A stretch of 64,000 bases of DNA from Microbacterium sp. LWO12-1.2 (GTDB lineage: Bacteria; Actinomycetota; Actinomycetes; Actinomycetales; Microbacteriaceae), in contig NZ_JBEGII010000001.1 in assembly GCF_040675875.1 (NCBI RefSeq), positions 620,001 through 684,000 of the forward strand, in the 5' to 3' direction. Position numbers and translations under genes: made by a program. Each line of letters begins with the position of its first letter. Position 1 is the stretch's first letter. Below are positions 1 through 64,000 of the stretch, in pieces. The notes under the pieces were generated by a model. It searched no databases. It was not told the origin of the DNA and saw nothing but the letters and a program-made list of their open reading frames with translations.

Positions 1-722
1 TAGGCCTTCTTCGCGAGCGCGTCGATGTGCGCGCGCACCGCCTTGACGTGCTTCTGCATGTACGCACGGCGCCGCGGTTCGTGGGCGTCGCCCCCGGGCA
101 ACGCTGAGGCCTCGAGGTAGGCATCGAGGGGCACCTTGGCATCGACGGGGATCGACGTTCCGCCGGCGAGCCGGATGACCATGTCGGGGCGGCCCTGCCC
201 GCGGTCCGAGGAGATCGTCGTCTGCAGGTCGAAGTCCACATGACGGGTGAGGCCCGCCGCTTCCACGACACGGCGCAACTGCGTCTCGCCCCAGACGCCG
301 CGCGTGGCGGTGGATCGGAGCGCTCCGGCCAGGGACTCGGTCGTGGCGCGCAGCGCCTCATCGGACTCCTGTGCACGTCGCAGCTGCTCGGCGAGCGTGC
401 CGAACTGCGCCTGCCGCTCCTGCTCGATCGCGGCGACCTTGCTCTGCATCTGCTGCAGGCTCTCGCGCACCGGTGCGAGCGCAGTCAGCACGGCGTTCTG
501 CTGCTGCACGCGCTGGGCCTCGGCACGTTGTTCGGTGCGGGCGTGCTCGACCGCGTCGCGATACAGGTCGTACTGGCGGTCGCGGTCATCCCGCGCCGCC
601 GCGAGTTCAGCTTCGGCGCGGGCGAGGGCGGCGGCACCGCGGCCGGTGTGGAGCGCCCATCCCAGCGCGCCGCCGGTCACGAGCGCCGCGAGGACGAGAA
701 GAACGATCAGCGGAGCATCCAT
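1..722 (-). CDS. rmuC: DNA recombination protein RmuC (3' end outside window)
   Basis: The frame opens at ATG 722 on the minus strand and runs off the left edge with 240 codons visible and no stop. It begins with a hydrophobic membrane-anchor segment (about residues 4-25), followed by an Ala/Glu/Arg-rich coiled coil. The conserved RmuC core follows, seen as GVWGETQLRRVVEAAGL and then PDMVIRLAGGTSIPVDAKV. RmuC proteins are predicted DNA-binding, nuclease-like proteins that limit inversions at short inverted repeats. The order anchor, coiled coil, core is the usual one. Only the C-terminal end of the domain is missing. It is divergent from nothing visible: the next gene lies on the same strand. 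Confidence 0.85.
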   Translation of the reverse strand, partial: MDAPLIVLLVLAALVTGGALGWALHTGRGAAALARAEAELAAARDDRDRQYDLYRDAVEHARTEQRAEAQRVQQQNAVLTALAPVRESLQQMQSKVAAIEQERQAQFGTLAEQLRRAQESDEALRATTESLAGALRSTATRGVWGETQLRRVVEAAGLTRHVDFDLQTTISSDRGQGRPDMVIRLAGGTSIPVDAKVPLDAYLEASALPGGDAHEPRRRAYMQKHVKAVRAHIDALAKKA

Positions 723-781
723 AGCCTCATGGTGCCGCAGGGGTCAGACATTGCGGCGCAGCGCGCCACGAGCACCAGAGC

Positions 782-1375
782 TCAGGCGACCGCGCGTTCT
801 GGAACGGCGACCGCCGGGGTGGTGACACGGAGGCCGAGGGAGTCGGCCAGGGCGTGCACATCCGCAGCTCCGGCGCGCCACGCGGAATCGATCACGATCT
901 GTGCGCACGCACGGGCATCCGCGAGGGCGTCGTGGTGTGAGAACTCTGCGAAACCGGCCGCGGCCGCCGCCACAGGCAGTCGGTAGGAGTCGAGCTGATA
1001 GGTCTTGCGAGCGACCTGCAGGCTGCACAGCGAGCGATAGGGCGGGCACACCGCGCCGGTGGCCTCGGAGGCGCGACGCAGCACGTTGAGGTCGAAGCCG
1101 GCGTTGTGCGCGACCAGTACATCGGCACCGGCGAAGTCGCACAGGCGGTCGAACTGCTCGGGCCAGGTGTCTGCGGAGTGCACGTCCTCCGGCCGGATGC
1201 CGTGGATGCGCACGTTCCACTCCTGGAACTCGTCGTGGCCGGCGGGCGGCTGAATCAGCCAACCGGCAGTGGCGACGACCTCGCCGTCACGCACGCGGAC
1301 GAGTCCGACGGAGCAGGCTGAGGCGGGGCTGGAATTCGCCGTCTCGAAGTCGATAGCGGTGAAGTCCAGGGGCAC
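782..1375 (-). CDS. 3'-5' exonuclease, DNA polymerase III epsilon-like (DnaQ family)
   Basis: A 197-residue protein with a DEDDh exonuclease domain. Exo I is seen as AIDFETA near the N-terminus, Exo II as VAHNAGFDLNVL, and Exo III as HHDALADARA with the catalytic His and Asp. Such proteins remove 3' nucleotides from DNA or RNA and act as proofreading or repair exonucleases. The GTG at 1375 is chosen because a GGGAGA ribosome site lies about 11 bases upstream; the GTG at 1384 would sit almost on top of it. The same frame stays open antisense to ychF far upstream, but that extension is a high-GC artefact. No fused BRCT or helicase domain is present. Confidence 0.8.
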   Translation of the reverse strand: MPLDFTAIDFETANSSPASACSVGLVRVRDGEVVATAGWLIQPPAGHDEFQEWNVRIHGIRPEDVHSADTWPEQFDRLCDFAGADVLVAHNAGFDLNVLRRASEATGAVCPPYRSLCSLQVARKTYQLDSYRLPVAAAAAGFAEFSHHDALADARACAQIVIDSAWRAGAADVHALADSLGLRVTTPAVAVPERAVA

Positions 1376-1423
1376 GTCATCCACTCTCTCCCGATGGGTC
1401 GGCGGTGCTCGGAGGACTCGCCG

Positions 1424-1429
1424 TAGGCT
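1424..1429 (+). promoter_or_regulatory. Leaderless -10 box for the methyltransferase gene
   Basis: TAGGCT ends six bases before ATG 1436, so transcription would begin at or next to the start codon. No Shine-Dalgarno sequence is evident. Confidence 0.5.
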
Positions 1430-1435
1430 GGTCAC

Positions 1436-2176
1436 ATGGCTGATGAGCGCGCGACATCCTTCGGTGCACAGGCAGGCAACTACGAGGTCGGCAGGCCCGA
1501 GTACCCGTTCGACGCGGTCGCATGGATGCTCGAGCGGATGCCCGACGGGTCTCGGCGCATCGCAGACGTCGGGGCGGGCACGGGCAAGCTCACGCGCGCG
1601 CTCGTCGCCGCGCCCGATGCCGAGGTCGTCGCGCTGGATCCTGATCCGGCCATGCTCGCCGCGCTGCGCGACGCGATCCCGGGGGTGCCGACGTTCGTCG
1701 GGTCTGCGGAGCGGCTGCCCCTCCCTGAGGCGAGTCTCGACGCGGTCGTGCTCGGTCAGGCGTGGCACTGGGTCGAGCCTGTCGCGGCGTCGGCCGAGAT
1801 CGGCCGCGTCGTCCGCTCCGGGGGAGTGCTGGGGCTGATCTGGAACATTCGTGACGAACGTCAGGAGTGGGTGCGCCGGCTCACGGCGATCATGCACGGC
1901 AGCGCCGCGGAGGAGATGCTGGCCGCGGGCGACCCCGTCGTGCACGCCCCGTTCGGGCCTGTCGAGGAGGAGACGTGGGAGTGGCCGCGCCCGATGACGC
2001 GCGCGCAGCTGCACAGCATGGCCATGTCGCGCAGCTACGTCATCGCGGCATCCGCGGACGAGAAGGTGCGAATCCGGCGGGACATGGACGCGCTGTTCGA
2101 CGAACTCGGACTCGACGAGTCCGGTGCGATCGAGCTTCCCTACGTCACCAGGGCGTTCCGCGCGGTCCGCGACTGA
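1436..2176 (+). CDS. Class I SAM-dependent methyltransferase
   Basis: A 246-residue methyltransferase of the type 11 fold. The SAM-binding glycine motif is seen as IADVGAGTGKLTRALV (about residues 42-57), followed by the acidic VVALDPDPAML. A post-motif region typical of the UbiE/Trans-aconitate methyltransferase group follows (LGQAWHWVEP). The substrate cannot be deduced. The start ATG sits six bases after a TAGGCT box, which suggests a leaderless transcript. It is divergent from the exonuclease gene, with 60 bp between the starts, and is followed by ychF after 48 bp. Confidence 0.8.
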   Translation: MADERATSFGAQAGNYEVGRPEYPFDAVAWMLERMPDGSRRIADVGAGTGKLTRALVAAPDAEVVALDPDPAMLAALRDAIPGVPTFVGSAERLPLPEASLDAVVLGQAWHWVEPVAASAEIGRVVRSGGVLGLIWNIRDERQEWVRRLTAIMHGSAAEEMLAAGDPVVHAPFGPVEEETWEWPRPMTRAQLHSMAMSRSYVIAASADEKVRIRRDMDALFDELGLDESGAIELPYVTRAFRAVRD

Positions 2177-2210
2177 ACACCGGCCCGGCGTCCCGGGCAT
2201 CTTCGACCGG

Positions 2211-2216
2211 TAGACT
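2211..2216 (+). promoter_or_regulatory. Candidate -10 box for ychF
   Basis: TAGACT lies eight bases before the GTG start at 2225, consistent with a leaderless or near-leaderless mRNA. Confidence 0.4.
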
Positions 2217-2224
2217 CGTGCCCC

Positions 2225-3298
2225 GTGGCTCTTACAATCGGAATCGTCGGCCTGCCCAACGTCGGCAAGTCCACCCTTTTCAACGCACTCACCAAGAACG
2301 ACGTGCTCGCAGCGAACTACCCGTTCGCGACGATCGAGCCGAACGTCGGCGTGGTGAACCTGCCCGACCCCCGTCTCGAGAAGCTCGCCGAGATCTTCGG
2401 CAGCGAGCGCATCCTGCCCGCCGCGGTGTCGTTCGTCGACATCGCCGGCATCGTGCGTGGCGCGAGCGAGGGCGAGGGTCTCGGCAACAAGTTCCTCGCG
2501 AACATCCGTGAGGCCGACGCCATCGCGCAGGTCGTCCGCGGATTCGCCGACGATGACGTCGTGCATGTCGATGGCGCGGTGAACCCCGCTTCCGACATGG
2601 AGACCATCAACGCGGAGCTCATGCTCGCCGACCTCGAAACGGTCGACAAGGCGATCAGCCGCTACGAGAAGGAAGTACGCGGGAAGAAGATCGAGCCGGT
2701 CGTGCTCGAGACCGCAGTCGCCGTCAAGGATGCCCTCGAGCGCGGTGTGCTGCTGTCGGTCGCCGGTATCGACCTGACGCCGATCCGGGAACTGGGCCTG
2801 CTCACGGCCAAGCCCGTCATCTTCGTGTTCAACGTCGACGAGGCCGTGCTGACCGACGACGCGCGCAAGGAAGAGCTCGCCGCTCTCGTCGCCCCGGCGA
2901 AGGCCATCTTCCTCGACGCGAAGATCGAGTCCGAGCTGATCGACCTCGACCCCGAGGATGCGGCGGAGCTGCTCGCCTCGACCGGTCAGGACGAGTCCGG
3001 CCTCGACCAGCTCGCCCGCATCGGCTTCGACACCCTCGGACTGCAAACGTACCTGACCGCCGGGCCCAAGGAAGCACGCGCCTGGACGATCCCTAAGGGC
3101 TCGAAGGCTCCGCAGGCTGCCGGTGTGATCCACACCGACTTCGAGAAGGGCTTCATCAAAGCGGAGATCGTCTCGTTCGAGGACCTGGTCGAGACCGGTT
3201 CCGTGGTCGAAGCCCGCGCCAAGGGCAAGGCCCGCCTCGAGGGCAAGGACTACGTCATGCAGGACGGCGACGTGGTGGAGTTCCGCTTCAACAACTGA
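2225..3298 (+). CDS. ychF: Redox-regulated ATPase YchF (Obg-like)
   Basis: The 357-residue protein matches the YchF/OLA1 family over its full length. The P-loop is GLPNVGKSTLFNAL near residue 8, the Walker B/switch segment is FVDIAGIVRGAS, and the variant G4 motif is seen as VFNVDEA. A central coiled-coil insert and a C-terminal TGS domain (FEKGFIKAEIVSFEDLVETGS) follow. YchF hydrolyses ATP rather than GTP and associates with ribosomes. The GTG start at 2225 begins the protein directly at the P-loop strand, as in homologues. It is cytosolic and monocistronic here, with no visible ribosome site. Confidence 0.95.
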   Translation: MALTIGIVGLPNVGKSTLFNALTKNDVLAANYPFATIEPNVGVVNLPDPRLEKLAEIFGSERILPAAVSFVDIAGIVRGASEGEGLGNKFLANIREADAIAQVVRGFADDDVVHVDGAVNPASDMETINAELMLADLETVDKAISRYEKEVRGKKIEPVVLETAVAVKDALERGVLLSVAGIDLTPIRELGLLTAKPVIFVFNVDEAVLTDDARKEELAALVAPAKAIFLDAKIESELIDLDPEDAAELLASTGQDESGLDQLARIGFDTLGLQTYLTAGPKEARAWTIPKGSKAPQAAGVIHTDFEKGFIKAEIVSFEDLVETGSVVEARAKGKARLEGKDYVMQDGDVVEFRFNN

Positions 3299-3580
3299 GC
3301 GCTCTGGCGGTTCACCGACTCGCGTGCGCTGGAGTGTGTATGGCAGGCGCGGGCGTCGCGAGATGAGCGCCAGCTCGTCCCGGCCGTCGAGTATGGGGAT
3401 CTGTGGTTCGCTCGTGAGCCGGATGGAGCGATGCTCGCCGGCCTGACAGGTCCAACGCAGTTCGCACGGGTGCAGGATTCGAGTGCGAACCTCTGGTGGA
3501 TCTGGCAGCACGGTCATGCTGTCTGGGGCGCCGATGACGGTGAGAGCGAGCGGACAGCGGAGGGCGTCGACCAGGGATGA
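3299..3580 (+). pseudogene. Stop-free orphan frame after ychF, possible gene remnant
   Basis: The frame that follows the ychF stop stays open to a TGA at 3578-3580 and has protein-like composition: QLVPAVEYGDLWFAREPDG, then LAGLTGPTQFARVQDSS and NLWWIWQHGHAVWG. There is no suitable start codon near its beginning and no ribosome site. The pattern loosely recalls the N-terminal domain of some AraC-type regulators (a DLxW...AGPT stretch), but this is a weak impression. It may be a decayed gene, a readthrough extension or chance in high-GC DNA. From 3581 to the VOC gene I see only its promoter. Confidence 0.25.
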
Positions 3581-3642
3581 GGTGAGGTCTCTCCCGAGCT
3601 CGCCTCCATCCAGGACACGCTGCTCATGTCGGACGCCCCGGC

Positions 3643-3648
3643 TATGGT
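3643..3648 (+). promoter_or_regulatory. Leaderless -10 box for the VOC gene
   Basis: TATGGT ends six bases before ATG 3655; the six bases between (CGCCGC) hold no ribosome site. Confidence 0.5.
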
Positions 3649-3654
3649 CGCCGC

Positions 3655-4047
3655 ATGACGATTCATCTCGAAGGCATTACCGTTCTCGCTGATGATGTAC
3701 CGACTCTTGCTGATTTCTATGAGCTCGCGCTCGGCTGGGTAGTGGAGGTTCGCGAAGACGCGTACGTCGCGTTCGGGGGGCACGGGGTGCGCGTCGCGAT
3801 ATTCTCTCGTCAATTGATGAGCGGGCACACCGACGGGCACCCGGCATATGGTGCGCAGTTCACTGGCCAGGCATTCGAACTGAATCTTCAGTGCGATAGC
3901 GCGGACGAGGTGGAGCGGCGCTACGATCAGCTGGTCGCCGCGGGGGCGACGCCGTCGGGTCGACCCGCGTTGCGGGAGTGGGGCCAGTTCGCCGGCTTCT
4001 TCGCGGATCCGGAGGGAAACATTCACTCTCTGTTTGCGACCGTGTAG
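3655..4047 (+). CDS. VOC family protein (glyoxalase/bleomycin-resistance fold)
   Basis: A 130-residue single-chain VOC protein with two beta-alpha-beta-beta-beta units. The first unit runs from GITVLADDVPTLADFYELAL to about residue 60. The second is ELNLQCDSADEVERRYDQLVAAG followed by GFFADPEGNIHSLF, the classic C-terminal strand with its metal-site-like Glu/Asn region. Members include lyases, dioxygenases and antibiotic-binding proteins, so no substrate is proposed. It starts at ATG 3655 with a TATGGT box six bases upstream. Codon use is less GC-rich than its neighbours (tat, gat, ctt are frequent), which may point to later acquisition together with the odd upstream frame. Confidence 0.75.
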   Translation: MTIHLEGITVLADDVPTLADFYELALGWVVEVREDAYVAFGGHGVRVAIFSRQLMSGHTDGHPAYGAQFTGQAFELNLQCDSADEVERRYDQLVAAGATPSGRPALREWGQFAGFFADPEGNIHSLFATV

Positions 4048-4165
4048 CGAACGTCGACATTCCTGCGCGCGCTCTTGTCCGACCTCGTCGACCACACCTC
4101 TGGCGCTGGTGTAACGCGTCGAGGTCCGCGCAACAACTGAGTCGCGGGGGCACGTGCGCGGATCA

Positions 4166-4227
4166 GGAGTTCTGCAGCATTGCGGAGCAGTACCCGCTAC
4201 AGCATCCGAAGTACTGCAGTTCTCCGA
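4166..4227. repeat. 62-bp imperfect palindromic intergenic element, copy A
   Basis: The element begins GGAGTTCTGCAG and ends CTGCAGTTCTCCGA, so its ends are near-perfect inverted copies. The inner arms CGGAGC and GCATCCG also pair. A second element of exactly the same length and about 45 identical positions lies at 13275-13336. Both copies sit between convergent genes, so a bidirectional terminator or REP-like mobile element is possible. The rest of the 4048-4297 gap shows nothing I can name. Confidence 0.55.
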
Positions 4228-4297
4228 GATGCGGGCGCATGCCCGGGTGCCAGCGCCACCACCCTTCCCAGGGATCATCGGCGCCGCGTCGGCTGAG

Positions 4298-5368
4298 TCA
4301 CTCCCACGTGCCACCGTCGAGGAAACGGACCATGCGGGCCCGATGCGGCGCGAGGTCCAGTCCGTTCTCACGGATCCAGTCGTCGTCGTAGTAGGTGCGC
4401 ATGTATCTCGTGCCACTGTCGCAGATGAGGGTGACGACACTTCCGGCCTGCCCGGCTGCGCGCATTCGGGAGATGAGCTCGAAGGCGCCCCACAGATTCG
4501 TGCCGGTCGACCCGCCCGCCAGATGCAGGGTCCGCTCGTGAAGAAGATGCATCGCGGCAAGGGACGCGGCATCCGGGACGGCGATCATCTCGTCGATCAC
4601 CTGGGGCAGGAAGGACGCCTCCACGCGCGGTCGACCGATCCCCTCGATGCGCGATGACGCCCCGGTGACGTGGGAGGCATCGCCACTATGCCAGGAGGGA
4701 TAGAACGCGGACCCCTCGGGATCGACCACCGCGACTTGCGTCTCATGGCATTGGTAGCGCACGTATCGCCCGATGGTCGCAGATGTGCCACCGGTCCCGG
4801 CGCCGACCACGATCCAGGTCGGGATCGGATGCCGTTCGAGGGCGAGCTGGCGGAAGATGCTCTCCGCGATGTTGTTGTTCCCACGCCAATCCGTCGCGCG
4901 CTCGGCATAGCCGAACTGATCGAGGTAGTGGCCGCGCGACTCCGCCGCGATCCTCTCCGCTTCTGCGTACACCTGGAGGGGCTCATCGACGAAATGGCAG
5001 ACGCCGCCATGGAACTCGATGAGGTCCAGCTTCTCTCGACTCGTCGAGCGGGGGACGACGGTGATGAAGCGCAGCCCGAGCATTCTGGCGAAGTACGCCT
5101 CCGAGACTGCCGTCGAACCACTGGACGCCTCGACGAGCGTGGTGTCGGCGTCTATCATGCCGCCGACGAGGCCGTAGAGGATCAGGGAGCGGGCGAGTCG
5201 GTGCTTGAGCGAGCCCGTGGGATGTACCGACTCGTCCTTGAGGTAGAGGTCGATGCCCCACTCGGCAGGCAGAGGGAACGCATGCAGGTGCGTGTCGGCG
5301 CTGCGGTTGGCATCAGCGTCGAGCAGACCGATCGCGCGCGTGCGCCAGGATGCGTCGGTGTCTCTCAT
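4298..5368 (-). CDS. cds1: PLP-dependent L-cysteine desulfhydrase, Cds1-like
   Basis: A 356-residue fold-type II PLP enzyme of the cysteine synthase/cystathionine beta-synthase group. The PLP lysine lies in TGSLKHRL (K55), the substrate loop is [13 protein letters not shown], and a glycine-rich phosphate cup follows ([15 protein letters not shown]). The N-terminal [22 protein letters not shown], the [11 protein letters not shown] stretch and the length resemble mycobacterial Cds1, which degrades cysteine to H2S, pyruvate and ammonia. That assignment is from memory of the family. The start ATG 5368 overlaps the stop of the upstream gene by four bases (ATGA), so translation is coupled. As the last gene of a peptide-import operon it probably consumes imported cysteine. 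Confidence 0.75.
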
Positions 5369-6447
5369 CCGTGCCCGCTCACCGCAGGCAGGAAGATCAC
5401 TCCGCGGTAGCCATCCGGCCCCCATCGCACGAGGTCATCGAGATCGTCGGGGCGGACGGGCAGTTCGTGGGTGTCGACCCATGTCTCTCCGGCATCCACG
5501 CTGATCCACGGGTCCTCGACCACGACGGAACCGCCGACGACGGAATGCGCCAGAATCCAGTGCGGCCCCGCCTCCCCATGCATCGGCGCCTCATCGATGA
5601 GCAGCAGCGCACGCTCGCCGTTCCCGACACGCGTGACGATCTCGGAGACCGTGACCCGATCGCGGCGCACCCCGATGCCCCGAGCAGTCGCCTGCCGCAA
5701 GGAATCGGCCTGCAGCTCCTCGCGGAACGAGCGGTCGAAGCCGGTGAAGCCTTCCAGCAGCGCCGGCCCGTCGAGGTCGAGAGCCACTTCGACCGGGGTG
5801 TGCGCGAGATGATCGTGCACCGCCACCGCGAGCCCGATCGGTTCACAGGCCGGGTAGTTGCTCGCACGTCGCCAGAAGTCGATCTCGAGCTCGCGGTCGG
5901 ACTCGTCGCCGTGGAACCCGCCGCCCGCAGTGCCCTCCGATGCCATCAATGCGGCGACCGCGCCGCAGGTGAAGAGCGTGGTCTGCGCGTAGTATCCCGG
6001 CTCCTCGTGGTGTGAGGCCGCGAGCCAGAGGACGTAGCCATCAACCTGCTCGGTGCCCACCGCGGCCCACGGACGCCGCATGGCTTCGAACCCCCGGTCC
6101 GAGAGGAACGCGGGCGCTGATGCGCCGCCCGCGATCTCCCACTTGATGGCGACCGCACCGTTCCTGCGGGCGTCGTCCACCACCGCATCGAGCACGGCGG
6201 CGGCAGCGAACTCCTCAGTCCACCACAGGTCCACGATCTTCCTCGCCGACGTTGCCGGGCGGCCGCTCGTCAGCGCTGCGGCGATCAGCTCTCCGCCGGA
6301 GTCCCGGACGGCGTGGACCACCGGGTGGTAGCCGATCCGGGGGAGGCGCCAACGTTCGAGCCGCGCGGGTGCGGCGCCGAGCGCCTCGATCTCATCTGCG
6401 ACCCGCAGCGGCGACGCCCCCGTCTCGATCGTATGTGCGGTACGCAT
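5365..6447 (-). CDS. GNAT-like domain fused to a C39-peptidase-like domain
   Basis: A 360-residue two-part protein. Residues 1-140 look like a GNAT acetyltransferase half, with a helix around residues 78-95 and the terminal [14 protein letters not shown] motif; I do not see a clear acetyl-CoA RxxGxG/A loop. Residues 148-360 resemble the C39-like cysteine peptidase family with DUF3335-type features: [11 protein letters not shown] (candidate nucleophile C161), [19 protein letters not shown], and [10 protein letters not shown] followed by VVEDPW (candidate H296 or H301, and D312). No secretion signal is visible, so it is likely cytosolic. It lies one base downstream of the ABC ATPase gene and overlaps the desulfhydrase. 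It may hydrolyse imported peptides or amides; this is inference. Confidence 0.6.
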
Positions 6448-6448
6448 C

Positions 6449-8026
6449 TCAGTCCTCTCCAGCGATCTCCGAGGCGGAGATCTGGTTCTCGCGGCGCCCG
6501 GCGGCGACCAGCATTGCGGTGTATTCGTGGCGTGGGTGCTCCAACACCTGTGCGCACGCGCCAGACTCGACGACCCGGCCGTTCCAGAGCACGGTCACCT
6601 GATCGGCCAGCATCCTCACGACGGCGAGGTCGTGTGAGATGAACAGGATGGCGATCCCGAGTTCTTCGCGGAGGCGACGCAGCAGGCTCAGGATCTGCGC
6701 CTGAACCGACACGTCCAGGGCCGACACCGATTCGTCGCAGATGAGCAGACGGGGATGCGTCGCGAGTGCGCGCGCGATCGCGACTCGCTGACGCTGACCG
6801 CCGGACAGCTCGGCGGGGCGCTTGCGTTCGAACTCGTCCGGAAGATTGACCATCGAGAGCAGATCGGCCAGATCCGATGTTGGTCGGCCCGCCACGGCGA
6901 GTGCTTCGCGGAGGATGGCGCCCACGGACATCATGGGATTGAGCGACGAGTAAGGATCCTGGAAGACGATCTGCATCTGAGCGGGCGTGCGGGACTTCCG
7001 GCCGGGGGCGAGCGCTGCACTGTCGAATCGGATCTCGCCCGCGTCCTCGTGCTCCAACCCCGCGATGCACCGGGCGAACGTGGACTTGCCTGAACCCGAC
7101 TCACCCACGAGGCCGACGATCTGTCCGGGAGCGATGTCGACCGAAACGCCATCCAGCACCGTCCTCTCACCGAACTGCTTGGTGACCCGGGTCGCCGAAA
7201 GCAGCGGCACATCGCCGACCGCACGAGGTGCCGCCTCCGACACTGCCGGGGCCGGGGCGAGCGTGGGATCCGCGTCGAGCAGCGCACGCGTATAGGGGTG
7301 CGTGGGGGTGCTGAGCACATCACCGGTAGCGCCGCGCTCCACGACCTCGCCGTGTCGCATCACGAGCACATCGTCGGCACGGCCGCGGACCAGCCCCAGG
7401 TCATGGGAGATCAGGATGACGCACAGATTCCTGGCATGTTGAATCGCGCGCAACAGGTCGAGGATCTCCGCCTGATTCGACGCGTCGAGGGCTGTCGTGG
7501 GCTCGTCCGCGATGATCAGCTGCGGATCGGCGGCGAGGGCAGCGGCGATCGCGACCCGCTGCCTCATCCCGCCTGACAGCTGATGGGGATACGACCGGGC
7601 CACGCGCGCGGGGAGTCTCACCTCGGCGAGGCGCTCCTCGATCCTGCGCTCACGCTCGGCTCGTGCCAGTCGTCGGTCGGAGGCCGCATCGAGCGTCCAG
7701 CCGATCTGCTCTCCGCAGCGGTGGACGGGGGAGAGGCTGGTGAACGGGTCTTGGAGAAGCAGGGTCACCGTGGAGCCGCGCACCGTCCGCCAGATTGTCT
7801 GGGCAGCGTCGAGGTCGACGTCGGTGGCGTCCACCCGGACTGAGCCCTCGGCTCGGAAGCCACGCGGAAGCAGCCCCACGAGCGCTTTCGCGGTCAGCGT
7901 CTTGCCCGACCCCGACTCGCCGATGATCGCCAGAGTGCGACCGGGCTCGATGTGCACGTCGAGCGGGTGCACGACTGTTCCCTCTCGACCGCTCACGGTC
8001 AGTCCGCTGATGTCGACACCGTTCAC
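6449..8026 (-). CDS. Dipeptide/oligopeptide ABC transporter ATPase, two fused nucleotide-binding domains
   Basis: A 525-residue protein joining two complete ATPase domains, corresponding to separate DppD and DppF subunits. Domain 1 has Walker A GESGSGKTLTAKAL, signature LSGGMRQRVAIA and Walker B LIIADEPTTAL. Domain 2 has GESGSGKSTFARC, LSGGQRQRVAIA and LLICDESVSALD. Each domain carries an Asp-rich D-loop and switch His (LISHDLGLV, FISHDLAVV). It energises the two permeases encoded just upstream. The GTG start at 8026 overlaps the upstream permease stop by four bases (GTGA). Substrate class is inferred from family only; the operon context suggests small or thiol-containing peptides. Confidence 0.9.
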   Translation of the reverse strand: MNGVDISGLTVSGREGTVVHPLDVHIEPGRTLAIIGESGSGKTLTAKALVGLLPRGFRAEGSVRVDATDVDLDAAQTIWRTVRGSTVTLLLQDPFTSLSPVHRCGEQIGWTLDAASDRRLARAERERRIEERLAEVRLPARVARSYPHQLSGGMRQRVAIAAALAADPQLIIADEPTTALDASNQAEILDLLRAIQHARNLCVILISHDLGLVRGRADDVLVMRHGEVVERGATGDVLSTPTHPYTRALLDADPTLAPAPAVSEAAPRAVGDVPLLSATRVTKQFGERTVLDGVSVDIAPGQIVGLVGESGSGKSTFARCIAGLEHEDAGEIRFDSAALAPGRKSRTPAQMQIVFQDPYSSLNPMMSVGAILREALAVAGRPTSDLADLLSMVNLPDEFERKRPAELSGGQRQRVAIARALATHPRLLICDESVSALDVSVQAQILSLLRRLREELGIAILFISHDLAVVRMLADQVTVLWNGRVVESGACAQVLEHPRHEYTAMLVAAGRRENQISASEIAGED

Positions 8027-8880
8027 AGCACTTGTCCGATCTGCGAGAGACGCTGGCCTGCCCAGTCGCCGACGAGGTTGACCGCGGAAGCGACCAGGAT
8101 GATCAGCGCGGCCGGGACGATGACCGCGGCAGGATTGTCGAACATGATCGTCCGGTTGTCGGTGAGCTGGCGCCCCCAGTCGGCGGTACCCGGTGGCACA
8201 CCGACGCCGAGGAAGGACAGAGAGGAGAACGCCACCAGGGCGAACGCGATGTTGAGCATGACGTTCGTGATGACGAGTGTGGAGACGTTCGGGAGGATGT
8301 GGCGGAACATGACGCGCCAGCGCGACAGGGAGAGCATCCGTGCCGCTTCGATGTAGGGCCGTGCGCTCTGCTCAAGAACACCCGCACGAACGATCCGGAT
8401 GTCGGAGGGCGAGAACAGGATGATCAACAGGACGACGGTCACTCCGTAGCCACCGCCGAATACGCCGGAGACGACGATCGCGGCGAGCAGGACCGGCAGC
8501 GCGAGCAGCAGGTCGGTCCAACGGCTCACGACGATGTCGAGCCACCCGCGTTCGTAGCCGGCGAGCGTACCGAGGAACACACCGAGGAGCATGGAGCCGA
8601 TGGCGACGCAGACGGGACCGACCAGGGCGGATGCCGCGCCGGCGACCGTCATGGCCCACACATCGCGCCCCAGCTCATCGGTGCCGAGAGGGTGGCCGGG
8701 CGATCCAGCCGGCATCAGACCGGAGAGGATGTCCTGTCGCATCGCGTCGGGATACACGAGATTGCCGAAGAGAACGGCGAGCACCGTGATCCCGAGGATG
8801 GCGAAGGCGACGACGACCGTCACCGGCAGCCGCTGACGCGTGCGCCGAGGCTGGCTGATCAGAGTGATTGCGGCGGTCAT
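8023..8880 (-). CDS. Peptide-type ABC transporter permease, DppC-like
   Basis: A 285-residue inner-membrane permease. It has an N-terminal cytosolic tail, one membrane helix (VVAFAILGITVLAVLFGNLV), the DppC-type periplasmic signature HPLGTDELGRDVWAM, and about five further helices. The cytosolic coupling (EAA) loop is EAARMLSLSRWRVMFRHILPN. The start ATG 8880 overlaps the stop of the partner permease by four bases. A longer in-frame extension upstream runs antisense-like through the partner gene and is rejected. It pairs with the 8877-9872 product to form the pore. Confidence 0.88.
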   Translation of the reverse strand: MTAAITLISQPRRTRQRLPVTVVVAFAILGITVLAVLFGNLVYPDAMRQDILSGLMPAGSPGHPLGTDELGRDVWAMTVAGAASALVGPVCVAIGSMLLGVFLGTLAGYERGWLDIVVSRWTDLLLALPVLLAAIVVSGVFGGGYGVTVVLLIILFSPSDIRIVRAGVLEQSARPYIEAARMLSLSRWRVMFRHILPNVSTLVITNVMLNIAFALVAFSSLSFLGVGVPPGTADWGRQLTDNRTIMFDNPAAVIVPAALIILVASAVNLVGDWAGQRLSQIGQVL

Positions 8881-9872
8881 GCGGTCCTCCCGGTGCGGCG
8901 CAGGCGCGGATCCAACAGCACGTATGCGAGATCGGCGAGGAGGGCGATGACCGCGATGACGACAGCGACGAGAAGCGTGAGCGACTGGACGACGGCGATG
9001 TCCTTGAAGAGGACGGAGTCCTGCAGCAGCGTGCCCACCCCTGGCAGGGCGTAAGTGGTCTCCGCGAGGACAGTGCCGCCGACGAGGAAGGTCAGGACGA
9101 GGCTTGCCCCCGTGACGATCGGGATCGCCGCATTGCGGAGAGCGATGAGGCGCACGCGCGGCTCGGAGATGCCCCGCGCGCGGGCGGAGGTGACGTAGTC
9201 GGTCTCGAGCTCGCGCAGCATAGCGGCACGGGTGAGCTTCACGATGATCGCGCCGAGCCCGAGGGCCAATGTGACGGCCGGGAGGATGAGATGCCAGAGC
9301 GTGTCGAGCCCCCCGGAGCCTGCGCCGTACACGGGGAAGATCCGCAGGTAGTAGGCGAAGACGTAGAGGAGCAGGAGCCCGACCGCGAAGGTCGGAGCGC
9401 TGAGCCCGATCACGGCGAGGCTGCTGGCCGTCCGATCCACCCATCCGCCCGCATGCACGGCGCTCTGCACGCCGAGCGGCACGGCGACCACCAGCGCGAG
9501 GGCGAACGCGAGCCCGCACAGCGTGATCGTGAGGCCTGTCCGCTGCGCGATCGCGTCAGCGACGGGAACCTGGAGCCGGATCGACTGTCCGAGATCGCCG
9601 GTGACGAACCCGCCGAGCCACTTCAGGTACTGGAGCCACAGCGGATCGTCGAGGTTGTACTGGGCGCGGATCGCCGCGACCGCGTCGGGAGAGGCCGGCC
9701 GGTTGCCCAACAGGTTCTTCACGATGTCGCCGGGAGCGAGATGCACCAGTGAGAACACGATCATCGACAGGAGAAGAAGTACCGTGAGCGTGCCGAGCAC
9801 GCGCAGCGCGACCATCCGGCCGAGAGGCCGGTAGCGGGCTGCGCGCGCTCGGACGGGGAGCGGTGTCGTCAC
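8877..9872 (-). CDS. Peptide-type ABC transporter permease, DppB-like
   Basis: A 331-residue permease with the DppB/OppB pattern: a first helix near residues 20-40 (LTVLLLLSMIVFSLVHLAPGD), the AIRAQYNLDDPLWLQYLKWL segment, and a coupling loop DYVTSARARGISEPRVRLIALRNA split here by reading across to the following helices. The end (LLADLAYVLLDPRLRRTG) is characteristic of the family. GTG 9872 is chosen because it forms a GTGA overlap with the binding-protein stop; longer upstream extensions lie inside that gene. It encodes one half of the transmembrane pore of the operon. Confidence 0.88.
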   Translation of the reverse strand: MTTPLPVRARAARYRPLGRMVALRVLGTLTVLLLLSMIVFSLVHLAPGDIVKNLLGNRPASPDAVAAIRAQYNLDDPLWLQYLKWLGGFVTGDLGQSIRLQVPVADAIAQRTGLTITLCGLAFALALVVAVPLGVQSAVHAGGWVDRTASSLAVIGLSAPTFAVGLLLLYVFAYYLRIFPVYGAGSGGLDTLWHLILPAVTLALGLGAIIVKLTRAAMLRELETDYVTSARARGISEPRVRLIALRNAAIPIVTGASLVLTFLVGGTVLAETTYALPGVGTLLQDSVLFKDIAVVQSLTLLVAVVIAVIALLADLAYVLLDPRLRRTGRTA

Positions 9873-11479
9873 TGCCCGGCCCGGTACAGCTGGGTCGGCC
9901 AGGACGAGATGAAGGCGAACGAGCTGTAGTCCTTCATCCCGAGATCCTTCGCGAACGCCGTGGCGGACTGCCCCCACCACAGCGGAACATTGATGACGGC
10001 CTCCGCCTGCAGGGTCTCCGCCTGCACGAGAAGGTCCACCCGCGCGGCGGGGTCCGACTCGGCTCCGGCCTGTGACAGCAGATCGACCACTTCAGGATCG
10101 TTGAAGGCCGCCGGGTTGCCGGTTCCGAGGAGGTAGGTCGGAATCTCCGCCGGGTCGCCGAGGGTCGAGAAGTACCACATCAGGTTGACGCCGTGATCAG
10201 AGGAGGCGTCGAGGCTCGCGAGCCACTCTTCGATGGGTACCTCGCGGACGTTGAGCGTGACACCGATCTCGGCGAGGTTCTGAGCGAGCGCCTGGGCGGC
10301 GGTGCCCAGCTGCGGGCCGGTGTTCGGCGTGAGGATCTCCGCCTCGAATCCGTCCGGCATGGACGATTCCGCGAGCGCCGCACGGGCCGCATCCAAATCG
10401 AACTCCCACTGCGGGATGCCTGAGAGGACGTCGCGTGCCTCCTCGGCGTCATAGACCTTGCCGAGCGACTCCGGCGTCATGATCGCGGTCGCTGCTTCCC
10501 CGTGTCCTCGCAGCAGCTTCTCGACATAGGCGTCTCGGTCGACCGCGTGGGCGAACGCTTCGCGAACCTTCGGGTCATCGAAGGGCGCGACGGTGGTGTT
10601 GAAGTACAGACCCACGTAGGAGAGGTCGTTGACGTAGTCCACGCGCATCGGGTCGATCTTCTCCCACTGCTGCGACTGGGCGAGGGGCACGTTGAACGCG
10701 ACGTCCACGTCGCCCGACTGCGCGGCGAGGAGTCGGGTCGACTCGTCCGGTACGAAGTTCACGGTGATCGCCTTGACTTTCGGCAACTCGCCCCACCACG
10801 TGTCGACGCGCTCGAAGGTGACGTGCGAATCGGGGGCGAACTCCGTGACCTCATAGGGCCCTGTCCCGAGGAGCAATGCGTCGGGGGTGCCGACCTTGCC
10901 GCCGTGCTCCTCCCAGAACGCCTTCGAGGTGATGAAAGCCGCGCCGCCGCTGCTCATGTTCGCGGCGAAAGCGGCATCGGGCTCGACGAGAGTGATCGTG
11001 ACCTCGGCTTCACCTGTCTTCTCGATCGCGTCCACGTTCGTGAGGTAGTACGCGAGGCCGGGGGAGGCGGTCTCGTCTCGCGCCTGCTCGAGGCTGAACA
11101 CGACGTCGTCGGCTGTGACGGGGGTGCCGTCTTGGAAGGTCGCGTCATCGCGAAGTTCGTACACGTACGTGATGTCGTCGGTCTGCTCCCACGACTCGGC
11201 CAGTCCGGGCTGGATGCGACCTTGTGCATCGATCGACACGAGTCCCTCCTGCGCGATCGAGGCGATGTAGTAGTTCAGGATGCCGGCTTCTTGACCGACG
11301 TAGAGGCTGGACAGCGAACCGGGAAGGGCGACGGTGATGTGGTCGATCTCCGCCCCGGTGTCGGGTCCGGTGCTTGTTGCGCCGTCGGGTGTCGAACTCG
11401 AACATGCGACCAGCATCAGGGCGCCCGCTGTGGCGACGGTTGTCGCCTTCGCCAGGCGAGCAGTGGAGGGAAACGGCAT
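9869..11479 (-). CDS. Peptide-type ABC transporter substrate-binding lipoprotein
   Basis: A 536-residue family-5 solute-binding protein. Its signal peptide ends in the lipobox LMLVAC (Cys near residue 26), so it is tethered to the membrane. The SBP_bac_5 fold is seen in ASIAQEGLVSIDAQGRIQPG, ESWEQTDDITYVYELRDDA, FQDGTPVTADDVVFSLEQAR and the later VREAFAHAVDRDAY. ATG 11479 is chosen because GAGGAG lies about 10 bases upstream and it begins a normal lipoprotein signal. Unusually, the frame continues upstream without any stop through the whole LysR gene, so the binding protein could also be made as the C-terminal part of a LysR fusion. Confidence 0.88.
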   Translation of the reverse strand: MPFPSTARLAKATTVATAGALMLVACSSSTPDGATSTGPDTGAEIDHITVALPGSLSSLYVGQEAGILNYYIASIAQEGLVSIDAQGRIQPGLAESWEQTDDITYVYELRDDATFQDGTPVTADDVVFSLEQARDETASPGLAYYLTNVDAIEKTGEAEVTITLVEPDAAFAANMSSGGAAFITSKAFWEEHGGKVGTPDALLLGTGPYEVTEFAPDSHVTFERVDTWWGELPKVKAITVNFVPDESTRLLAAQSGDVDVAFNVPLAQSQQWEKIDPMRVDYVNDLSYVGLYFNTTVAPFDDPKVREAFAHAVDRDAYVEKLLRGHGEAATAIMTPESLGKVYDAEEARDVLSGIPQWEFDLDAARAALAESSMPDGFEAEILTPNTGPQLGTAAQALAQNLAEIGVTLNVREVPIEEWLASLDASSDHGVNLMWYFSTLGDPAEIPTYLLGTGNPAAFNDPEVVDLLSQAGAESDPAARVDLLVQAETLQAEAVINVPLWWGQSATAFAKDLGMKDYSSFAFISSWPTQLYRAGQ

Positions 11480-12520
11480 GGTGGAACTCTCCTCGGGTGT
11501 CGGTGATGCGGTTAGGAAACGGGCGCGGTGGTTCTGCGAACGTCGACGCGATTCCAGAATCGCGTCGATCTCCGCAGGGCTCGGGCGATGGGAGGCCAGG
11601 GTGCGGACGGCCGCCGCCACGGCGGGGATGGCGGCGGCCTCGATGAGGGTGGTCGCGGTGGTGCGCCGGGTGAATGAGGGCAGAACGCCGAGCGCACGGA
11701 CGCCGGCGGGCAGAGACGTCCCGGCCAGATCCGACTCGGAGACGAACGCGACACCCACGCCGTGAGCGGCGAAGGCGATCGCGGCATCAGGGCGGCTGAC
11801 CGTGATGTCATCGGAGAGCGCGGCTCGCCCGCTGGCGGCGGCGACGGTCCCGCTGCAGGTTCCCGGTCCGACGATCCACGGGAGGACGCTGAGGGCGCGT
11901 GCGTTGATGCGTCCGCCTGCGGCATCGACGTCTGCCGTGGTGAGAGCGACGATCTCCTCGGCGAAGAGGAAGGTGTCACGAAGCCCGCTGCGCCGAGTTC
12001 TCTGGCGTCGATCTCCGGATGCCGCGATGTCGGATGTCACGGCGATGTCGGCACGTCCAGCGCGTACGAGCGCGAGTGCATCGGCACTGTCGGTTGCTTC
12101 ATGGACCGACGTGTCGACATCGGGAATCTCGATCGCAAGGCGCGCGAGAGCGGGGGCGATGACCTGTGCCAGGCACTCTGCCGTCGCGGCGAAGCGGACG
12201 ACGCCCACGCGATGCCCCAAGACTCGCGCGAGCTCGGTAGCGGCGGCGGTCAGGCTCGCATCGATTCGCGGAGCGTGTTCGACCAGCAACGCACCGACGG
12301 GTGTGAGCGTGGCGGCGCGAGCGGTGCGGACGACGAGTGCGGCACCGAGGCGGGCCTCAAGGCGTTGGACGTGCTGTGTGATCGTCGGCTGAGTGAATCC
12401 GAGTGATCGTGCCGCTGCACTGATGGACCCTGCCTGATCGATGGCCACCAGGATGCGCAGCGAATGGACGTCGAGCGCGCGGGTCAGAGCATCGACATCT
12501 GGTGCGGAACTGTTATCCAT
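11480..12520 (-). CDS. LysR-family transcriptional regulator lacking its own stop codon
   Basis: The first 300 or so residues form a LysR regulator: winged helix HSLRILVAIDQAGSISAAAR followed by GFTQPTITQHVQRLEARLG, then a type 2 periplasmic-binding effector domain (VVRFAATAECLAQVIAPALA; WIVGPGTCSGTVAAASGRA). Codons 1-347 run straight into the binding-protein ATG with no stop. A TAA lies one frame off at 11512-11514, about where a LysR protein would end, so a one-base indel may have removed the natural stop, or the fusion is real. LysR proteins usually control the neighbouring operon; here it is co-directional with the transporter genes. A TTG, GTG or other start near 12520 cannot be excluded. 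Confidence 0.75.
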
Positions 12521-12604
12521 AGGTGGATGCTATTCATTTCCATGTTTCGATGGTGTAACAAAATATGTAAGATCACGAAAAGAGAGAAATGACAGGGGAA
12601 GCGC

Positions 12605-13267
12605 ATGAAGGACGAGCACGCACAGTGGGTTCAGCAGAGGGAGACCACGGTGTGGGCTCCCCATGGCACTGCCTCGCTCGCCGCCACCTGCTGGTTGGAC
12701 GACACCGATCGTGCATTCGAGGGCCTTCCCGGCCGCTGGCGCGCAGACGGCTCCGTCGTTCGCGGAAGCGGCCTCCCCGGACAGCAGATGCTGGAGCCCG
12801 GTGCTGAGGCCAGGCTCGGCGAGCTGCTGCTCCGTGCGGAAGTGCGAGAGGACGCCCTCTTGTTGCGCGTGTTCGATCCGTCGGCGGCGGGCCGAAAGGG
12901 GATCTCGACGATCGTCCGAGCGCCCTATGAACCATCTGGCGTTCGCACGGGCATGTATTCCCCGACGTCGGATCACCACGGCATCGTGGTGCTCGAGGTC
13001 GACGGCCGTGCCCACGAGCTCGAGGTCGCGCGCGAACCCGACGGCACGCTGTTCGCCGCATTCTCGGATTCCACGAGCGGCGAAGAGAGCTACCTCTTCC
13101 GCTTTCTCCGCCTGCCTACGCCCGATGCCTCCGGCCGCGTGGAAGTCGATCTGAATCGCGCCTACCTTCCGCCCTGCGCCTTCTCAGAGCACTACCTGTG
13201 CGTATTCCCCTCACCGCGCAACCGCTGGAGTGTTCCGGTGCGCGCGGGAGAGCTGCGTGTGCAGTGA
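12605..13267 (+). CDS. DUF1684 domain-containing protein
   Basis: A 220-residue cytosolic protein of unknown function. Its C-terminal half carries the DUF1684 hallmarks: IVVLEVDGRAHELEVAREP, LFAAFSDSTSGEESYLFRFL, VEVDLNRAYLPPCAFSEHY and the closing CVFPSPRNRWSVPVRAGE. The invariant Asn-Arg-Ala-Tyr-x-Pro-Pro-Cys segment is intact. No signal peptide or membrane segment is present. The start ATG 12605 has AGGGGAAG about seven bases upstream. It is divergent from the LysR gene across an AT-rich 84-bp spacer that must hold both promoters. Confidence 0.75.
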   Translation: MKDEHAQWVQQRETTVWAPHGTASLAATCWLDDTDRAFEGLPGRWRADGSVVRGSGLPGQQMLEPGAEARLGELLLRAEVREDALLLRVFDPSAAGRKGISTIVRAPYEPSGVRTGMYSPTSDHHGIVVLEVDGRAHELEVAREPDGTLFAAFSDSTSGEESYLFRFLRLPTPDASGRVEVDLNRAYLPPCAFSEHYLCVFPSPRNRWSVPVRAGELRVQ

Positions 13268-13274
13268 GCTTTCC

Positions 13275-13336
13275 GGAGTTCTGCCGAATCTCGGAACAGT
13301 AGGGGGAGCGGCATCCGAAACCGTGCAGATCTCCGA
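13275..13336. repeat. 62-bp imperfect palindromic intergenic element, copy B
   Basis: The element begins GGAGTTCTGCCGAATCTCGG and ends GTGCAGATCTCCGA. It has the same length as the 4166-4227 element, with identical outer ten bases and a shared GGCATCCGAA-type inner arm. It fills nearly the whole 83-bp gap between two convergent genes. Confidence 0.55.
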
Positions 13337-13350
13337 TGTGCAGACCGCAC

Positions 13351-14211
13351 CTACGGGGACTGCGCCTGAGCGAGTGCGTCCAGTGCGGCCTTCGCAGCGG
13401 TCTCGTCTTGCGCGGCCCCGGAGAGGTGAGCGTCCGCCGACGCCCTGTGCTCCTCAGCGCCGTCCAAGTCGGCGTGTGCGCGCTCGGCCTCCTTCACCGT
13501 CTGCGCGAGTTCCGCCTCGAGCTCTGCCACTCGCGCTTCCAGCGACTGCACACGGGCTGCCGCGTCCCGGTGCGACTTCTCCGCTTGCTTCTGCGCGCGC
13601 TCGGCCCGCTCCCGTAGATGCTCGGCATCATGCAGCGCGCGCTCGGCGGCTCGGCGTTCTCGACGCGCGCTGACCTCGTCGGCAGGGGCGGCCGGCGGGG
13701 TAGGGGTCTCGGGAGTGCCCCCTCCCACAGCCGCACCCAGATCCACGGAATCCGACGGGTCGAGTTCGCGGACCAGCCGTCCTGACGCGACCGCCGCCGC
13801 AGCATCCGGATCGAAGAAGGCGGCGGAGATCGTCCGCTCGACCGCGTCCAGCGTGGAGGCGGTGATGCGCTCGCCGCGGGACGCCGCGAGCTCGACGGCG
13901 TTCTGCGCGAGACGGCGGGTGAGCGTGCGACGTTCACGCCCGAGCGTCGCGAGCGTGGCGGCGTCGAGATCGGCCTGGGCCTCGCGCAGGTCCTCGGCGA
14001 GGCGGAGCGCCTCCGCGAGCTGCGAGGTGCGCTCTTGAGCGAAGAGGTTGACCACCCAGGCCGCGACCGACGGTTTGCGCAGCGCCTTGATCTGCGCAGC
14101 CAGTTCGCGGTCGTCCGCGACCTTCATCTGGGCGTCGCGCGCGGAGATGAAGTCGCCCGGCAGTTCGACATAGAGCTTCGCCGCGATCGTCGAGAGTGCG
14201 GTGTCGGTCAT
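13351..14211 (-). CDS. Coiled-coil protein of unknown function
   Basis: A 286-residue protein with no domain I can name. Residues 1-150 are helical and Ala/Arg/Leu-rich, beginning KLYVELPGDFISARDAQMK and followed by RKPSVAAWVVNLFAQER. Residues 180-286 form a long coiled coil rich in Glu, Arg, Ala and Gln (AERAQKQAEKSHRDAAARVQ; ELEAELAQTVKEAERAHAD). There is no signal peptide or membrane helix. Similar proteins recur in this family of bacteria as hypothetical genes. The start ATG 14211 is preceded by AGGGACAG. A TAGACT box on the minus strand near 14260 could be its -10. Confidence 0.6.
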   Translation of the reverse strand: MTDTALSTIAAKLYVELPGDFISARDAQMKVADDRELAAQIKALRKPSVAAWVVNLFAQERTSQLAEALRLAEDLREAQADLDAATLATLGRERRTLTRRLAQNAVELAASRGERITASTLDAVERTISAAFFDPDAAAAVASGRLVRELDPSDSVDLGAAVGGGTPETPTPPAAPADEVSARRERRAAERALHDAEHLRERAERAQKQAEKSHRDAAARVQSLEARVAELEAELAQTVKEAERAHADLDGAEEHRASADAHLSGAAQDETAAKAALDALAQAQSP

Positions 14212-14595
14212 CCGCTGTCCCTTCGCCGATCTGCGCGCCGTGCTGAGGCCACGAGTCTAGGCGCACGCGACATCCGCAGCGTCGCTCGGGAGGAGAACTC
14301 CGCGCGGGGCGGAGGAACTCGAGTGGATTCTCCTCCCGAGCCGGGGAATGCCTCCCGAAACGCTCCCGGCGCTGCCCGCCAGAGAACTTCCGGATGCGGT
14401 TCTCGACAAGGGCGGGATACGCTGGACACGGTGCGTCTGGCCTGCGGGGAACCGCGCAGACGCCCGCCGAACCGCTGGAAGGGGCCAGATCGGGTCCTTC
14501 GCGATTCGAGAGCGGCCGATCCGTGCGGGGCACCTGAGGCTTCGGGGACGCTGACCGAGCGCCCCGATAACGACACCGCGAGGAGACTGCTGAGA
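14212..14595. other. 384-bp divergent intergenic region with inverted repeat and candidate promoters
   Basis: No gene is supported here. The region holds a TAGACT box facing the coiled-coil gene (plus-strand AGTCTA at about 14260-14265), a 13-bp perfect inverted repeat at 14285-14340, and a TACGCT box at about 14420-14425 facing the alpha/beta hydrolase-like gene. That would leave a roughly 160-base leader, in which GCGTCTG and CAGACGC pair around a short loop. The frame of the hydrolase stays open through the leader, but no ribosome site supports an earlier start. Confidence 0.4.
14285..14340. repeat. 13-bp perfect inverted repeat in divergent promoter region
   Basis: CTCGGGAGGAGAA (14285-14297) and TTCTCCTCCCGAG (14328-14340) are exact inverted copies separated by 30 bases. 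The loop holds a further five-base stem (CTCCG/CGGAG). It could form a cruciform or bind a regulator. Confidence 0.5.
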
Positions 14596-15159
14596 ATGGT
14601 CGACACCCAGATCTTCGAACCCGATGGACGCGCGATCCCCTTCGTGGATGAGGGTGACGGGCCCGTCAAGCTCGTGTTGATCCAGGAGCAGGGACTCGCC
14701 GCCGACGTTCTGAGCGTCGCCGCGCACTACCTCGCCGAAGAGGCGGGCTTCCACGTGCTCCGCGTCGGACACCGCGCCGACGGTGAGGCGACGCTCGACG
14801 AGCGCGTCGCCGATGTGCTCGCCGTGATCGACCACGTCGGCATCGAAGACACCTGGGTCGGCGGCCACGGCTTCGGCGGGACGATCGCACGCGCACTGGT
14901 CGCCGCACACGTCGACCGCGCGAACGGCCTGCTGCTGCTCGGCGTCGAAGACGTGGACATCGCGGTGGCCCCGGCCATCCCCGTGCTGATCGTGCAGGGA
15001 ACCGAAGACGTCGACACTCCCGCCGCCAACGCCGAGCGCCTGCAGGCTACGGTGCCGGACCGGTCGAGCATCAAGACGATCGCCGGAGACCACCTGTTCC
15101 CGATGCATCACCCGATCGAGACCGGAGTGATCATCGAGGAGTACCTGGACTGGGACTGA
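14596..15159 (+). CDS. Alpha/beta hydrolase-fold protein with altered nucleophile site
   Basis: A 187-residue protein with the alpha/beta hydrolase plan: [15 protein letters not shown] (oxyanion strand), [25 protein letters not shown] (nucleophile elbow region read in two pieces), [13 protein letters not shown] (acid turn) and [12 protein letters not shown] (catalytic His region). At the elbow the usual Gly-x-Ser-x-Gly is HGFGG, with Gly92 in place of Ser. It may therefore lack ester hydrolase activity. ATG 14596 is chosen because GAGGAG lies about 12 bases upstream. It is followed five bases later by an isochorismatase-like gene. Confidence 0.65.
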
Positions 15160-15164
15160 GCGTC

Positions 15165-15701
15165 GTGGCAGCACCCGGTCGTACCGTCGTCCTCGCGATC
15201 GACCTGCAGGCCGGAGTGACACCCGGATGCTTCGACGAGCACGGCGTGCTGTCGCGCGCAGCGGCACTCGTCGACCGGGCGCGGGCGTCTGGCGTCCCGG
15301 TCGTCTGGGTGCACCACGACCCCGTGGGCGTGGGCACGCCGGAGTGGGAGCTTGCGGCCCCGCTCCAGCGCGCAGAGGGAGAACCGCTGGTCCGCAAGAG
15401 CTATCGCGACTCGTTCGCCGACACGACACTGCGCGCCACACTCGACGAGCTGGGAGCGACGCGGCTCGTGATCACCGGCGCGCAGTCCGACTTCTGCGTG
15501 CGCACCACGACACAGCGTGCAGCCGCGGAGGGCTACGACGTGACGCTCGTGAGCGATGCGCACACCACGGTGGACACCGAGTGGGACGGCGTCGTGATCT
15601 CCGGCGAGCAGATCGTCGCCCATACGAACATGTACTTCTCCGGACTCCGCTACCCGGGCCAGGAGTTCGCCGTCGAGACCCACGACCGGGTGCGGCTCTG
15701 A
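15165..15701 (+). CDS. Isochorismatase-like cysteine hydrolase
   Basis: A 178-residue cysteine hydrolase with all three catalytic residues visible: Asp13 in LAIDLQAG, Lys78 in VRKSYRDSF and Cys111 in [11 protein letters not shown]. The cis-peptide region before the cysteine is VITGAQ. The family includes nicotinamidases, isochorismatases and other amidases; the substrate is not evident. GTG 15165 begins five bases after the upstream stop, so the two genes are probably one operon. The C-terminal end ([17 protein letters not shown]) matches the lid region of family members. Confidence 0.8.
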
Positions 15702-15753
15702 CCGCAGGCGGACACGGGCGTCGGAGGACCGTGCCGCCTGAGAAGATGGTCTG

Positions 15754-17418
15754 ATGACCGCAACGCTCGTCGCGCAGAACCTGGCCGGTGGCTACGGCCA
15801 TCGCATCCTCTTCGACTCCCTCGATCTGACGGTCGCACCGGGAGACGTGGTCGGTGTCGTGGGAGCGAACGGCGCGGGGAAGTCGACCCTGCTGAGACTG
15901 CTGGCAGGCGTGGATGCTCCGGCAGCGGGTTCGGTTTCTCTGGCGCCGTCGGATGCCTTCGTCGGATGGCTGCCGCAGGAGCATGAACGCGTCGCCGGCG
16001 AGACGGTCGCCGAGTACATCGGTCGGCGCACCGGATGCGCGCAGGCGACCAGTGACATGGACGCGGCGGCGGCGGCGCTCGGCGACCCGTCGCTGGCAGC
16101 CGAGGGGACGGATCCCGCGGATGTCTATTCGACGGCCCTGGACCGCTGGCTGGCCAGTGGCGCGGCTGATCTCGACGAGCGGATCCCGGTCGTTCTCGCA
16201 GATCTCGGGCTAGAACTCGACGGTGTTTCCGCCGCGACCGCCCAGATGACGGCACTGTCGGGAGGACAAGCCGCCCGGGTCGGACTTGCAGCGCTGCTGC
16301 TGTCGCGCTTCGACATCGTCCTTCTCGACGAGCCCACCAACGACCTCGATCTGGATGGCCTCGAACGCCTCGAAGCCTTCGTCCGGGGACTGCGCGGTGG
16401 AGCGGTGCTCGTCAGCCACGACCGCGAGTTCTTGGCGCGCGCCGTGACGCGTGTGCTGGAGCTCGATCTCGCGCAGGGATCGAACCGTGTGTACGGCGGC
16501 GGTTACGACGCCTACCTCGAAGAGCGCGCGACGCTGCGCCGCCATCTGCGCGAGAAGTACGACGAGTTCGCCGACAAGAAGGCCGATCTCGTGGCACGCG
16601 CCCGTACGCAGCGGGAATGGTCGAGTCAGGGCGTGCGCAACGCCATGAAGAAGGCGCCGGACAACGACAAGATCAAGCGCAAGGCGTCAGCGGAGTCGAG
16701 CGAGAAGCAGGCGCAGAAGGTGCGTCAGATGGAGAGCAGGATCGCGCGCCTGGACGAGGTCGAGGAACCGCGTAAGGAGTGGCAGCTGGAGTTCACGATC
16801 GGCAGCGCGCCGCGTTCGAGCTCGGTCGTGTCCACTCTGAGCTCTGCCGTGCTGCGGCAGGGAGCGTTCACGCTCGGTCCGGTATCTCTGCAGGTGAACG
16901 CGGGCGACCGTATCGGCATCACCGGGCCGAACGGCGCCGGCAAGTCCACGCTCCTTCGAGTCCTGTTGGGACGTCAGATGCCGGATGAAGGGACTGCGAG
17001 CCTGGGGGCCAGCGTCGAGATCGGTGAGATCGATCAGGCGCGGTCGTTGCTGGTGGGGACCGCACCTCTCGCCGACGCCTTCGAGGCGCTGGTGCCGGAG
17101 ATGGCCTCGGGAGAGGTGCGCACCTTGCTGGCGAAGTTCGGGTTGCGGGCCGACCATGTGACGCGTCCGGTCGATGAACTGTCGCCGGGGGAGCGCACTA
17201 GGGCAGCTCTGGCGCTGTTGCAGGCCCGCGGCATCAACCTGCTGGTCCTCGACGAGCCGACCAACCACCTCGACCTGCCCGCCATCGAGCAGCTGGAGCA
17301 GGCACTGGAGTCCTACGAGGGCACGCTGCTGCTCGTCACGCACGATCGCCGCATGCTCGACACGGTCCGGATCGATCGCCGCTGGCGGGTGGATCAGGGA
17401 CAGGTGACGGAGAGCTAG
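15754..17418 (+). CDS. ABC-F family ATPase
   Basis: A 554-residue soluble protein with two ATPase domains and no membrane segments. Domain 1 has GANGAGKSTLLRLLAG, LSGGQAARVGLAALLL and VLLDEPTNDLD. Domain 2 has GPNGAGKSTLLRVLLG, LSPGERTRAALALL and LVLDEPTNHLD. The interdomain linker (about residues 250-340) is Lys/Arg-rich and coiled (REKYDEFADKKADLVARAR), as in ABC-F proteins that act on the ribosome and sometimes protect it from antibiotics. Which role applies here is unknown. The start is ATG 15754, with a GAAGAT variant -10-like box six bases upstream. It ends four bases before the convergent LysR-like gene. Confidence 0.88.
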   Translation: MTATLVAQNLAGGYGHRILFDSLDLTVAPGDVVGVVGANGAGKSTLLRLLAGVDAPAAGSVSLAPSDAFVGWLPQEHERVAGETVAEYIGRRTGCAQATSDMDAAAAALGDPSLAAEGTDPADVYSTALDRWLASGAADLDERIPVVLADLGLELDGVSAATAQMTALSGGQAARVGLAALLLSRFDIVLLDEPTNDLDLDGLERLEAFVRGLRGGAVLVSHDREFLARAVTRVLELDLAQGSNRVYGGGYDAYLEERATLRRHLREKYDEFADKKADLVARARTQREWSSQGVRNAMKKAPDNDKIKRKASAESSEKQAQKVRQMESRIARLDEVEEPRKEWQLEFTIGSAPRSSSVVSTLSSAVLRQGAFTLGPVSLQVNAGDRIGITGPNGAGKSTLLRVLLGRQMPDEGTASLGASVEIGEIDQARSLLVGTAPLADAFEALVPEMASGEVRTLLAKFGLRADHVTRPVDELSPGERTRAALALLQARGINLLVLDEPTNHLDLPAIEQLEQALESYEGTLLLVTHDRRMLDTVRIDRRWRVDQGQVTES

Positions 17419-17422
17419 GGGG

Positions 17423-17767
17423 TCAGCGTCCCTGTCGCTTCTTGTAGGGCTTCGGCTGGCCCTTGACGATCGGGGCGCGCCCGCGGCCCTTCGAGGCCTT
17501 GGCCTTGCCGCCGGCGGGGGCGACGGTCTTGGGAGCGGGGGGCGGTGCGGCGGCGACGGTGGCGCGCGCCTCTTCGAGGAACAGCTCGCCCACGTGCGTC
17601 AGGCGCGGGGTGCCCTCACGGTGGATGAGCGCATGCCCGACTTCATCCTCGAGCTTGTCGAGCGACGTGTAGAGCGACGCGAGCGGGATGCCGAGCTGCT
17701 CGGCGGCGCGAGGGAAGTGCAAGGTGTCCGCAAGGACGACATAGCGGCGCAGGAGAGCGATCTTCAC
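17423..17767 (-). CDS. HTH-only LysR-like protein with basic tail
   Basis: A 114-residue protein. Residues 1-68 match the LysR winged helix (LRRYVVLADTLHFPRAAEQL, then IPLASLYTSLDKLEDEVGHA and RLTHVGELFLEEAR). The effector-binding domain is absent. Residues 75-114 form a Pro/Ala linker and a Lys/Arg/Gly-rich tail (KASKGRGRAP; PKPYKKRQGR) that could bind nucleic acid without sequence specificity. The GTG at 17767 is preceded by GAAGGG; upstream in-frame codons lack support. It may be a degenerate LysR gene or a small dedicated DNA-binding protein. Confidence 0.65.
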   Translation of the reverse strand: MKIALLRRYVVLADTLHFPRAAEQLGIPLASLYTSLDKLEDEVGHALIHREGTPRLTHVGELFLEEARATVAAAPPPAPKTVAPAGGKAKASKGRGRAPIVKGQPKPYKKRQGR

Positions 17768-17882
17768 GGGGGACCCTTCAGCGCCTCGCGCGGTACGAGG
17801 CAGTCTCCAGGGTACGCGGCCGGATGCCGGAGAGCCGACGGAGGGGAGTCGAACTCCGCGGATGGATCGCCGCAGACAGCAC

Positions 17883-17913
17883 GGATGCCGCGACCCCAGG
17901 GGCCGCGGCATCC
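17883..17913 (-). terminator. Hairpin terminator after the IscA-like gene
   Basis: GGATGCCGCG (17883-17892) pairs perfectly with CGCGGCATCC (17904-17913). It lies 11 bases beyond the stop of the minus-strand gene; no strong U-tract follows. Confidence 0.55.
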
Positions 17914-17924
17914 GGAATCGTGGG

Positions 17925-18224
17925 TCAGGCGACCTTCGGAAGCACAGCGAACGACACGGAGCCTTCGTCGTCCACACCGGCGTCGAGGATCTTGTCCTCC
18001 AGCGCGACGGATGCGGCCTCGTCGAGGAAGATGCGCGTTCCGGAGACCTCGACGATCTGGTCCTCCGGCTCCGGATCGGTCGTCACGAGCACGGCCAGGC
18101 GAGCGCCGCCTCCCGACTCCTGCGTGGCGGTCGAGTGGATGCGGAGTCCGGCATCCGGTGCCTCGCTCTGCCGGGTGACGAGGGTGGTGACGATGGCGGT
18201 GGCGTTATCGGTGAGGGTGAGCAC
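17925..18224 (-). CDS. IscA/HesB-fold protein without cysteines
   Basis: A 99-residue protein with the layout of A-type Fe-S carriers: LTDNATAIVTTLVTRQ helix, then LRIHSTATQESGGGARLAVL, and EVSGTRIFLDEAASVALEDK in the place of the usual HesB core. All three conserved Fe-S-binding cysteines are missing; the protein has no Cys at all. It therefore cannot carry a cluster in the classic way and may have a structural or regulatory role. GTG 18224 follows a strong GGAAGGAGAG site at a spacing of about six bases. It sits alone with its own terminator. Confidence 0.65.
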   Translation of the reverse strand: MLTLTDNATAIVTTLVTRQSEAPDAGLRIHSTATQESGGGARLAVLVTTDPEPEDQIVEVSGTRIFLDEAASVALEDKILDAGVDDEGSVSFAVLPKVA

Positions 18225-18367
18225 GTGACTCTCCTTCCGGTCGGGGCATGCCACGGTCGCGACATGTCCGGGCCACGATTCCCGAGACTGCGTCCCGCTT
18301 CAACTGAACCCAGTCGATTCTTATGGTTCTCCCACCGACCGTGCATGCGGCGACTCTACGCTGCAGG

Positions 18368-18871
18368 TCACGTGCGCAGCGACTTGCGCATGAACACCTG
18401 CTCGGTCCCGTCGCCCTCCGGCACTCGCTCGCTCACCGCGTAGCCGCAGCTCTCGTAGAGACGGATGTTCGCTTCGCTCAGGCTGCCCGTGAACAGCTCT
18501 GCCTCGCGGGCCTCGCTGCGCTGTTCCGCCGACTCGAGCAGCAGCCGGCCCAGGCCCTCGCCCTGCTGATCTGGGGCGACCGAGATACGGCCGACGAGGA
18601 GGGTCGCGCCATCCACGCGGTAGCGGATCGCTCCGACGAGCCGCCCGTCACGCCGCGCACCCAGAGCATCACTCTCGCGGAGCTCTGCGCGCACCTGCTC
18701 CAGAGTCTGAGTCAGCGGGGGCATGTCGGCGCTGCCGTAGATCTGGGCTTCCGAGACGAATGCGGCGCGCTGCAGGGTGAGGACCTCACCCGCATCGGTG
18801 TCTTCGAGCTTTTCGATGGAGATGTCCGGTCGGGAGTCAGATGCGTTCACCTGCGCAACTTTCGGCGCCAT
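18368..18871 (-). CDS. GNAT family N-acetyltransferase
   Basis: A 167-residue GNAT protein. The acetyl-CoA-binding segment is VGRISVAPDQQGEGLGRLLL (motif A with Q-Q-G-E-G-L-G), followed by the AREAELFTGSLSEANIRLYESCGY motif B region (read in two pieces). The acceptor substrate is unknown. ATG 18871 is six bases after a CAGGCT hexamer, a possible variant leaderless promoter. It is convergent with no gene and lies back to back with the dps-like gene, 70 bp apart. Confidence 0.8.
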   Translation of the reverse strand: MAPKVAQVNASDSRPDISIEKLEDTDAGEVLTLQRAAFVSEAQIYGSADMPPLTQTLEQVRAELRESDALGARRDGRLVGAIRYRVDGATLLVGRISVAPDQQGEGLGRLLLESAEQRSEAREAELFTGSLSEANIRLYESCGYAVSERVPEGDGTEQVFMRKSLRT

Positions 18872-18941
18872 GAACAGAGCCTGTCAACCCCCTCGGCCCG
18901 GAGGCGAGGGACGCCTAGGGTGCAAGCCAGGAGGCAACACC

Positions 18942-19484
18942 ATGGCTGATACCAGCAAGACCACGAAGACCACTGCGGCGAAGCGCGGAGCGAAGACCAC
19001 ACGACGTCAGAATGCTGAGAAGGGATTCACGGCGTCCGCCACGTTGGCGGGAAATCTGCAGTCCGTGCTCGTCGACCTTCTGGAGCTCGCGTTGCAGGGC
19101 AAGCAGGCGCACTGGAACGTGGTCGGGCGGAACTTCCGCGACACCCATCGACAGCTCGACGAGATCATCGACGATGCACGCGCCTTCAGCGACACGGTCG
19201 CGGAGCGGATGCGCGCACTGCACGCGGTGCCGGACGGCCGCAGCGACACGATCGCAGAGACGACATCGCTTCCCGCGTTCCCCGCGGGAGAGGTGTCGAC
19301 GTCTGACACGGTCGACCTGATCACCGAGCGACTCGAGGCCGCGATCTCGACCATGCGCGAAGTCCACGACGCGGTCGACGAGGAAGACCCGACGTCGGCG
19401 GATATCCTGCACGCGGTGATCGAACGCCTCGAGCAGTTCGCGTGGATGGTGAGCGCCGAGAACCGCACACCCGCAGGGCGCTGA
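18942..19484 (+). CDS. dps: Dps family DNA-binding/ferritin-like protein
   Basis: A 180-residue Dps protein. The ferroxidase signature is seen as KQAHWNVVGRNFRDTHRQL and DEIIDDARAF, with the His, Asp and Glu residues that build the intersubunit iron site. An N-terminal tail of about 28 residues is rich in Lys, Thr and Ala (TSKTTKTTAAKRGAKTTRR), as in Dps proteins that bind DNA through their tail. Dps dodecamers store iron and shield DNA in oxidative or starvation stress. ATG 18942 is preceded by CAGGAGG at a good distance. Confidence 0.9.
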   Translation: MADTSKTTKTTAAKRGAKTTRRQNAEKGFTASATLAGNLQSVLVDLLELALQGKQAHWNVVGRNFRDTHRQLDEIIDDARAFSDTVAERMRALHAVPDGRSDTIAETTSLPAFPAGEVSTSDTVDLITERLEAAISTMREVHDAVDEEDPTSADILHAVIERLEQFAWMVSAENRTPAGR

Positions 19485-19515
19485 CAGCGACCACGATGTC
19501 CGTCAGCGGCGGAGG

Positions 19516-20046
19516 TCAGCTCTGCGGCGGTACGTCCCGCTGCAGTGAGCGGCGCACGACGCGGGGCAATGTCAGCCACAGCGCCACGATGACCACGACA
19601 GCTGCGATCAGTGCCACGATGCCCGCGGTCCGGTTCACCGTGAAGTCGACGATGAGAGTGGTCACGCCCACGGTCAGGGCGGCGATCACGATGAGGTCGA
19701 TCTTGACGATGCGCGCAGCGACGCGCACGAGCTCGGGCTTGCGGCGGTGGCCGAACAGCACACGGTGCAGCCCGACCGGGGCAAGCGCCAGAATTGTTGC
19801 GATGGCCGCGAGGGCGACCAGCACGACGTACAGGTCGCGCTGCAGCTCGTCCATGTCGGTGAACCGGGGCTGGAAGGCGACGGCGAGCAGGAACCCGGTG
19901 AGGATCTGGGTCCCCGTCTGCATGACGCGGAGCTCCTGCATCAGTTCGTCCCAGTTGCGATCAGCACGTTCATTGGGCGTCTCATCACGCCCGTCGACAC
20001 GGTCGTCGCGCTGGGGCGGTTCCGGCTCTCGGCCTTCGGCAGTCAT
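19516..20046 (-). CDS. DUF6328-like integral membrane protein
   Basis: A 176-residue protein with a charged N-terminal 40 residues (REPEPPQRDDRVDGRDETPN) followed by the conserved WDELMQELRVMQTGTQILTG, FLLAVAFQPRF and VGLHRVLFGHRRK motifs. Four membrane helices are predicted by eye, at about residues 55-70, 82-103, 122-142 and 145-165. I assign it to the DUF6328 type from memory. Function is unknown. The ATG at 20046 is six bases after GAGACT. It is divergent from the 67-residue ORF at 20116. Confidence 0.65.
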   Translation of the reverse strand: MTAEGREPEPPQRDDRVDGRDETPNERADRNWDELMQELRVMQTGTQILTGFLLAVAFQPRFTDMDELQRDLYVVLVALAAIATILALAPVGLHRVLFGHRRKPELVRVAARIVKIDLIVIAALTVGVTTLIVDFTVNRTAGIVALIAAVVVIVALWLTLPRVVRRSLQRDVPPQS

Positions 20047-20115
20047 GAGCACAGTCTCGTGTGCTTGCTTCCGCGCTGTCCAGTCGCTTTCTTCAGCAGA
20101 AACAGAGGAGATGAC

Positions 20116-20319
20116 ATGACCCTTCCGCCCATCCATGAATGGTGGCCGCACCTCTCGATCGATGCGCGACACGAGGTGAAAGACAGCGGATCCGCGCATC
20201 TGACAGAGAAGGTGCGCCAAGAGATCCGCGAGATCACCGGAGCGGTCGTCGGTATGCAGGAGACGCTCTCCGATGAGGATCTCGACTACGCCCGCACGCA
20301 GAGCGAGGCCGTCGACTGA
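20116..20319 (+). CDS. Small conserved-looking protein of unknown function (67 aa)
   Basis: A 67-residue acidic, soluble protein: MTLPPIHEWWPHLSIDARHE, then VRQEIREITGAVVGM and a C-terminal LSDEDLDYARTQSEAVD. AGAGGAG lies about six bases before ATG 20116, a good ribosome site. No domain is recognised. The HEWWPHL...LDxxARxEV pattern looks like a compact helical protein. It converges with the acyltransferase gene with 21 bp between stops. Confidence 0.55.
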   Translation: MTLPPIHEWWPHLSIDARHEVKDSGSAHLTEKVRQEIREITGAVVGMQETLSDEDLDYARTQSEAVD

Positions 20320-20340
20320 GCGGGTGACGATCGAGCGGGC

Positions 20341-20937
20341 TCAGGCCTGGTCCGGAGCGGTCGGGTTCGCGTTCTCCTCGCGCAGTCGGGGAACCGTGCG
20401 TCGCTCAGGGCGCAGCCCGGCCTTGTCGGCGTAGAACGCGCGGATCCTGTCCATGTCGCCGGCGACATCACCGGTCAGCTCGAGCGTCGGGCCGAGGCCC
20501 GTCGTCATGGTGGTGCGATCGACGAATCCCAGGGTCACCGGCATCCCGGTCTCGCGAGCGATCCGGTAGAAACCGGACTTCCAATACTCGTTGCCGCCGC
20601 GGGTGCCGTCGGGGGTGATGACGAGCCCGAAGACGTCTCCGGCATGCACCTGGCTCACGACCTCCGCCACGACACGGCCAGGATCGGCTCGATCGACCGC
20701 GACGCCGCCGATCTTGCGCATGATCGGGCCGCGCCACCCGCGGAACAGGCTCTTCTTGCCGAGCCAGTGCACGTCGATCCCGAGGCGCCAAGCGATCGCG
20801 AGCATCAGGACGAAGTCCCAGTTCGAGGTGTGCGGGGCTCCGATGAGGATCGTCGGTCTCGTCGGCACGGCATCGTGGCCGACCAGAGTCCAGCGGCTGA
20901 GTGCCCAGTACAGGCGAGCGAGGAAGCGTCGGAGCAT
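20341..20937 (-). CDS. 1-acyl-sn-glycerol-3-phosphate acyltransferase-like protein
   Basis: A 198-residue PlsC-type acyltransferase. The catalytic HX4D motif is PHTSNWDF, the acyl-acceptor region is GVAVDRADPGRV, and the later motif is VITPDGTRGG. Such enzymes transfer fatty acyl chains to lysophosphatidate or related acceptors at the membrane. The protein is short and lacks a long membrane anchor; an N-terminal amphipathic stretch could dock it. ATG 20937 lies six bases after TACGGT on the minus strand, a leaderless arrangement. Confidence 0.8.
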   Translation of the reverse strand: MLRRFLARLYWALSRWTLVGHDAVPTRPTILIGAPHTSNWDFVLMLAIAWRLGIDVHWLGKKSLFRGWRGPIMRKIGGVAVDRADPGRVVAEVVSQVHAGDVFGLVITPDGTRGGNEYWKSGFYRIARETGMPVTLGFVDRTTMTTGLGPTLELTGDVAGDMDRIRAFYADKAGLRPERRTVPRLREENANPTAPDQA

Positions 20938-20943
20938 GCCTCA

Positions 20944-20949
20944 ACCGTA
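20944..20949 (-). promoter_or_regulatory. Leaderless -10 box for the acyltransferase gene
   Basis: On the minus strand TACGGT, then TGAGGC, then the ATG at 20937. Confidence 0.5.
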
Positions 20950-21001
20950 GGCGATCAGGGGCGCGGAGCTGCAGTTCGGAGCCACGCCCGCGAGACGGGC
21001 G

Positions 21002-21007
21002 TACGAT
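21002..21007 (+). promoter_or_regulatory. Leaderless -10 box for the 48-residue Cys-pair ORF
   Basis: TACGAT ends six bases before ATG 21014, matching the spacing seen at several real genes in this window. Confidence 0.45.
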
Positions 21008-21013
21008 CGAGGG

Positions 21014-21160
21014 ATGAAGAAGACGCAGCAGCCTGTGACGGAGCAGGAAGCACCCCTCGGGTTGCAGCCCCTCCCGGACGCTCTGAACCTTCTCGACGCC
21101 GATGCCGTCGGCTACTGCAGCGGCGGCGTCTGCCACTTCCCTGCGCCGAAGACGCAGTAA
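21014..21160 (+). CDS. 48-residue peptide with C-terminal Cys pair
   Basis: A short ORF (ATG 21014 to TAA 21158-21160). It starts MKKTQQPVTEQEAPLG, continues LQPLPDALNLLDADAV and ends GYCSGGVCHFPAPKTQ. The two cysteines, five residues apart (C-x4-C) near the C-terminus, and an acidic leader-like first half recall small metal-binding proteins or peptide precursors, but no modifying enzyme is nearby. Support for expression is the TACGAT box exactly six bases upstream and codon use like its neighbours. It lies divergent from the acyltransferase gene and convergent with the MFS exporter gene. Confidence 0.5.
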   Translation: MKKTQQPVTEQEAPLGLQPLPDALNLLDADAVGYCSGGVCHFPAPKTQ

Positions 21161-21198
21161 GCAGCAGCCGCCGCCACCGGGTGGTCGGCGAACGGTGG

Positions 21199-22668
21199 TC
21201 AGTGCCCGCCGTGGAAGTCGCCAGCGTCGTCTGCGGGCTTGCGGACGAACGGGCTGAGAGCGACGGCCGCAAGCGAGATGATCGCCGCGATGAGGAACGC
21301 CATGCGCGCACCGGGAGCTCCGGCCGTTGCCGTCGTCAGTCCCTCGTTCTCACCCGCATGCAGGATCGCCGCGTAGGTGACGGTGAGCAACGCGACTCCC
21401 GCCGCACCACCCACCTGCTGCAGCGTGTTCAGGACCGCGGAGCCGTGCGAGTACAGCGAGCGCTGCAGTGATCCGAGCGACGCGGAGAACAGCGGGGTGA
21501 ACGACATCGCGAGTCCCACCGACATCGCGGCCTGCACGATGATCAGCACCCACCACACGGTGTGCTCGCCGACCGTCGAGTAGTAGAACAGCGCCGCCGA
21601 GACCAGGATCGTGCCGGGGATCAGCAGAGGGCGCGTGCCGCGGGCGTCGTAGACCCGACCCATCACCGGTCCGAGCAGACCCATCAACACGGAACCCGGG
21701 AGCAGGATCAGGCCCGACTGAAGCGGGTTGAGGCCTGCGACATTCTGCAGGTACTGCGGGAGCAGCGTCAGCGTTCCGAACATCGACAGCGCGAGGATCG
21801 TCATGATGATCACCGAGAACGTGAAGTTGCCGGAGCGGAACACGCGCAGGTCGAGCAGTGCGTCGTCCACACGCTGGAGCAGCAGCTGACGCCATACGAA
21901 GAGCGCGAGCGACACCGCACCGACAGCCAGCGCGATGATGCCCGTCGTCTCTCCCGATCCACCTTCGCCGCCGAACTGGCTGAGGCCGAAGACGATGCCG
22001 CCGAAACCGAGCGCTGCGAGGGGGATCGACAGGACGTCGAGCGGGACGACGCGGGTCTCTCCGAGGTTCGTCATCCACTTCGCACCCATGAAGAGGGAGA
22101 TCAGCGCGATGGGCAGGATGATCGCGAACAGGGCGCGCCAATTCAGCGTCTCGAGCACCGCACCCGCGAGAGTCGGTCCGAGCGCCGGGGCGAGCGAGAT
22201 GACCAGGCCGACTCGGCCCATCATGCGTCCGCGCGACTGCGGGGGGACCACGTTCATGATCGTGGTCATCAGCAGCGGCATCATGATGCCGGTTCCGGCC
22301 GCCTGGATGACGCGACCGACCAGGAGGATCGTGAAACCGGGGGCGATGAGCGCCACGAGGGTTCCCAGCGAGAACGACACCATCGCGGCGATGAAGACCT
22401 GGCGGGTGGTGAAGCGCTGGAGGATGAATCCGGTCGTCGGGATGACGACGGCCATCGTCAGCATGAACGCGCTGGTCAGCCACTGGCCCAGCTCGGGCGG
22501 GATGCCGAGATCGACGTTGAGGTGCGGAATCGCGATCCCCATCGTCGTCTCGTTCAGGATGGCGACGAAAGCCGCGACCAGCAGGAGCCAGATCACGCGC
22601 ATGTCGGAGCGTGAGATGGTCCCTGCGGGAGTGGGGGTCGTGATCGAACCGGTGTCGACAGCGGACAT
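21199..22668 (-). CDS. MFS transporter, DHA2 (EmrB/QacA-type, 14-TM) family
   Basis: A 489-residue multidrug-type exporter. Motif A-like LQRFTTRQVFIAAMVSF, the motif C region VGLVISLAPALGPTLAGAVL and about 14 membrane helices place it in the DHA2 group. The first helix carries LNETTMGIAIPHLNVDLGI, a family signature. The charged ends are cytosolic and the last residues are His-rich (DDAGDFHGGH). TAGGAGG lies just before ATG 22668. It diverges from an ABC exporter gene, so the two efflux systems share one 161-bp regulatory region. A minus-strand TACGCT at 22729-22734 may be its -10. Confidence 0.88.
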   Translation of the reverse strand: MSAVDTGSITTPTPAGTISRSDMRVIWLLLVAAFVAILNETTMGIAIPHLNVDLGIPPELGQWLTSAFMLTMAVVIPTTGFILQRFTTRQVFIAAMVSFSLGTLVALIAPGFTILLVGRVIQAAGTGIMMPLLMTTIMNVVPPQSRGRMMGRVGLVISLAPALGPTLAGAVLETLNWRALFAIILPIALISLFMGAKWMTNLGETRVVPLDVLSIPLAALGFGGIVFGLSQFGGEGGSGETTGIIALAVGAVSLALFVWRQLLLQRVDDALLDLRVFRSGNFTFSVIIMTILALSMFGTLTLLPQYLQNVAGLNPLQSGLILLPGSVLMGLLGPVMGRVYDARGTRPLLIPGTILVSAALFYYSTVGEHTVWWVLIIVQAAMSVGLAMSFTPLFSASLGSLQRSLYSHGSAVLNTLQQVGGAAGVALLTVTYAAILHAGENEGLTTATAGAPGARMAFLIAAIISLAAVALSPFVRKPADDAGDFHGGH

Positions 22669-22795
22669 GCGGCCTCCTAGGCACAGAAGAGAGGGAGGAA
22701 GGTGCGCGAGAGTTCGCGAGAGTCTTTCAGCGTAACCATAGGGTCGGACATTTCATTCCGGTTTCGTCCGATTCCGCCGACGGCAGACGGAGGAA

Positions 22796-22823
22796 CCCCC
22801 GAGTCCGGGGGCATGACTACGCT
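22796..22823 (+). promoter_or_regulatory. Promoter with 16-bp inverted repeat before the ABC exporter gene
   Basis: CCCCCG-AGTC-CGGGGG (22796-22811) lies directly upstream of TACGCT (22818-22823), which ends six bases before ATG 22830. A protein bound to the repeat would cover the space between -35 and -10. Confidence 0.4.
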
Positions 22824-22829
22824 GTCGAC

Positions 22830-24887
22830 ATGAGCATGGGCGGCGGAATGGGTGGCGGTCGCGGCGGGTTCCGCGGCGTCGATGAGAGCGCACAGCGAAA
22901 GCTCAACGCGGAGGCACCGCGCATCAGCGGTCTCGGAGCCCGCGTCATGACGCTGTTCCAGGCCTATCGCACGCGGATCCTGTTCACGGGCGTGCTTGTC
23001 GTCGTCGGCGCGGCGATCGCCGTCATCCCGCCGCTCATCGTGCAGCGCATCTTCGACGATGCGCTGTTCCCGGTGGCCGGGGGTGGCCCGCACATCGACC
23101 TGCTGATCTGGCTGGTCGTGATCATGGTGGCGCTGTTCCTGTTCTCGGCGGCGCTCGGCGTCGCCCAGACGTGGCTGACCTCCACGGTGGGCAACAGCGT
23201 CACCGGAGACCTCCGGGTGCGGCTGTTCGAGCATCTCCAGGCGATGGAGCTCGGGTTCTTCACCCGCACCAAGACCGGCGTCATCCAATCTCGGCTGCAG
23301 AACGACGTCGGCGGAGTGTCAGGGGTGCTCACCAACACCGTGACCAGCATCCTCGGCAACGTGGTCACCGTCATCGCCTCACTCGTCGCGATGATCCTGA
23401 TCGACTGGCGCCTCACGCTCATCGCCGTCATCCTGATGCCGTTCCTCGTCATCGTGCAGCGTCGCGTCGGCCAGGTGCGTGCACGCATCGCAGGAGAGAC
23501 GCAGGAGTCGCTCTCCGAGCTCACCTCCATCACGCAGGAGACGCTCAGCGTCTCGGGAATGCTGCTGTCGAAATCATTCAACCGGCAGCGCACCGAGTCC
23601 GAGCGATACCAGGCCGAGAACCGCAACCAGGTGAAGCTGCAGGTGCGCAGGGCGATGAGCGGACAGGGGTTCTTCGCGGTCGTCCAGGTGCTCATGGCGA
23701 GCGTCCCCGCCGTGATCTACCTCGTATCGGGCTACCTGATAGCCGGTGGGGCAGGGGCTATCACCGCGGGCACCGTCGTCGCCTTCACGACCGTGCAGGC
23801 GCGACTGCTGCAGCCGCTCATGGGGCTGATGCGCGTCTCGCTCGATCTGCAGACGTCCTCGGCGCTGTTCGCCCGCATCTTCGAGTACCTCGACCTGGTC
23901 CCGGAGATCGAGGACGCGCCGGATGCGATCAGCGTGCGCGATGCTCCGGGGCCGCGGGGGCGCATCGAGTTCGCCGACGTCGTGTTCCGGTATCCGGACG
24001 CGTCTCCCGACGCCCGTCCGACACTCCAGGGCATCTCTTTCGTCGCAGAGCCGGGGCAGCACGTCGCGTTCGTGGGTCCCTCCGGTGCCGGCAAGACGAC
24101 GGTGCTCTATCTGGCCCCGCGTCTGTATGAGGTGCATGGGGGAGCGGTGCTGTTCGCCGGCGCCGACGTGCGAACCCTCACCCAGGAGTCGATCATCGAC
24201 GACGTGGGCATCGTGTCGCAGGAGACGTACCTCTTCCACGCCACTATCCGCGAGAACCTGCTGTACGCGAAGCCGGAGGCGACGGAGGAGGAGCTGATCG
24301 CCGCCTGCACCGCCGCGAACATCCACCACATCATCGTGGGGTTCGAGCACGGCTACGACACGGTCGTCGGCGAACGCGGCTACCGTCTGTCCGGGGGCGA
24401 GAAGCAGCGCATCGCGATCGCGCGGGTGCTGCTGAAGGACCCGCCCGTGCTCCTTCTCGACGAGGCGACCTCGGCTCTGGACACGGTCTCGGAGCGCGTG
24501 GTGCAGGTCGCGCTCGACGAGGCGGCGCGCGGGCGCACGACCCTGTCGATCGCGCATCGACTCTCGACCGTGATGGGTGCCGATGTGATCCATGTGCTCG
24601 AGGCGGGACAGATCGTGGAGTCGGGTACCCACGCCGAGCTTCTCGCCCGCGGAGGGCTCTACGCCGAGTTGGCGGCTGAGCAGGTGGCGGCGTCGCAGGT
24701 GCTTGCGACCGAGACTGCGGTGGAGCAGGCGGTGACGGGAGGCGCGGCTGCGGCGCTCACCGAGCGGCGGGCGGACCGGGCTCCCGTGGACTCGGCCGGC
24801 GCCGACGCGGTCGCCGCGCTCACTGCTGCGGTGCCTTTGCTGAACACGCCCCGTGCGGATGCCCGCGTGTACCCCGACGAGAGCTGA
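22830..24887 (+). CDS. ABC exporter half-transporter (membrane and ATPase domains fused)
   Basis: A 685-residue ABC-B type exporter. It opens with a Gly/Met/Arg-rich tail (SMGGGMGGGRGGFRG). Six membrane helices follow (about residues 47-340), including the ELGFFTRTKTGVIQSRLQ coupling region, then the ATPase with Walker A GPSGAGKTTVLYLAPR, Q-loop VSQETYLFHATIRENLLY, signature LSGGEKQRIAIARVLL and Walker B LLLDEATSALD. A 75-residue Ala/Val-rich C-terminal extension is unusual. It probably works as a homodimer to export drugs, lipids or peptides. A leaderless TACGCT promoter fits ATG 22830. Confidence 0.9.
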   Translation: MSMGGGMGGGRGGFRGVDESAQRKLNAEAPRISGLGARVMTLFQAYRTRILFTGVLVVVGAAIAVIPPLIVQRIFDDALFPVAGGGPHIDLLIWLVVIMVALFLFSAALGVAQTWLTSTVGNSVTGDLRVRLFEHLQAMELGFFTRTKTGVIQSRLQNDVGGVSGVLTNTVTSILGNVVTVIASLVAMILIDWRLTLIAVILMPFLVIVQRRVGQVRARIAGETQESLSELTSITQETLSVSGMLLSKSFNRQRTESERYQAENRNQVKLQVRRAMSGQGFFAVVQVLMASVPAVIYLVSGYLIAGGAGAITAGTVVAFTTVQARLLQPLMGLMRVSLDLQTSSALFARIFEYLDLVPEIEDAPDAISVRDAPGPRGRIEFADVVFRYPDASPDARPTLQGISFVAEPGQHVAFVGPSGAGKTTVLYLAPRLYEVHGGAVLFAGADVRTLTQESIIDDVGIVSQETYLFHATIRENLLYAKPEATEEELIAACTAANIHHIIVGFEHGYDTVVGERGYRLSGGEKQRIAIARVLLKDPPVLLLDEATSALDTVSERVVQVALDEAARGRTTLSIAHRLSTVMGADVIHVLEAGQIVESGTHAELLARGGLYAELAAEQVAASQVLATETAVEQAVTGGAAAALTERRADRAPVDSAGADAVAALTAAVPLLNTPRADARVYPDES

Positions 24888-24907
24888 CCCCCGCGCCCGT
24901 GCGGGTC
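24886..24907. terminator. Hairpin spanning the stops of two convergent genes
   Basis: GACCCCCGC (24886-24894) pairs with GCGGGTC (24901-24907) apart from a two-base bulge. It overlaps the TGA of the ABC exporter gene and that of the SDR gene. Confidence 0.35.
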
Positions 24908-25679
24908 AGTGCACCGACAACCCGCCGTCGACGAACAGCGAGTGACCGGTGATGTAGCCGGAACCCGCGCCGGCCAGGAAGACGGCTGCGCCGGCGAAAT
25001 CGCTCGGCAGACCGTTGCGACCGATCATGGTCCGCGCCGCCAGCGCCGCGACCTTCTCCGGGTCCTCCTGCAGACGCGCGTTCAGCGGGGTGAGCACGAA
25101 GCCGGGGACCAACGTGTTGCTGGTCACTCCCGTGCCGCCCCAGGCTTCAGCCTCGGAGCGCATGAGGGATTCGACAGCGCCCTTGGAGGCGCCGTAGATA
25201 CCGCTGGAGACGAACGCACGGTGCGCCTGTTGCGAGCTGATGTGGATGAGTCTGCCGAAGCCGCGCTCCGCCATGCCCTGTGCATAGCGCTGGCCGAGCA
25301 GGAACGGGGCGAGGGCGTTCACGGTCATCGTCGCGTCCCAATCCTCCTCGGTGATCTCGGCGTAGGCGGGGCGGATGTTGATACCAGCGGAGTTGACCAG
25401 GATGTCGGGCTCGCCGAACGGTTCGGCCGCTGCCTCTGCCACGGCGTGGATGCCGGCGCGCGTGCTCAGGTCGCCGACCACGCCGGCCGCGCGGCAGCCG
25501 TGCTCCTGCAGCTCGCGCACGGTGTCCGCGATGCGCTCCTCGCCTCGGGCGACCACGACGGTCGCGGCGCCCGCACGGGCGAGGGCTGTGGCGATGCCGC
25601 GCCCGATCCCGGAGCTTCCGCCGGTGACGACAGCGGTGCGGCCCTTCAGCGAGAAGAGGTCGGCCAGGTAGTCGTTCAT
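24906..25679 (-). CDS. SDR family NAD(P)-dependent oxidoreductase
   Basis: A 257-residue classical short-chain dehydrogenase. The Rossmann motif is VVTGGSSGIGRGIA, the structural motif is ILVNSAGIN, and the catalytic set is Ser (HISSQQ), Tyr and Lys (YGASKGAVES). The C-terminal SGYITGHSLFVDGGLSVH is characteristic of gluconate 5-dehydrogenase or 3-oxoacyl reductase-like enzymes. The exact substrate is unknown. ATG 25679 has GAGGACATCC before it. A 43-bp gap separates it from the glycosyltransferase gene on the same strand, so they may be cotranscribed. Confidence 0.85.
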   Translation of the reverse strand: MNDYLADLFSLKGRTAVVTGGSSGIGRGIATALARAGAATVVVARGEERIADTVRELQEHGCRAAGVVGDLSTRAGIHAVAEAAAEPFGEPDILVNSAGINIRPAYAEITEEDWDATMTVNALAPFLLGQRYAQGMAERGFGRLIHISSQQAHRAFVSSGIYGASKGAVESLMRSEAEAWGGTGVTSNTLVPGFVLTPLNARLQEDPEKVAALAARTMIGRNGLPSDFAGAAVFLAGAGSGYITGHSLFVDGGLSVH

Positions 25680-25722
25680 GGATGTCCTCGAGGGGTTGAG
25701 CGGGTGAGGCAGGGCGTGCCGG

Positions 25723-26670
25723 TCACCAGGCGAGGGCGGCGGCGAGCGTGGGGTCGGGAGACGAGTCGGCGTACTCCGGGAGAGCGCGGAGCTCATCGAG
25801 GAAGGCATCGACCTCCGCCGCGTACGCGGGGTCGTCGTGCGTCACGGCGATCTCGAGCAGCGGCGGGACATCCATCGCGATGATGAGGTCGAGCCGCGCC
25901 GTGACGGCCGCGCGGGCACCGGCCTCACGCAGCACGCGGATGCCGCCGCGGAGCGCGGTGAGGTAGTCGCGCAGCACGGGCAGCTGCGCCTTGCCCTGCG
26001 TGATCGAGGTGCCGTCGGCGCGGATGCGCCAGTGCACCACGATGTCGGGGATGACATCGAAGGTCCGTGCCCGCGTGTACATCCGCTGGGCGACGATCTG
26101 GTCCTCGTACGCGACGTCTTCGGGGAAGCGCAGGTCGTGCCAGAAGTCCGTGCGGCTGACCTTCGACCACGCGACGATGTTGGCCGAGGCGTTCGGGTGC
26201 TGCAGGATCGTCGTGCGCCGACGCTCCGGGTCGGTCGCAGCGGCCACCCAGGGCTGCACGCGTCCGGCGACATAGGAGTCGTGGTGCGGGCGGGAGCGCA
26301 CGTATGCTCCCGCCACGAAATCGCTTCCCGTCTCCGCCAGTGTCCCGGTGAGGCGGGCGAGCGCCGTCGGGGTGAGTTCATCGTCGCCGTCGAGGAAGCC
26401 CAGGTACGGGCTGTCGACCAGTTCGAGCGCGACGTTGCGGGCCGCACCGAGACCACGGGAGGCCGCGTGCCGGACCACCGTGAACCGCTCATCGGTGGCA
26501 GCTGCCTCGGTGAAGATCGCTCCTGTCGCATCCGCCGAGCCGTCGTCGACCAGGATCGCGCGCCATCGCGTCTCGGTCTGTGCCTGCAGCGAAGCGATGG
26601 CGGCGGGGGCGAACGGGGCGATGTCACGCCCGGGAACGATCATCGTCAAGAGCGGATCGGATGCAGTCAC
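25723..26670 (-). CDS. Glycosyltransferase family 2 protein
   Basis: A 315-residue GT-A glycosyltransferase. The nucleotide-sugar site is seen in IVPGRDIAPF and RAILVDDGSADATG, and the metal-binding DxD in LGFLDGDDELTP. The later EDVAYEDQIVAQRMY supplies the acceptor-side ED pair. No membrane helices are present. It most likely builds cell-wall or surface glycans, but the donor and acceptor are unknown. GTG 26670 sits six bases after TAGAAT on the minus strand, a clean leaderless promoter, so it has its own transcription start despite lying downstream of the NAD operon. Confidence 0.85.
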   Translation of the reverse strand: MTASDPLLTMIVPGRDIAPFAPAAIASLQAQTETRWRAILVDDGSADATGAIFTEAAATDERFTVVRHAASRGLGAARNVALELVDSPYLGFLDGDDELTPTALARLTGTLAETGSDFVAGAYVRSRPHHDSYVAGRVQPWVAAATDPERRRTTILQHPNASANIVAWSKVSRTDFWHDLRFPEDVAYEDQIVAQRMYTRARTFDVIPDIVVHWRIRADGTSITQGKAQLPVLRDYLTALRGGIRVLREAGARAAVTARLDLIIAMDVPPLLEIAVTHDDPAYAAEVDAFLDELRALPEYADSSPDPTLAAALAW

Positions 26671-26676
26671 CAGCCG

Positions 26677-26682
26677 ATTCTA
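26677..26682 (-). promoter_or_regulatory. Leaderless -10 box for the glycosyltransferase gene
   Basis: On the minus strand TAGAAT, then CGGCTG, then the GTG at 26670. The hexamer is close to the sigma-70 consensus. Confidence 0.55.
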
Positions 26683-26693
26683 TGGCCGTATCG

Positions 26694-27830
26694 TCAGCCC
26701 GAGACCGCTCGCACGGAGTCCGCGACCAGCGCGGCCAGATGCTCGGGCGCATCGTCCGGCAGCGGGACGCGCCCGAACGTGAAGCGCACCGACGTCTGCG
26801 CGATCTCCGGAGCGATGCCGCAGGCGAGCAGCACGTGCGATGGCTCGTCGCTGCCCGCGGCGCACGCGGATCCGCTGGATGACACGATGCCGCGTCGTTC
26901 GAGTTCCAGGAGCACGGCCTCACCGCTGGTGCCGGCGAACGTGAAGCTGGCCGTCCCGGGAAGCCGGTGCTGCGGGTCGCCGGTGAGCGCCGCGGAGGGG
27001 ATCCGGGCGCGCACTTCTGCGATGAAGCGCTCGGTCGCAGCACCGACGCGGGCGGTGACGGCCGCCCGCTCCGCCTCGGCGAGCTGCAGGGCGGTGGCGA
27101 GGCCGACCGCGCCCGCCACGTTCTCGGTTCCTGAACGTCGCCCCCGCTCCTGGCCGCCGCCGTGCAGCAGCGGTTCCATGGCCACCCGGCCCCGCACCGC
27201 CAGGGCGCCGATACCTTTGGGTGCGCCGAGTTTGTGCCCGGCGATCGAGATCGCGTCCACCCCGAGTTCGTGCAGATCGAGCCATCCCGCTGATTGCACG
27301 GCATCGACATGCAGCGGCACACCGGCGGCACGGGTCACGGCGCTGAGGGCAGCGAGGTCCTGGACGGTGCCGATCTCGTTGTTGGCGTGACCGAGCGACA
27401 CGACCGCCGTATCGCTGCGGAGAGCGGCGGCGAGGGCTTCGGGGGAGATGCGCCCGAGCGAGTCGACGGCGACGTGCGTGACGGATACGTCGTGGAACCG
27501 TCGCAGGTACTCCGCAGACTCCAGGATCGACTCGTGCTCGATCGGCGAGACGACGACGTGGCGTCGGTCACGCGCGAGCGCCGCCAGGGTGATCCCCTTG
27601 ACCGCCAGGTTGTTCGCCTCGGTGCCGCCCGCTGTGAAGATCACATCACCGGTGCGCATCCCTATTACCGCGGCGATCCGGGTACGGGCATCCTCGAGAG
27701 CGCTCGCCGCGGCCTCGCCGGTCGTGTGATGACTGGAGGGATTGCCGAACACCTCGGTGAGGTAGGGGCGCATCGCCTCCAGCACCTCCGGACGCACCGG
27801 AGATGTCGCGGCGTGGTCGAGGTAGAGCAC
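26694..27830 (-). CDS. Cysteine desulfurase (NifS-like) of the NAD operon
   Basis: A 378-residue fold-type I PLP enzyme. The PLP lysine lies in SIAGHKLGAPKGIGAL and the persulfide cysteine in SSGSACAAGSDEPSHVL. It removes sulfur from cysteine for Fe-S cluster assembly. Its GTG start (27830) overlaps the nadC stop by one base (TAGTG), placing it in the nad operon. NifS-like proteins in nad operons are known to mature the 4Fe-4S cluster of quinolinate synthase NadA, and that role is inferred here. No separate scaffold gene is nearby. Confidence 0.85.
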   Translation of the reverse strand: MLYLDHAATSPVRPEVLEAMRPYLTEVFGNPSSHHTTGEAAASALEDARTRIAAVIGMRTGDVIFTAGGTEANNLAVKGITLAALARDRRHVVVSPIEHESILESAEYLRRFHDVSVTHVAVDSLGRISPEALAAALRSDTAVVSLGHANNEIGTVQDLAALSAVTRAAGVPLHVDAVQSAGWLDLHELGVDAISIAGHKLGAPKGIGALAVRGRVAMEPLLHGGGQERGRRSGTENVAGAVGLATALQLAEAERAAVTARVGAATERFIAEVRARIPSAALTGDPQHRLPGTASFTFAGTSGEAVLLELERRGIVSSSGSACAAGSDEPSHVLLACGIAPEIAQTSVRFTFGRVPLPDDAPEHLAALVADSVRAVSG

Positions 27831-28681
27831 TAGGAGATCCGCATGTCCAGTCCGAGGTCCAGAGCCCGTGCGGAATGCGTCAGCGCTCCGACCGAGATCA
27901 CATCGACGCCGGTGCGGGCGATGTCGCCCACGGTGTCGAGGTCCACGCCGCCGGATGCCTCCGTCGTCGCCCGCCCGCCGATCAGGGCGACGCCTGCACG
28001 CAGATCCTCGAGCGAGAAGTTGTCGAGGAGCACGGTGTGCGCTCCGCCGTCGAGCACCGAGGGGATCTGGTCGAGCCGGTCGACCTCGACCACCACGTGC
28101 ACCGTGTGCGGGAGGCGGGAGAGCGCATCGCGCAGTGCTGTGGCGAGATCGGCGCCGGAGCGCGCGATCACGGCGAGGTGGTTGTCCTTCGCCATCACGG
28201 CGTCGGACAGCGAGTAGCGGTGATTGCGGCCTCCGCCCGAGAGCACGGCGTGACGCTCGAACGCGCGCAGTCCCGGTGTCGTCTTGCGGGTGTCGACGAT
28301 GCGCGCCTGCGTACCCTCGACCGCGGCGACGTATGCGGCAGTGAGAGTCGCGATGCCGCTCATCCGCTGCACGAAGTTGAGTGCGACGCGCTCCGCGGTG
28401 AGGATGCCGCGGGCCGGCCCCGAGACCGATGCGAGCACGTCGCCGGGGACGAAGTGGTCGCCGTCGCCGACGTGCTGGTCGACGGTGATCGAGGCGTCGG
28501 TCAGGGCGAACGCGGCGGCGAAGACCTCGCCGCCGCTGAACACACCGGATTCGCGGGCCACCAGGTCGGCGGTGGCGGTGGCGTCGGCAGGGAGCAGCGT
28601 CGTGCTGGTGAGGTCGCCCCAGGGGGCGTCTTCCTCCAGCGCAGCTCCGACGACGCGGGTGAGAGTGGCGGCGGTGAGCAT
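27830..28681 (-). CDS. nadC: Nicotinate-nucleotide pyrophosphorylase (carboxylating)
   Basis: A 283-residue quinolinate phosphoribosyltransferase. Family landmarks are EDAPWGDLTSTTLLP near the N-terminus, LNFVQRMSGIATLT, the PRPP-site ARIVDTRKTTPGLR and GGRNHRYSLSDAVMAKDNH (arginines and lysines that bind quinolinate), and VDVISVGALTHSA. It makes nicotinate mononucleotide from quinolinate and PRPP. ATG 28681 overlaps the nadB stop by one base (TGATG). Upstream extensions of the frame lie inside nadB and are rejected. Confidence 0.93.
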   Translation of the reverse strand: MLTAATLTRVVGAALEEDAPWGDLTSTTLLPADATATADLVARESGVFSGGEVFAAAFALTDASITVDQHVGDGDHFVPGDVLASVSGPARGILTAERVALNFVQRMSGIATLTAAYVAAVEGTQARIVDTRKTTPGLRAFERHAVLSGGGRNHRYSLSDAVMAKDNHLAVIARSGADLATALRDALSRLPHTVHVVVEVDRLDQIPSVLDGGAHTVLLDNFSLEDLRAGVALIGGRATTEASGGVDLDTVGDIARTGVDVISVGALTHSARALDLGLDMRIS

Positions 28682-30162
28682 CAGACTCCGATCAGAGCGG
28701 GTTCGCGGAAGTGGGCGCCGACGGACTCGGTGCGTCGCAGGGCAGCAGACACCGTCTCGTCGGCGAGGAGCAGCAGATTGGCGTCCTCGTGGTCGGCCAC
28801 GCTGTGAGAGGCGTCGAGCCCGGCGCGCCAGGCGCGGATCACCTCCCGCGCGTGTGCCAGACCCTCGTCGGTGCGGAGGAGTCCGACGTGGTCCCACATC
28901 AGCTGCTGCAGTGCGGCACGGGAGAAGGGGAGCGCAGCGAGGTGGTTCGACGGCAGGATGTCGTCGCGCCAGGCACGTACCGGCGTTGACGCCGTCGCGG
29001 GAGCTGGCGCCACCAGGGCCGCAGCCGCCCTGGCTCCGAACACCGCACCCTCGAGGAGCGAGTTCGACGCGAGACGGTTCGCGCCGTGCACGCCGGTCCT
29101 GGCGACCTCTCCCACGGCGAAGAGACCGGGGATGCTGGTGCGCCCGTCGAGGTCGGTGACGATCCCGCCCATCAGGTAGTGCGCCGCGGGCGTCACGGGA
29201 ATGGGCTCACGAGCCCAGTCGAATCCGCGTTCGCGGGTCACGCGGTCGATCGTCGGGAAGCGCCTCGCCAGCATCGTCGTCCCCAGCATCGTGGCATCCA
29301 GCCGCACCGGAGAGCCCTGCGCTGCAGCCTGGCGTGCGATCGCGCGCGACACGACATCGCGGGGAGCGAGCTCACCGTCCGGGTGCACGTCGAACATGAA
29401 CCGTCGCCCGTCGGAGTCGATCAGGGTCGCGCCCTCGCCGCGCACGGCTTCCGAGATCAGGAATGCGGGCGAGGAGTCGAGGATGGTGGGGTGGAACTGC
29501 ACGAACTCCAGATCGGCCACCGCCGCACCGGCGCGGAGAGCAGCGGCGATCCCATCGCCGGTCGTGCCCGCCGGGTTGGTCGTGTGGGCATAGAGGTGTC
29601 CGGCGCCTCCGGTCGCGAGGATCACGGCATCGGCGTCGAGTTCTCCGCTGGCGCCGTCGATCAGGGTGCGGATGCCGCGGGCGACGCCGTCGACGATCAT
29701 GAGGTCGACCAGGAACGCCTCTTCGACGATCGTGATGTCCGTGTCGCGAACGGCGTACGAGAGGGCACGTGAGATCGCCGCCCCGGTGGCATCGCCACCG
29801 GCATGCACGATGCGCGCGTGGCTGTGCGCCGCTTCCCGCCCGAGCAGCAGCTGTCCGTCGGGGGAGCGGTCGAACGCCACACCGCGGGTGATCAGTTCGG
29901 CGATCCGCGCCGCTCCTTCCGCCACCAGGATCGACACCGCGGCCTCATCCGAAAGACCGGCGCCGGCATCCATGGTGTCTCGCGCATGCCGTTGCGCGGA
30001 GTCGCCCGCGCCGTACACCCCGGCGACGCCGCCCTGGGCGAAGCCGGTGCTGCCGTCTCCCAGCGCGCCCTTCGTCACAAGCGTGACGACGTGGCCGGAC
30101 TCGTGCGCGTGCAACGCGGCGGTGAGTCCCGCGATGCCCGAGCCGACGACGATGACGTTCAT
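28681..30162 (-). CDS. nadB: L-aspartate oxidase
   Basis: A 493-residue flavoprotein. The FAD-binding motif is VVGSGIAGLTAALHAHESG at the N-terminus, followed by GSTGFAQGGVAGVYG. Other landmarks are VQFHPTILDSSPAFLISEAV, the catalytic-region MGGIVTDLDGRTSIPGLFAV and GANRLASNSLLEGAVFGARA. It oxidises aspartate to iminoaspartate, the NadA substrate. ATG 30162 overlaps the nadA stop by four bases (ATGA). The protein is close to the usual 500-540 residues; the C-terminal helical domain is a little short. Confidence 0.93.
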   Translation of the reverse strand: MNVIVVGSGIAGLTAALHAHESGHVVTLVTKGALGDGSTGFAQGGVAGVYGAGDSAQRHARDTMDAGAGLSDEAAVSILVAEGAARIAELITRGVAFDRSPDGQLLLGREAAHSHARIVHAGGDATGAAISRALSYAVRDTDITIVEEAFLVDLMIVDGVARGIRTLIDGASGELDADAVILATGGAGHLYAHTTNPAGTTGDGIAAALRAGAAVADLEFVQFHPTILDSSPAFLISEAVRGEGATLIDSDGRRFMFDVHPDGELAPRDVVSRAIARQAAAQGSPVRLDATMLGTTMLARRFPTIDRVTRERGFDWAREPIPVTPAAHYLMGGIVTDLDGRTSIPGLFAVGEVARTGVHGANRLASNSLLEGAVFGARAAAALVAPAPATASTPVRAWRDDILPSNHLAALPFSRAALQQLMWDHVGLLRTDEGLAHAREVIRAWRAGLDASHSVADHEDANLLLLADETVSAALRRTESVGAHFREPALIGV

Positions 30163-31520
30163 CGCGTGCTCGCCGCCGCGGGGGTCCGGGGAGCATCCAC
30201 GACGGGCGGCTTCGCTGCCAGCATCCGCTCCAGGGCGACCCGTGCAGGATCGGCCACATCAGCCGACACCGTGATCCGGTTGGGGGTGCGGCCGGCGACC
30301 AGCTCCTCCAGCGTCCAGGCGAGATACCCGGGGTGGATGCGGTACATCGTGGAGCACGGGCACACGACCGGGTCGAGGCAGAAGATCTCGTGCTGCGGGT
30401 ACTGCGCCGCGAGTCGACGGACGAGGTTGATCTCGGTCCCGATCGCGAAGGTGGTCGGCTCGGTGGCGCCGTCGATCGCCCGGCGGATGTAGTCGGTGGA
30501 CCCGGCCTCGTCGGCGGCGTCCACGACCTCCATCGGGCACTCCGGATGCACGATCACCCGCACTCCGGGGTGTTCGGCGCGTGCCTGATCGATCTGGCCG
30601 ACCGTGAACCGGCGGTGCACGGAGCAGAAGCCGTGCCAGAGGATCACGCGAGAGTCCTGGAGCTCCTCGGCGCTGGAGCCGCCCAATGCGCGGCGGGGGT
30701 TCCACATCGGCATCTGCTCGAGCGGCACTCCCATCGCCTTGGCGGTGTTGCGTCCCAGGTGCTGGTCGGGGAAGAACAGCACCCGGCGTCCGCGGGCGAA
30801 CGCCCATTCCAGCACGGTCTGCGCGTTGGACGAGGTGCAGACGATGCCGCCGTGCCGCCCGACGAAGCCCTTGATCGCGGCGGAGGAGTTCATGTAGGTG
30901 ACGGGGATGACCGGCACGCGCCCTTCCGCATCGACGGCGTCGAGGTCGCCCAGCACCTCGGCGAGCTGCTCCCAGCACTCCTCGACCTGATCGATGTCGG
31001 CCATGTCGGCCATGGAACAGCCCGCAGCGAGGTTCGGGAGGATCACGGCCTGCTCGGGCCCGGACAGCAGGTCCGCGGTCTCTGCCATGAAGTGCACGCC
31101 GCAGAAGACGATCGCCTCGGCATCCGGCCGGCCCTTCGCCGCGGTGGCGAGCTGGAACGAGTCGCCGACGTAGTCCGCGTGCCGCACGACCTCTTCGCGC
31201 TGGTAGAAGTGGCCGAGGATGACGACGCGGTCGCCGAGGGTCGCCTTCGCGGCGCGGATACGCTCGTGGAGCTCCTCCTCATCGGCCTCGCGGTACGCGG
31301 AGGGGAGCTCGCCCTGGCGGGGAGAACCGGTCGGGATGACGTCGCCCATCGAGGAGCCGGGGCCGTATCCGGGACGCACGTCGAAATCCCAGGGGCCTGC
31401 AGCGAGGTCGGTGCTGCAGGTGGCGTCGGTCGACGCTCCGGTGACGATCGCCTGGATCGCGTGATCGACGGAGGCATCGATCGCAGGAACCGCGGGAGTC
31501 GGGACGAAGGTGATGCTCAT
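30159..31520 (-). CDS. nadA: Quinolinate synthase
   Basis: A 453-residue NadA of the long actinobacterial type. The three domains are visible, with cluster-ligand candidates in FCGVHFMAETADLL, HPECPMEV and DPVVCPCSTMYR. The substrate-binding GHFYQREEVV and SNAQTVLEWAF motifs are intact. It condenses iminoaspartate with dihydroxyacetone phosphate to quinolinate using a 4Fe-4S cluster. The first 65 residues are a poorly conserved extension. ATG 31520 overlaps the nrtR stop by four bases. Confidence 0.93.
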   Translation of the reverse strand: MSITFVPTPAVPAIDASVDHAIQAIVTGASTDATCSTDLAAGPWDFDVRPGYGPGSSMGDVIPTGSPRQGELPSAYREADEEELHERIRAAKATLGDRVVILGHFYQREEVVRHADYVGDSFQLATAAKGRPDAEAIVFCGVHFMAETADLLSGPEQAVILPNLAAGCSMADMADIDQVEECWEQLAEVLGDLDAVDAEGRVPVIPVTYMNSSAAIKGFVGRHGGIVCTSSNAQTVLEWAFARGRRVLFFPDQHLGRNTAKAMGVPLEQMPMWNPRRALGGSSAEELQDSRVILWHGFCSVHRRFTVGQIDQARAEHPGVRVIVHPECPMEVVDAADEAGSTDYIRRAIDGATEPTTFAIGTEINLVRRLAAQYPQHEIFCLDPVVCPCSTMYRIHPGYLAWTLEELVAGRTPNRITVSADVADPARVALERMLAAKPPVVDAPRTPAAASTR

Positions 31521-32233
31521 CGGGTGCTCGTTTCTTCGGAACCGAGCGGGCCGCGGTCGGCCAGCTCGACATCGGTGTTGTAGCGGTACAGACGTGCAGG
31601 TCGGTGGCTTCCCGTGCGGAAGCGGTCGGTGGGGATGAGATTGCCGGTGGACTCGACCTGGCGGCGGAAGTTCGCTGGGTCGAGGTGCTTGCCGAGAATG
31701 GCTTCGTACGCCTCACGGAGGTCGGCGAGCGTGAACTCGGCGGGGAGGAAGCCGTGCGCGACGCGGCTGTAGCCGACCTTGTTGCGCAGTCGCCACAGCG
31801 CGTACTCGATGATCTTCGCGTGGTCGAAGGCGAGAGGGGGCAGCGCGTCGATGTCGAACCATTGCACGTTCTCGGGAGCGCGTCCTGAGGCGAGGTGGGC
31901 GGCGCTCTGAGCCATCACGTCGTCTTGACGAAGGAGTGCCCAATAGACGAGGGAGACCACACGTGTGGGGGAGCGGTCGACCGCTCCGAATGCGTAGAGC
32001 TGCTCCAGGTAGCTCGGTGCGAGTCCGGTGGTCTCGGCGAGTGTGCGCGCGGCGGCGTCGACAGGCGATTCCGTACGGGTGAGCCATCCACCGGGCAGCG
32101 CCCACCGGTCAGCGAAGGGTTCCCTCGTCCGCCGCACGAGCGGCAGCGCAAGCACCGGTTCCTCCTCCGCCGACGCGCGCAGCGTGAGGATGACCGTCGA
32201 GACGGCGACACGGATGCCACTGGTTTGGGTCAT
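31517..32233 (-). CDS. nrtR: NrtR-type NAD-biosynthesis regulator (Nudix domain plus winged helix)
   Basis: A 238-residue protein with an N-terminal Nudix fold (TVILTLRASAEEEPVLALPL; WALPGGWLTRTESPVDAAAR) and a C-terminal winged helix (FTLADLREAYEAILGKHLDP; NFRRQVESTGNLIPTDRF). The Nudix box is degenerate (ARTLAETTGL in place of REUxEExGU), as in NrtR repressors that sense ADP-ribose without hydrolysing it well. It heads the nadABC-desulfurase operon, so autoregulation is likely. ATG 32233 follows GGAGG by a few bases; the longer ORF start lacks support. A catalytically active Nudix hydrolase is the alternative. Confidence 0.82.
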   Translation of the reverse strand: MTQTSGIRVAVSTVILTLRASAEEEPVLALPLVRRTREPFADRWALPGGWLTRTESPVDAAARTLAETTGLAPSYLEQLYAFGAVDRSPTRVVSLVYWALLRQDDVMAQSAAHLASGRAPENVQWFDIDALPPLAFDHAKIIEYALWRLRNKVGYSRVAHGFLPAEFTLADLREAYEAILGKHLDPANFRRQVESTGNLIPTDRFRTGSHRPARLYRYNTDVELADRGPLGSEETSTR

Positions 32234-32258
32234 TGATACCTTAACCTCCGAGAACGAT

Positions 32259-32281
32259 CTTAGTGTCAACGTGACAATTAG
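32259..32281. promoter_or_regulatory. Candidate NrtR operator
   Basis: The 23-bp site reads CTTAGTGTCA-ACG-TGACAATTAG, with eight of ten arm positions symmetric and a perfect TGTCA-N3-TGACA core. On the minus strand it contains TTGACA, a possible -35 box of nrtR, so binding would block transcription of the NAD operon. Confidence 0.6.
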
Positions 32282-32343
32282 TGCACCTTCATGACGTCGA
32301 TCGCCGTCGAGTCCGAAACGTTATCTCTCCGGGGCGGCGGGGC

Positions 32344-32389
32344 TTGTTCCCCCGTTCCGGGTTTGTTAGGTTACTGTCCTAACAAACCC
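32344..32389 (+). promoter_or_regulatory. Sugar-operon promoter with 31-bp palindromic operator
   Basis: TTGTTC (32344-32349), a 17-base spacer and TAGGTT (32367-32372) form a good promoter. The -10 lies inside a perfect 12-bp inverted repeat, GGGTTTGTTAGG (32359-32370) and CCTAACAAACCC (32378-32389), with a seven-base centre. The arrangement fits a repressor operator, possibly of ROK or LacI type. No regulator gene is adjacent in the operon. Confidence 0.6.
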
Positions 32390-32505
32390 CTTCGCGGCGT
32401 TCCGACAGGTGCACGCCGGAGGGGCACCCGGTCACCACCCCTGGAGGCCGGCCTCCCTTCGGGAGATATCCCTCCTGCAGTGCAGCACCGAGAGGAAACA
32501 GAAGA

Positions 32506-33840
32506 ATGAACCGAAACGGCAAGCGCAAGATCGCGCTCACCGCCATCGCGGGGGCCTCCGTCCTCGCACTGGGCCTGACCGCCTGCGGTACCGCTGAAGG
32601 CGGCGAAGCGAGCGCATCCGGATTCGACCCGGATTCCGCGAAGGGACAGGACATCACGTTCTGGGTGATGGGTGGCGACACCCCGGAAGAGGCGCGCGAG
32701 TACCTGGTCGACGCATACGAAGAGGCGACCGGCGGCACACTCACCATCGAGCAGCAGGACTGGAGCGACGCCCTCACCAAGCTGACCAACCAGCTTCCCG
32801 ACGCCAAGAACACTCCCGATGTGACCGAGATCGGCAACACCTGGTCGCCGACCTTCACGACCGCTGGCGCGTTCAGCGACCTGAGCCCGATCTACGAGGA
32901 TCTCGGCGGCGATAAGCTGCTGAGCTCCTTCGTCGAAGTCGGTGAGGTCGACGGCAAACAGTACGCGTTGCCGTACTACTTCGGATCCCGATACATCACC
33001 TACCGCAAGGACATCTGGACCGCCGCTGGTCTTGAGGTCCCCAAGACGCTCGACGAGTTCAGCGAATCGGTCAAGACGCTCCGCACCGACGCTCAGTCGG
33101 GCTTCTACATCGGAGGTCAGGACTGGCGCAACGGAATCTCCTGGATCTTCGCGAACGGCGGGGAGCTGGCGAAGAAGGACGGCGACAAGTGGGTGTCCAC
33201 TCTGTCCGACCCGAAGTCCATCGCAGGTCTCACGCAGTTCCAAGACATCTTCACTGGCGCCTCGAACGCGCCGGCCACCGAGGACGACTCGACGCCGTGG
33301 ATCAACATCAACAACGACAAGAGCGGTGCGGCTCCGACTGCGGCAACGATCATCGCCCCGGGATGGGCGCACTGGTCTGTGGGTGACTACACCGGCGACA
33401 ACGACGAGGGAGCCGAACTGCGCGAGTGGAACGACGACACCTTCGGCGTGTTCCCGCTTCCGGGCCTCGAGGAGGGGTCGGTCGCACCGGTCTTCGCGGG
33501 CGGGTCGAACCTCGGCATCTCGGCCAAGAGCGAGAATCAGGCGGGTGCCAAGGAACTGCTGCGGATCATCTACTCGGACGAGTACCAGGCCCTCCTCGCG
33601 AAGAACGGCCTGGGCCCGGCGAACGTCGACTTCGTCAGCGATCTCGGCGATGACCAGTTCGCCCAAGCGCTCGTCGACTCGGCGCTCGGCTCGAAGCTGA
33701 CGCCGGCGGCGCCTGGTTGGGCGGCCGTCGAGGGCAAGAAGATCCTGGAGGAGTTCTTCGGCAAGGTGGCCGAGGGCGGCGACATCGCAGAACTTGCGAA
33801 GGAGTACGACGCCAAGATCGACGTCATCATCAACGGTTGA
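32506..33840 (+). CDS. Sugar ABC transporter substrate-binding lipoprotein
   Basis: A 444-residue family-1 solute-binding protein. The signal peptide (KRKIALTAIAGASVLALGLT) ends in the lipobox LTACG. The mature part shows DITFWVMGGDTPEEAREYLV, GNTWSPTFTTAGAFSDLSPI, YALPYYFGSRYITYRKDIW and VAPVFAGGSNLGISAKSENQ, typical of oligosaccharide binders. The 5' leader of about 125 bases includes a GGAGGCCGGCCTCC palindrome and a CTCCC-TTC-GGGAG hairpin. GAGAGGAAACAG precedes ATG 32506. The sugar is not identifiable. Confidence 0.88.
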   Translation: MNRNGKRKIALTAIAGASVLALGLTACGTAEGGEASASGFDPDSAKGQDITFWVMGGDTPEEAREYLVDAYEEATGGTLTIEQQDWSDALTKLTNQLPDAKNTPDVTEIGNTWSPTFTTAGAFSDLSPIYEDLGGDKLLSSFVEVGEVDGKQYALPYYFGSRYITYRKDIWTAAGLEVPKTLDEFSESVKTLRTDAQSGFYIGGQDWRNGISWIFANGGELAKKDGDKWVSTLSDPKSIAGLTQFQDIFTGASNAPATEDDSTPWININNDKSGAAPTAATIIAPGWAHWSVGDYTGDNDEGAELREWNDDTFGVFPLPGLEEGSVAPVFAGGSNLGISAKSENQAGAKELLRIIYSDEYQALLAKNGLGPANVDFVSDLGDDQFAQALVDSALGSKLTPAAPGWAAVEGKKILEEFFGKVAEGGDIAELAKEYDAKIDVIING

Positions 33841-33846
33841 TCACCA

Positions 33847-33879
33847 GCGTGGGGGTCGGGTCCGCCCCGGCCCCCACGC
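33847..33879 (+). terminator. Intercistronic hairpin after the sugar-binding protein gene
   Basis: GCGTGGGGG (33847-33855) pairs perfectly with CCCCCACGC (33871-33879), with further pairing inside. Lacking a U-tract, it probably limits readthrough or protects the binding-protein mRNA. Confidence 0.55.
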
Positions 33880-33904
33880 GCATTCTCAGACAGGCAACGC
33901 GCGT

Positions 33905-34870
33905 ATGACCACCACAGATGAATCCCTTTCGCCCCCCGACCGCAGAGGTCGCTCGACCGATACTGATCCGTCCGTGCGGCGGGCCGTGCTGGCACCGTAC
34001 CTCCTGATCGTCGGCGCCGTGCTCGTGCTTCTGCTCGGCATGGGGTATCCCGTCGTCTGGCAGATCATCACGTCGTTCCAGAAGTACGGTGCACTGCAGC
34101 AACTCGGTGGCAAGGCGCCGGACTTCGTCGGGCTCGACAACTACATCGCCATCGCTCAGGACGGCACGTTCTGGGCCGTGACGTTCCGGTCTGTGCTCTT
34201 CTGCCTGGTGACGGCGTTCGCCACCATCGTCGTCGGCGTGCTCCTCGCGCTGCTGATGACAAAGGTCCACGCTGCTGCCCGCTTCACCCTGCAGATCGCG
34301 CTTCTCTTGGCGTGGGCCATGCCGGTGATCGCCGCCATGACGGTGTTCATCTGGCTCTTCAACCGTCAGCGCGGCGTCGTCAACTACCTTCTCAGCATGA
34401 TCCCGGGTGTCGACATGAAGGGCTTCAACTGGATCGGCACCACACCGCTGCTGTTCTTCGTCGTGGCCTCGATCATCATCATCTGGATGTCGGTGCCGTT
34501 CGTCGCGTTCTCGGCATACGCCGGACTCACACAGGTCAGCGGTGAGGTTCTCGAAGCCAGTCAGCTGGACGGCGCGAGTGCCGTGCAGCGGTTCCGCTTC
34601 ATCGTGTTTCCCGTGATCAAGCCAGTGATTGCGATCGTCCTTCTTCTGAACCTCATCTGGGATCTGCGCGTCTTCGCGCAGATCACGCTGTTGCAGGACG
34701 CCGGGCCGAAGTCGACGGACTACGACCTCCTCGGCACCTACATCTACAAGACCGGTGTCGCCGGTCTTGATTTCGGAGCCGGAGCAGCGATGTCGATCTT
34801 CGTCCTCGCGCTGACGATCGCTCTGAGCTGGTTCTATGTGCGCAGCCTCATCAAGGAGGAGGGAAAATGA
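33905..34870 (+). CDS. Sugar ABC transporter permease (MalF-like)
   Basis: A 321-residue permease with about six membrane helices. The first is LAPYLLIVGAVLVLLLGMGY; the coupling loop is EVLEASQLDGASAVQRFRFI and the following VFPVIKPVIAIVL helix. The LTQVSGEVLEA segment is the EAA motif of MalF-type proteins. ATG 33905 is preceded by a weak ribosome site, so translation may depend on upstream ribosomes. Its last four bases overlap the next permease start (ATGA). Confidence 0.88.
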   Translation: MTTTDESLSPPDRRGRSTDTDPSVRRAVLAPYLLIVGAVLVLLLGMGYPVVWQIITSFQKYGALQQLGGKAPDFVGLDNYIAIAQDGTFWAVTFRSVLFCLVTAFATIVVGVLLALLMTKVHAAARFTLQIALLLAWAMPVIAAMTVFIWLFNRQRGVVNYLLSMIPGVDMKGFNWIGTTPLLFFVVASIIIIWMSVPFVAFSAYAGLTQVSGEVLEASQLDGASAVQRFRFIVFPVIKPVIAIVLLLNLIWDLRVFAQITLLQDAGPKSTDYDLLGTYIYKTGVAGLDFGAGAAMSIFVLALTIALSWFYVRSLIKEEGK

Positions 34871-35784
34871 CTGTCACCGCCACCCGCCCTGCTGTCGTCA
34901 AGAGCGCCGGTCGCGTCGCCGTCAGCGCAGACGGGAGCCGCATCCCGATTCGTCGCCGCAAGCTCCGCCTCGGCACCTTGCTGCTCAGCATCCTGGCACT
35001 GTTCATCGCGGTCGTCTGGGCGTTCCCCGTCTACTGGATGGTCAACTCGTCCATGCTCTCGACGGCCACCCTCGAGTCCTCCACTCCGACGTTCTTCCCC
35101 GTCGGCGGCTCGTTGTCGAACTTCGAACGAGTGCTCACGCCGTCGTTCTTCTCCGCACTCGCCGTCAGCGTCGGAGTGACGCTTCTCTCGGTCGCCGTCT
35201 GCCTGACCTTCGCGTTCCTCGCATCCATCGCCATCAGCCGATTCAAGTTCCGCGGTCGGGTCTCGTTCATCGTGACCATCCTGCTCATCCAGATGCTCCC
35301 CGCCGAGGGGCTGTTCATCGCGCAGTACAAGATGATGGCGAGCTTCGGTCTGCTCAGCAACGTGCTGGGACTCAGCATCCTGTATGTCGCGGCGGTCGTG
35401 CCGTTCACGATCTGGATGCTGCGCGGCTTCGTCGCCGGAGTCCCGGCGGAGCTCGAGGAGGCGGGGATGATCGACGGGCTCAGCCGGACGCAGGCGTTCG
35501 TGCGCATCACCCTGCCGCTGCTGGCACCTGGGCTCGTCGCCTCCGGCGTGTTCGCGTTCCTGCAGTGCTGGAACGAGTTCACTGTCGCTCTGGTGATCAT
35601 GGAGAACAACCGGACCCTGCCGCTCTGGCTGCGCGGGTTCGTCCAGCAGAGCGCCACGCAGGCCATCGATTGGGGTCAGGTCATGGCGGCCTCGACGATC
35701 GTGGCGATCCCGGTGATCATCTTCTTCGTCATCGTTCAGGGGCGCATGACGAGTGGGCTCGTCGCCGGCGCTGTCAAGGGCTGA
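34867..35784 (+). CDS. Sugar ABC transporter permease (MalG-like)
   Basis: A 305-residue permease. It has a basic N-terminal tail (GSRIPIRRRKLRLGTL), six membrane helices and the MalG-type coupling loop AELEEAGMIDGLSRTQAFVR. GAGGAGG stands just before ATG 34867, which overlaps the upstream stop. It completes the pore with the 33905-34870 product. No ATPase gene follows: the next transcript is the glycine riboswitch. The energy-coupling ATPase must be encoded elsewhere, as with the shared MsiK ATPase of other actinobacteria. Confidence 0.88.
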   Translation: MTVTATRPAVVKSAGRVAVSADGSRIPIRRRKLRLGTLLLSILALFIAVVWAFPVYWMVNSSMLSTATLESSTPTFFPVGGSLSNFERVLTPSFFSALAVSVGVTLLSVAVCLTFAFLASIAISRFKFRGRVSFIVTILLIQMLPAEGLFIAQYKMMASFGLLSNVLGLSILYVAAVVPFTIWMLRGFVAGVPAELEEAGMIDGLSRTQAFVRITLPLLAPGLVASGVFAFLQCWNEFTVALVIMENNRTLPLWLRGFVQQSATQAIDWGQVMAASTIVAIPVIIFFVIVQGRMTSGLVAGAVKG

Positions 35785-35795
35785 GCGCCACCCGC

Positions 35796-35801
35796 TAGAC
35801 T
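35796..35801 (+). promoter_or_regulatory. -10 box of the gcvTHP operon
   Basis: TAGACT lies about 26 bases before the first base of the riboswitch fold and only 12 bases after the sugar permease stop, so the gcv operon has its own promoter. Confidence 0.5.
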
Positions 35802-35821
35802 GGTCCCACAACTGAAGACAG

Positions 35822-36032
35822 GCCGAATGACCCACGCGGGAGAGCCCTGGTGAACGCAGCCGGGCACCGAAGGAGCAAGCCTCCCCGCCAATCTCTCAGG
35901 TAACGCGTACCGCGCGGTTCCGGCCACTCTGAAAAGCGATTCCGATGTCTCGGGATCCGCCGACGGTGAAAGCCCTGCCCCCGTGCACAGGCGAAGCTCT
36001 CAGGCCTATGACAGAGGGGGAGTTCCTCGGAT
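35822..36032 (+). promoter_or_regulatory. Tandem glycine riboswitch
   Basis: Two glycine aptamers lie in series. Aptamer 1 begins GCGGGAGAGCCCTGG, contains CACCGAAGGAGCAAGCC and ATCTCTCAGG, and ends at CACTCTGAAAAGCG. Aptamer 2 has CGACGGTGAAAGCC, CACAGGCGAAGCTCTCAGG and GACAGAGGGGGAG. These are the conserved glycine-binding cores. The expression platform before gcvT includes the palindrome GGCGATGTCGCC near 36038, which may pair alternatively. Glycine is expected to switch on the cleavage-system genes. Confidence 0.9.
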
Positions 36033-36075
36033 CGGCGATGTCGCCGCTCCGCCCGTCCACATCCGGGAGAACTCC

Positions 36076-37260
36076 ATGTCCGATCCCCGCTACACCCCGC
36101 TGCGCGAGCGCCATGAGGCGCTCGGTGCGTCGTTCACCGACTTCGGCGGCTGGCAGATGCCCGTGCGTTACACGTCCGACCTGGCCGAGCACCACGCGGT
36201 GCGCCAGGCGGCCGGGCTTTTCGACATCTCGCACATGGCCGAGTTTCTGGTCACGGGCGAGCACGCCGCCGATTTCCTCGACTTCGCACTCGCCGGTCGC
36301 ATCTCCTCGATGCCCGTCGGGAAGGCGAAGTACTCGCTGGTCCTTGCTGACGACGGCGGGATCATCGACGACGTCATCGCGTACCGGCTCGCCGAGGACC
36401 GCTACCTGGTCATCGCCAATGCCGGCAACCGCGGTTTCGTCGACTCCGCCTTCGCCTCGCGCGTCAGGGACTTCCCTTCGATCCCCGAGCGAGAGCTGCC
36501 CGCCCGCGCGGAAGGCGAGGAGCGCAGCTTCGCAGGATTCCTCGGCGATCGCGGCGTCGACGTGGAGGACGTGTCGGACTCGTACGCGCTGCTCGCGGTG
36601 CAGGGACCGACCGCGGCCGCCATCGTCGCTGCGACGGAGGGGATCACCGATGTCAGCACGCCGTGGGCGGAGCAGAAGTACTATGCGTGGGCCGATGCCT
36701 CTTTCCTCGGCGAGCCGCTGCTGATCGCCCGCACCGGATACACGGGTGAGGACGGCTTCGAGCTCCTCGTCCGCGCAGAGGATGCCGTCGCCCTCTGGGA
36801 TGCCGTGTCGGTCGCGGGGGAGGGCCACGGCCTCGTCCCCGCCGGACTGGCGGCACGTGACACGCTCCGCCTCGAGGCGGGCATGCCCCTGTACGGCCAC
36901 GAGCTCAGCCGCGAGACGAAGCCCTCGCAGGCAGGGCTCGGCCGCGTGGTGGCCGCCGACAAAGAGCGTTTCGTCGGCAAGGACTCCGCGCCGGCGTCCG
37001 CCGATGCCCCGGTGCTCGTCGGCCTCGCCGCCGAAGGCAAGCGCGCCGGTCGCGCCGGTTATGCGGTCGTCGCCGAAGACGGCACCGTGCTGGGCGAGAT
37101 CACCAGCGGTGCCCTCAGCCCCACCCTCGGCCACCCGATCGCGATGGCCTACGTGACTCCTTCTTCCGCGGAAGAGGGAACCGCAGTATTCCTGGATGTG
37201 CGGGGGACGAAGATCCCCGCGACCGTGACCGCCCTGCCTTTCTACCGGAGGACCAAATGA
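36076..37260 (+). CDS. gcvT: Glycine cleavage system aminomethyltransferase (T protein)
   Basis: A 394-residue folate-dependent enzyme that releases ammonia from the aminomethyl-lipoyl H protein and forms methylene-tetrahydrofolate. Landmarks are [29 protein letters not shown], the [15 protein letters not shown] folate-site motif and the [16 protein letters not shown] stretch. ATG 36076 has GGGAGAA a few bases upstream; the frame remains open into the riboswitch but has no better start. The gene overlaps gcvH by four bases. It is longer than the usual 360-370 residues by a loop near residues 120-165. Confidence 0.95.
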
Positions 37261-37652
37261 CCGACCTCAACGCACTGCGCTACACCGAAGAACACGAGTG
37301 GATCGCCGCTGGCCCTTCGACAGGCTCAGGGACCCAGACCGTGGCCATCGGGATCACCGACTACGCCGCAGAGAAGCTGGGCGACGTCGTGTTCGTCGAG
37401 CTGCCCGCTGTGGGCACCGAGCTCACCGCCGGTTCCGTGGTCGGCGAGATCGAGTCGACCAAGTCGGTGGGCGAGCTGTACGCGCCCGTCGCGGGAACCG
37501 TCGTCGAGATCAATGACGCCGTCGTCGACGACCCCTCGCTCGTGAACGCCGAGCCGTTCGCCGGCGGATGGCTGATCAAGGTGTCCGTCGCGGCGGGTGC
37601 GCTCGACGGACTGCTGGACCGCGACGCGTACGTCGCGCTCACGGAGGGCTGA
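37257..37652 (+). CDS. gcvH: Glycine cleavage system H protein with repeat-derived insertion
   Basis: A 131-residue lipoyl carrier. The lipoylated residue is K69 in [16 protein letters not shown]. The core reads [20 protein letters not shown] and [20 protein letters not shown]. Residues 19-27 (GPSTGSGTQ) are foreign to the family: they are encoded by a palindromic repeat inserted in frame into the first surface loop, between EHEWIAA and TVAIGI. The insertion should be tolerated because it leaves the barrel strands intact. ATG 37257 overlaps the gcvT stop. Confidence 0.93.
37311..37335. repeat. Palindromic repeat element inside gcvH
   Basis: The segment begins GGCCCTTCGACAGG and ends CTCAGGGACCC, an imperfect inverted repeat of a type known to be scattered in bacterial genomes, often as GGTCCCTGAGCCTGTCGAAG. 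Here it is translated as GPSTGSGTQ. Confidence 0.7.
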
Positions 37653-37659
37653 TCCAGAA

Positions 37660-40542
37660 GTGGTCTCTTTCGCCGATCGTCACATCGGACCCACCGACGC
37701 TGCACAGCGCACCATGCTGGACGCACTCGGGGTCACCTCTCCGCTCGAGGATGGGAGCCCGGTCGACGCGCTCATGCGCCAGGCCGTGCCGTCCGCGATC
37801 TTCACCGACGCAGGGGAGTCCGTGATCCCGCGCGCTGCCAGCGAGACAGAGGCGCTCGCCGAGCTCCGTGCGCTCGCCTCGCGCAACGCGGTGAACCGGC
37901 CGATGATCGGCCTCGGGTACTACGGCACGATCACCCCGCAGGTGATCCAGCGCAACGTGCTCGAGAACCCTTCCTGGTACACGGCGTACACGCCCTACCA
38001 GCCGGAGATCTCGCAGGGACGCCTGGAGGCGCTCATCAACTTCCAGACCATGGTGTCCGAGCTCACCGGGCTGTCGACGGCGAACGCCTCGATGCTCGAC
38101 GAGTCGACGGCCGTGGTCGAGGGCATGCTGCTCGCCCGTCGCGCCTCGAAGTCGACGTCGAACGTGTTCGCGGTCGACACCGACGCTCTCCCGCAGACCA
38201 AGGCCCTGTTGGCCACACGCGCCGACGCCGTGGGTATCGAGCTCGTGGCGGTCGACATCGCGGCAGGTGAAGAGCTCCCGGCGGAGCTGTTCGGTGTGTT
38301 CGTGCAGTACCCCGGCGCATCCGGCAACGTGTGGAACCCGTCGGCCGTGATCGACGCCGCGCACCTCGTGGGCGGGCTGGCCGTCGTCGCCGCCGACCTG
38401 CTCGCGCTGACGCTGATCGCCTCGCCAGGCTCGCTCGGTGCCGATGTCGCGGTCGGCACGACGCAGCGTTTCGGAGTGCCGATGGGCTTCGGCGGCCCGC
38501 ATGCCGGATACATGGCCGTGCGCGCCGGACTCGAGCGTCAGCTCCCCGGTCGCCTGGTCGGGGTGTCGGTCGATGCCGACGGCAAGCCGGCCTACCGCCT
38601 CTCGCTGCAGACGCGCGAGCAGCACATCCGCCGCGAGAAGGCCACGTCGAACATCTGCACCGCCCAGGTGCTGCTCGCCGTGATGGCGTCGATGTACGCC
38701 GTCTACCATGGGCCGGATGGATTGCGTGAGATCGCGCGTCAGGTGGCCGACAAGACTCTGCGGCTCCGCGATTGGCTCATCGAGGCTGGTGTCGAGGTCG
38801 CGCACGACGCTTTCTTCGACACCGTGCAGGTGCGCGTGCCCGGACGTGCGGCGGAGTATGCCGCGCAGGCGCACGACGGCTACGGCATCCTGCTGCACGT
38901 CGCGGATGCCGACACGATCAGCATCGCGGTCGATGAGACCACCACTTTCGGCGAGCTGCATCAGGTCGCCATGGTGTTCGGAGGCCAGCAGCAGCGGGCG
39001 TTCGGCTGGTTCGAGAGCGGCTCACGTGGCGCCCTGCCCGAGGCGCTGCTCCGCCAGGACGAGTACCTGACACACCCGGTCTTCCACGCCCACCGCAGCG
39101 AGACCGCCATGATGCGGTATCTCAAGAGCCTCGCCGACCGTGACTACGCCCTCGACCGGGGCATGATCCCGCTGGGGTCGTGCACCATGAAGCTCAACGC
39201 CGCGACCGAGATGGCAGCGATCACGTGGCCCGAGTTCGCGGGCATCCACCCCTTCGCGCCGGCGTCCGATGTGGCGGGCTATCTCGAACTGATCGATCAG
39301 CTCGAGACCTGGCTCGCCGAGGTCACGGGATACGACGCGGTCTCGCTGCAGCCGAACGCCGGCTCGCAGGGGGAGCTCGCCGGGCTCCTCGCGATCCGCG
39401 GATACCACCTCGCGAACGGCGACGCCCAGCGCACGGTGTGCCTCATCCCGTCGTCCGCGCACGGCACGAACGCCGCCTCTGCGGTGCTTGCCGGCATGAA
39501 GGTCGTCGTGGTCGCGTGCGATGAGCTCGGCAACGTGGATCTCGACGATCTGCGTGCCAAGATCGCTGCGCACGCCGAGTCGCTGTCTGCGCTGATGATC
39601 ACGTACCCGTCCACGCACGGCGTGTACGAGCAGGACGTGGTCGAGATCACCTCCGCGGTGCACGACGCCGGCGGGCAGGTCTACGTCGACGGCGCGAACC
39701 TCAATGCGCTGCTCGGCTACGCGCGCTTCGGCGACCTCGGGGGCGATGTCTCGCACCTCAACCTGCACAAGACCTTCGCAATCCCGCACGGCGGCGGGGG
39801 ACCTGGCGTGGGGCCGGTGGCCGCCAAGGCGCACCTCGCGCCGTTCCTGCCCGCGCACCCGCTCGCGCAGCGCGCGGAGCATGCCGGTGGCTTCGTGTTC
39901 GAGGGCGGCGCCGTCTCGGCCGCTCCCTACGGCTCCGCCGGGATCCTGCCGATCTCCTGGGCCTATGTGCGCATGATGGGCGCCGACGGTCTGCGCCGGG
40001 CGACAGCCGCTGCCGTCCTCTCGGCGAACTACATCGCGGTGCGGCTCGGCGAGCACTATCCGGTGCTCTACGCCGGCGAGGACGGGCGGGTCGCGCACGA
40101 GTGCATCCTCGACCTGCGTCCGCTCAAGGAAGCCACGGGCATCACGGTGGACGACGTCGCGAAGCGTCTGATCGACTACGGCTTCCACGCGCCGACCATG
40201 TCGTTCCCCGTCGCGGGCACGCTGATGGTCGAGCCGACCGAATCCGAGGATCTGGCGGAGATCGAACGGTTCATCGAGGCCATGATCATGATCAAGGCCG
40301 AGGCGGATGCCGTGGCAGCCGGCCGTTGGCCTGCGGATGACAACCCGCTCGTGCACGCACCTCACACCGCCGTCTCGTTGATCGCGGGGGAGTGGAACCA
40401 CGCCTACACCCGCGAGGACGCCGCCTACCCTGTGCACGCACTCGTCGCCGGCAAGTACTGGCCACCTGTGCGCCGTATCGATCAGGCGTACGGCGACCGC
40501 AACCTGGTGTGCGCCTGCCCGCCCATCGAGGCGTTCGCCTGA
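37660..40542 (+). CDS. gcvP: Glycine dehydrogenase (decarboxylating), P protein
   Basis: A 960-residue homodimer-type P protein with two aminotransferase-like halves. N-terminal landmarks are [14 protein letters not shown] and [20 protein letters not shown]; the PLP lysine is in [17 protein letters not shown], followed by the glycine-rich GVGPV loop. It decarboxylates glycine and transfers the aminomethyl group to GcvH. GTG 37660 lies eight bases after the gcvH stop with CGGAGGG about 12 bases upstream; it starts directly at [10 protein letters not shown], where homologues begin. Longer starts inside gcvH are rejected. The protein ends normally. Confidence 0.95.
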
Positions 40543-40562
40543 CGCATACTGCTCGAGCCATG

Positions 40563-40599
40563 ACGGCGCCGTGTCACCTGAGGGTGTGCACGGCGCCGT
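40563..40599 (+). terminator. Terminator after gcvP
   Basis: ACGGCGCCGTG (40563-40573) and CACGGCGCCGT (40589-40599) are perfect 11-bp inverted copies, followed by TCTGC. The stem lies 20 bases past the gcvP stop. Confidence 0.65.
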
Positions 40600-40636
40600 T
40601 CTGCATCGACGGGGTGCGTCGCACGGGGTGTTTCGT

Positions 40637-40712
40637 ACATGTCACATGTTGGTCACCACTCAGTAACGAATGATTAGCCGAGCTCTGCAGGCGACGACCA
40701 CCGGGTTACGCT
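40637..40712 (+). promoter_or_regulatory. Promoter region of the oligopeptide ABC operon
   Basis: A 5-3-5 inverted repeat ACATG-TCA-CATGT (40637-40649) lies in a locally AT-richer stretch, 57 bases before a TACGCT -10-like box (40707-40712). The repeat is a possible operator. Confidence 0.35.
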
Positions 40713-40776
40713 CAACTATCCCTACGCGTTCAACGGTGAGCGCGCAGATTGAGTGACAGTCCAGGAGGACAACAAA

Positions 40777-42450
40777 GTGAAGCGCAACAAGATCGCCCTT
40801 GCGGGCACCGCGCTGTTCGCGATCGGCGCCCTGGCGCTCGCGGGCTGCGCGAGTGGTGGCGGAAACGACTCGGGAGACAACGGCGCAGGGTCGGCCGACC
40901 CGGATGCCATCATCACCACGAACGGCTCCGAGCCGGAGAACCCGCTGATCCCGACCAACACCAACGAGGTCGGCGGCGGAAAGATCCTCGACGAGATCTT
41001 CGCGGGTCTCATCTACTACGACGCCGACGGCAAGCCGGTGAACGACGTCGCCGAGGAGATCACCACCGAGGACCCGCAGCACCTCACGGTCAAGATCAAG
41101 GAAGGCCTGAAGTTCACCAACGGTGAGGAGATCACCGCCGACAACTTCATCAAGGCGTGGAACTACGGGGCACAGGCCGAGAACGCCCAGCTCTCCGGCT
41201 ACTTCTTCGAGGACATCGAGGGCTTCATCAATGACCCGGGCGACCCGAACAACCCCGATGACGACATCTTCGGCGCACAGGGCGACCTCGCCGGCCTGAA
41301 GCAGGTCGACGACTACACCTTCACGATCGAGCTCAACAAGCCGGCCTCCGACTTCGCTCTGCGTCTCGGCTACTCGGCGTTCTACCCGCTCCCTGACGTC
41401 GCGTTCGAGGACATCGACGCGTTCGGTCAGAACCCGATCGGCAACGGCCCGTACAAGATCGATGGCGACGACGCGTGGCAGCACGACGTGCAGATCGACC
41501 TCGTGCGCAACGACGACTACGAAGGCGGACGCAAGGCGGCCAACGGCGGTCTGTCGATCATCTTCTACGCCACGCAGGAGGCGGCGTACGCCGACCTGCT
41601 GTCGAACGAGGTCGACGTCATCGACGCGATCCCGACCAACTCGCTCCAGGTCTTCACCGATGAGCTCGGCGACCGTGCTGTGAACCAGCCCTCCGCCGTG
41701 TTCCAGTCCTTCACGATCGGACAGTTCCTCCCGCACTTCAGCGGCGAAGAGGGCCAGCTGCGCCGTCAGGCGCTGTCGATGGCGATCAACCGTGAAGAGA
41801 TCACCGAGACGATCTTCTCGGGCACCCGTACCCCGGCAGCTGACTTCACGTCCCCGGTGATCGACGGCTGGTCCGACTCGGTTCCCGGCAGCGAGGTCCT
41901 CGAGTACAACCCCGACGAGGCGAAGAAGCTGTGGGCCGAGGCCGACGCCATCTCGCCGTGGGACGGCGATTTCAAGATCGCGTACAACGCCGATGGTGGA
42001 CACGACGCCTGGGTCGATGCAGTGAGCAACAGCATCAAGAACACGCTGGGCATCGAAGCTTCCGGTGACCCGTACCCGACCTTCCAGGACCTTCGCACGA
42101 AGATCAACGACCGCACGATCACGACCGCTGCGCGTTCGGGATGGCAGGCGGACTACCCGGGTCTGTACAACTTCCTCGGCCCGCTCTACGCGACGGGTGC
42201 CGGATCCAACGACGGTGACTACTCGAACCCCGAGTTCGACGACCTCATCAAGGCCGGTATCAGCAACCCTGACCCGGCCGCGCAGATCGAGGACTTCACC
42301 AAGGCGCAGGAGGTCCTGTTCCAGGATCTGCCCGCGATCCCGCTGTGGTACTCCAACGTCACCGGTGGCTTCGGTGAGAGCGTCGACAACGTCACGTTCG
42401 GCTGGAACTCCGTGCCGCTCTACTACGAGATCACGAAGGCCGGCGAGTAA
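40777..42450 (+). CDS. Oligopeptide ABC transporter substrate-binding lipoprotein
   Basis: A 557-residue family-5 binding protein of the OppA type. The signal peptide (KRNKIALAGTALFAIGALAL) ends at lipobox LAGCA. Mature landmarks are GGGKILDEIFAGLIYYDADG, LKFTNGEEITADNFIKAWNY, GNGPYKIDGDDAWQHD and LRRQALSMAINREEITETIF. The GTG at 40777 is chosen because AGGAGG lies eight bases upstream and a lipoprotein signal begins there. It feeds peptides to the permeases encoded downstream. It is highly acidic, as expected of an exported binding protein. Confidence 0.92.
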   Translation: MKRNKIALAGTALFAIGALALAGCASGGGNDSGDNGAGSADPDAIITTNGSEPENPLIPTNTNEVGGGKILDEIFAGLIYYDADGKPVNDVAEEITTEDPQHLTVKIKEGLKFTNGEEITADNFIKAWNYGAQAENAQLSGYFFEDIEGFINDPGDPNNPDDDIFGAQGDLAGLKQVDDYTFTIELNKPASDFALRLGYSAFYPLPDVAFEDIDAFGQNPIGNGPYKIDGDDAWQHDVQIDLVRNDDYEGGRKAANGGLSIIFYATQEAAYADLLSNEVDVIDAIPTNSLQVFTDELGDRAVNQPSAVFQSFTIGQFLPHFSGEEGQLRRQALSMAINREEITETIFSGTRTPAADFTSPVIDGWSDSVPGSEVLEYNPDEAKKLWAEADAISPWDGDFKIAYNADGGHDAWVDAVSNSIKNTLGIEASGDPYPTFQDLRTKINDRTITTAARSGWQADYPGLYNFLGPLYATGAGSNDGDYSNPEFDDLIKAGISNPDPAAQIEDFTKAQEVLFQDLPAIPLWYSNVTGGFGESVDNVTFGWNSVPLYYEITKAGE

Positions 42451-42468
42451 GTTCTGACGGCACTTCAC

Positions 42469-42505
42469 TGTGAGGCGGTGACGATTCTTTCGTCATCGCC
42501 TCACA
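42469..42505 (+). terminator. Intercistronic hairpin after the oligopeptide-binding protein gene
   Basis: TGTGAGGCGGTGACGA (42469-42484) and TCGTCATCGCCTCACA (42490-42505) pair over 16 positions with a single G-U pair and a five-base loop. It resembles a partial terminator that keeps the binding protein in excess over the permeases. Confidence 0.7.
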
Positions 42506-42552
42506 GGCTTGTGTTCGCGTAGCTTGCTTTCCCCTCGAGAAGGGACAAGCGG

Positions 42553-43479
42553 ATGCTCGGTTATATTCTGAGGCGTCTTCTGCAGGTGATCCCGGTCTTC
42601 TTCGGAGCCACCCTGCTCATTTACTTCCTGGTTTTCGCCATGCCTGGCGATCCGATCCTCGCCCTGTTCGGCGACAAGACTCCGAGCCCGGCGGTCGTCG
42701 CCCAGCTGCGTGAGCAGTACCACCTGAACGAGCCGTTCCTCGTGCAGTACTGGTACTACATCACCGGCGTCTTCCAGGGAGACCTCGGCACCACCTACTC
42801 AGGTCGTCCGGTCTCCACCGTGCTGGCCGCCACGCTGCCCGTCACCGGGCGCCTCGCCGTGATGGCGATCGGTATCGAGTTCGTGCTGGCGATCTTCATC
42901 GGCACGATCTCGGCGCTGCGCAAGGGCAAGCTGTTCGACAACTCGTCGCTCATCGTGGCTCTCGTTGCGATTGCGATCCCGATCTTCGTGGTCGCGTTCC
43001 TCGCGCAGTACTTCCTGGCGATCCAACTCGGGTGGTTCAAACCCACAGTGGGGGCGGACAACGACTGGGGCGGCCTCTGGCTGCCGGCGATCGTGCTCGG
43101 CTTCAGCCTGTACGCCGTGAGCATGCGCCTGATGCGCAGCTCGGTCATCGACACCCTGAACCAGGACTGGGTGCGCACCGCCTACAGCAAGGGTCTTTCG
43201 CGCAATCGTGTGCTTCCGGTGCACGTGCTGCGGAACTCTCTGATCCCGGTGATCACGAACTCCGCAACGAACTTCGGAGTGCTGCTCGTCGGCGCCACCG
43301 TCACGGAGGGCATCTTCAACGTGCCCGGTGTCGGCAAGACGCTGTTCGAGGCGATCCAGCGCGGCGAGGGACCGACAGTCGTCTCGTTCGTCACCGTGTT
43401 CGTCATCCTGTACGTCCTGGTGAATCTGTTCATCGACCTGCTCTACGGTCTGCTCGACCCGAGGATCCGCTATGTCTGA
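42553..43479 (+). CDS. Oligopeptide ABC transporter permease, OppB-like
   Basis: A 308-residue permease with the OppB N-terminus (MLGYILRRLLQVIPVFFGAT), the conserved LREQYHLNEPFLVQYWYYI segment, six membrane helices and the coupling loop TAYSKGLSRNRVLPVHVLRN. The end (LYGLLDPRIRYV) is characteristic. ATG 42553 is preceded by GAGAAGGGACAAG. Its stop overlaps the next permease by eight bases. It forms half of the pore used by the 40777-42450 binding protein. Confidence 0.92.
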   Translation: MLGYILRRLLQVIPVFFGATLLIYFLVFAMPGDPILALFGDKTPSPAVVAQLREQYHLNEPFLVQYWYYITGVFQGDLGTTYSGRPVSTVLAATLPVTGRLAVMAIGIEFVLAIFIGTISALRKGKLFDNSSLIVALVAIAIPIFVVAFLAQYFLAIQLGWFKPTVGADNDWGGLWLPAIVLGFSLYAVSMRLMRSSVIDTLNQDWVRTAYSKGLSRNRVLPVHVLRNSLIPVITNSATNFGVLLVGATVTEGIFNVPGVGKTLFEAIQRGEGPTVVSFVTVFVILYVLVNLFIDLLYGLLDPRIRYV

Positions 43480-44416
43480 CCCCACGACCCAGAAGCACTA
43501 CGTCGCTCCGGTCGAGACCGAATCGATCGCCGTCGACGCCGTCCGCATCGCCGACAAGCCCAGCAACCTCTGGCGTGACGCGTGGGCTGACCTGCGCCGT
43601 CGTCCGTTGTTCTGGTTCTCCGTCGTCCTCGCCCTCTTCTTCCTGATCATGGCGCTCTGGCCGACTCTCTTCACCACGACACCGCCCAACTCGAACTGTC
43701 TGCTGGCGAACAGCAACGGGGGCCCGACCGAGGGTCATCCGCTGGGCTTCACATTCCAGGGCTGCGACATCTACGCGCGCATCGTCTGGGGAGCCCAGAC
43801 CTCGCTCGCAGTGGGACTGATCGCGACGGTGATCTCGTCGCTCCTCGGCCTGATCATGGGAGCACTTGCGGGATTCTACGGCGGATGGCTCGACTCGGTG
43901 CTTTCGCGCGTCGGCGACATCTTCTTCGCGATTCCGTACATCCTGGCGGCCGTGGTCGTCATGACGGTGTTCCGTGACTCGCGTTCGGTGTGGACACTCG
44001 CGTTCGCGATCGGAGGCTTCGCCTGGGCATCGACGGCTCGTGTCGTGCGCGCTGAGATCCTCCGCGTGCGCCAGGCCGACTTCGTGATGGCCTCTCAGGC
44101 ACTGGGACAGTCCAAGTTCAAGATCCTCTTGAACCACGTCATCCCGAATGCGATCGCTCCGCTGCTCGTCGTCTCGACGCTCGGGCTGGCGGCCGCGATC
44201 GTCGCGGAGGCGACCCTGTCGTTCCTCGGAGTCGGCCTCGGCAGCGACGTGATGTCGTGGGGCTTGGACATCAGCAAGGCGCAGGCCTCGCTGCGCGTCG
44301 CCCCGATGGCGCTCATCTATCCGTCGATCGCCCTCACCCTCGCGGTGCTGGCATTCGTCACCCTGGGCGAGCTCATCCGAGACGCCCTCGACCCGAAGGC
44401 GAGGGCACGCCGATGA
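43472..44416 (+). CDS. Oligopeptide ABC transporter permease, OppC-like
   Basis: A 314-residue permease with an N-terminal cytosolic tail of about 35 residues, a first helix FWFSVVLALFFLIMALWPTL, and a periplasmic region with the DppC-type pattern GHPLGFTFQGCDIYARIVWG. The coupling loop is ADFVMASQALGQSKFKILLN. ATG 43472 overlaps the OppB-like gene. A cysteine pair in the first periplasmic loop (NSNCLLAN; FQGCDI) may form a disulfide. It ends in an ATGA overlap with the ATPase gene. Confidence 0.92.
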   Translation: MSDPTTQKHYVAPVETESIAVDAVRIADKPSNLWRDAWADLRRRPLFWFSVVLALFFLIMALWPTLFTTTPPNSNCLLANSNGGPTEGHPLGFTFQGCDIYARIVWGAQTSLAVGLIATVISSLLGLIMGALAGFYGGWLDSVLSRVGDIFFAIPYILAAVVVMTVFRDSRSVWTLAFAIGGFAWASTARVVRAEILRVRQADFVMASQALGQSKFKILLNHVIPNAIAPLLVVSTLGLAAAIVAEATLSFLGVGLGSDVMSWGLDISKAQASLRVAPMALIYPSIALTLAVLAFVTLGELIRDALDPKARARR

Positions 44417-46086
44417 GCGCGCACGTCACTCCACAGGTCCCGTTGCTGAGCGTGCGCGACCTCACCGTCGCATTCCGGACCCAGGAAGGGATGCGAGAGG
44501 TCCTGCACGGGGTGAGCTTCGATGTGATGCCCGGCGAGACCGTGGCGATCGTCGGCGAGTCGGGTTCCGGCAAGTCGACGACGGCGACCGCGATCGTGAA
44601 CCTGCTCCCTGGCACCGGAAAGGTCACGGCCGGATCCGTCACGCTCGACGGACGTGAGCTCACCACGCTCACCCGCCGCGAGATCGAAGGTGTTCGCGGG
44701 CGGGACATCGGTTTCGTCCCGCAGGATCCGATGTCGAGCCTCAACCCGGTGTGGAGCATCGGGTTCCAGGTGAAGGAGGCGATCCGTGCGAACGGCATCG
44801 CCCAGGGCCGTGATGCTGTCAAGGCACGTACGGTCGAGGTGCTGAAGCAGGCCGGTCTCGCCGACGCGGAGCGTCGTCTGCACCAGTTCCCGCATCAGTT
44901 CTCGGGCGGTATGCGTCAGCGGGCGCTGATCGGCATCGGACTGGCTGCCGACCCGAAGCTGCTGATCGCGGACGAGCCGACTTCGGCACTCGACGTGACG
45001 GTGCAGCGCGTGATCCTCGACCACATGGCGAGCCTCACACGCGACAAGGGCACGTCGGTGCTGCTGATCACGCACGATCTGGGACTCGCGGCCGAACGTG
45101 CCGAGAAGATCATCGTGATGAACGGCGGCAGCATCGTCGAAGCGGGGCCGAGCCGTCAGATCCTCGAGGACCCGCAGCATCCGTACACGAAGCGTCTCGT
45201 GGCCGCGGCCCCGAGCGTGGCATCGAAGCGCATCCAGGCGGTGGTGGAGGACCGGGGCATCGAGACGCTCGAGGACCTCGCCGATATCCCGCCGACCGTG
45301 CGGGTGGCCGGGTTGACGAAGGACTACAGGATCCGCCAGGGAGGCTTCCGCAGTGAAGCCTTCCGTGCGGTGGATGACGTGAACTTCGAGATCCCGCGGG
45401 GCAAGACCCTCGCGCTGGTGGGCGAGTCCGGTTCGGGCAAGTCCACGGTCGCGAAGATGGTGCTCAAGTTGGAGGAGCCGACGAGCGGAACCATCGAGAT
45501 CGATGGTCAGAACGTGTCGAAGCTGTCGAACGCCCAGGCGTTCGGGCTACGGCGGCGCATGCAGCCCGTGTTCCAAGACCCGTACGGCTCGCTCGACCCG
45601 CTGCGCAACATCGGCAGCACGATCGCCGAGCCGATGCAGATCCACGGCGTGGGCGACCGCGCGTCGCAGCGCGAGCGGGTCGAGGAGCTGCTCGATCAGG
45701 TCTCGCTGCCCCGCGTGCTGGCGACGCGGTACCCGAACGAGCTGTCCGGCGGACAGCGTCAGCGCGTGGCGATCGCCCGTGCCCTGGCGCTGAAGCCCGA
45801 CATCCTCGTGCTGGATGAAGCCGTGTCGGCGCTCGACGTGCTGGTGCAGGACCAGGTGCTGCAGCTGCTGGCAGAACTCCAGTCCGAACTCGGTCTGACG
45901 TATCTGTTCATCACCCACGACCTCGCGGTCGTGCGAGTGTCGAGCGACCTCGTCTGTGTGATGGAGAAGGGCAAGATCGTCGAGCAGGGAACCGTCGACG
46001 AGATCTTCGCCAACCCGCAGCAGGAGTACACGGATCGTCTGCTGAAGGCGATCCCCGGTGCATCGATCACCCTCGGTGGACACTGA
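44413..46086 (+). CDS. Oligopeptide ABC transporter ATPase, two fused domains
   Basis: A 557-residue fusion of OppD- and OppF-like ATPases. Domain 1: GESGSGKSTTATAIVN, FSGGMRQRALIG, LLIADEPTSALD. Domain 2: GESGSGKSTVAKMVLK, LSGGQRQRVAIA, ILVLDEAVSALD. ATG 44413 forms a four-base overlap with the permease stop, so the ATPase is translationally coupled. It has the same fused design as the 6449-8026 protein, but the two are only moderately alike. It powers the binding-protein-dependent import of peptides. Confidence 0.92.
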   Translation: MSAHVTPQVPLLSVRDLTVAFRTQEGMREVLHGVSFDVMPGETVAIVGESGSGKSTTATAIVNLLPGTGKVTAGSVTLDGRELTTLTRREIEGVRGRDIGFVPQDPMSSLNPVWSIGFQVKEAIRANGIAQGRDAVKARTVEVLKQAGLADAERRLHQFPHQFSGGMRQRALIGIGLAADPKLLIADEPTSALDVTVQRVILDHMASLTRDKGTSVLLITHDLGLAAERAEKIIVMNGGSIVEAGPSRQILEDPQHPYTKRLVAAAPSVASKRIQAVVEDRGIETLEDLADIPPTVRVAGLTKDYRIRQGGFRSEAFRAVDDVNFEIPRGKTLALVGESGSGKSTVAKMVLKLEEPTSGTIEIDGQNVSKLSNAQAFGLRRRMQPVFQDPYGSLDPLRNIGSTIAEPMQIHGVGDRASQRERVEELLDQVSLPRVLATRYPNELSGGQRQRVAIARALALKPDILVLDEAVSALDVLVQDQVLQLLAELQSELGLTYLFITHDLAVVRVSSDLVCVMEKGKIVEQGTVDEIFANPQQEYTDRLLKAIPGASITLGGH

Positions 46087-46088
46087 CG

Positions 46089-46655
46089 GTGACGGACTCG
46101 GAACACTCTGAGGACGCGCGGACGTACCGCGCGTCCTCAGGACCGGCCGCGATCGTCTTGAGCGGCCTTCTGGCGATCTTCCTGCTCGGAGACACCGTTC
46201 TGCGCGGCAGCTGGGGTCAGATGCTCCTCATCGCGCCCTGGGTGCTGCTGGGCCTGTGGATCGTCTACGAGATCAGCTTCGTCTCGGCGGTGCGGGTCGA
46301 TGCCGACGGCGCGTCGGTGCAGAACATGCTCCGCCGCACCTCCTTCGGCTGGAGTCGCGTGCGCGACATCGACTTCCGCTGGCAGCTGGTGTTCTCGCTC
46401 GACGACGGCACGGACATCAGCTGCTACGGCGGACCGGCGCGCTCGCGTCCCAACCGCCCCAGCGCGGGTCAGGACGATGCCCGGTCCAAGGTGCCTGCCG
46501 GAGTTCGCGACCTCACCGAGATCCGCGACCGGTGGGAATCCGCCGTCGGTGCGGACGCGCCGATCACGCGCACCTGGGACGGACCCGCGTTGATCGCCCT
46601 CGGAGTGATCGTGCTGTGGGCTGTCGGCGCGGTACTGATCGCCACCGCCGGCTGA
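46089..46655 (+). CDS. PH-like domain membrane protein
   Basis: A 188-residue membrane protein. Two helices at about residues 20-62 (AAIVLSGLLAIFLLGDTVLR; MLLIAPWVLLGLWIVYEISF) precede a bacterial PH-type strand pattern (AVRVDADGASVQNMLRRTSF; VRDIDFRWQLVFSLDDG), and a last helix closes the protein (ALIALGVIVLWAVGAVLIAT). GTG 46089 begins two bases after the ABC ATPase stop, so it is cotranscribed with the peptide transporter by position only. Function is unknown. Confidence 0.65.
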   Translation: MTDSEHSEDARTYRASSGPAAIVLSGLLAIFLLGDTVLRGSWGQMLLIAPWVLLGLWIVYEISFVSAVRVDADGASVQNMLRRTSFGWSRVRDIDFRWQLVFSLDDGTDISCYGGPARSRPNRPSAGQDDARSKVPAGVRDLTEIRDRWESAVGADAPITRTWDGPALIALGVIVLWAVGAVLIATAG

Positions 46656-46703
46656 CGTCACCCGGGGGAGTGCCGCCTGCACTGTCCGCCCGCCGTGGCG
46701 TGA

Positions 46704-47504
46704 TCAGCCGGGCAATCCGAACAGCGCGGGCCAGGTCGCCGCGGCCCACGGGTAGCCGACGAAGACGGTCGCGTCGATCAGGAAGTGCGCCACCAGGAAT
46801 GGCAGGAGTCTGCCGCTCCGCTGGAAGAGCCAACCGAACAGCAGCCCCATCGCGAGGTTGCCGATGAATGCACCTGGGCCCTGATACAGGTGGTAGCTCG
46901 CGCGCAGCACGGAGGTCGCCACGATGATCGTCCAGGGGCTCCAGCCCAACTGCTTCAGACGGGCGAACAGGTACCCGAGCACGACGAACTCCTCCTGCAG
47001 TGAGGCGCGGGCTGCCGCGAGCAGCAGGATCGGCACCGTCCACCAGTGCGCGTCGAGACCCGTCGGGTTCACCGCCACGAACAGCCCGAGCGCGCGCCCG
47101 ACGAGGTAGAGAGCGAGGCCGGGGATGCCGATCGCGAGCACCAGCAAGATCCCATGGCCCGCATCTCGACCCCTACGGGTCCCATCCAGCCCCAGGCGTC
47201 CCAGGTGAGGACGAGACGTCTGCCACAGCAGGAAGCAGACGAGGACGACCGGCACGAGCGAGAATCCGATCGACAGGATCTGGTAGATCAGGTCGAAGAT
47301 CTCCCGGTCGCTGCGCGAGGGATTCAGCGTCGCGGTCTGGTCCGCGAGCGGCGTCTCATCGGTCAGCCGGTAGGCCAGCTGGACGATCGCGTACACGGCC
47401 GATTGACCCAGGCCGAGCGCCAGCACGATCGCGATCTCCCACCACAACCGCGCACGCGAGGGCGGTGCGGTGGACAGGGCGCCGTCAGCCGGGAGAGAGG
47501 TCAC
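46704..47504 (-). CDS. CPBP family intramembrane glutamic endopeptidase
   Basis: A 266-residue protein with about seven membrane helices. CPBP motifs are the paired glutamates in LQEEFVVLGYLFARL, then the ASYHLYQGPGAFIGNLAMGL and VAHFLIDATVF motifs carrying the catalytic-site histidines. The family includes CAAX prenyl proteases and bacteriocin-immunity proteins. GTG 47504 is chosen; on the minus strand TAGCAT lies seven bases upstream, so the transcript may be leaderless. It is divergent from typA. Confidence 0.8.
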   Translation of the reverse strand: MTSLPADGALSTAPPSRARLWWEIAIVLALGLGQSAVYAIVQLAYRLTDETPLADQTATLNPSRSDREIFDLIYQILSIGFSLVPVVLVCFLLWQTSRPHLGRLGLDGTRRGRDAGHGILLVLAIGIPGLALYLVGRALGLFVAVNPTGLDAHWWTVPILLLAAARASLQEEFVVLGYLFARLKQLGWSPWTIIVATSVLRASYHLYQGPGAFIGNLAMGLLFGWLFQRSGRLLPFLVAHFLIDATVFVGYPWAAATWPALFGLPG

Positions 47505-47511
47505 GATCTCG

Positions 47512-47517
47512 ATGCTA
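47512..47517 (-). promoter_or_regulatory. Candidate -10 box for the CPBP protease gene
   Basis: On the minus strand TAGCAT, then seven bases, then GTG 47504. Confidence 0.4.
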
Positions 47518-47552
47518 CGGCCTGTGTTCAGGAACAGTCCCTGTGCGTGCGC

Positions 47553-47558
47553 TATCCT
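47553..47558 (+). promoter_or_regulatory. Candidate -10 box for typA
   Basis: TATCCT lies 47 bases before ATG 47606, giving a short leader that ends in an AGGA ribosome site; GGAACA 16 bases upstream is a possible -35. Confidence 0.4.
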
Positions 47559-47605
47559 GGAACGTCGGTTTCTCGGCACTTCCCACCATCTTTTAGGACT
47601 CCTGC

Positions 47606-49519
47606 ATGGCGCACGCCCTCCGCTCTGACCTCCGCAACGTCGCTATCGTCGCGCACGTCGACCACGGCAAGACCACGCTCGTCGACGCGATGCTCCGCCA
47701 GACCGGCTCGTTCGGCGAGCACGCCCACGTCGACGAACGCGCGATGGACTCGAACGACCTCGAGCGTGAGAAGGGCATCACGATCCTCGCCAAGAACACG
47801 GCGATCACCTACAAGGGCAAGCACGCCGACGGCAAGGAGATCACGATCAACGTGATCGACACCCCCGGTCACGCCGACTTCGGTGGCGAGGTCGAGCGCG
47901 GCCTGTCCATGGTCGACGGTGTCGTGCTGCTCGTCGACGCCAGCGAGGGCCCGCTGCCGCAGACCCGCTTCGTGCTGCGCAAGGCGCTTGAGTCGAAGCT
48001 CCCCGTCATCCTCCTGGTCAACAAGACCGACCGTCCCGACGCCCGCATCGCGGAGGTCGAGGAAGAGGCGCACGACCTGCTCCTGGGGCTCGCGTCCGAC
48101 CTGGTCGACGATGTGCCGGACCTCGACGTCGACGCCCTGCTCGACGTGCCGGTGGTCTACGCGTCCGGTCGTGCCGGTGCCGCATCGCAGAACCGTCCCG
48201 CCGACGGCTCGCTGCCCGACAACGACGACCTCGAGCCGCTGTTCGAGGCGATCCTCCAGCACGTTCCCGCGCCGTCCTACGACGACGAGGCGCCGCTGCA
48301 GGCCTGGGTCACCAACCTCGACTCCAGCCCGTTCCTCGGCCGTCTCGCTCTGTTGCGCGTCTTCAACGGCACGCTCAAGAAGGGCCAGACGGTGGCCTGG
48401 GTCCGCGCTGACGGCACTCACCAGAACGCTCGCATCACCGAGCTGCTGAAGACCCGCGCCCTCGAGCGCTACCCTGCCGAGTCCGCCGGCCCCGGCGACA
48501 TCGTCGCCATCGCCGGCTTCGAGAACATCACGATCGGTGAGACCATCGCTGACCCCGAGGACGTGCGTCCGCTGCCGGCCATCACGGTCGACGACCCCGC
48601 CATCTCGATGACGATCGGCACCAACACCTCGCCGCTGATGGGCAAGGTCAAGGGCCACAAGCTCACCGCCCGTATGGTCAAGGACCGTCTCGACAAGGAG
48701 CTCATCGGCAACGTGTCGCTCAAGGTCGTCGACATCGGACGTCCCGACGCGTGGGAAGTCCAGGGTCGTGGAGAGCTGGCACTGGCCATCCTCGTCGAGA
48801 ACATGCGCCGTGAGGGCTTCGAGCTCACCGTCGGCAAGCCGCAGGTGGTCACGAAGAAGATCGACGGCAAGACCTACGAGCCGTTCGAGCACCTGACGAT
48901 CGACACTCCCGAAGAGCACCTCGGTGCGATCACGCAGCTCCTCGCGAACCGCAAGGGTCGCATGGAGAACATGACGAACCACGGCACCGGCTGGGTGCGC
49001 ATGGAGTTCATCGTTCCGTCGCGTGGCCTCATCGGCTTCCGCAGCGAGTTCCTGACCACCACGCGCGGCACCGGAATCGCCAACGCGATCTCGCACGGCT
49101 ACGAGCCGTGGGCCGGCTCCATCACGACCCGTCAGAACGGCTCGATCGTCGCCGACCGCCAGGGTGTCGTTACCCCGTTCGCGATGATCGCCCTGCAGGA
49201 GCGCATGTCGTTCTTCGTGCAGCCCACGCAGGAGGTCTACGAGGGCATGGTCATCGGCGAGAACTCGCGCGCGGATGACATGGACGTGAACATCACCAAG
49301 GAGAAGAAGCTCACCAACATGCGTGCAGCCAGCTCCGACACCTTCGAGTCGATGACGCCGCCGCGTCAGCTGACGCTCGAGGAGAGCCTGGAGTTCGCCC
49401 GTGACGACGAATGCGTGGAAGTGACCCCCGAGGTCGTCCGCATCCGCAAGGTCAACCTCGATGCGAACACGCGTGCGCGTGAGACCGCTCGCATGAAGCG
49501 TCAGGACGCCGGCGCCTGA
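47606..49519 (+). CDS. typA: Translational GTPase TypA/BipA
   Basis: A 637-residue ribosome-associated GTPase. The G domain carries [17 protein letters not shown] (G1), [14 protein letters not shown] (G3) and NKTDR (G4). Domains II, III, V and the BipA-specific C-terminal domain follow, including [14 protein letters not shown] sequence near residue 390 and [17 protein letters not shown] near 470. BipA helps 50S assembly and stress adaptation. ATG 47606 has AGGA about eight bases upstream. It is monocistronic with a strong terminator. The full length matches the family. Confidence 0.96.
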
Positions 49520-49532
49520 CGACAGCTGTCCC

Positions 49533-49579
49533 GAAGAGGGCCTCATCCCGTCGATTTCGACGCGGAGGAGGCCCTCTTC
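49533..49579 (+). terminator. Terminator after typA
   Basis: GAAGAGGGCCTC (49533-49544) and GAGGCCCTCTTC (49568-49579) are perfect 12-bp copies, with an extra inner hairpin CGTCGA-TT-TCGACG. Confidence 0.7.
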
Positions 49580-49718
49580 TCATGAAATGCCCAGGTGAGA
49601 GATTGTTTTCGTTCAGGTTGGCCGTGCAGACTCGGTGACTTGCGCCCGGCGAGTCGGCTCCCATGAGTCGCCCTGTTCCCTGCAGGTCCGGGTGGACGAC
49701 GACCCGAAAGTCGAATCC

Positions 49719-50630
49719 GTGCTTCACCTTCACAACACCCGTGCGTCTCGGCGCGCCGCCGCAGCCCTCGAGGCTCACTCCGCTGTTCGTGCCCGCCGCC
49801 CCGTGCTGCTCCTCGGCACGCTGACCGGCGCCCTGTTGGGCATCACTCTCACGGTTGGGGTTGTCTCGGCCCCTGCGGCCGGCGCCGAGAACCCCGCCAC
49901 GGCCGATCTCGTGGCTGCCGCAGCAGCCAGCGGCCCTCAGCCTCTGCGCGAGATCGCGGATGACGCGAGCGAGGCGTACGCCGAGGCCACCGAGGCCGTC
50001 GCGGCGGCCGAGGCCCTCACCGCCGAGGTCGGGGCCTCCGATCTCGATCTGGGCGACACGGTCGTCTCGATCGACACTGCCGACTTGCAGACCGACGTGG
50101 AGGCGCTGGCCGACCGCGCTCTGGTCCCCGCGCTCCTGCTCGAGGACCTGACAGCCGATACCGTCGCCGACACCCGTGCGGTGGTCGCGCTCACCACGGA
50201 CCTGAGGGCGACCTACACGACTGCGCAGGAGCAGAAGGCGGCTGCGGAAGCGGCGGCTGCCGCGGAGAAGGCCGCCGCTGAGAAAGCTGCGGCCGCCGCG
50301 GCCGCGCTCGCTTCCGCGAACACCGTCGACGGCGCGAAGGCGACCGCGCGCGAGATGGCATCCAGCCGCTATGGGTGGGGCGACGACCAGTTCTCCTGCC
50401 TGAGCTCGCTGTGGACCAAGGAGTCCGGCTGGAACTACCAGGCGTACAACGCCGACGGTGGTGCCACAGGGATCCCGCAGGCGCTCCCCGGCAGCAAGAT
50501 GGCATCCGCCGGCAGCGATTGGCAGACCAACGCGGCCACGCAGATCGCCTGGGGGCTCGAGTACATCGCCGGGTCCTACGGGTCCCCCTGCAGTGCGTGG
50601 TCGCACTCGCAGGCGATGAACTGGTACTGA
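49719..50630 (+). CDS. Secreted lytic-transglycosylase-like protein
   Basis: A protein of about 303 residues. It has a signal-anchor segment (VLLLGTLTGALLGITLTVGV, ending APAAGAE). An Ala/Glu-rich helical middle region (about residues 50-210) includes a coiled run of Lys/Ala/Glu. The C-terminal 90 residues form a compact domain: MASSRYGWGDDQFSCLSSLW, ESGWNYQAYNADGGATGIPQ and WGLEYIAGSYGSPCSAWSHS. This resembles the transglycosylase-like domain of actinobacterial cell-wall proteins, with the Glu in TKESGWN as the candidate catalytic residue. The GTG at 49719 is uncertain; no clear ribosome site is seen. Confidence 0.7.
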   Translation: MLHLHNTRASRRAAAALEAHSAVRARRPVLLLGTLTGALLGITLTVGVVSAPAAGAENPATADLVAAAAASGPQPLREIADDASEAYAEATEAVAAAEALTAEVGASDLDLGDTVVSIDTADLQTDVEALADRALVPALLLEDLTADTVADTRAVVALTTDLRATYTTAQEQKAAAEAAAAAEKAAAEKAAAAAAALASANTVDGAKATAREMASSRYGWGDDQFSCLSSLWTKESGWNYQAYNADGGATGIPQALPGSKMASAGSDWQTNAATQIAWGLEYIAGSYGSPCSAWSHSQAMNWY

Positions 50631-50648
50631 TCTCCGTGTCGCGACCGA

Positions 50649-50681
50649 GAAGGCCCGGCCCCACTGCGGGGCCGGGCCTTC
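50649..50681. terminator. Bidirectional terminator between convergent genes
   Basis: GAAGGCCCGGCCCC (50649-50662) and GGGGCCGGGCCTTC (50668-50681) pair perfectly over 14 bases with a five-base loop. Confidence 0.75.
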
Positions 50682-50690
50682 TGCGTGTGG

Positions 50691-51239
50691 TCAGCGCAGC
50701 TCGGAGATGAGGACGGCACTGGTGCCCGCGACCGTCGCCTCGAAGATGTGGGGCACGTCGCCCGCGTACGAGAGGTAGTCGCCCGGATGCAGGAGGATCG
50801 GCTGCTCCACCGGACCGATCCGCGCCTCTCCGGCGATCAGGATGACGTGCTCCGTGGTGCCGGGGTGGTGCGGGTCGGAACGTCGAGGGTCTCCGGGCTC
50901 CGCCTGGATCAGGTACAGGTCGCGGCGGGCGCCCGGAGGGCTGGCCGACAGGAGAGAGGCGCTGTACGCGGCGGCCGACGACGGCACTCCGGCGAGATCA
51001 TCGGCACGGATGAGTGTCGGTGCGTTCGTCTGTTGATCCACCAGCACCGCGAAAGGAACCCCGAGGGCGACTCCCAGTGCCCACAGGGTCTCGACACTCG
51101 GATTGCCTGCGCCGCCCTCGAGCTGGGAGACGGTCGCCTTCGAGATGCCGGCTCGTCGCGCGAGCTCGGAGACCGAGAGGGATGCGGCTTCGCGCTCGCG
51201 GCGGAGCGTGCGGGCGATTCGAGTGCGGAGATCCTCCAT
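50691..51239 (-). CDS. XRE-cupin transcriptional regulator
   Basis: A 182-residue regulator. Residues 5-60 form an XRE helix-turn-helix (EREAASLSVSELARRAGISK; ATVSQLEGGAGNPSVETLWA). Residues 110-180 form a cupin barrel (DPHHPGTTEHVILIAGEARI; LLHPGDYLSYAGDVPHIFEA). ATG 51239 is chosen as the start of the HTH; no strong ribosome site is seen. Such proteins often repress an adjacent amino-acid exporter operon; here it is divergent from azlCD. The ligand is unknown. Confidence 0.85.
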   Translation of the reverse strand: MEDLRTRIARTLRREREAASLSVSELARRAGISKATVSQLEGGAGNPSVETLWALGVALGVPFAVLVDQQTNAPTLIRADDLAGVPSSAAAYSASLLSASPPGARRDLYLIQAEPGDPRRSDPHHPGTTEHVILIAGEARIGPVEQPILLHPGDYLSYAGDVPHIFEATVAGTSAVLISELR

Positions 51240-51240
51240 G

Positions 51241-51318
51241 TGTTCATCATGCCAAACGATCGTTCGCTTGACTATCCATGCCTGATTGTTCAGAATGATC
51301 ATCATGTGTTCAGTGAAC
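51241..51318. promoter_or_regulatory. Divergent control region of the XRE-cupin gene and azlCD
   Basis: TTGACT (51268-51273), 17 bases and CAGAAT (51291-51296) form a good promoter toward azlC. TGTTCA occurs at 51241, 51287 and 51307; the last two are exactly 20 bp apart. The last belongs to the palindrome GTTCA-G-TGAAC (51308-51318). These are candidate binding sites of the XRE protein. Confidence 0.5.
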
Positions 51319-51341
51319 CGAACGCTCGGTGAGGTCCGCCG

Positions 51342-52058
51342 GTGACTCCCGAGCGTGAAGTGTGGCGTGAAGCGCTCGGTGTCGTGCTCGCGACCAGTGC
51401 CTATGGCGTCTCGTTCGGCGCCCTCGCGGTGGCATCCGGGCTCGACATCTGGCAGACGTGTGTGCTGAGTCTGCTGATGTTCACCGGCGGCTCGCAGTAT
51501 GCGTTCGTGGGCGTGTTCACCGCCGGGGGAGTCGCGGCCCTGCCCTCGGCCATCGCGTCGGCGGTGCTCCTGGGCGTGCGCAACGTGGCCTATGGCATGC
51601 GCATGTCGCCGATCGTCGGGGGAGGAGCGGCCCGTCGCGCAGCGGCCGCGCACTTCACGATCGACGAATCCACGGCCGTTGCCATCTCGCAGGGCGATCC
51701 CCGCCTGAGCCGTGTTGGATTCTGGGTGACGGGTATCGGCATCTTCGTGGGCTGGAACATCACCACGCTGATCGGTGCGCTCGTGGGCGATGTGCTCGGC
51801 GACCCGCGGGCGTGGGGATTGGACGCCGCGGCGGCGGCCGCGTTCCTGGCGCTGCTGTGGCCGCGACTGCAGCAACGGCAGGCGATCGCCGTCGGAGTCG
51901 CTGCCGCAGTCGTCGCTGCCGCGCTCACTCCATTCCTGATGCCGGGCATCCCGGTGTTGATCGCCGCTCTCGTCGCGATCGTCGTCGGATGGTTCAACTG
52001 GTTCGGGAAACATCCGTCGACCGGCACGGCTCAGCCGGCGTCGGGGGTGGCGCCGTGA
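51342..52058 (+). CDS. azlC: AzlC family branched-chain amino acid exporter, large subunit
   Basis: A 238-residue membrane protein with about seven helices. Family landmarks are GVVLATSAYGVSFGALAVAS, LLMFTGGSQYAFVGVF and GVRNVAYGMRMSPIVGG. AzlC with AzlD exports branched-chain amino acids or analogues. GTG 51342 starts at the usual point before the first helix; a weak GAGG lies about seven bases upstream. Its stop overlaps azlD by four bases (GTGA). It is controlled from the divergent promoter shared with the XRE-cupin gene. Confidence 0.85.
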   Translation: MTPEREVWREALGVVLATSAYGVSFGALAVASGLDIWQTCVLSLLMFTGGSQYAFVGVFTAGGVAALPSAIASAVLLGVRNVAYGMRMSPIVGGGAARRAAAAHFTIDESTAVAISQGDPRLSRVGFWVTGIGIFVGWNITTLIGALVGDVLGDPRAWGLDAAAAAAFLALLWPRLQQRQAIAVGVAAAVVAAALTPFLMPGIPVLIAALVAIVVGWFNWFGKHPSTGTAQPASGVAP

Positions 52059-52369
52059 GCGTGTGGAGCGCGATCCTGCTGGCGGCCCTCATCTGCGTCG
52101 CGCTGAAGGCAGTGGGGTACCTGGTGCCACCCTCGGTGCTCGAGGCGCCGCGACCGGCCCGCATCTCCGACCTGTTGACGGTGGCGCTGCTGGCGGCTCT
52201 GGTCGCCGTGCAGACGCTCGGGGCCGGGCAGGCGATCATCGTCGATGCCCGCGTGCCCGCGCTTCTGGTTGCGGCCGGGCTGCTCTGGCTGCGCCAGTCC
52301 TTCCTCGTCGTGGTGTTCGCGGCCGCCGCGGTCGCCGCCGTCCTGCGGCTGCTCGGGCTCGCGGTCTGA
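52055..52369 (+). CDS. azlD: AzlD family branched-chain amino acid exporter, small subunit
   Basis: A 104-residue protein with four membrane helices (ILLAALICVALKAVGYLVPP; LTVALLAALVAVQTLGAGQ; LLVAAGLLWLRQSFLVVVFA and the final VAAVLRLLGLAV). This is the size and pattern of AzlD, the partner of AzlC. GTG 52055 is fixed by the four-base overlap with azlC. The KAVGYLVP segment near the N-terminus is conserved in the family. Confidence 0.8.
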   Translation: MSVWSAILLAALICVALKAVGYLVPPSVLEAPRPARISDLLTVALLAALVAVQTLGAGQAIIVDARVPALLVAAGLLWLRQSFLVVVFAAAAVAAVLRLLGLAV

Positions 52370-52406
52370 CCGACCGATGCCACCGGGAGCCCGCAGCCCA
52401 CGCGGG

Positions 52407-52412
52407 TAGGAT
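52407..52412 (+). promoter_or_regulatory. Leaderless -10 box for the 156-residue membrane protein gene
   Basis: TAGGAT ends six bases before GTG 52419, with CGACTC between. Confidence 0.5.
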
Positions 52413-52418
52413 CGACTC

Positions 52419-52889
52419 GTGCGCGTCAGCTGGGTGTCGAGAGTGTTGTCGTGGGTCGCAGCGGCCCTGGTCGGCGGCGTGTACGGTATCGCCGGCACGA
52501 TCGGCCACAGCCTCACCTGGGGCGTCATTCCCGTCGGCCTCATCGTCGGCGGCATCGCCTGCGCCGCGATCCTGGTCGCGATCCGCGCACTCACGCACGA
52601 CCGTGGGGCGGCGCTCGCTGCCGGTCTCGGGATGCTCGGGATGCTGACAGTGATCTCGGGTGTCGGTCCCGGAGGGTCCGTGGTGGTGCAGGACTCCCTG
52701 GCCGGCCGCATCTGGACGTATCTGGTGGCAGGGCTCGTGCTGCTCGTCGTCGCCTGGCCCTCATTGTCGCGACTGCCGGTGCAGACCTCGGCAGGCGCTG
52801 CGAATGCTCCGGTCGCTGATGCCCCTCTCATCACCTCGGTCCCGAGTCGTACGGCTGCCTCGGAGGAGAGCGACCCGCGCGAGTCGTAG
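52419..52889 (+). CDS. Small four-helix membrane protein of unknown function
   Basis: A 156-residue protein. Four hydrophobic segments are visible: VLSWVAAALVGGVYGIAGTI, GVIPVGLIVGGIACAAILVA, AALAAGLGMLGMLTVISGV and WTYLVAGLVLLVVAWPSL. The last 40 residues form a Ser/Ala-rich cytosolic tail. No function can be assigned. GTG 52419 is supported by the TAGGAT box six bases before it. Its stop codon TAG is also the start of the fdxA -10 box, so the two genes are packed end to end. Confidence 0.6.
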   Translation: MRVSWVSRVLSWVAAALVGGVYGIAGTIGHSLTWGVIPVGLIVGGIACAAILVAIRALTHDRGAALAAGLGMLGMLTVISGVGPGGSVVVQDSLAGRIWTYLVAGLVLLVVAWPSLSRLPVQTSAGAANAPVADAPLITSVPSRTAASEESDPRES

Positions 52890-52892
52890 ACT
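52887..52892 (+). promoter_or_regulatory. Leaderless -10 box for fdxA
   Basis: TAGACT ends six bases before GTG 52899. Its first three bases are the stop codon of the upstream gene. Confidence 0.55.
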
Positions 52893-52898
52893 GGACGG

Positions 52899-53219
52899 GT
52901 GACGTATGTGATCGCCCTGCCGTGTGTTGATGTGAAGGACCGCGCCTGCATCGACGAGTGTCCCGTGGACTGCATCTACGAGGGTGAACGGTCGTTGTAC
53001 ATCCATCCGGACGAGTGCGTCGACTGCGGAGCCTGCGAGCCCGTGTGCCCCGTCGAGGCCATCTACTACGAGGATGATCTGCCCGACGAATGGCAGGACT
53101 ACTACAAGGCGAACGTCGAGTTCTTCGAGGAGATCGGTTCTCCCGGTGGTGCGGCGAAGGTCGGCGTGTACTCGTTCGACCACCCCGTCATCGCGGCTCT
53201 GCCGCCCCAGGGCGAGTAA
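52899..53219 (+). CDS. fdxA: Ferredoxin FdxA (seven-iron type)
   Basis: A 106-residue bacterial 7Fe ferredoxin. The 3Fe-4S site uses [20 protein letters not shown], in which the second-site residue pattern C-x6-C-x3-C is visible, and the 4Fe-4S site uses [12 protein letters not shown]. The C-terminal 50 residues are the usual FdxA extension ([20 protein letters not shown]). It carries low-potential electrons. GTG 52899 is confirmed by the family start [11 protein letters not shown]. It is followed nine bases later by dapC, an arrangement common in actinobacteria. Confidence 0.95.
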
Positions 53220-53228
53220 GTCCCGCCC

Positions 53229-54338
53229 GTGAGCGTCCGCGACCTCGCCGACTATCCGTGGGACGCCGTGATCCCCTACCGGGAGCGCGCGGCTCAGCAT
53301 CCGCAGGGCCTGGTGGATCTGTCGATCGGGTCGCCCGTCGATCCGACCCCCGACATCATCCGTCGTGCACTGGCCGAGGCGACGGATGCGCATGCCTACC
53401 CGCAGACCGTCGGCACGCCCGCGGTGCGTGAGGCGATCGTCGACTGGTACGCGCGGCGCAGGGGAGTGCCCGACCTCACGGTCGACAACGTGCTCCCGAC
53501 GATCGGTTCGAAGGAACTCGTGGCGTTGCTGCCCACGCTTCTCGGCCTGGGCGACGGTGACATCGTCGTGCATCCGCTCGTCGCCTACCCGACCTACGAG
53601 GTGGGTGCGCGCATCGCCGGTGCCACTCCGCTCGCCGCGGACGACCCGGCCAGCTGGCCCGAGGGCACGAAGCTCATCTGGATCAACACTCCCGGTAACC
53701 CGGACGGACGCACCTGGACGGTCGATGAACTCGCCGCGGCCGTCGTCCGCGCCCGCGAACTCGGCGCCGTCCTCGCCAGCGACGAGTGTTACGCGGAGCT
53801 CGGCTGGGACGGACCATGGGCGACCGAGGCGATCCCCTCGATCCTCGACCCGCGCGTCACGGGCGGGAAGCGGTCGAACCTCCTGAGCGTCTACTCCCTG
53901 AGCAAGCAGTCCAATCTCGCGGGATATCGGGCAGCATTCGTCGCGGGGTGCGCACGGATCGTGGCGGACCTGCTCACCGCCCGCAAGCACCTCGGACTGA
54001 TGCCGCCGGCACCGATCCAGCATGCGATGGCGGTTGCGCTCGGCGATGACGAGCATGTCGCCGCGCAGAAGGAGCTGTACCGCGCGCGGCGCGACACGCT
54101 GCGTCCGGCACTCGAGGCTGCGGGCTTCCGGATCGACGGCTCGGAGGCAGGACTCTACCTCTGGGCGACCGAGGGGCGTGACGCCTGGGAGACGATGGCA
54201 CGGCTCGCCGACCTCGGTATCCTCGCCGGTCCAGGGCCGTTCTACGGTGCACACTCCACGCAGCATGTGCGCCTGTCGCTCACGGCACCCACCGAGCGCA
54301 TCGCAGAAGGCGCGCGTCGGCTGCGCGAGGGACTGTAG
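53229..54338 (+). CDS. dapC: Succinyldiaminopimelate transaminase DapC
   Basis: A 369-residue class I/II aminotransferase. The N-terminal DYPWDAVIPYRERAAQHP and VDLSIGSPVDPTP are typical of the actinobacterial DapC group. PLP is bound by Lys in YSLSKQSNLAGYRAAF and by the Asn/Asp/Tyr set in NTPGNPDG and ASDECYAELGW. It forms N-succinyl-diaminopimelate in lysine and cell-wall synthesis, in line with dapD and dapE nearby. GTG 53229 follows fdxA closely. Confidence 0.88.
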   Translation: MSVRDLADYPWDAVIPYRERAAQHPQGLVDLSIGSPVDPTPDIIRRALAEATDAHAYPQTVGTPAVREAIVDWYARRRGVPDLTVDNVLPTIGSKELVALLPTLLGLGDGDIVVHPLVAYPTYEVGARIAGATPLAADDPASWPEGTKLIWINTPGNPDGRTWTVDELAAAVVRARELGAVLASDECYAELGWDGPWATEAIPSILDPRVTGGKRSNLLSVYSLSKQSNLAGYRAAFVAGCARIVADLLTARKHLGLMPPAPIQHAMAVALGDDEHVAAQKELYRARRDTLRPALEAAGFRIDGSEAGLYLWATEGRDAWETMARLADLGILAGPGPFYGAHSTQHVRLSLTAPTERIAEGARRLREGL

Positions 54339-54397
54339 ATTCCCTCCTGGTCTCCGTTCTCCCTTTGGCGGATGTCACAGTAGGCCTGAGTCCCTAC

Positions 54398-54403
54398 TAG
54401 GCT
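54398..54403 (+). promoter_or_regulatory. Candidate -10 box for gltA
   Basis: TAGGCT lies 128 bases before GTG 54532. The leader contains GGTCG-TGATC-CGACC and the palindrome CTTGATCAAG, and ends in an AGGAGG ribosome site. Confidence 0.4.
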
Positions 54404-54531
54404 GTAAAAGCGATTCGGTCGTGATCCGACCAGGCGCTTGTGCGCCGCGAGATCGCCAGTTCCGGCTTGATCAAGATCTTGTCTGATTCCCACGCGACAG
54501 GCGTACGGGCAGACACAACGAGGAGGCCCGC

Positions 54532-55830
54532 GTGAGCGCAGCGGCAGACCAGCAGGCGACAGCGAAGCTGACCATCGGTGACACCACCGCGGAGTTCCCC
54601 CTCGTGCATGGCACGGCAGGGCACGACAGCATCGACTTCTCCACCCTGACCCGCCAGACCGGCTACACGGGGCTCGACTACGGGTTCGTGAACACGGCGT
54701 CGACGAAGTCCGAGATCACGTTCATCGACGGCGACAAGGGCATCCTGCGCTATCGCGGCTACCCGATCGAGCAGCTGGCCGGCACCACGAGCTACCTCGA
54801 GGTCGCGTGGCTGCTCATCTACGGCGAGCTCCCCTCCGCATCCGAGCTGGCGGAGTTCGACGAGAAGATCCGTCGTCACACCCTGCTGCACGAAGACCTC
54901 AAGCGCTTCTTCTCAGCGCTGCCCCACACGGCGCACCCGATGTCAGTGCTCTCCTCGGCTGTGGCCGCTCTCTCGACCTACTACGAGGGCCAGACCGACC
55001 CGCACAACCCCGAGCACGTCGAGCTCAACATGATCCGCATGCTGGCGAAGCTGCCGGTGATCGCCGCGTACGCCCACAAGAAGAGCGTCGGCCAGGCGTT
55101 CCTGTATCCCGACAACTCGCTGAGCTTCGTCGACAACTTCCTCAAGCTCAACTTCGGAGTGCACAGCGAGCCGTACGAGGTCAACCCGGTGATGTCGAAG
55201 GCGCTCGAGCTCCTGCTGATCCTGCACGAGGATCACGAGCAGAACGCCTCCACATCGACAGTGCGTCTGGTCGGCTCCACGGGTGCGAACCAGTTCGCCT
55301 CCGTGTCAGCCGGGATCCAGGCGCTCTCCGGTCCACTGCACGGTGGCGCGAACGAGGCCGTTCTCACCATGCTCGGCCAGATCCGCGACTCCGGTCAGAG
55401 CGTCGCACGGTTCGTCGAGCGCGTGAAGAACAAGGAAGAGGGCGTGAAGCTGATGGGCTTCGGGCACCGGGTCTACAAGAATTACGACCCCCGCGCCAAG
55501 CTCGTCAAGGACGCCGCAGACGAGGTGCTCGCCTCACTCGGTGTGACCGACCCGCTGCTGGACCTGGCCAAGGAGCTCGAGGAGCTGGCCCTCGCAGACG
55601 ACTACTTCCGTGAGCGTCGCCTCTACCCGAACGTCGACTTCTACACCGGCGTCATCTACAAGGCGATGGGCTTCCCGACACGGATGTTCACCGTGCTCTT
55701 CGCGATCGGCCGCCTGCCCGGTTGGCTCGCCCAGTGGCGCGAGCTGCAGAGCGACCCGCAGACGAAGATCGGACGCCCGCAGCAGCTGTACGTCGGCTCG
55801 CCGGAACGTTCGTTCCCGACCTCGCGCTGA
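54532..55830 (+). CDS. gltA: Citrate synthase (type II)
   Basis: A 432-residue enzyme that condenses oxaloacetate with acetyl-CoA. The N-terminal beta domain (KLTIGDTTAEFPLVHGTAG; ITFIDGDKGILRYRGYPIEQ) marks the hexameric type II form. Catalytic residues lie in GPLHGGANEAVLTM (His), GFGHRVYKNYDPRAK (His) and the Asp of PNVDFYTGVIY. GTG 54532 follows AGGAGG by seven bases. It has its own promoter and terminator, so it is expressed singly. The full length is typical. Confidence 0.96.
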   Translation: MSAAADQQATAKLTIGDTTAEFPLVHGTAGHDSIDFSTLTRQTGYTGLDYGFVNTASTKSEITFIDGDKGILRYRGYPIEQLAGTTSYLEVAWLLIYGELPSASELAEFDEKIRRHTLLHEDLKRFFSALPHTAHPMSVLSSAVAALSTYYEGQTDPHNPEHVELNMIRMLAKLPVIAAYAHKKSVGQAFLYPDNSLSFVDNFLKLNFGVHSEPYEVNPVMSKALELLLILHEDHEQNASTSTVRLVGSTGANQFASVSAGIQALSGPLHGGANEAVLTMLGQIRDSGQSVARFVERVKNKEEGVKLMGFGHRVYKNYDPRAKLVKDAADEVLASLGVTDPLLDLAKELEELALADDYFRERRLYPNVDFYTGVIYKAMGFPTRMFTVLFAIGRLPGWLAQWRELQSDPQTKIGRPQQLYVGSPERSFPTSR

Positions 55831-55878
55831 CCTGACCCGGCCCTGCAGGGCTCATCGCTCCCCACGAACCCCCGTCGA

Positions 55879-55908
55879 CCGCCTGCATGGCGGCAGGCGG
55901 GGGTTTCT
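55879..55908 (+). terminator. Rho-independent terminator after gltA
   Basis: CCGCCTGC (55879-55886) and GCAGGCGG (55893-55900) form a stem followed by GGG and TTTCTT, one of the few U-tracts in the window. Confidence 0.75.
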
Positions 55909-55939
55909 TACTGCCCGTGAACTCGTTCCGGAGACGAGA

Positions 55940-55971
55940 ACGGCCTGCCCTCCCGAAGGAGGACAGGCCGT
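55940..55971 (-). terminator. Terminator after the DEAD-box helicase gene
   Basis: ACGGCCTGCCCTCC and GGAGGACAGGCCGT pair with one mismatch around CGAA. It lies just beyond the minus-strand stop at 55987. Confidence 0.65.
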
Positions 55972-55986
55972 GTCGAGTGTTGCGGG

Positions 55987-57366
55987 TCAGCGACCCTGAG
56001 CGCTGCGGCCGCCCTGACGCTGACCGCCCTGGCGGGAGGAGAAACCGGCCTGGCCCTGACCGCCACCCTGTCCACCGGAGCGGGGGCGACGACGGCGTGC
56101 GGGGGGAGTGGAGGCGCCTGCGCGCTCACCACCGGCCGGGCGCTGCTTGGCCTGACGCTGCGGCTGTGCTGCCTGCACGGGGGCAGGGCGCACGTGTGCG
56201 GCGCGCTCCGGCACGAGCCCGGTGACGGCCGCGGCCGTGGCGCTCTCGAGCGGAGCCGTGATGGCTGCCTTGCGCAGGAGGTCCTTCACGTCGCGGCGCT
56301 GCTCGGGGAGCACGACCGTGACGACGGTGCCGGCAGCACCAGCGCGCGCGGTACGGCCCGAGCGGTGCAGGTAGGCCTTGTGCTCCATGGGCGGGTCGAC
56401 GTGGACGACCAGGTCGACGTTGTCGACGTGCACGCCACGGGCGGCGACGTCGGTGGCCACGAGCACGCGCACGCCACCGTCGGCGGGGTCGGACGAGAAG
56501 GCGCTCAGGTTGCGCTCACGCGCGTTCTGAGACAGGTTCCCGTGCAGGTCGACCGCGGGGATGCCCGCAGCGGTGAGCTGCTTGGCGAGCTTCTTGGCCT
56601 GGTGCTTCGTACGGGTGAACAGAATGCGGCGACCGGTTCCCGATGCGAGATCGCGGACCAGGGTCGTCTTGTCGTCGGTCGATTCGACGACGAGCACGCG
56701 GTGCGTCATCTCGCCGACCGGCACGCTCTCTTCGTCGACCTCGTGGCTGACGGCGTTCGAGAGGAAACGACGCGCGAGCGTGTCGATTCCGCGGTCGAGC
56801 GTCGCGCTGAACAGCAGGCGCTGGCCGCCGGCGGGAGTCGCGGTGAGGATGCGTGTGACGCCGGGCAGGAAGCCGAGGTCCGCCATGTGGTCAGCCTCAT
56901 CGAGCACGGTGACCTCGACGGCGTCGAGCTGCACGATCTTCTGCTTCATGAGGTCTTCGAGGCGGCCGGGGCACGCGACGACGATGTCGACGCCGCTGCG
57001 CATGGCCTGCTCCTGCGGGCGCTGGCTGACGCCACCGAACACGGTCGTGACACGCAGGCCCTTGGCCTCGGCGAGCGGCGCGATGGTCGCAGCGATCTGG
57101 GTGGCGAGCTCGCGGGTGGGGGCGAGCACGAGGCCACGGGGGTGGCCGGCGCGGCTCTTGCGCGTCGAGGCGGCGATCCGAGCGACGAGCGGAAGGGCGA
57201 AAGCGATCGTCTTTCCGCTGCCGGTGCGACCGCGGCCGAGGAGGTCGCGGCCCGCGAGGGAGTCGGGGAGCGTGTCGCGCTGAATCGCGAACGCTTCGGT
57301 CTTGCCGTCCTTTGCGAGGACGGAGGCGAGATCGGCGGGCACGCCGAGGTCGAGGAAGGAAGTCAT
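55987..57366 (-). CDS. DEAD/DEAH-box RNA helicase
   Basis: A 459-residue helicase. The Q motif is FAIQRDTLPDSLAGRDLL, motif I GRTGSGKT, Ia PTREL, II VLDEADHMADLGF, III FSATL, IV-V LFTRTKHQAKKL and VLVATDVAARGVHV, and VI HRSGRTARAG. The last 60 residues form an Arg/Gly/Gln-rich basic tail (RRRRPRSGGQGGGQGQAGFS) that probably binds RNA. A minus-strand TAGCCT at 57470-57475 gives a leader of about 100 bases, as in cold-induced helicases, but that is inference. GGAGAT precedes ATG 57366. Confidence 0.92.
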   Translation of the reverse strand: MTSFLDLGVPADLASVLAKDGKTEAFAIQRDTLPDSLAGRDLLGRGRTGSGKTIAFALPLVARIAASTRKSRAGHPRGLVLAPTRELATQIAATIAPLAEAKGLRVTTVFGGVSQRPQEQAMRSGVDIVVACPGRLEDLMKQKIVQLDAVEVTVLDEADHMADLGFLPGVTRILTATPAGGQRLLFSATLDRGIDTLARRFLSNAVSHEVDEESVPVGEMTHRVLVVESTDDKTTLVRDLASGTGRRILFTRTKHQAKKLAKQLTAAGIPAVDLHGNLSQNARERNLSAFSSDPADGGVRVLVATDVAARGVHVDNVDLVVHVDPPMEHKAYLHRSGRTARAGAAGTVVTVVLPEQRRDVKDLLRKAAITAPLESATAAAVTGLVPERAAHVRPAPVQAAQPQRQAKQRPAGGERAGASTPPARRRRPRSGGQGGGQGQAGFSSRQGGQRQGGRSAQGR

Positions 57367-57558
57367 GAAGTATCTCCGAGAATGCACGCGCGAACGAGAT
57401 GGCCGGGTGCGTGAGGTGGGCGACGGCGCGGGATCGCGCATCGTTTCGCCGTTCGAAATGGCCAGAACCAGGCTAGTGGCGCGGGAGCGTGTCGACGACG
57501 CAGACGTCTCGCATTGCGATGTACGTCACGCTGACAGTATCACGGGCAGCAGGGGAGA

Positions 57559-57590
57559 GCCTGTGCGGCACTCCGGAGAGCCGCACAGGC
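57559..57590 (-). terminator. Terminator after dapD
   Basis: GCCTGTGCGGC (57559-57569) and GCCGCACAGGC (57580-57590) are perfect 11-bp inverted copies, 20 bases beyond the dapD stop. Confidence 0.65.
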
Positions 57591-57609
57591 CGTGCGCGGA
57601 GAGCGCGAT

Positions 57610-58563
57610 TCAGGCGTGCAGTGCCTCGTTCAGGGTGACGCCGACACCGGCACGGCGCACGGCTTCGACCGCGCCGCTGAGAGAGTTGCGGCGGAACAGG
57701 AGTCCATCCTGTCCGGAGAGCTCAGCGCCCTTGACTGTCTTCTTCACGCCGTCGGCCGTCGTCGGGCCGTCTGCCAGCACGATCTTGGTCCCGGCGGTGA
57801 CGTAGAGGCCCGCCTCGACGACGCAGTCGTCACCCAGCGAGATGCCGATCCCGGCGTTCGCCCCCAGGAGGGTGCGTGCTCCGATCGAGACGCGGTGGGT
57901 GCCGCCCCCGGAGAGCGTGCCCATGATCGAGGAGCCGCCGCCGATGTCGCTGCCGTCGCCCACGACCACGCCCTGCGAGATGCGGCCTTCGACCATCGAG
58001 GCCCCGAGGGTACCCGCGTTGAAGTTGACGAACCCCTCGTGCATCACCGTGGTGCCGGGGGAGAGGTAGGCACCCAGGCGCACGCGTGATGCATCGGCGA
58101 TGCGCACGCCTGCCGGCTGCAGGTAGTCGGTCAGGCGGGGGAACTTGTCGAGCCCCTGTACCTGGATGCCGGCGCGCTGGAGCGTCGGGCGCAACCGGGC
58201 GGCGTCGGCAGGGTGGACCGGACCGGCGTTGGTCCAGGCGACGTTCGGCAGGTGACCGAAGATGCCGTCGAGACTCAGGTCGTTCGGACGCACCAGAAGG
58301 TGGGAGAGCGCGTGCAGACGCAGATACGCGTCGGCGGTGGAGGCCGGCGCCGCATCGAGGTCGATCTCGAGCTGGACGACCTCGACCGTGACGTTGCGGC
58401 GCTCGTCGGGGCGTGCGTCGTCCTGCAGTGCGGCAGCGGCGGCTGCGGACTCGCCCGCAGGTGCGGTACCGGTACCGAGTGCGGAGTACCACGCGTCGAG
58501 CACGGTGCCGTCACCGGCGATCGTGGTGAGTCCGACACCCCAGATGCTGCGCGATTCAGTCAT
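57610..58563 (-). CDS. dapD: Tetrahydrodipicolinate N-succinyltransferase
   Basis: A 317-residue DapD of the actinobacterial type. The C-terminal half is a left-handed beta helix with hexapeptide repeats ([60 protein letters not shown]). It adds succinyl to tetrahydrodipicolinate in diaminopimelate synthesis. ATG 58563 lies six bases after TACCGT on the minus strand, and GGAG sits between them. It is divergent from dapE with 95 bp between starts, so the two steps could be co-regulated. Confidence 0.92.
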
Positions 58564-58569
58564 GACTCC

Positions 58570-58575
58570 ACGGTA
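58570..58575 (-). promoter_or_regulatory. Leaderless -10 box for dapD
   Basis: On the minus strand TACCGT, then GGAGTC, then ATG 58563. Confidence 0.45.
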
Positions 58576-58646
58576 CCGGGAACCGCGCAGGCCTCCGGTC
58601 CTGATGACGTCATGCTCGCCCAGGCGGGGCCCGGGGCGGCAGGTCA

Positions 58647-58652
58647 TAGGCT
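58647..58652 (+). promoter_or_regulatory. Leaderless -10 box for dapE
   Basis: TAGGCT ends six bases before ATG 58659. Confidence 0.5.
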
Positions 58653-58658
58653 GGGGTC

Positions 58659-59732
58659 ATGGTGCTCGATCTCACTGCGTCCTCCCTTGCCCTCACGCGC
58701 GCGATCTGCGACATCCCGAGCGTTTCGGGAGAGGAGCACGCTCTCGCCGACGCGATCGAGGAAGCGATCGCGTCGCTGACACACCTGGAGGTGATCCGGC
58801 ACGGCAACACGATCGTCGCGCGAACCGCCCTCGGCCGCAGCCAGCGCGTCGCGATCGCGGGCCACATCGACACGGTGCCGATCAACGACAACCTCCCCAC
58901 GCGTGACATCGAGATCGACGGAGAGCCGTACCTCTGGGGACGCGGAACCGTCGACATGAAAGCCGGCACGGCGGTCCAGCTGAAGCTCGCTGCCGAGCTG
59001 ACGGATCCCACCGTCGACATCACCTGGATGTGGTACGACAACGAGGAGGTCGAAGCGTCCAAGAACGGCCTCGGGCTGCTCGCCTCCGTACGTCCCGATC
59101 TGTTCGAAGCCGACTTCGCGATCCTCGGCGAGCCGTCCAACGGTGAGGTCGAGGGCGGATGCAACGGCACGCTGCGCGCCATCGTGCGCACATCCGGCGT
59201 GCGTGCCCACGCGGCACGTGCCTGGATCGGCGAGAACGCGATCCATCGTGCCGCCCCTATCCTGACGCGGCTCTCCGAGTATCGTGCCCGCGAGGTGCTC
59301 GTCGAGGGGCTGCTCTACCGCGAGAGCCTGAGCGCCGTGCGGATCTCGGGCGGCGTCGCCGGAAATGTGATCCCCGACGCCTGCGAGGTGGAGATCAACT
59401 ACCGTTTCGCCCCGAGCAAGACCGCGGGTGACGCTGAGGCACATGTGCGCGGTGTCCTCGCCGGATTCGACCTGGAGGTCACCGACGCCGCTGAGGGTGC
59501 ACGCCCGGGCCTGGACGCCGCGATCGCGCAGCAGTTCGTGGCAGCGGTCGGTGCCGAAGCACGGCCGAAGTACGGGTGGACCGATGTCGCGCGCTTCTCG
59601 GCGCTCGGCATCCCGGCCGTGAACTACGGGCCGGGTGACCCGCATCTGGCACACCACGACGAGGAACGCGTGCCTGTCGCGCAGATCGAAGCGGTGGAGC
59701 AGGGCCTGCGCGCATGGCTCACGTCCTCCTGA
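58659..59732 (+). CDS. dapE: Succinyl-diaminopimelate desuccinylase
   Basis: A 357-residue M20 metallo-amidase. Zinc ligands and catalytic residues are in IAGHIDTVPIND (His, Asp), WGRGTVDMKAGTAV (bridging Asp), WYDNEEVEASKNGLG (catalytic Glu and ligand Glu), ILGEPSNGEVEGG and GDPHLAHHDEERVPV (His). It removes succinate from N-succinyl-diaminopimelate, completing the pathway begun by DapD and DapC. ATG 58659 is leaderless by its TAGGCT box. Its 3' end overlaps the mannosyltransferase-like gene by 19 bases. Confidence 0.93.
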   Translation: MVLDLTASSLALTRAICDIPSVSGEEHALADAIEEAIASLTHLEVIRHGNTIVARTALGRSQRVAIAGHIDTVPINDNLPTRDIEIDGEPYLWGRGTVDMKAGTAVQLKLAAELTDPTVDITWMWYDNEEVEASKNGLGLLASVRPDLFEADFAILGEPSNGEVEGGCNGTLRAIVRTSGVRAHAARAWIGENAIHRAAPILTRLSEYRAREVLVEGLLYRESLSAVRISGGVAGNVIPDACEVEINYRFAPSKTAGDAEAHVRGVLAGFDLEVTDAAEGARPGLDAAIAQQFVAAVGAEARPKYGWTDVARFSALGIPAVNYGPGDPHLAHHDEERVPVAQIEAVEQGLRAWLTSS

Positions 59733-60931
59733 CACTGTCCCGCCGGTGGGCGCTGACACCTGTCGCGCTCCGCATCGCCGTGATCTATCTCGCGGCGCGC
59801 CTGGTCACCACGCTCTTCTTCGTGCTGGCAGGGTCGATGTCGACCTCGCTCTCGCGGTTCGGGGCCGATGCGGGCATCGTGGACTTCGTGCTCGGATGGG
59901 ATGCCCAGTGGTACTGGCTCGTCGCCGAGAACGGCTACCCGAGCGAGCTGCCCCTGACTGATTCCGGCGATGTCGCCGAGAACGCCTGGGCATTCATGCC
60001 GGTGTTCGCCATCCTCGCGAAGATCGTGGGTTTCCCGTTCGGTTCCTGGGGAGCCGGAGCCTTCCTGGTGTCGGTGGTCGCGGGGTACTTCGCCTGCGTG
60101 GCCCTGCACCGACTTCTGCGGGACCGGATCGGTGCCTCGGCTGCGATGTGGGCCGTGACCTTCTTCACGGCAGGACCGTTGGCGGCGCTGTTCCAGGTCG
60201 GGTACGCCGAGACGCTGTTCCTGCTGCTGCTGTTCCTCGCGCTCGATGCCGTGGCCCGGCATCGCTACGCCTGGCTCTATCTGCTCATCCCGGTGATGGC
60301 TTTCACCCGCCCCGGCATTCTCGCCTTCGCCCTCTACCTGGGCCTGCATGGGATTCTGCGCTGGGTGCGGCGACGCGAGGATCCCCTGGCCACGCGCGAG
60401 ATCGTGCACATCGTCGCGCTGGGAGCGCTCGCGACGGCCGCCGGGTTCTCGTGGCAGCTCATCGCCGGGGTCGTCACCGGTGATCCCGGCGCGTATCTGG
60501 CGACGGAGCTGGCCTGGAGGCGTCATTGGGTCGTCGGTGGCGTCGAGGGTTTCATCCCCTTCGAGGGATGGATCCAGGCATCACAATTCTGGTTCGGCCA
60601 GTGGGGGCTGCCGACGTGGGGCGGGCCGGTCGCCCTGATCCTGCTCGTGGTGGCGGCAGGAGTGGCGCTGCTGCGCTCGCCGCAGGTCAGGGCGGTGGGC
60701 ACCGACCTGCGGTTGTGGAGCGCCAGTTATCTGCTGTATCTCCTGGCCGTCTTCTTCCCGCAGTCGAGCACCTTCCGCCTGTTGGTCCCGCTCAGCCCGC
60801 TCTGGGGAGCGGTCGCGGTGCCGCGATCTCGCGTCTGGCGGCTCGGTGTGCTCGCGGTCGGCCTGGCGGGGCAGTGGCTGTGGATCTACCACGTTTACGC
60901 CCTCGGCAACACTTTCTGGCAGGTGCCGTGA
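59714..60931 (+). CDS. Membrane mannosyltransferase-like protein (PIG-V type)
   Basis: A 405-residue integral membrane protein with about nine helices. The WDAQWYWLVAENGYPSELPL segment and NAWAFMPVFAILAKIVGFPF match the conserved first loop of PIG-V/PIG-M type lipid-linked mannosyltransferases, and FTRPGILAFALYLGLHGI is a later family motif. It probably uses a polyprenyl-phosphate sugar at the outer membrane face to glycosylate lipids or proteins. ATG 59714 lies inside dapE, so translation is likely coupled. The acceptor is unknown. Confidence 0.75.
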   Translation: MAHVLLTLSRRWALTPVALRIAVIYLAARLVTTLFFVLAGSMSTSLSRFGADAGIVDFVLGWDAQWYWLVAENGYPSELPLTDSGDVAENAWAFMPVFAILAKIVGFPFGSWGAGAFLVSVVAGYFACVALHRLLRDRIGASAAMWAVTFFTAGPLAALFQVGYAETLFLLLLFLALDAVARHRYAWLYLLIPVMAFTRPGILAFALYLGLHGILRWVRRREDPLATREIVHIVALGALATAAGFSWQLIAGVVTGDPGAYLATELAWRRHWVVGGVEGFIPFEGWIQASQFWFGQWGLPTWGGPVALILLVVAAGVALLRSPQVRAVGTDLRLWSASYLLYLLAVFFPQSSTFRLLVPLSPLWGAVAVPRSRVWRLGVLAVGLAGQWLWIYHVYALGNTFWQVP

Positions 60932-61023
60932 ATGTAAAGGATCGGTGCATTTCTTCACAGGTGACGTCCAGGCGCGATCGCACCCGATAAACTCATCTCA
61001 TACCACCGAGGAAAGGGGCCACG

Positions 61024-61197
61024 ATGGCAGCGATGAAGCCGAGGACCGGAGACGGACCCATGGAAGCCGTGAAAGAAGGGCGACTCATCATCGTGCGCGT
61101 TCCGCTCGAAGGCGGCGGCCGCCTGGTCGTCTCTGTGAACGACGCCGAGGCGAAGGAGCTTCACGACGTGCTGGCCGGCGTCGTGGCGCCTGCCTGA
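61024..61197 (+). CDS. DUF3117 small protein
   Basis: A 57-residue protein, too short for many gene callers. It opens MAAMKPRTGDGPMEAVKEGR, continues LIIVRVPLEGGGRLVVSVN and ends DAEAKELHDVLAGVVAPA, which is the full DUF3117 pattern widespread in actinobacteria. Function is unknown; it is probably a small beta-rich dimer. GAAAGGGG lies about five bases before ATG 61024, and a TAAACT -10-like box (60989-60994) gives a 30-base leader. A very strong terminator follows. Confidence 0.88.
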   Translation: MAAMKPRTGDGPMEAVKEGRLIIVRVPLEGGGRLVVSVNDAEAKELHDVLAGVVAPA

Positions 61198-61224
61198 ACG
61201 AGCAGATCCGTTTCCACACGGACG

Positions 61225-61265
61225 ACGAAGAAGGCGACGGATCATCGATCCGTCGCCTTCTTCGT
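61225..61265. terminator. Long bidirectional terminator between convergent genes
   Basis: ACGAAGAAGGCGACGGATC (61225-61243) and its exact inverse GATCCGTCGCCTTCTTCGT (61247-61265) give a 19-bp perfect stem with a three-base loop. Confidence 0.8.
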
Positions 61266-61280
61266 GTGTCAGAGGTGTCG

Positions 61281-61919
61281 TCAGGACCGCTCGGAGATGC
61301 TGACCAGCTGCAGCAGACCTTCTCCGGCGGGGGAGACCGTGGCGAGCACGGCCGAGGACTCCTGCGTCTCCTGGACGAGGGAGCGGTAGGCCGAAGTGAT
61401 CTCATCGCGCTGCACCGGATCCGCGGCACGGCCGCCGACCAGTACCCGCGGGACGAGGACGATGCCGCCATCGCGCACGAGCCGCAGCCCGTGGGCGACG
61501 TAGGCGATGACGTTCTCGGGGTCGGCATCGACCAGCACGATGTCGTAGGACTTCTCGTTCATGCGAGGAAGGACGTCGGACGCGCGGCCGGTGATGAAGC
61601 GCGCCTTGGTCGATGGGACCTTCGCATCGGAGAACGCCTGACGCGCCGCAGCCAGGTGCTCAGGCTCACTGTCGATCGTCGTGAGCACAGCCTGCGGAGC
61701 ACCTCGCAGCAGCCAGAGGCCGGAGACTCCGGCTCCGGTGCCGATCTCGACGATCGATCGCGCGTTGGTGGCCGCCGCCAGCACGGCGATCTGCGAGCCG
61801 ACGGCAGCGCTGATCGGTGCTGCCCCCAGTTCCACCGCGTGGGCGCGCGCGCGGGCGATCGCATCCGGTTCCACGATGGACTCGCGGATGAAGCGTGCGT
61901 TCGCGTCGTGCTCGCTCAT
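61281..61919 (-). CDS. O-methyltransferase (family 3)
   Basis: A 212-residue SAM-dependent O-methyltransferase of the catechol-OMT-like type. The N-terminal ARAHAVELGAAPISAAVGSQ positions the substrate pocket; SAM is bound by SIVEIGTGAGVSGLWLL and TIDSEPEHLAAAR; the metal-site DIVLVDADPENVI is intact. The acceptor is unknown. ATG 61919 is preceded by GGGAGAAC, and a minus-strand TATCCT near 61950 may be its -10. It is divergent from tatB. Confidence 0.85.
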   Translation of the reverse strand: MSEHDANARFIRESIVEPDAIARARAHAVELGAAPISAAVGSQIAVLAAATNARSIVEIGTGAGVSGLWLLRGAPQAVLTTIDSEPEHLAAARQAFSDAKVPSTKARFITGRASDVLPRMNEKSYDIVLVDADPENVIAYVAHGLRLVRDGGIVLVPRVLVGGRAADPVQRDEITSAYRSLVQETQESSAVLATVSPAGEGLLQLVSISERS

Positions 61920-61996
61920 GCCCTTGTTCTCCCTGCCTGCATATGAGTGTTTCCAGGATATTCGCTCCGTGTGCACCAGGAGCGCAGGCGCGACGG

Positions 61997-62002
61997 TAGC
62001 CT
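61997..62002 (+). promoter_or_regulatory. Leaderless -10 box for tatB
   Basis: TAGCCT ends six bases before ATG 62009, with GGACAG between. Confidence 0.5.
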
Positions 62003-62008
62003 GGACAG

Positions 62009-62383
62009 ATGCAATTCGGGCTCACCTTCGAGAAGCTGCTGCTGATCGGTCTCATCGTGGTGCTTATCGTGGGTCCGGACCGGCTGCCTCGCGTGGCCGA
62101 GGGCTTCGCGAAGTGGGTTCGCAAGGCCGGTGAGTACGTGCGCGACACCAAGTCGAAGATGCGCGACGAGATGGGCCCCGAGCTCGACGACGTCGATTGG
62201 CGCAAGCTCGATCCGCGTCAGTACGACCCGCGTCGCATCATCCGCGAGGCGCTCATGGAGGACCCTGCCCCGGCCGCCGCGGCCGCCGCGACGAAGACCG
62301 TCATCGCCGAGCCGGCGGCGCCGCGGATCCCGCAGGAGTTCAGCGCCACGAACAAGCCGCCGTTCGACGTCGAGGCCACGTGA
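62009..62383 (+). CDS. tatB: Sec-independent protein translocase TatB
   Basis: A 124-residue single-span protein. A short N-terminal helix (MQFGLTFEKLLLIGLIVVLI), then the hinge VGPDRLPRVAEGFAKWVRKA and a long amphipathic helix rich in Arg, Asp and Lys, are the TatA/TatB plan. The length, the Glu at residue 8 and the VGPDRLP hinge favour TatB over TatA. It recognises twin-arginine precursors with TatC. ATG 62009 is leaderless by its TAGCCT box. It is coupled by a GTGA overlap to the next gene; tatC is not in the window. Confidence 0.85.
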   Translation: MQFGLTFEKLLLIGLIVVLIVGPDRLPRVAEGFAKWVRKAGEYVRDTKSKMRDEMGPELDDVDWRKLDPRQYDPRRIIREALMEDPAPAAAAAATKTVIAEPAAPRIPQEFSATNKPPFDVEAT

Positions 62384-62997
62384 CCTCTGCCGCTCGAAGC
62401 GGCGGTGTCACGGATCGCGACCGCGCCGCCCTCGTGGCAGCGCTCATCTGCGCTGCCGGCGGCGTCCTGATCTGGTTTCTCTGGGTCCTCCCCGTCGCCG
62501 CATCCGTGGACGCCGCGGATACGCATCCGATGGGAGAGCCGGCCGTGGTGCAACTCGATGCCGGGCAGCGCGCCGGTATCTGGGGGAGAGGGATCTCGGC
62601 GAACCTCGGCACCATGGCCTGCACCGTCACCGCGCCGGACGGGGAGGGCGTGGCCACGCGCAGCGGCCCCTCGCTCGACTGGAGCGACACCCTGTGGTGG
62701 ATGACGCCGAAGTGGGGATTCGAGCAGAGTGCGCAGTTCACCGCCGCCGATGCCGGAACCTATCGGGTGAGCTGCGTGGACTCCCTCGACACCTATGACG
62801 GCGAGTTCCTGATCGCCGGCGATTCCTTCGGCGGCGGCAGCATCGGTCTCGGTCGCAACGGCGGCAGCGACTACGCGATCGGCTCGCTGCTGGCGTTCGG
62901 CGCCGTCTTCTGCCCGCCCGTGGCGATCATGCTCCTCATCATCATCGGTATCCGGCTCGCCCTCGCGAAGAGCCGGTCGAGCCGCGTGTCCCGCTAG
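62380..62997 (+). CDS. Membrane protein of unknown function
   Basis: A 205-residue protein with a first helix at about residues 18-42 (LVAALICAAGGVLIWFLWVL), an extracytoplasmic domain of about 120 residues (GRGISANLGTMACTVTAPDG; DAGTYRVSCVDSLDTYDGEF) with two cysteines that could form a disulfide, and a second helix near the C-terminus (CPPVAIMLLIIIGIRLALAK). GTG 62380 overlaps the tatB stop. No family is recognised. Its TAG stop shares a CTAG palindrome with the stop of the next, convergent gene. Confidence 0.6.
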   Translation: MTSAARSGGVTDRDRAALVAALICAAGGVLIWFLWVLPVAASVDAADTHPMGEPAVVQLDAGQRAGIWGRGISANLGTMACTVTAPDGEGVATRSGPSLDWSDTLWWMTPKWGFEQSAQFTAADAGTYRVSCVDSLDTYDGEFLIAGDSFGGGSIGLGRNGGSDYAIGSLLAFGAVFCPPVAIMLLIIIGIRLALAKSRSSRVSR

Positions 62998-63494
62998 CCG
63001 ATCTTCGCGCGGAGGGTCACGATGTCGTCGTCGGTGAGCAGAGCGCGGGGGATCGCGGTCGCGGCTGAGGCATCGCGCAGCTTGAACAGCACCGCGTCCT
63101 TGCCGGCGCGCATGCTCTGGAACGTGCTGTAGCGGATGTCGGAGCGGCGGCGACCGCTCCCCATCTGGAGCACGTCGTCGCCGAGCGCCACCCAGACGAC
63201 CGTCTCCGGAGGCATGGCGGCTCGAACTGCGCGGCGCGCACTCGACACACTCAGGACGATCGCGTAGGCGGCCAGGCCGAGGATCACGGGTGGCATCCAC
63301 GCGGCGAGACCGACCTCGTCCGGGCCGGCGGCGACCCGCGCGTTCAGGTTCAGGATGCTCAAGACGAACGCACCGGCGAGCGCGACCCACATCACGATCG
63401 CGAGCGGTCTGGTCAACGAGTACACGGTCGCGTCGTTGGCCATCCGCCGCAGCAGGCTCTCGTCGACGGTGAGCGAGCGGGGGGTCGTGGACAC
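62994..63494 (-). CDS. Membrane protein of unknown function, PH-like C-terminus
   Basis: A 166-residue protein. Two helices (LAIVMWVALAGAFVLSILNL and AAWMPPVILGLAAYAIVLSV) lie at about residues 30-85. The C-terminal 70 residues (ETVVWVALGDDVLQMGSGRR; SDIRYSTFQSMRAGKDAVLF) have a strand pattern like a small PH-type or YcxB-like domain, which is only a tentative reading. GTG 63494 is six bases after GAGAAT, a near-consensus -10. It is convergent with the 62380 gene. Confidence 0.6.
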   Translation of the reverse strand: MSTTPRSLTVDESLLRRMANDATVYSLTRPLAIVMWVALAGAFVLSILNLNARVAAGPDEVGLAAWMPPVILGLAAYAIVLSVSSARRAVRAAMPPETVVWVALGDDVLQMGSGRRRSDIRYSTFQSMRAGKDAVLFKLRDASAATAIPRALLTDDDIVTLRAKIG

Positions 63495-63516
63495 GCCCCT
63501 ATTCTCCCACGGCGAT

Positions 63517-64000
63517 TCAGCCCACGGAGATCGGCAGTGCGCGCCCGGAGAGGCCCCTGCCCTGTCGCGCGAGGGTGGCGGCGAGCTCGTTGATCGCCCG
63601 GGCTGCGGCATCCGCCGGCTCGCTCAGCACGACGGGATCTCCCGCGTCGCCTCCTGCCCGCAGCCTCGGGCTCAGCGGGATCGAGGCGAGCAACGGCACG
63701 GTGTCTCCCGCCTCCGAGAGCGCCCCGGCGACGGCTGCTCCGCCTCCGCTGCCGAAGAGATCGATGACGGTGCCGTCGGGGAGCGAGAACGCGGCCATGT
63801 TCTCGATGACACCGATCACGCGCTGGCCGGTCTGCCGGGCGACCAGGCCGCTGCGGATGGCGACCTCTGAGGCGGCCGTCTGCGGGGTCGTGACGACCAG
63901 CACCTCGGCGTGCGGCAGGAGCTGTCCGATCGAGATCGCGATGTCTCCTGTGCCGGGAGGCATGTCGATCAGCAGCACGTCGAGGTCACCGAAGAACACG
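63517..64000 (-). CDS. mrp: Mrp/NBP35-family P-loop ATPase (5' end outside window)
   Basis: The visible 161 codons are the C-terminal part of an Mrp-type iron-sulfur carrier ATPase. The diagnostic VLLIDMPPGTGDIAISIGQL (switch II) is followed by VTTPQTAASEVAIRSG and VIGVIENMAAF. The Walker A and any N-terminal DUF59 domain lie beyond the right edge. Mrp proteins load Fe-S clusters onto target apoproteins. The C-terminal CxxC of some members is absent here; the FGSGGGAAVA loop occupies its place. The stop is at 63517. Confidence 0.85.
   Translation of the reverse strand, partial: VFFGDLDVLLIDMPPGTGDIAISIGQLLPHAEVLVVTTPQTAASEVAIRSGLVARQTGQRVIGVIENMAAFSLPDGTVIDLFGSGGGAAVAGALSEAGDTVPLLASIPLSPRLRAGGDAGDPVVLSEPADAAARAINELAATLARQGRGLSGRALPISVG

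Follow-up and report, generated by a model that had tools for sequence, protein, structure and literature searches.

A LysR-type regulator and the binding protein of an importer share one open frame in a Microbacterium operon

LysR proteins form a very large family of bacterial regulators that, to our knowledge, are regarded as soluble cytosolic proteins. The first gene of the operon described here joins a LysR sequence lacking a stop codon, in a conserved manner, to a secreted lipoprotein with a start of its own, and thus raises the question of whether a LysR regulator can be tethered to the membrane and read a transport receptor. In this work, the operon was analyzed in a 64,000-nucleotide stretch of DNA (the window) from Microbacterium sp. 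LWO12-1.2, together with related loci and protein homologues from other genomes. The host is a soil-type actinobacterium with a genome of 4.1 Mb.

Six tightly packed open frames occupy positions 4298..12520 of the minus strand. The initial annotation had proposed a seven-gene operon; LysR and the binding protein, which it had counted separately, are one frame extending from 12520 to 9869. Its gene identities (LysR, binding protein, two permeases, fused ATPase, C39-like protein and Cds1-like enzyme) are borne out by the domains found with Pfam (E <= 0.01) and NCBIfam (E <= 0.001): a LysR HTH, an effector domain, SBP_bac_5, two BPD_transp_1 domains, tandem ABC_tran, PF11814 and PALP. The junctions had been described as four-base overlaps or a one-base gap, which holds for the five junctions from the binding protein downstream: a GTGA four-base overlap between the binding protein, whose stop ends at 9869, and DppB (9872..8877), an ATGA overlap between DppB and DppC (8880/8877), a GTGA overlap between DppC and the fused ATPase (8026/8023), a one-base gap between the ATPase and the GNAT-C39 protein (6449/6447), and an ATGA overlap between the latter and the Cds1-like gene (5368/5365). 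The LysR junction included in that description does not exist. The features of the locus are as follows.

12545..12568, minus strand: conserved block ACATATTTTGTTACACCATCGAAA, candidate LysR-type site (22 aligned upstream regions)
12527..12532, minus strand: conserved -10-like TAGCAT, 6 nt ahead of the ATG, candidate leaderless start (sequence, upstream alignment)
9869..12520, minus strand: fused frame of 883 aa, LysR regulator and SBP_bac_5 lipoprotein (domain matches, relatives, homologues)
11516..12520, minus strand: LysR part, with HTH_1 at residues 20-76, LysR_substrate at 104-310 and a basic tail to F335 (domain matches, homologue alignment, model)
11480..11515, minus strand: variable in-frame linker, residues 336-347 (homologue alignment)
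11489..11494, minus strand: GAGGAG Shine-Dalgarno sequence within the frame (sequence)
11405..11479, minus strand: internal ATG (M348) and lipoprotein signal peptide, with a lipobox ahead of Cys373 (94 of 94 homologues)
9869..11479, minus strand: binding protein of 536 aa as read from the internal start, SBP_bac_5 (Pfam, structural matches)
8877..9872, minus strand: DppB-type permease, BPD_transp_1, GTG start overlapping the stop upstream (Pfam)
8023..8880, minus strand: DppC-type permease, BPD_transp_1 (Pfam)
6449..8026, minus strand: fused DppD-DppF ATPase, tandem ABC_tran (Pfam and NCBIfam)
5365..6447, minus strand: protein with a GNAT fold (residues 1-144) and a papain-like PF11814 domain (152-353) (Pfam, alignment, predicted model)
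4298..5368, minus strand: Cds1-like PLP enzyme, PALP, a local addition to the operon (Pfam, neighbourhood counts, tree)

Within the fused frame, LysR covers residues 1-335 and the binding protein residues 348-883, with no stop between them. The Pfam scores are 62.9 bits for HTH_1, 53.6 for the LysR effector domain and 279 for SBP_bac_5; the LysR part passes the cut-offs for HTH_1 and the LysR substrate domain, and the other half fits SBP_bac_5 lipoproteins, as the domain, the signal peptide and the lipobox cysteine are all present. The conservation of this arrangement was followed in relatives collected through the GNAT-C39 gene and not through the fusion (80 loci kept of 169), in which genes were called by a home-made GC-phase picker that merged or mis-started some of them. 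LysR and the binding protein lie on one strand in 36 relatives (both matches above 180 bits); they share a frame across a stop-free junction in 35 of these, and the junction of the 36th, L023, is open as well, its frame break lying inside LysR. A stop codon of its own, ending a LysR of about 300 aa ahead of the binding protein, was found neither in the window nor in any of the 36 relatives. The organisms represented among the collected relatives include Microbacterium, Agromyces, Demequina, Salinibacterium, Homoserinimonas and Mycolicibacterium, and the gene is also fused in L145, whose GNAT-C39 protein, at 72% identity, is the closest to that of the window among the 19 further members of the genus that have one.

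Of the 155 homologues found in a protein search, 120 were listed. The 94 with a length of at least 835 aa were used as full-length, and the remaining 26 were left out of the comparison; at least 12 of these 26 are more than 70% identical to the window protein over the binding-protein part, and may alike be unfused proteins, products cut at contig ends or calls made from the internal start. Mean identity of the 94 full-length homologues among the matches listed to the window protein is 82% in the HTH, 51% in the effector domain, 37% in the linker and 80% in the binding protein. A lost stop codon or a sequencing error, which a view of this single genome would allow and nothing more speaks for, can be given a negligible probability, being refuted by the separately sequenced loci that are open and in frame (35 of 36) and by these database homologues. 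A Markov estimate, which is descriptive only, counts related loci as independent and uses a spacer that in many loci takes in part of the signal peptide, gave a mean chance of 0.66 per locus for an open spacer over 35 loci.

The fusion is a feature of one clade, because the importer occurs without a LysR joined in front of it in L053, L054, L055, L056, L143, L144, L147 and L160-L163, and the counts of fusions and importers overstate the number of independent events, since related loci share descent. A search with the binding protein alone in 394 genomes of the class found matches at E <= 1e-110 in 4 of the 393 other genomes, all unfused and 567-604 aa long; this draw missed every other known fused member and is therefore no measure of the spread of the fusion. 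Annotation mostly hides the fusion: among the 94 full-length matches listed, we counted 44 with a name, and 30 of these are called only "ABC transporter substrate-binding protein", 7 are named as a ModE-like repressor, and both functions appear in the names of 4, which come from JGI.

How the two halves are produced is suggested by the stretch between them. Met348 and the lipobox Cys373 are each invariant in all 94 full-length homologues among the matches listed, and the linker ahead of Met348 has 19 different lengths, from 11 to 54 aa, in the same set. Met348 is best explained as a start codon, because it is invariant within a freely varying stretch. The sets of fused genes differ between analyses: junctions were read in 36 relatives, stops and the promoter in 22 rows, and Shine-Dalgarno sequences in 36 rows comprising the window, L145 and 34 relatives (L019 and L042 are missing). 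In 26 of the last 36, a Shine-Dalgarno-like match (AGGAG, GGAGG, GAGGA, GGAG or GAAGAA) precedes the internal start; GAAGAGAG precedes it in two further rows, and a more distant GAAAGG is the sole match in eight loci, namely Homoserinimonas and seven of the Salinibacterium type. We infer dual translation from two starts, by which the binding protein is probably synthesized separately. Any translated LysR, having no stop codon, therefore has the binding protein behind it, and the gene, judged from its sequence, probably gives rise to a lipoprotein binding protein and, as a second product, to a LysR that the signal segment of that protein tethers. Programmed frameshifting as a means of ending LysR was considered and rejected, the first other-frame stops lying 1 to 2666 nt past the conserved tail in 22 loci at no common position; counting against this rejection are a +1-frame stop 1 nt past the LysR tail in the window, which is not shared, and a common other-frame stop at 25 nt past the tail in the seven Salinibacterium-type loci.

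The region upstream of the fused gene is consistent with a LysR-controlled, leaderless transcription start at this gene. ATAG(C/T) stands a few bases ahead of the LysR ATG in 21 of the 22 upstream regions, the exception being L027, and the block around ACATATTGTTACACCATCGAAA is well kept among the 22 rows, diverging in six Demequina rows and in L027.

Basic residues ahead of a hydrophobic segment keep the preceding part of a protein inside the cell (the positive-inside rule). The tail that precedes the linker is of this kind: among the 94 full-length homologues among the matches listed, R325 is kept in 85, R326 in 81, R327 in 79, R332 in 91, R334 in 85 and F335 in 89. Since these basic residues precede the hydrophobic segment, a topology with LysR inside and the binding protein outside is favoured. 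The AlphaFold2 model of the 883-aa chain (mean pLDDT 81.9) has both domains well formed and residues 336-382 below pLDDT 50; it speaks neither for nor against membrane insertion, because the signal segment is of low confidence. Membrane tethering of LysR may be proposed from the signal segment and the conserved basic tail. Against it counts the cut by signal peptidase II that would be expected at Cys373 and would part the halves, and against a sensor role counts the thought that the long extension of LysR might be passively tolerated.

Taken as a whole, the locus is most readily understood as an importer-plus-hydrolase operon under regulation, in which the first gene codes for two things in one frame, a view that we hold with moderate confidence. 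A bolder version, in which the two-start gene would supply both a transport receptor and a membrane-tethered LysR with that receptor as its outside sensor, is put forward tentatively, as a real possibility short of even chances. In the explanation as a whole, transcription would begin at or near the LysR ATG under the control of LysR. A minority of ribosomes would make the full chain of LysR, signal segment and binding protein, and most would begin at the internal site and produce an ordinary lipoprotein that supplies the DppBC-DppDF importer. In the full chain, the internal signal segment behind the conserved arginine-rich tail would insert with the LysR side in and the binding protein out, which would place LysR at the importer; LysR could then sense the state of the binding protein directly or use its own effector domain to sense the imported ligand. 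An amide or peptide bond in the imported compound would be cleaved by the GNAT-C39 protein, and the Cds1-like paralogue, joined to the operon in this strain, would probably degrade a cysteine-like product.

Two other readings of the fused frame have to be weighed. The frame may encode a polyprotein and nothing more: signal peptidase II would always cut, perhaps with intramembrane trimming, leaving LysR free or with a leftover signal helix, plus an ordinary lipoprotein, so that the join would set stoichiometry and the binding protein would send LysR no signal. The lipobox cysteine in 94 of 94 homologues among the matches listed, the signal-peptide-like composition of the segment and the ordinary family-5 character of the binding-protein half fit this reading, which we nevertheless hold somewhat unlikely, as it leaves unexplained why LysR, in every fused lineage examined, lacks a stop of its own and is continued by a very variable linker and a secreted protein. 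Alternatively, the full chain would stay in the cytosol with the binding protein as its ligand-sensing domain, and the exported protein would come from the internal start only. There is a precedent, in that DsvR, an SgrR-like protein, carries an HTH at its N-terminus and an SBP_bac5 domain at its C-terminus in the portion of the source available (PMC13060122). A complete signal peptide and lipobox stand between the halves in all 94 homologues among the matches listed, and LysR is already provided with its own effector domain, so that this cytosolic sensor is quite unlikely. No SgrR-type HTH model was matched in the fused frame either, HTH_1, LysR_substrate and SBP_bac_5 being the only Pfam matches at E <= 0.01.

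The layout proposed for a tethered LysR matches that of the membrane-integrated one-component regulators of the CadC/ToxR type, which have a cytosolic DNA-binding part, one membrane segment and a sensor outside. It differs in the LysR type of the regulator, in the use of a cleavable lipoprotein signal as the segment, and in a second start giving the free outside part. Transcription factors combining an HTH and SBP_bac5 in one chain are already known as SgrR/DsvR, and the likeness lies in the DNA-binding domain placed ahead of a family-5 solute-binding domain (PMC13060122, as far as its available text goes). Relative to that description, the present protein is set apart by a LysR-type HTH_1 with an effector domain of its own, by the signal peptide and lipobox that separate its halves, by an internal start, and by a fused binding protein serving as receptor for the importer whose genes follow. 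A regulator domain joined to a solute-binding domain is also given in a table of PMC13293324, for LacI with Peripla_BP_3 and, in a row with a truncated name, for HTH_18; among the 221 SBP_bac_5 proteins of siderophore clusters covered by the available part of the same source, one has a further domain (TAT_signal) and none has LysR, unlike the protein described here. No description of a LysR-SBP fusion was found in the openly licensed literature searched.

The hydrolase of the operon had been annotated as a GNAT/C39-like fusion, and this assignment stands: the PF11814 domain scores above its cut-off (148.1 bits), and a GNAT fold is present in the N-terminal half of the predicted structure and its structural matches. 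That half has no match in Pfam (E <= 0.01) or NCBIfam (E <= 0.001) and none to an acetyltransferase model, and the acetyl-CoA loop motif of GNAT enzymes, R/Q-x-x-G-x-G/A, was not spotted by eye in the alignment. A fused acetyltransferase activity is thus unsupported by the family searches, though the fold is that of GNAT. In the 20 aligned GNAT-C39 sequences, C161 and H296 are invariant and D312 is nearly so; we take these three to be candidate catalytic residues. A search of PDB sequences with the GNAT-C39 profile gave no match up to E = 10, and the structural matches of the C-terminal half include a C39 double-glycine protease and the PeiR endoisopeptidase amid many GNAT rows, so that further families may be missing from these matches.

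Importer genes lie near GNAT-C39 in 71 of the 80 loci (41 with an orthologous Dpp importer, 3 with another Dpp importer and 27 with a Fhu-type importer), where a locus was classed by importer genes anywhere in the fetched flanks of up to 10 kb per side, adjacent or not. The GNAT-C39-like protein is therefore the partner of the importer, in agreement with the co-occurrence that had been predicted for the C39-like gene. Members of PF11814 (DUF3335) are often fused to GNAT according to a JBC 2023 classification, and the same domain is found here; importer partners, which we see in most loci, go unmentioned in the available text of that source (PMC10318531). Two deeper importer operons that have no GNAT-C39 gene close by contain an S9 peptidase, and this supports the hydrolysis of an imported amide or peptide, as suggested before for the C39-like domain.

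The substrate itself is less clearly indicated. In the Foldseek listing, the binding protein is matched by binders of agropinate, peptides and nickel and by YliB, each at 19-26% identity, and its best NCBIfam matches are NikA-type models, far below cut-off. No single substrate class suits all loci, because 27 of the 80 have a siderophore-type importer. The importers might carry metallophores, with GNAT-C39 opening the chelator and freeing the metal; FhuD- and FhuB-type genes at these 27 loci (in L089, FhuB at 900.3 bits against a cut-off of 849 and FhuD at 104.5 against 252) and the NikA-type matches point that way, and the agropinate, glutathione-transport (YliB) and peptide binders among the best structural matches point away from it, which makes metal-chelator uptake unlikely. 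Less probable still is the single function first proposed for the operon, that is, uptake of thiol or gamma-glutamyl peptides, their hydrolysis by the C39-like domain and cysteine breakdown by Cds1. The tight coupling of the genes speaks in its favour, as do the few sulfur-related genes at other importers: a Cds1 gene at L055, which adjoins a divergent LysR and lies at the opposite side of the operon, and, ahead of the importer of Cryobacterium L053, an MsuE protein with 257.0 bits where the cut-off is 212.5, a monooxygenase of DmoA type with 337.3 (cut-off 279.7), and a third protein, resembling flavin monooxygenases, with 113.2 against a cut-off of 412.9. Substrates of the gamma-glutamyl or glutathione type found no specific support.

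Against this pathway stands the distribution of the Cds1-like gene, for which co-conservation with the importer had been predicted. L055 is the only one of the 80 GNAT-C39 loci with such a gene in flanks of up to 10 kb, and none of the 19 other genus members has it within 1.5 kb of GNAT-C39. Of 366 genus genomes, 152 carry Cds1 at E <= 1e-100, namely 6 of the 20 that have GNAT-C39 and 146 of the 346 that lack it, so that operon-bearing genomes are not enriched. Along its full length, the window protein matches the NCBIfam equivalog of the mycobacterial L-cysteine desulfhydrase Cds1 (NF052478) with 589.3 bits, below the cut-off of 600, and, unlike anything in the other loci examined, its gene is placed at the end of the operon. 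A second copy elsewhere in the window genome is 75% identical (589.4 bits on NF052478). In a tree of 40 rows, which has one distant outgroup, two rows for the same gene and only part of the genus copies, none of the 39 others is closely related to the operon copy (highest identity 78%). The neighbourhood counts show for Cds1 the independence from the importer that the initial annotation had named as a refuting outcome, and rule it out as a core component; the gene is a local add-on that was overrated in the earlier reading. The sulfur theme is hinted at by a few scattered cases (the window Cds1, LysR with Cds1 at L055, MsuE and the DmoA-type enzyme at L053) and is kept as a lead, organosulfur uptake by the importer being possible.

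The association of GNAT-C39 with three kinds of importer opens a biochemical route to a domain whose function is unknown. If the reading with the receptor as outside sensor of LysR is true, the importer would signal the presence of its own substrate straight to DNA.

Among the loci collected from other genomes by their GNAT-C39 gene, 27 (L057-L063, L065-L071, L075, L077-L083, L086, L088-L090 and L093) carry genes for a siderophore importer of the FhuD and FhuB types close to the GNAT-C39 homologue, and at one of them (L089) genes for an AraC regulator and an ATPase are also present. The hosts are almost all Streptomyces, plus Rothia (L093). At these Fhu-type loci, GNAT-C39 is possibly a chelator hydrolase. 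The GNAT-C39 importer loci L091, L064, L146 and L050 are of a second type, in which the ATPases are split and amidohydrolase genes are present; the top NCBIfam match of the L091 binding protein is TIGR04028 (SBP_KPN_01854), with a score under the cut-off.

In the genome of the window, SBP_bac_5 is matched 25 times at E <= 0.001, and 24 of these matches score above the cut-off; the window itself holds a second such gene:
41032-42207, + strand, SBP_bac_5 gene

Genes of the S9 prolyl-oligopeptidase type lie in or adjoining deeper relatives of the importer operon, and GNAT-C39 was not found in the fetched stretch of either locus:
L162, 12705-14525, S9 prolyl-oligopeptidase-type gene
L163, 8588-10516, S9 prolyl-oligopeptidase-type gene

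In two further genomes (L148 in G233, L149 in G187), a Cds1-like gene is divergent from LysR and is followed by an amidohydrolase gene (Pfam-checked in L148), with aldehyde-dehydrogenase-, cupin-, FAD-enzyme- and ABC-type genes as judged by eye. This is a catabolic cluster containing Cds1, in which no GNAT-C39 was seen.

In Demequina sediminis (L023), a frame that is otherwise fused is broken within its LysR part. XRE-cupin regulators, called by Pfam in L053 and L162 and by eye in L054, L160, L161 and L163, adjoin the unfused versions of the importer at these six loci, which suggests that the LysR fusion replaced a different regulator.
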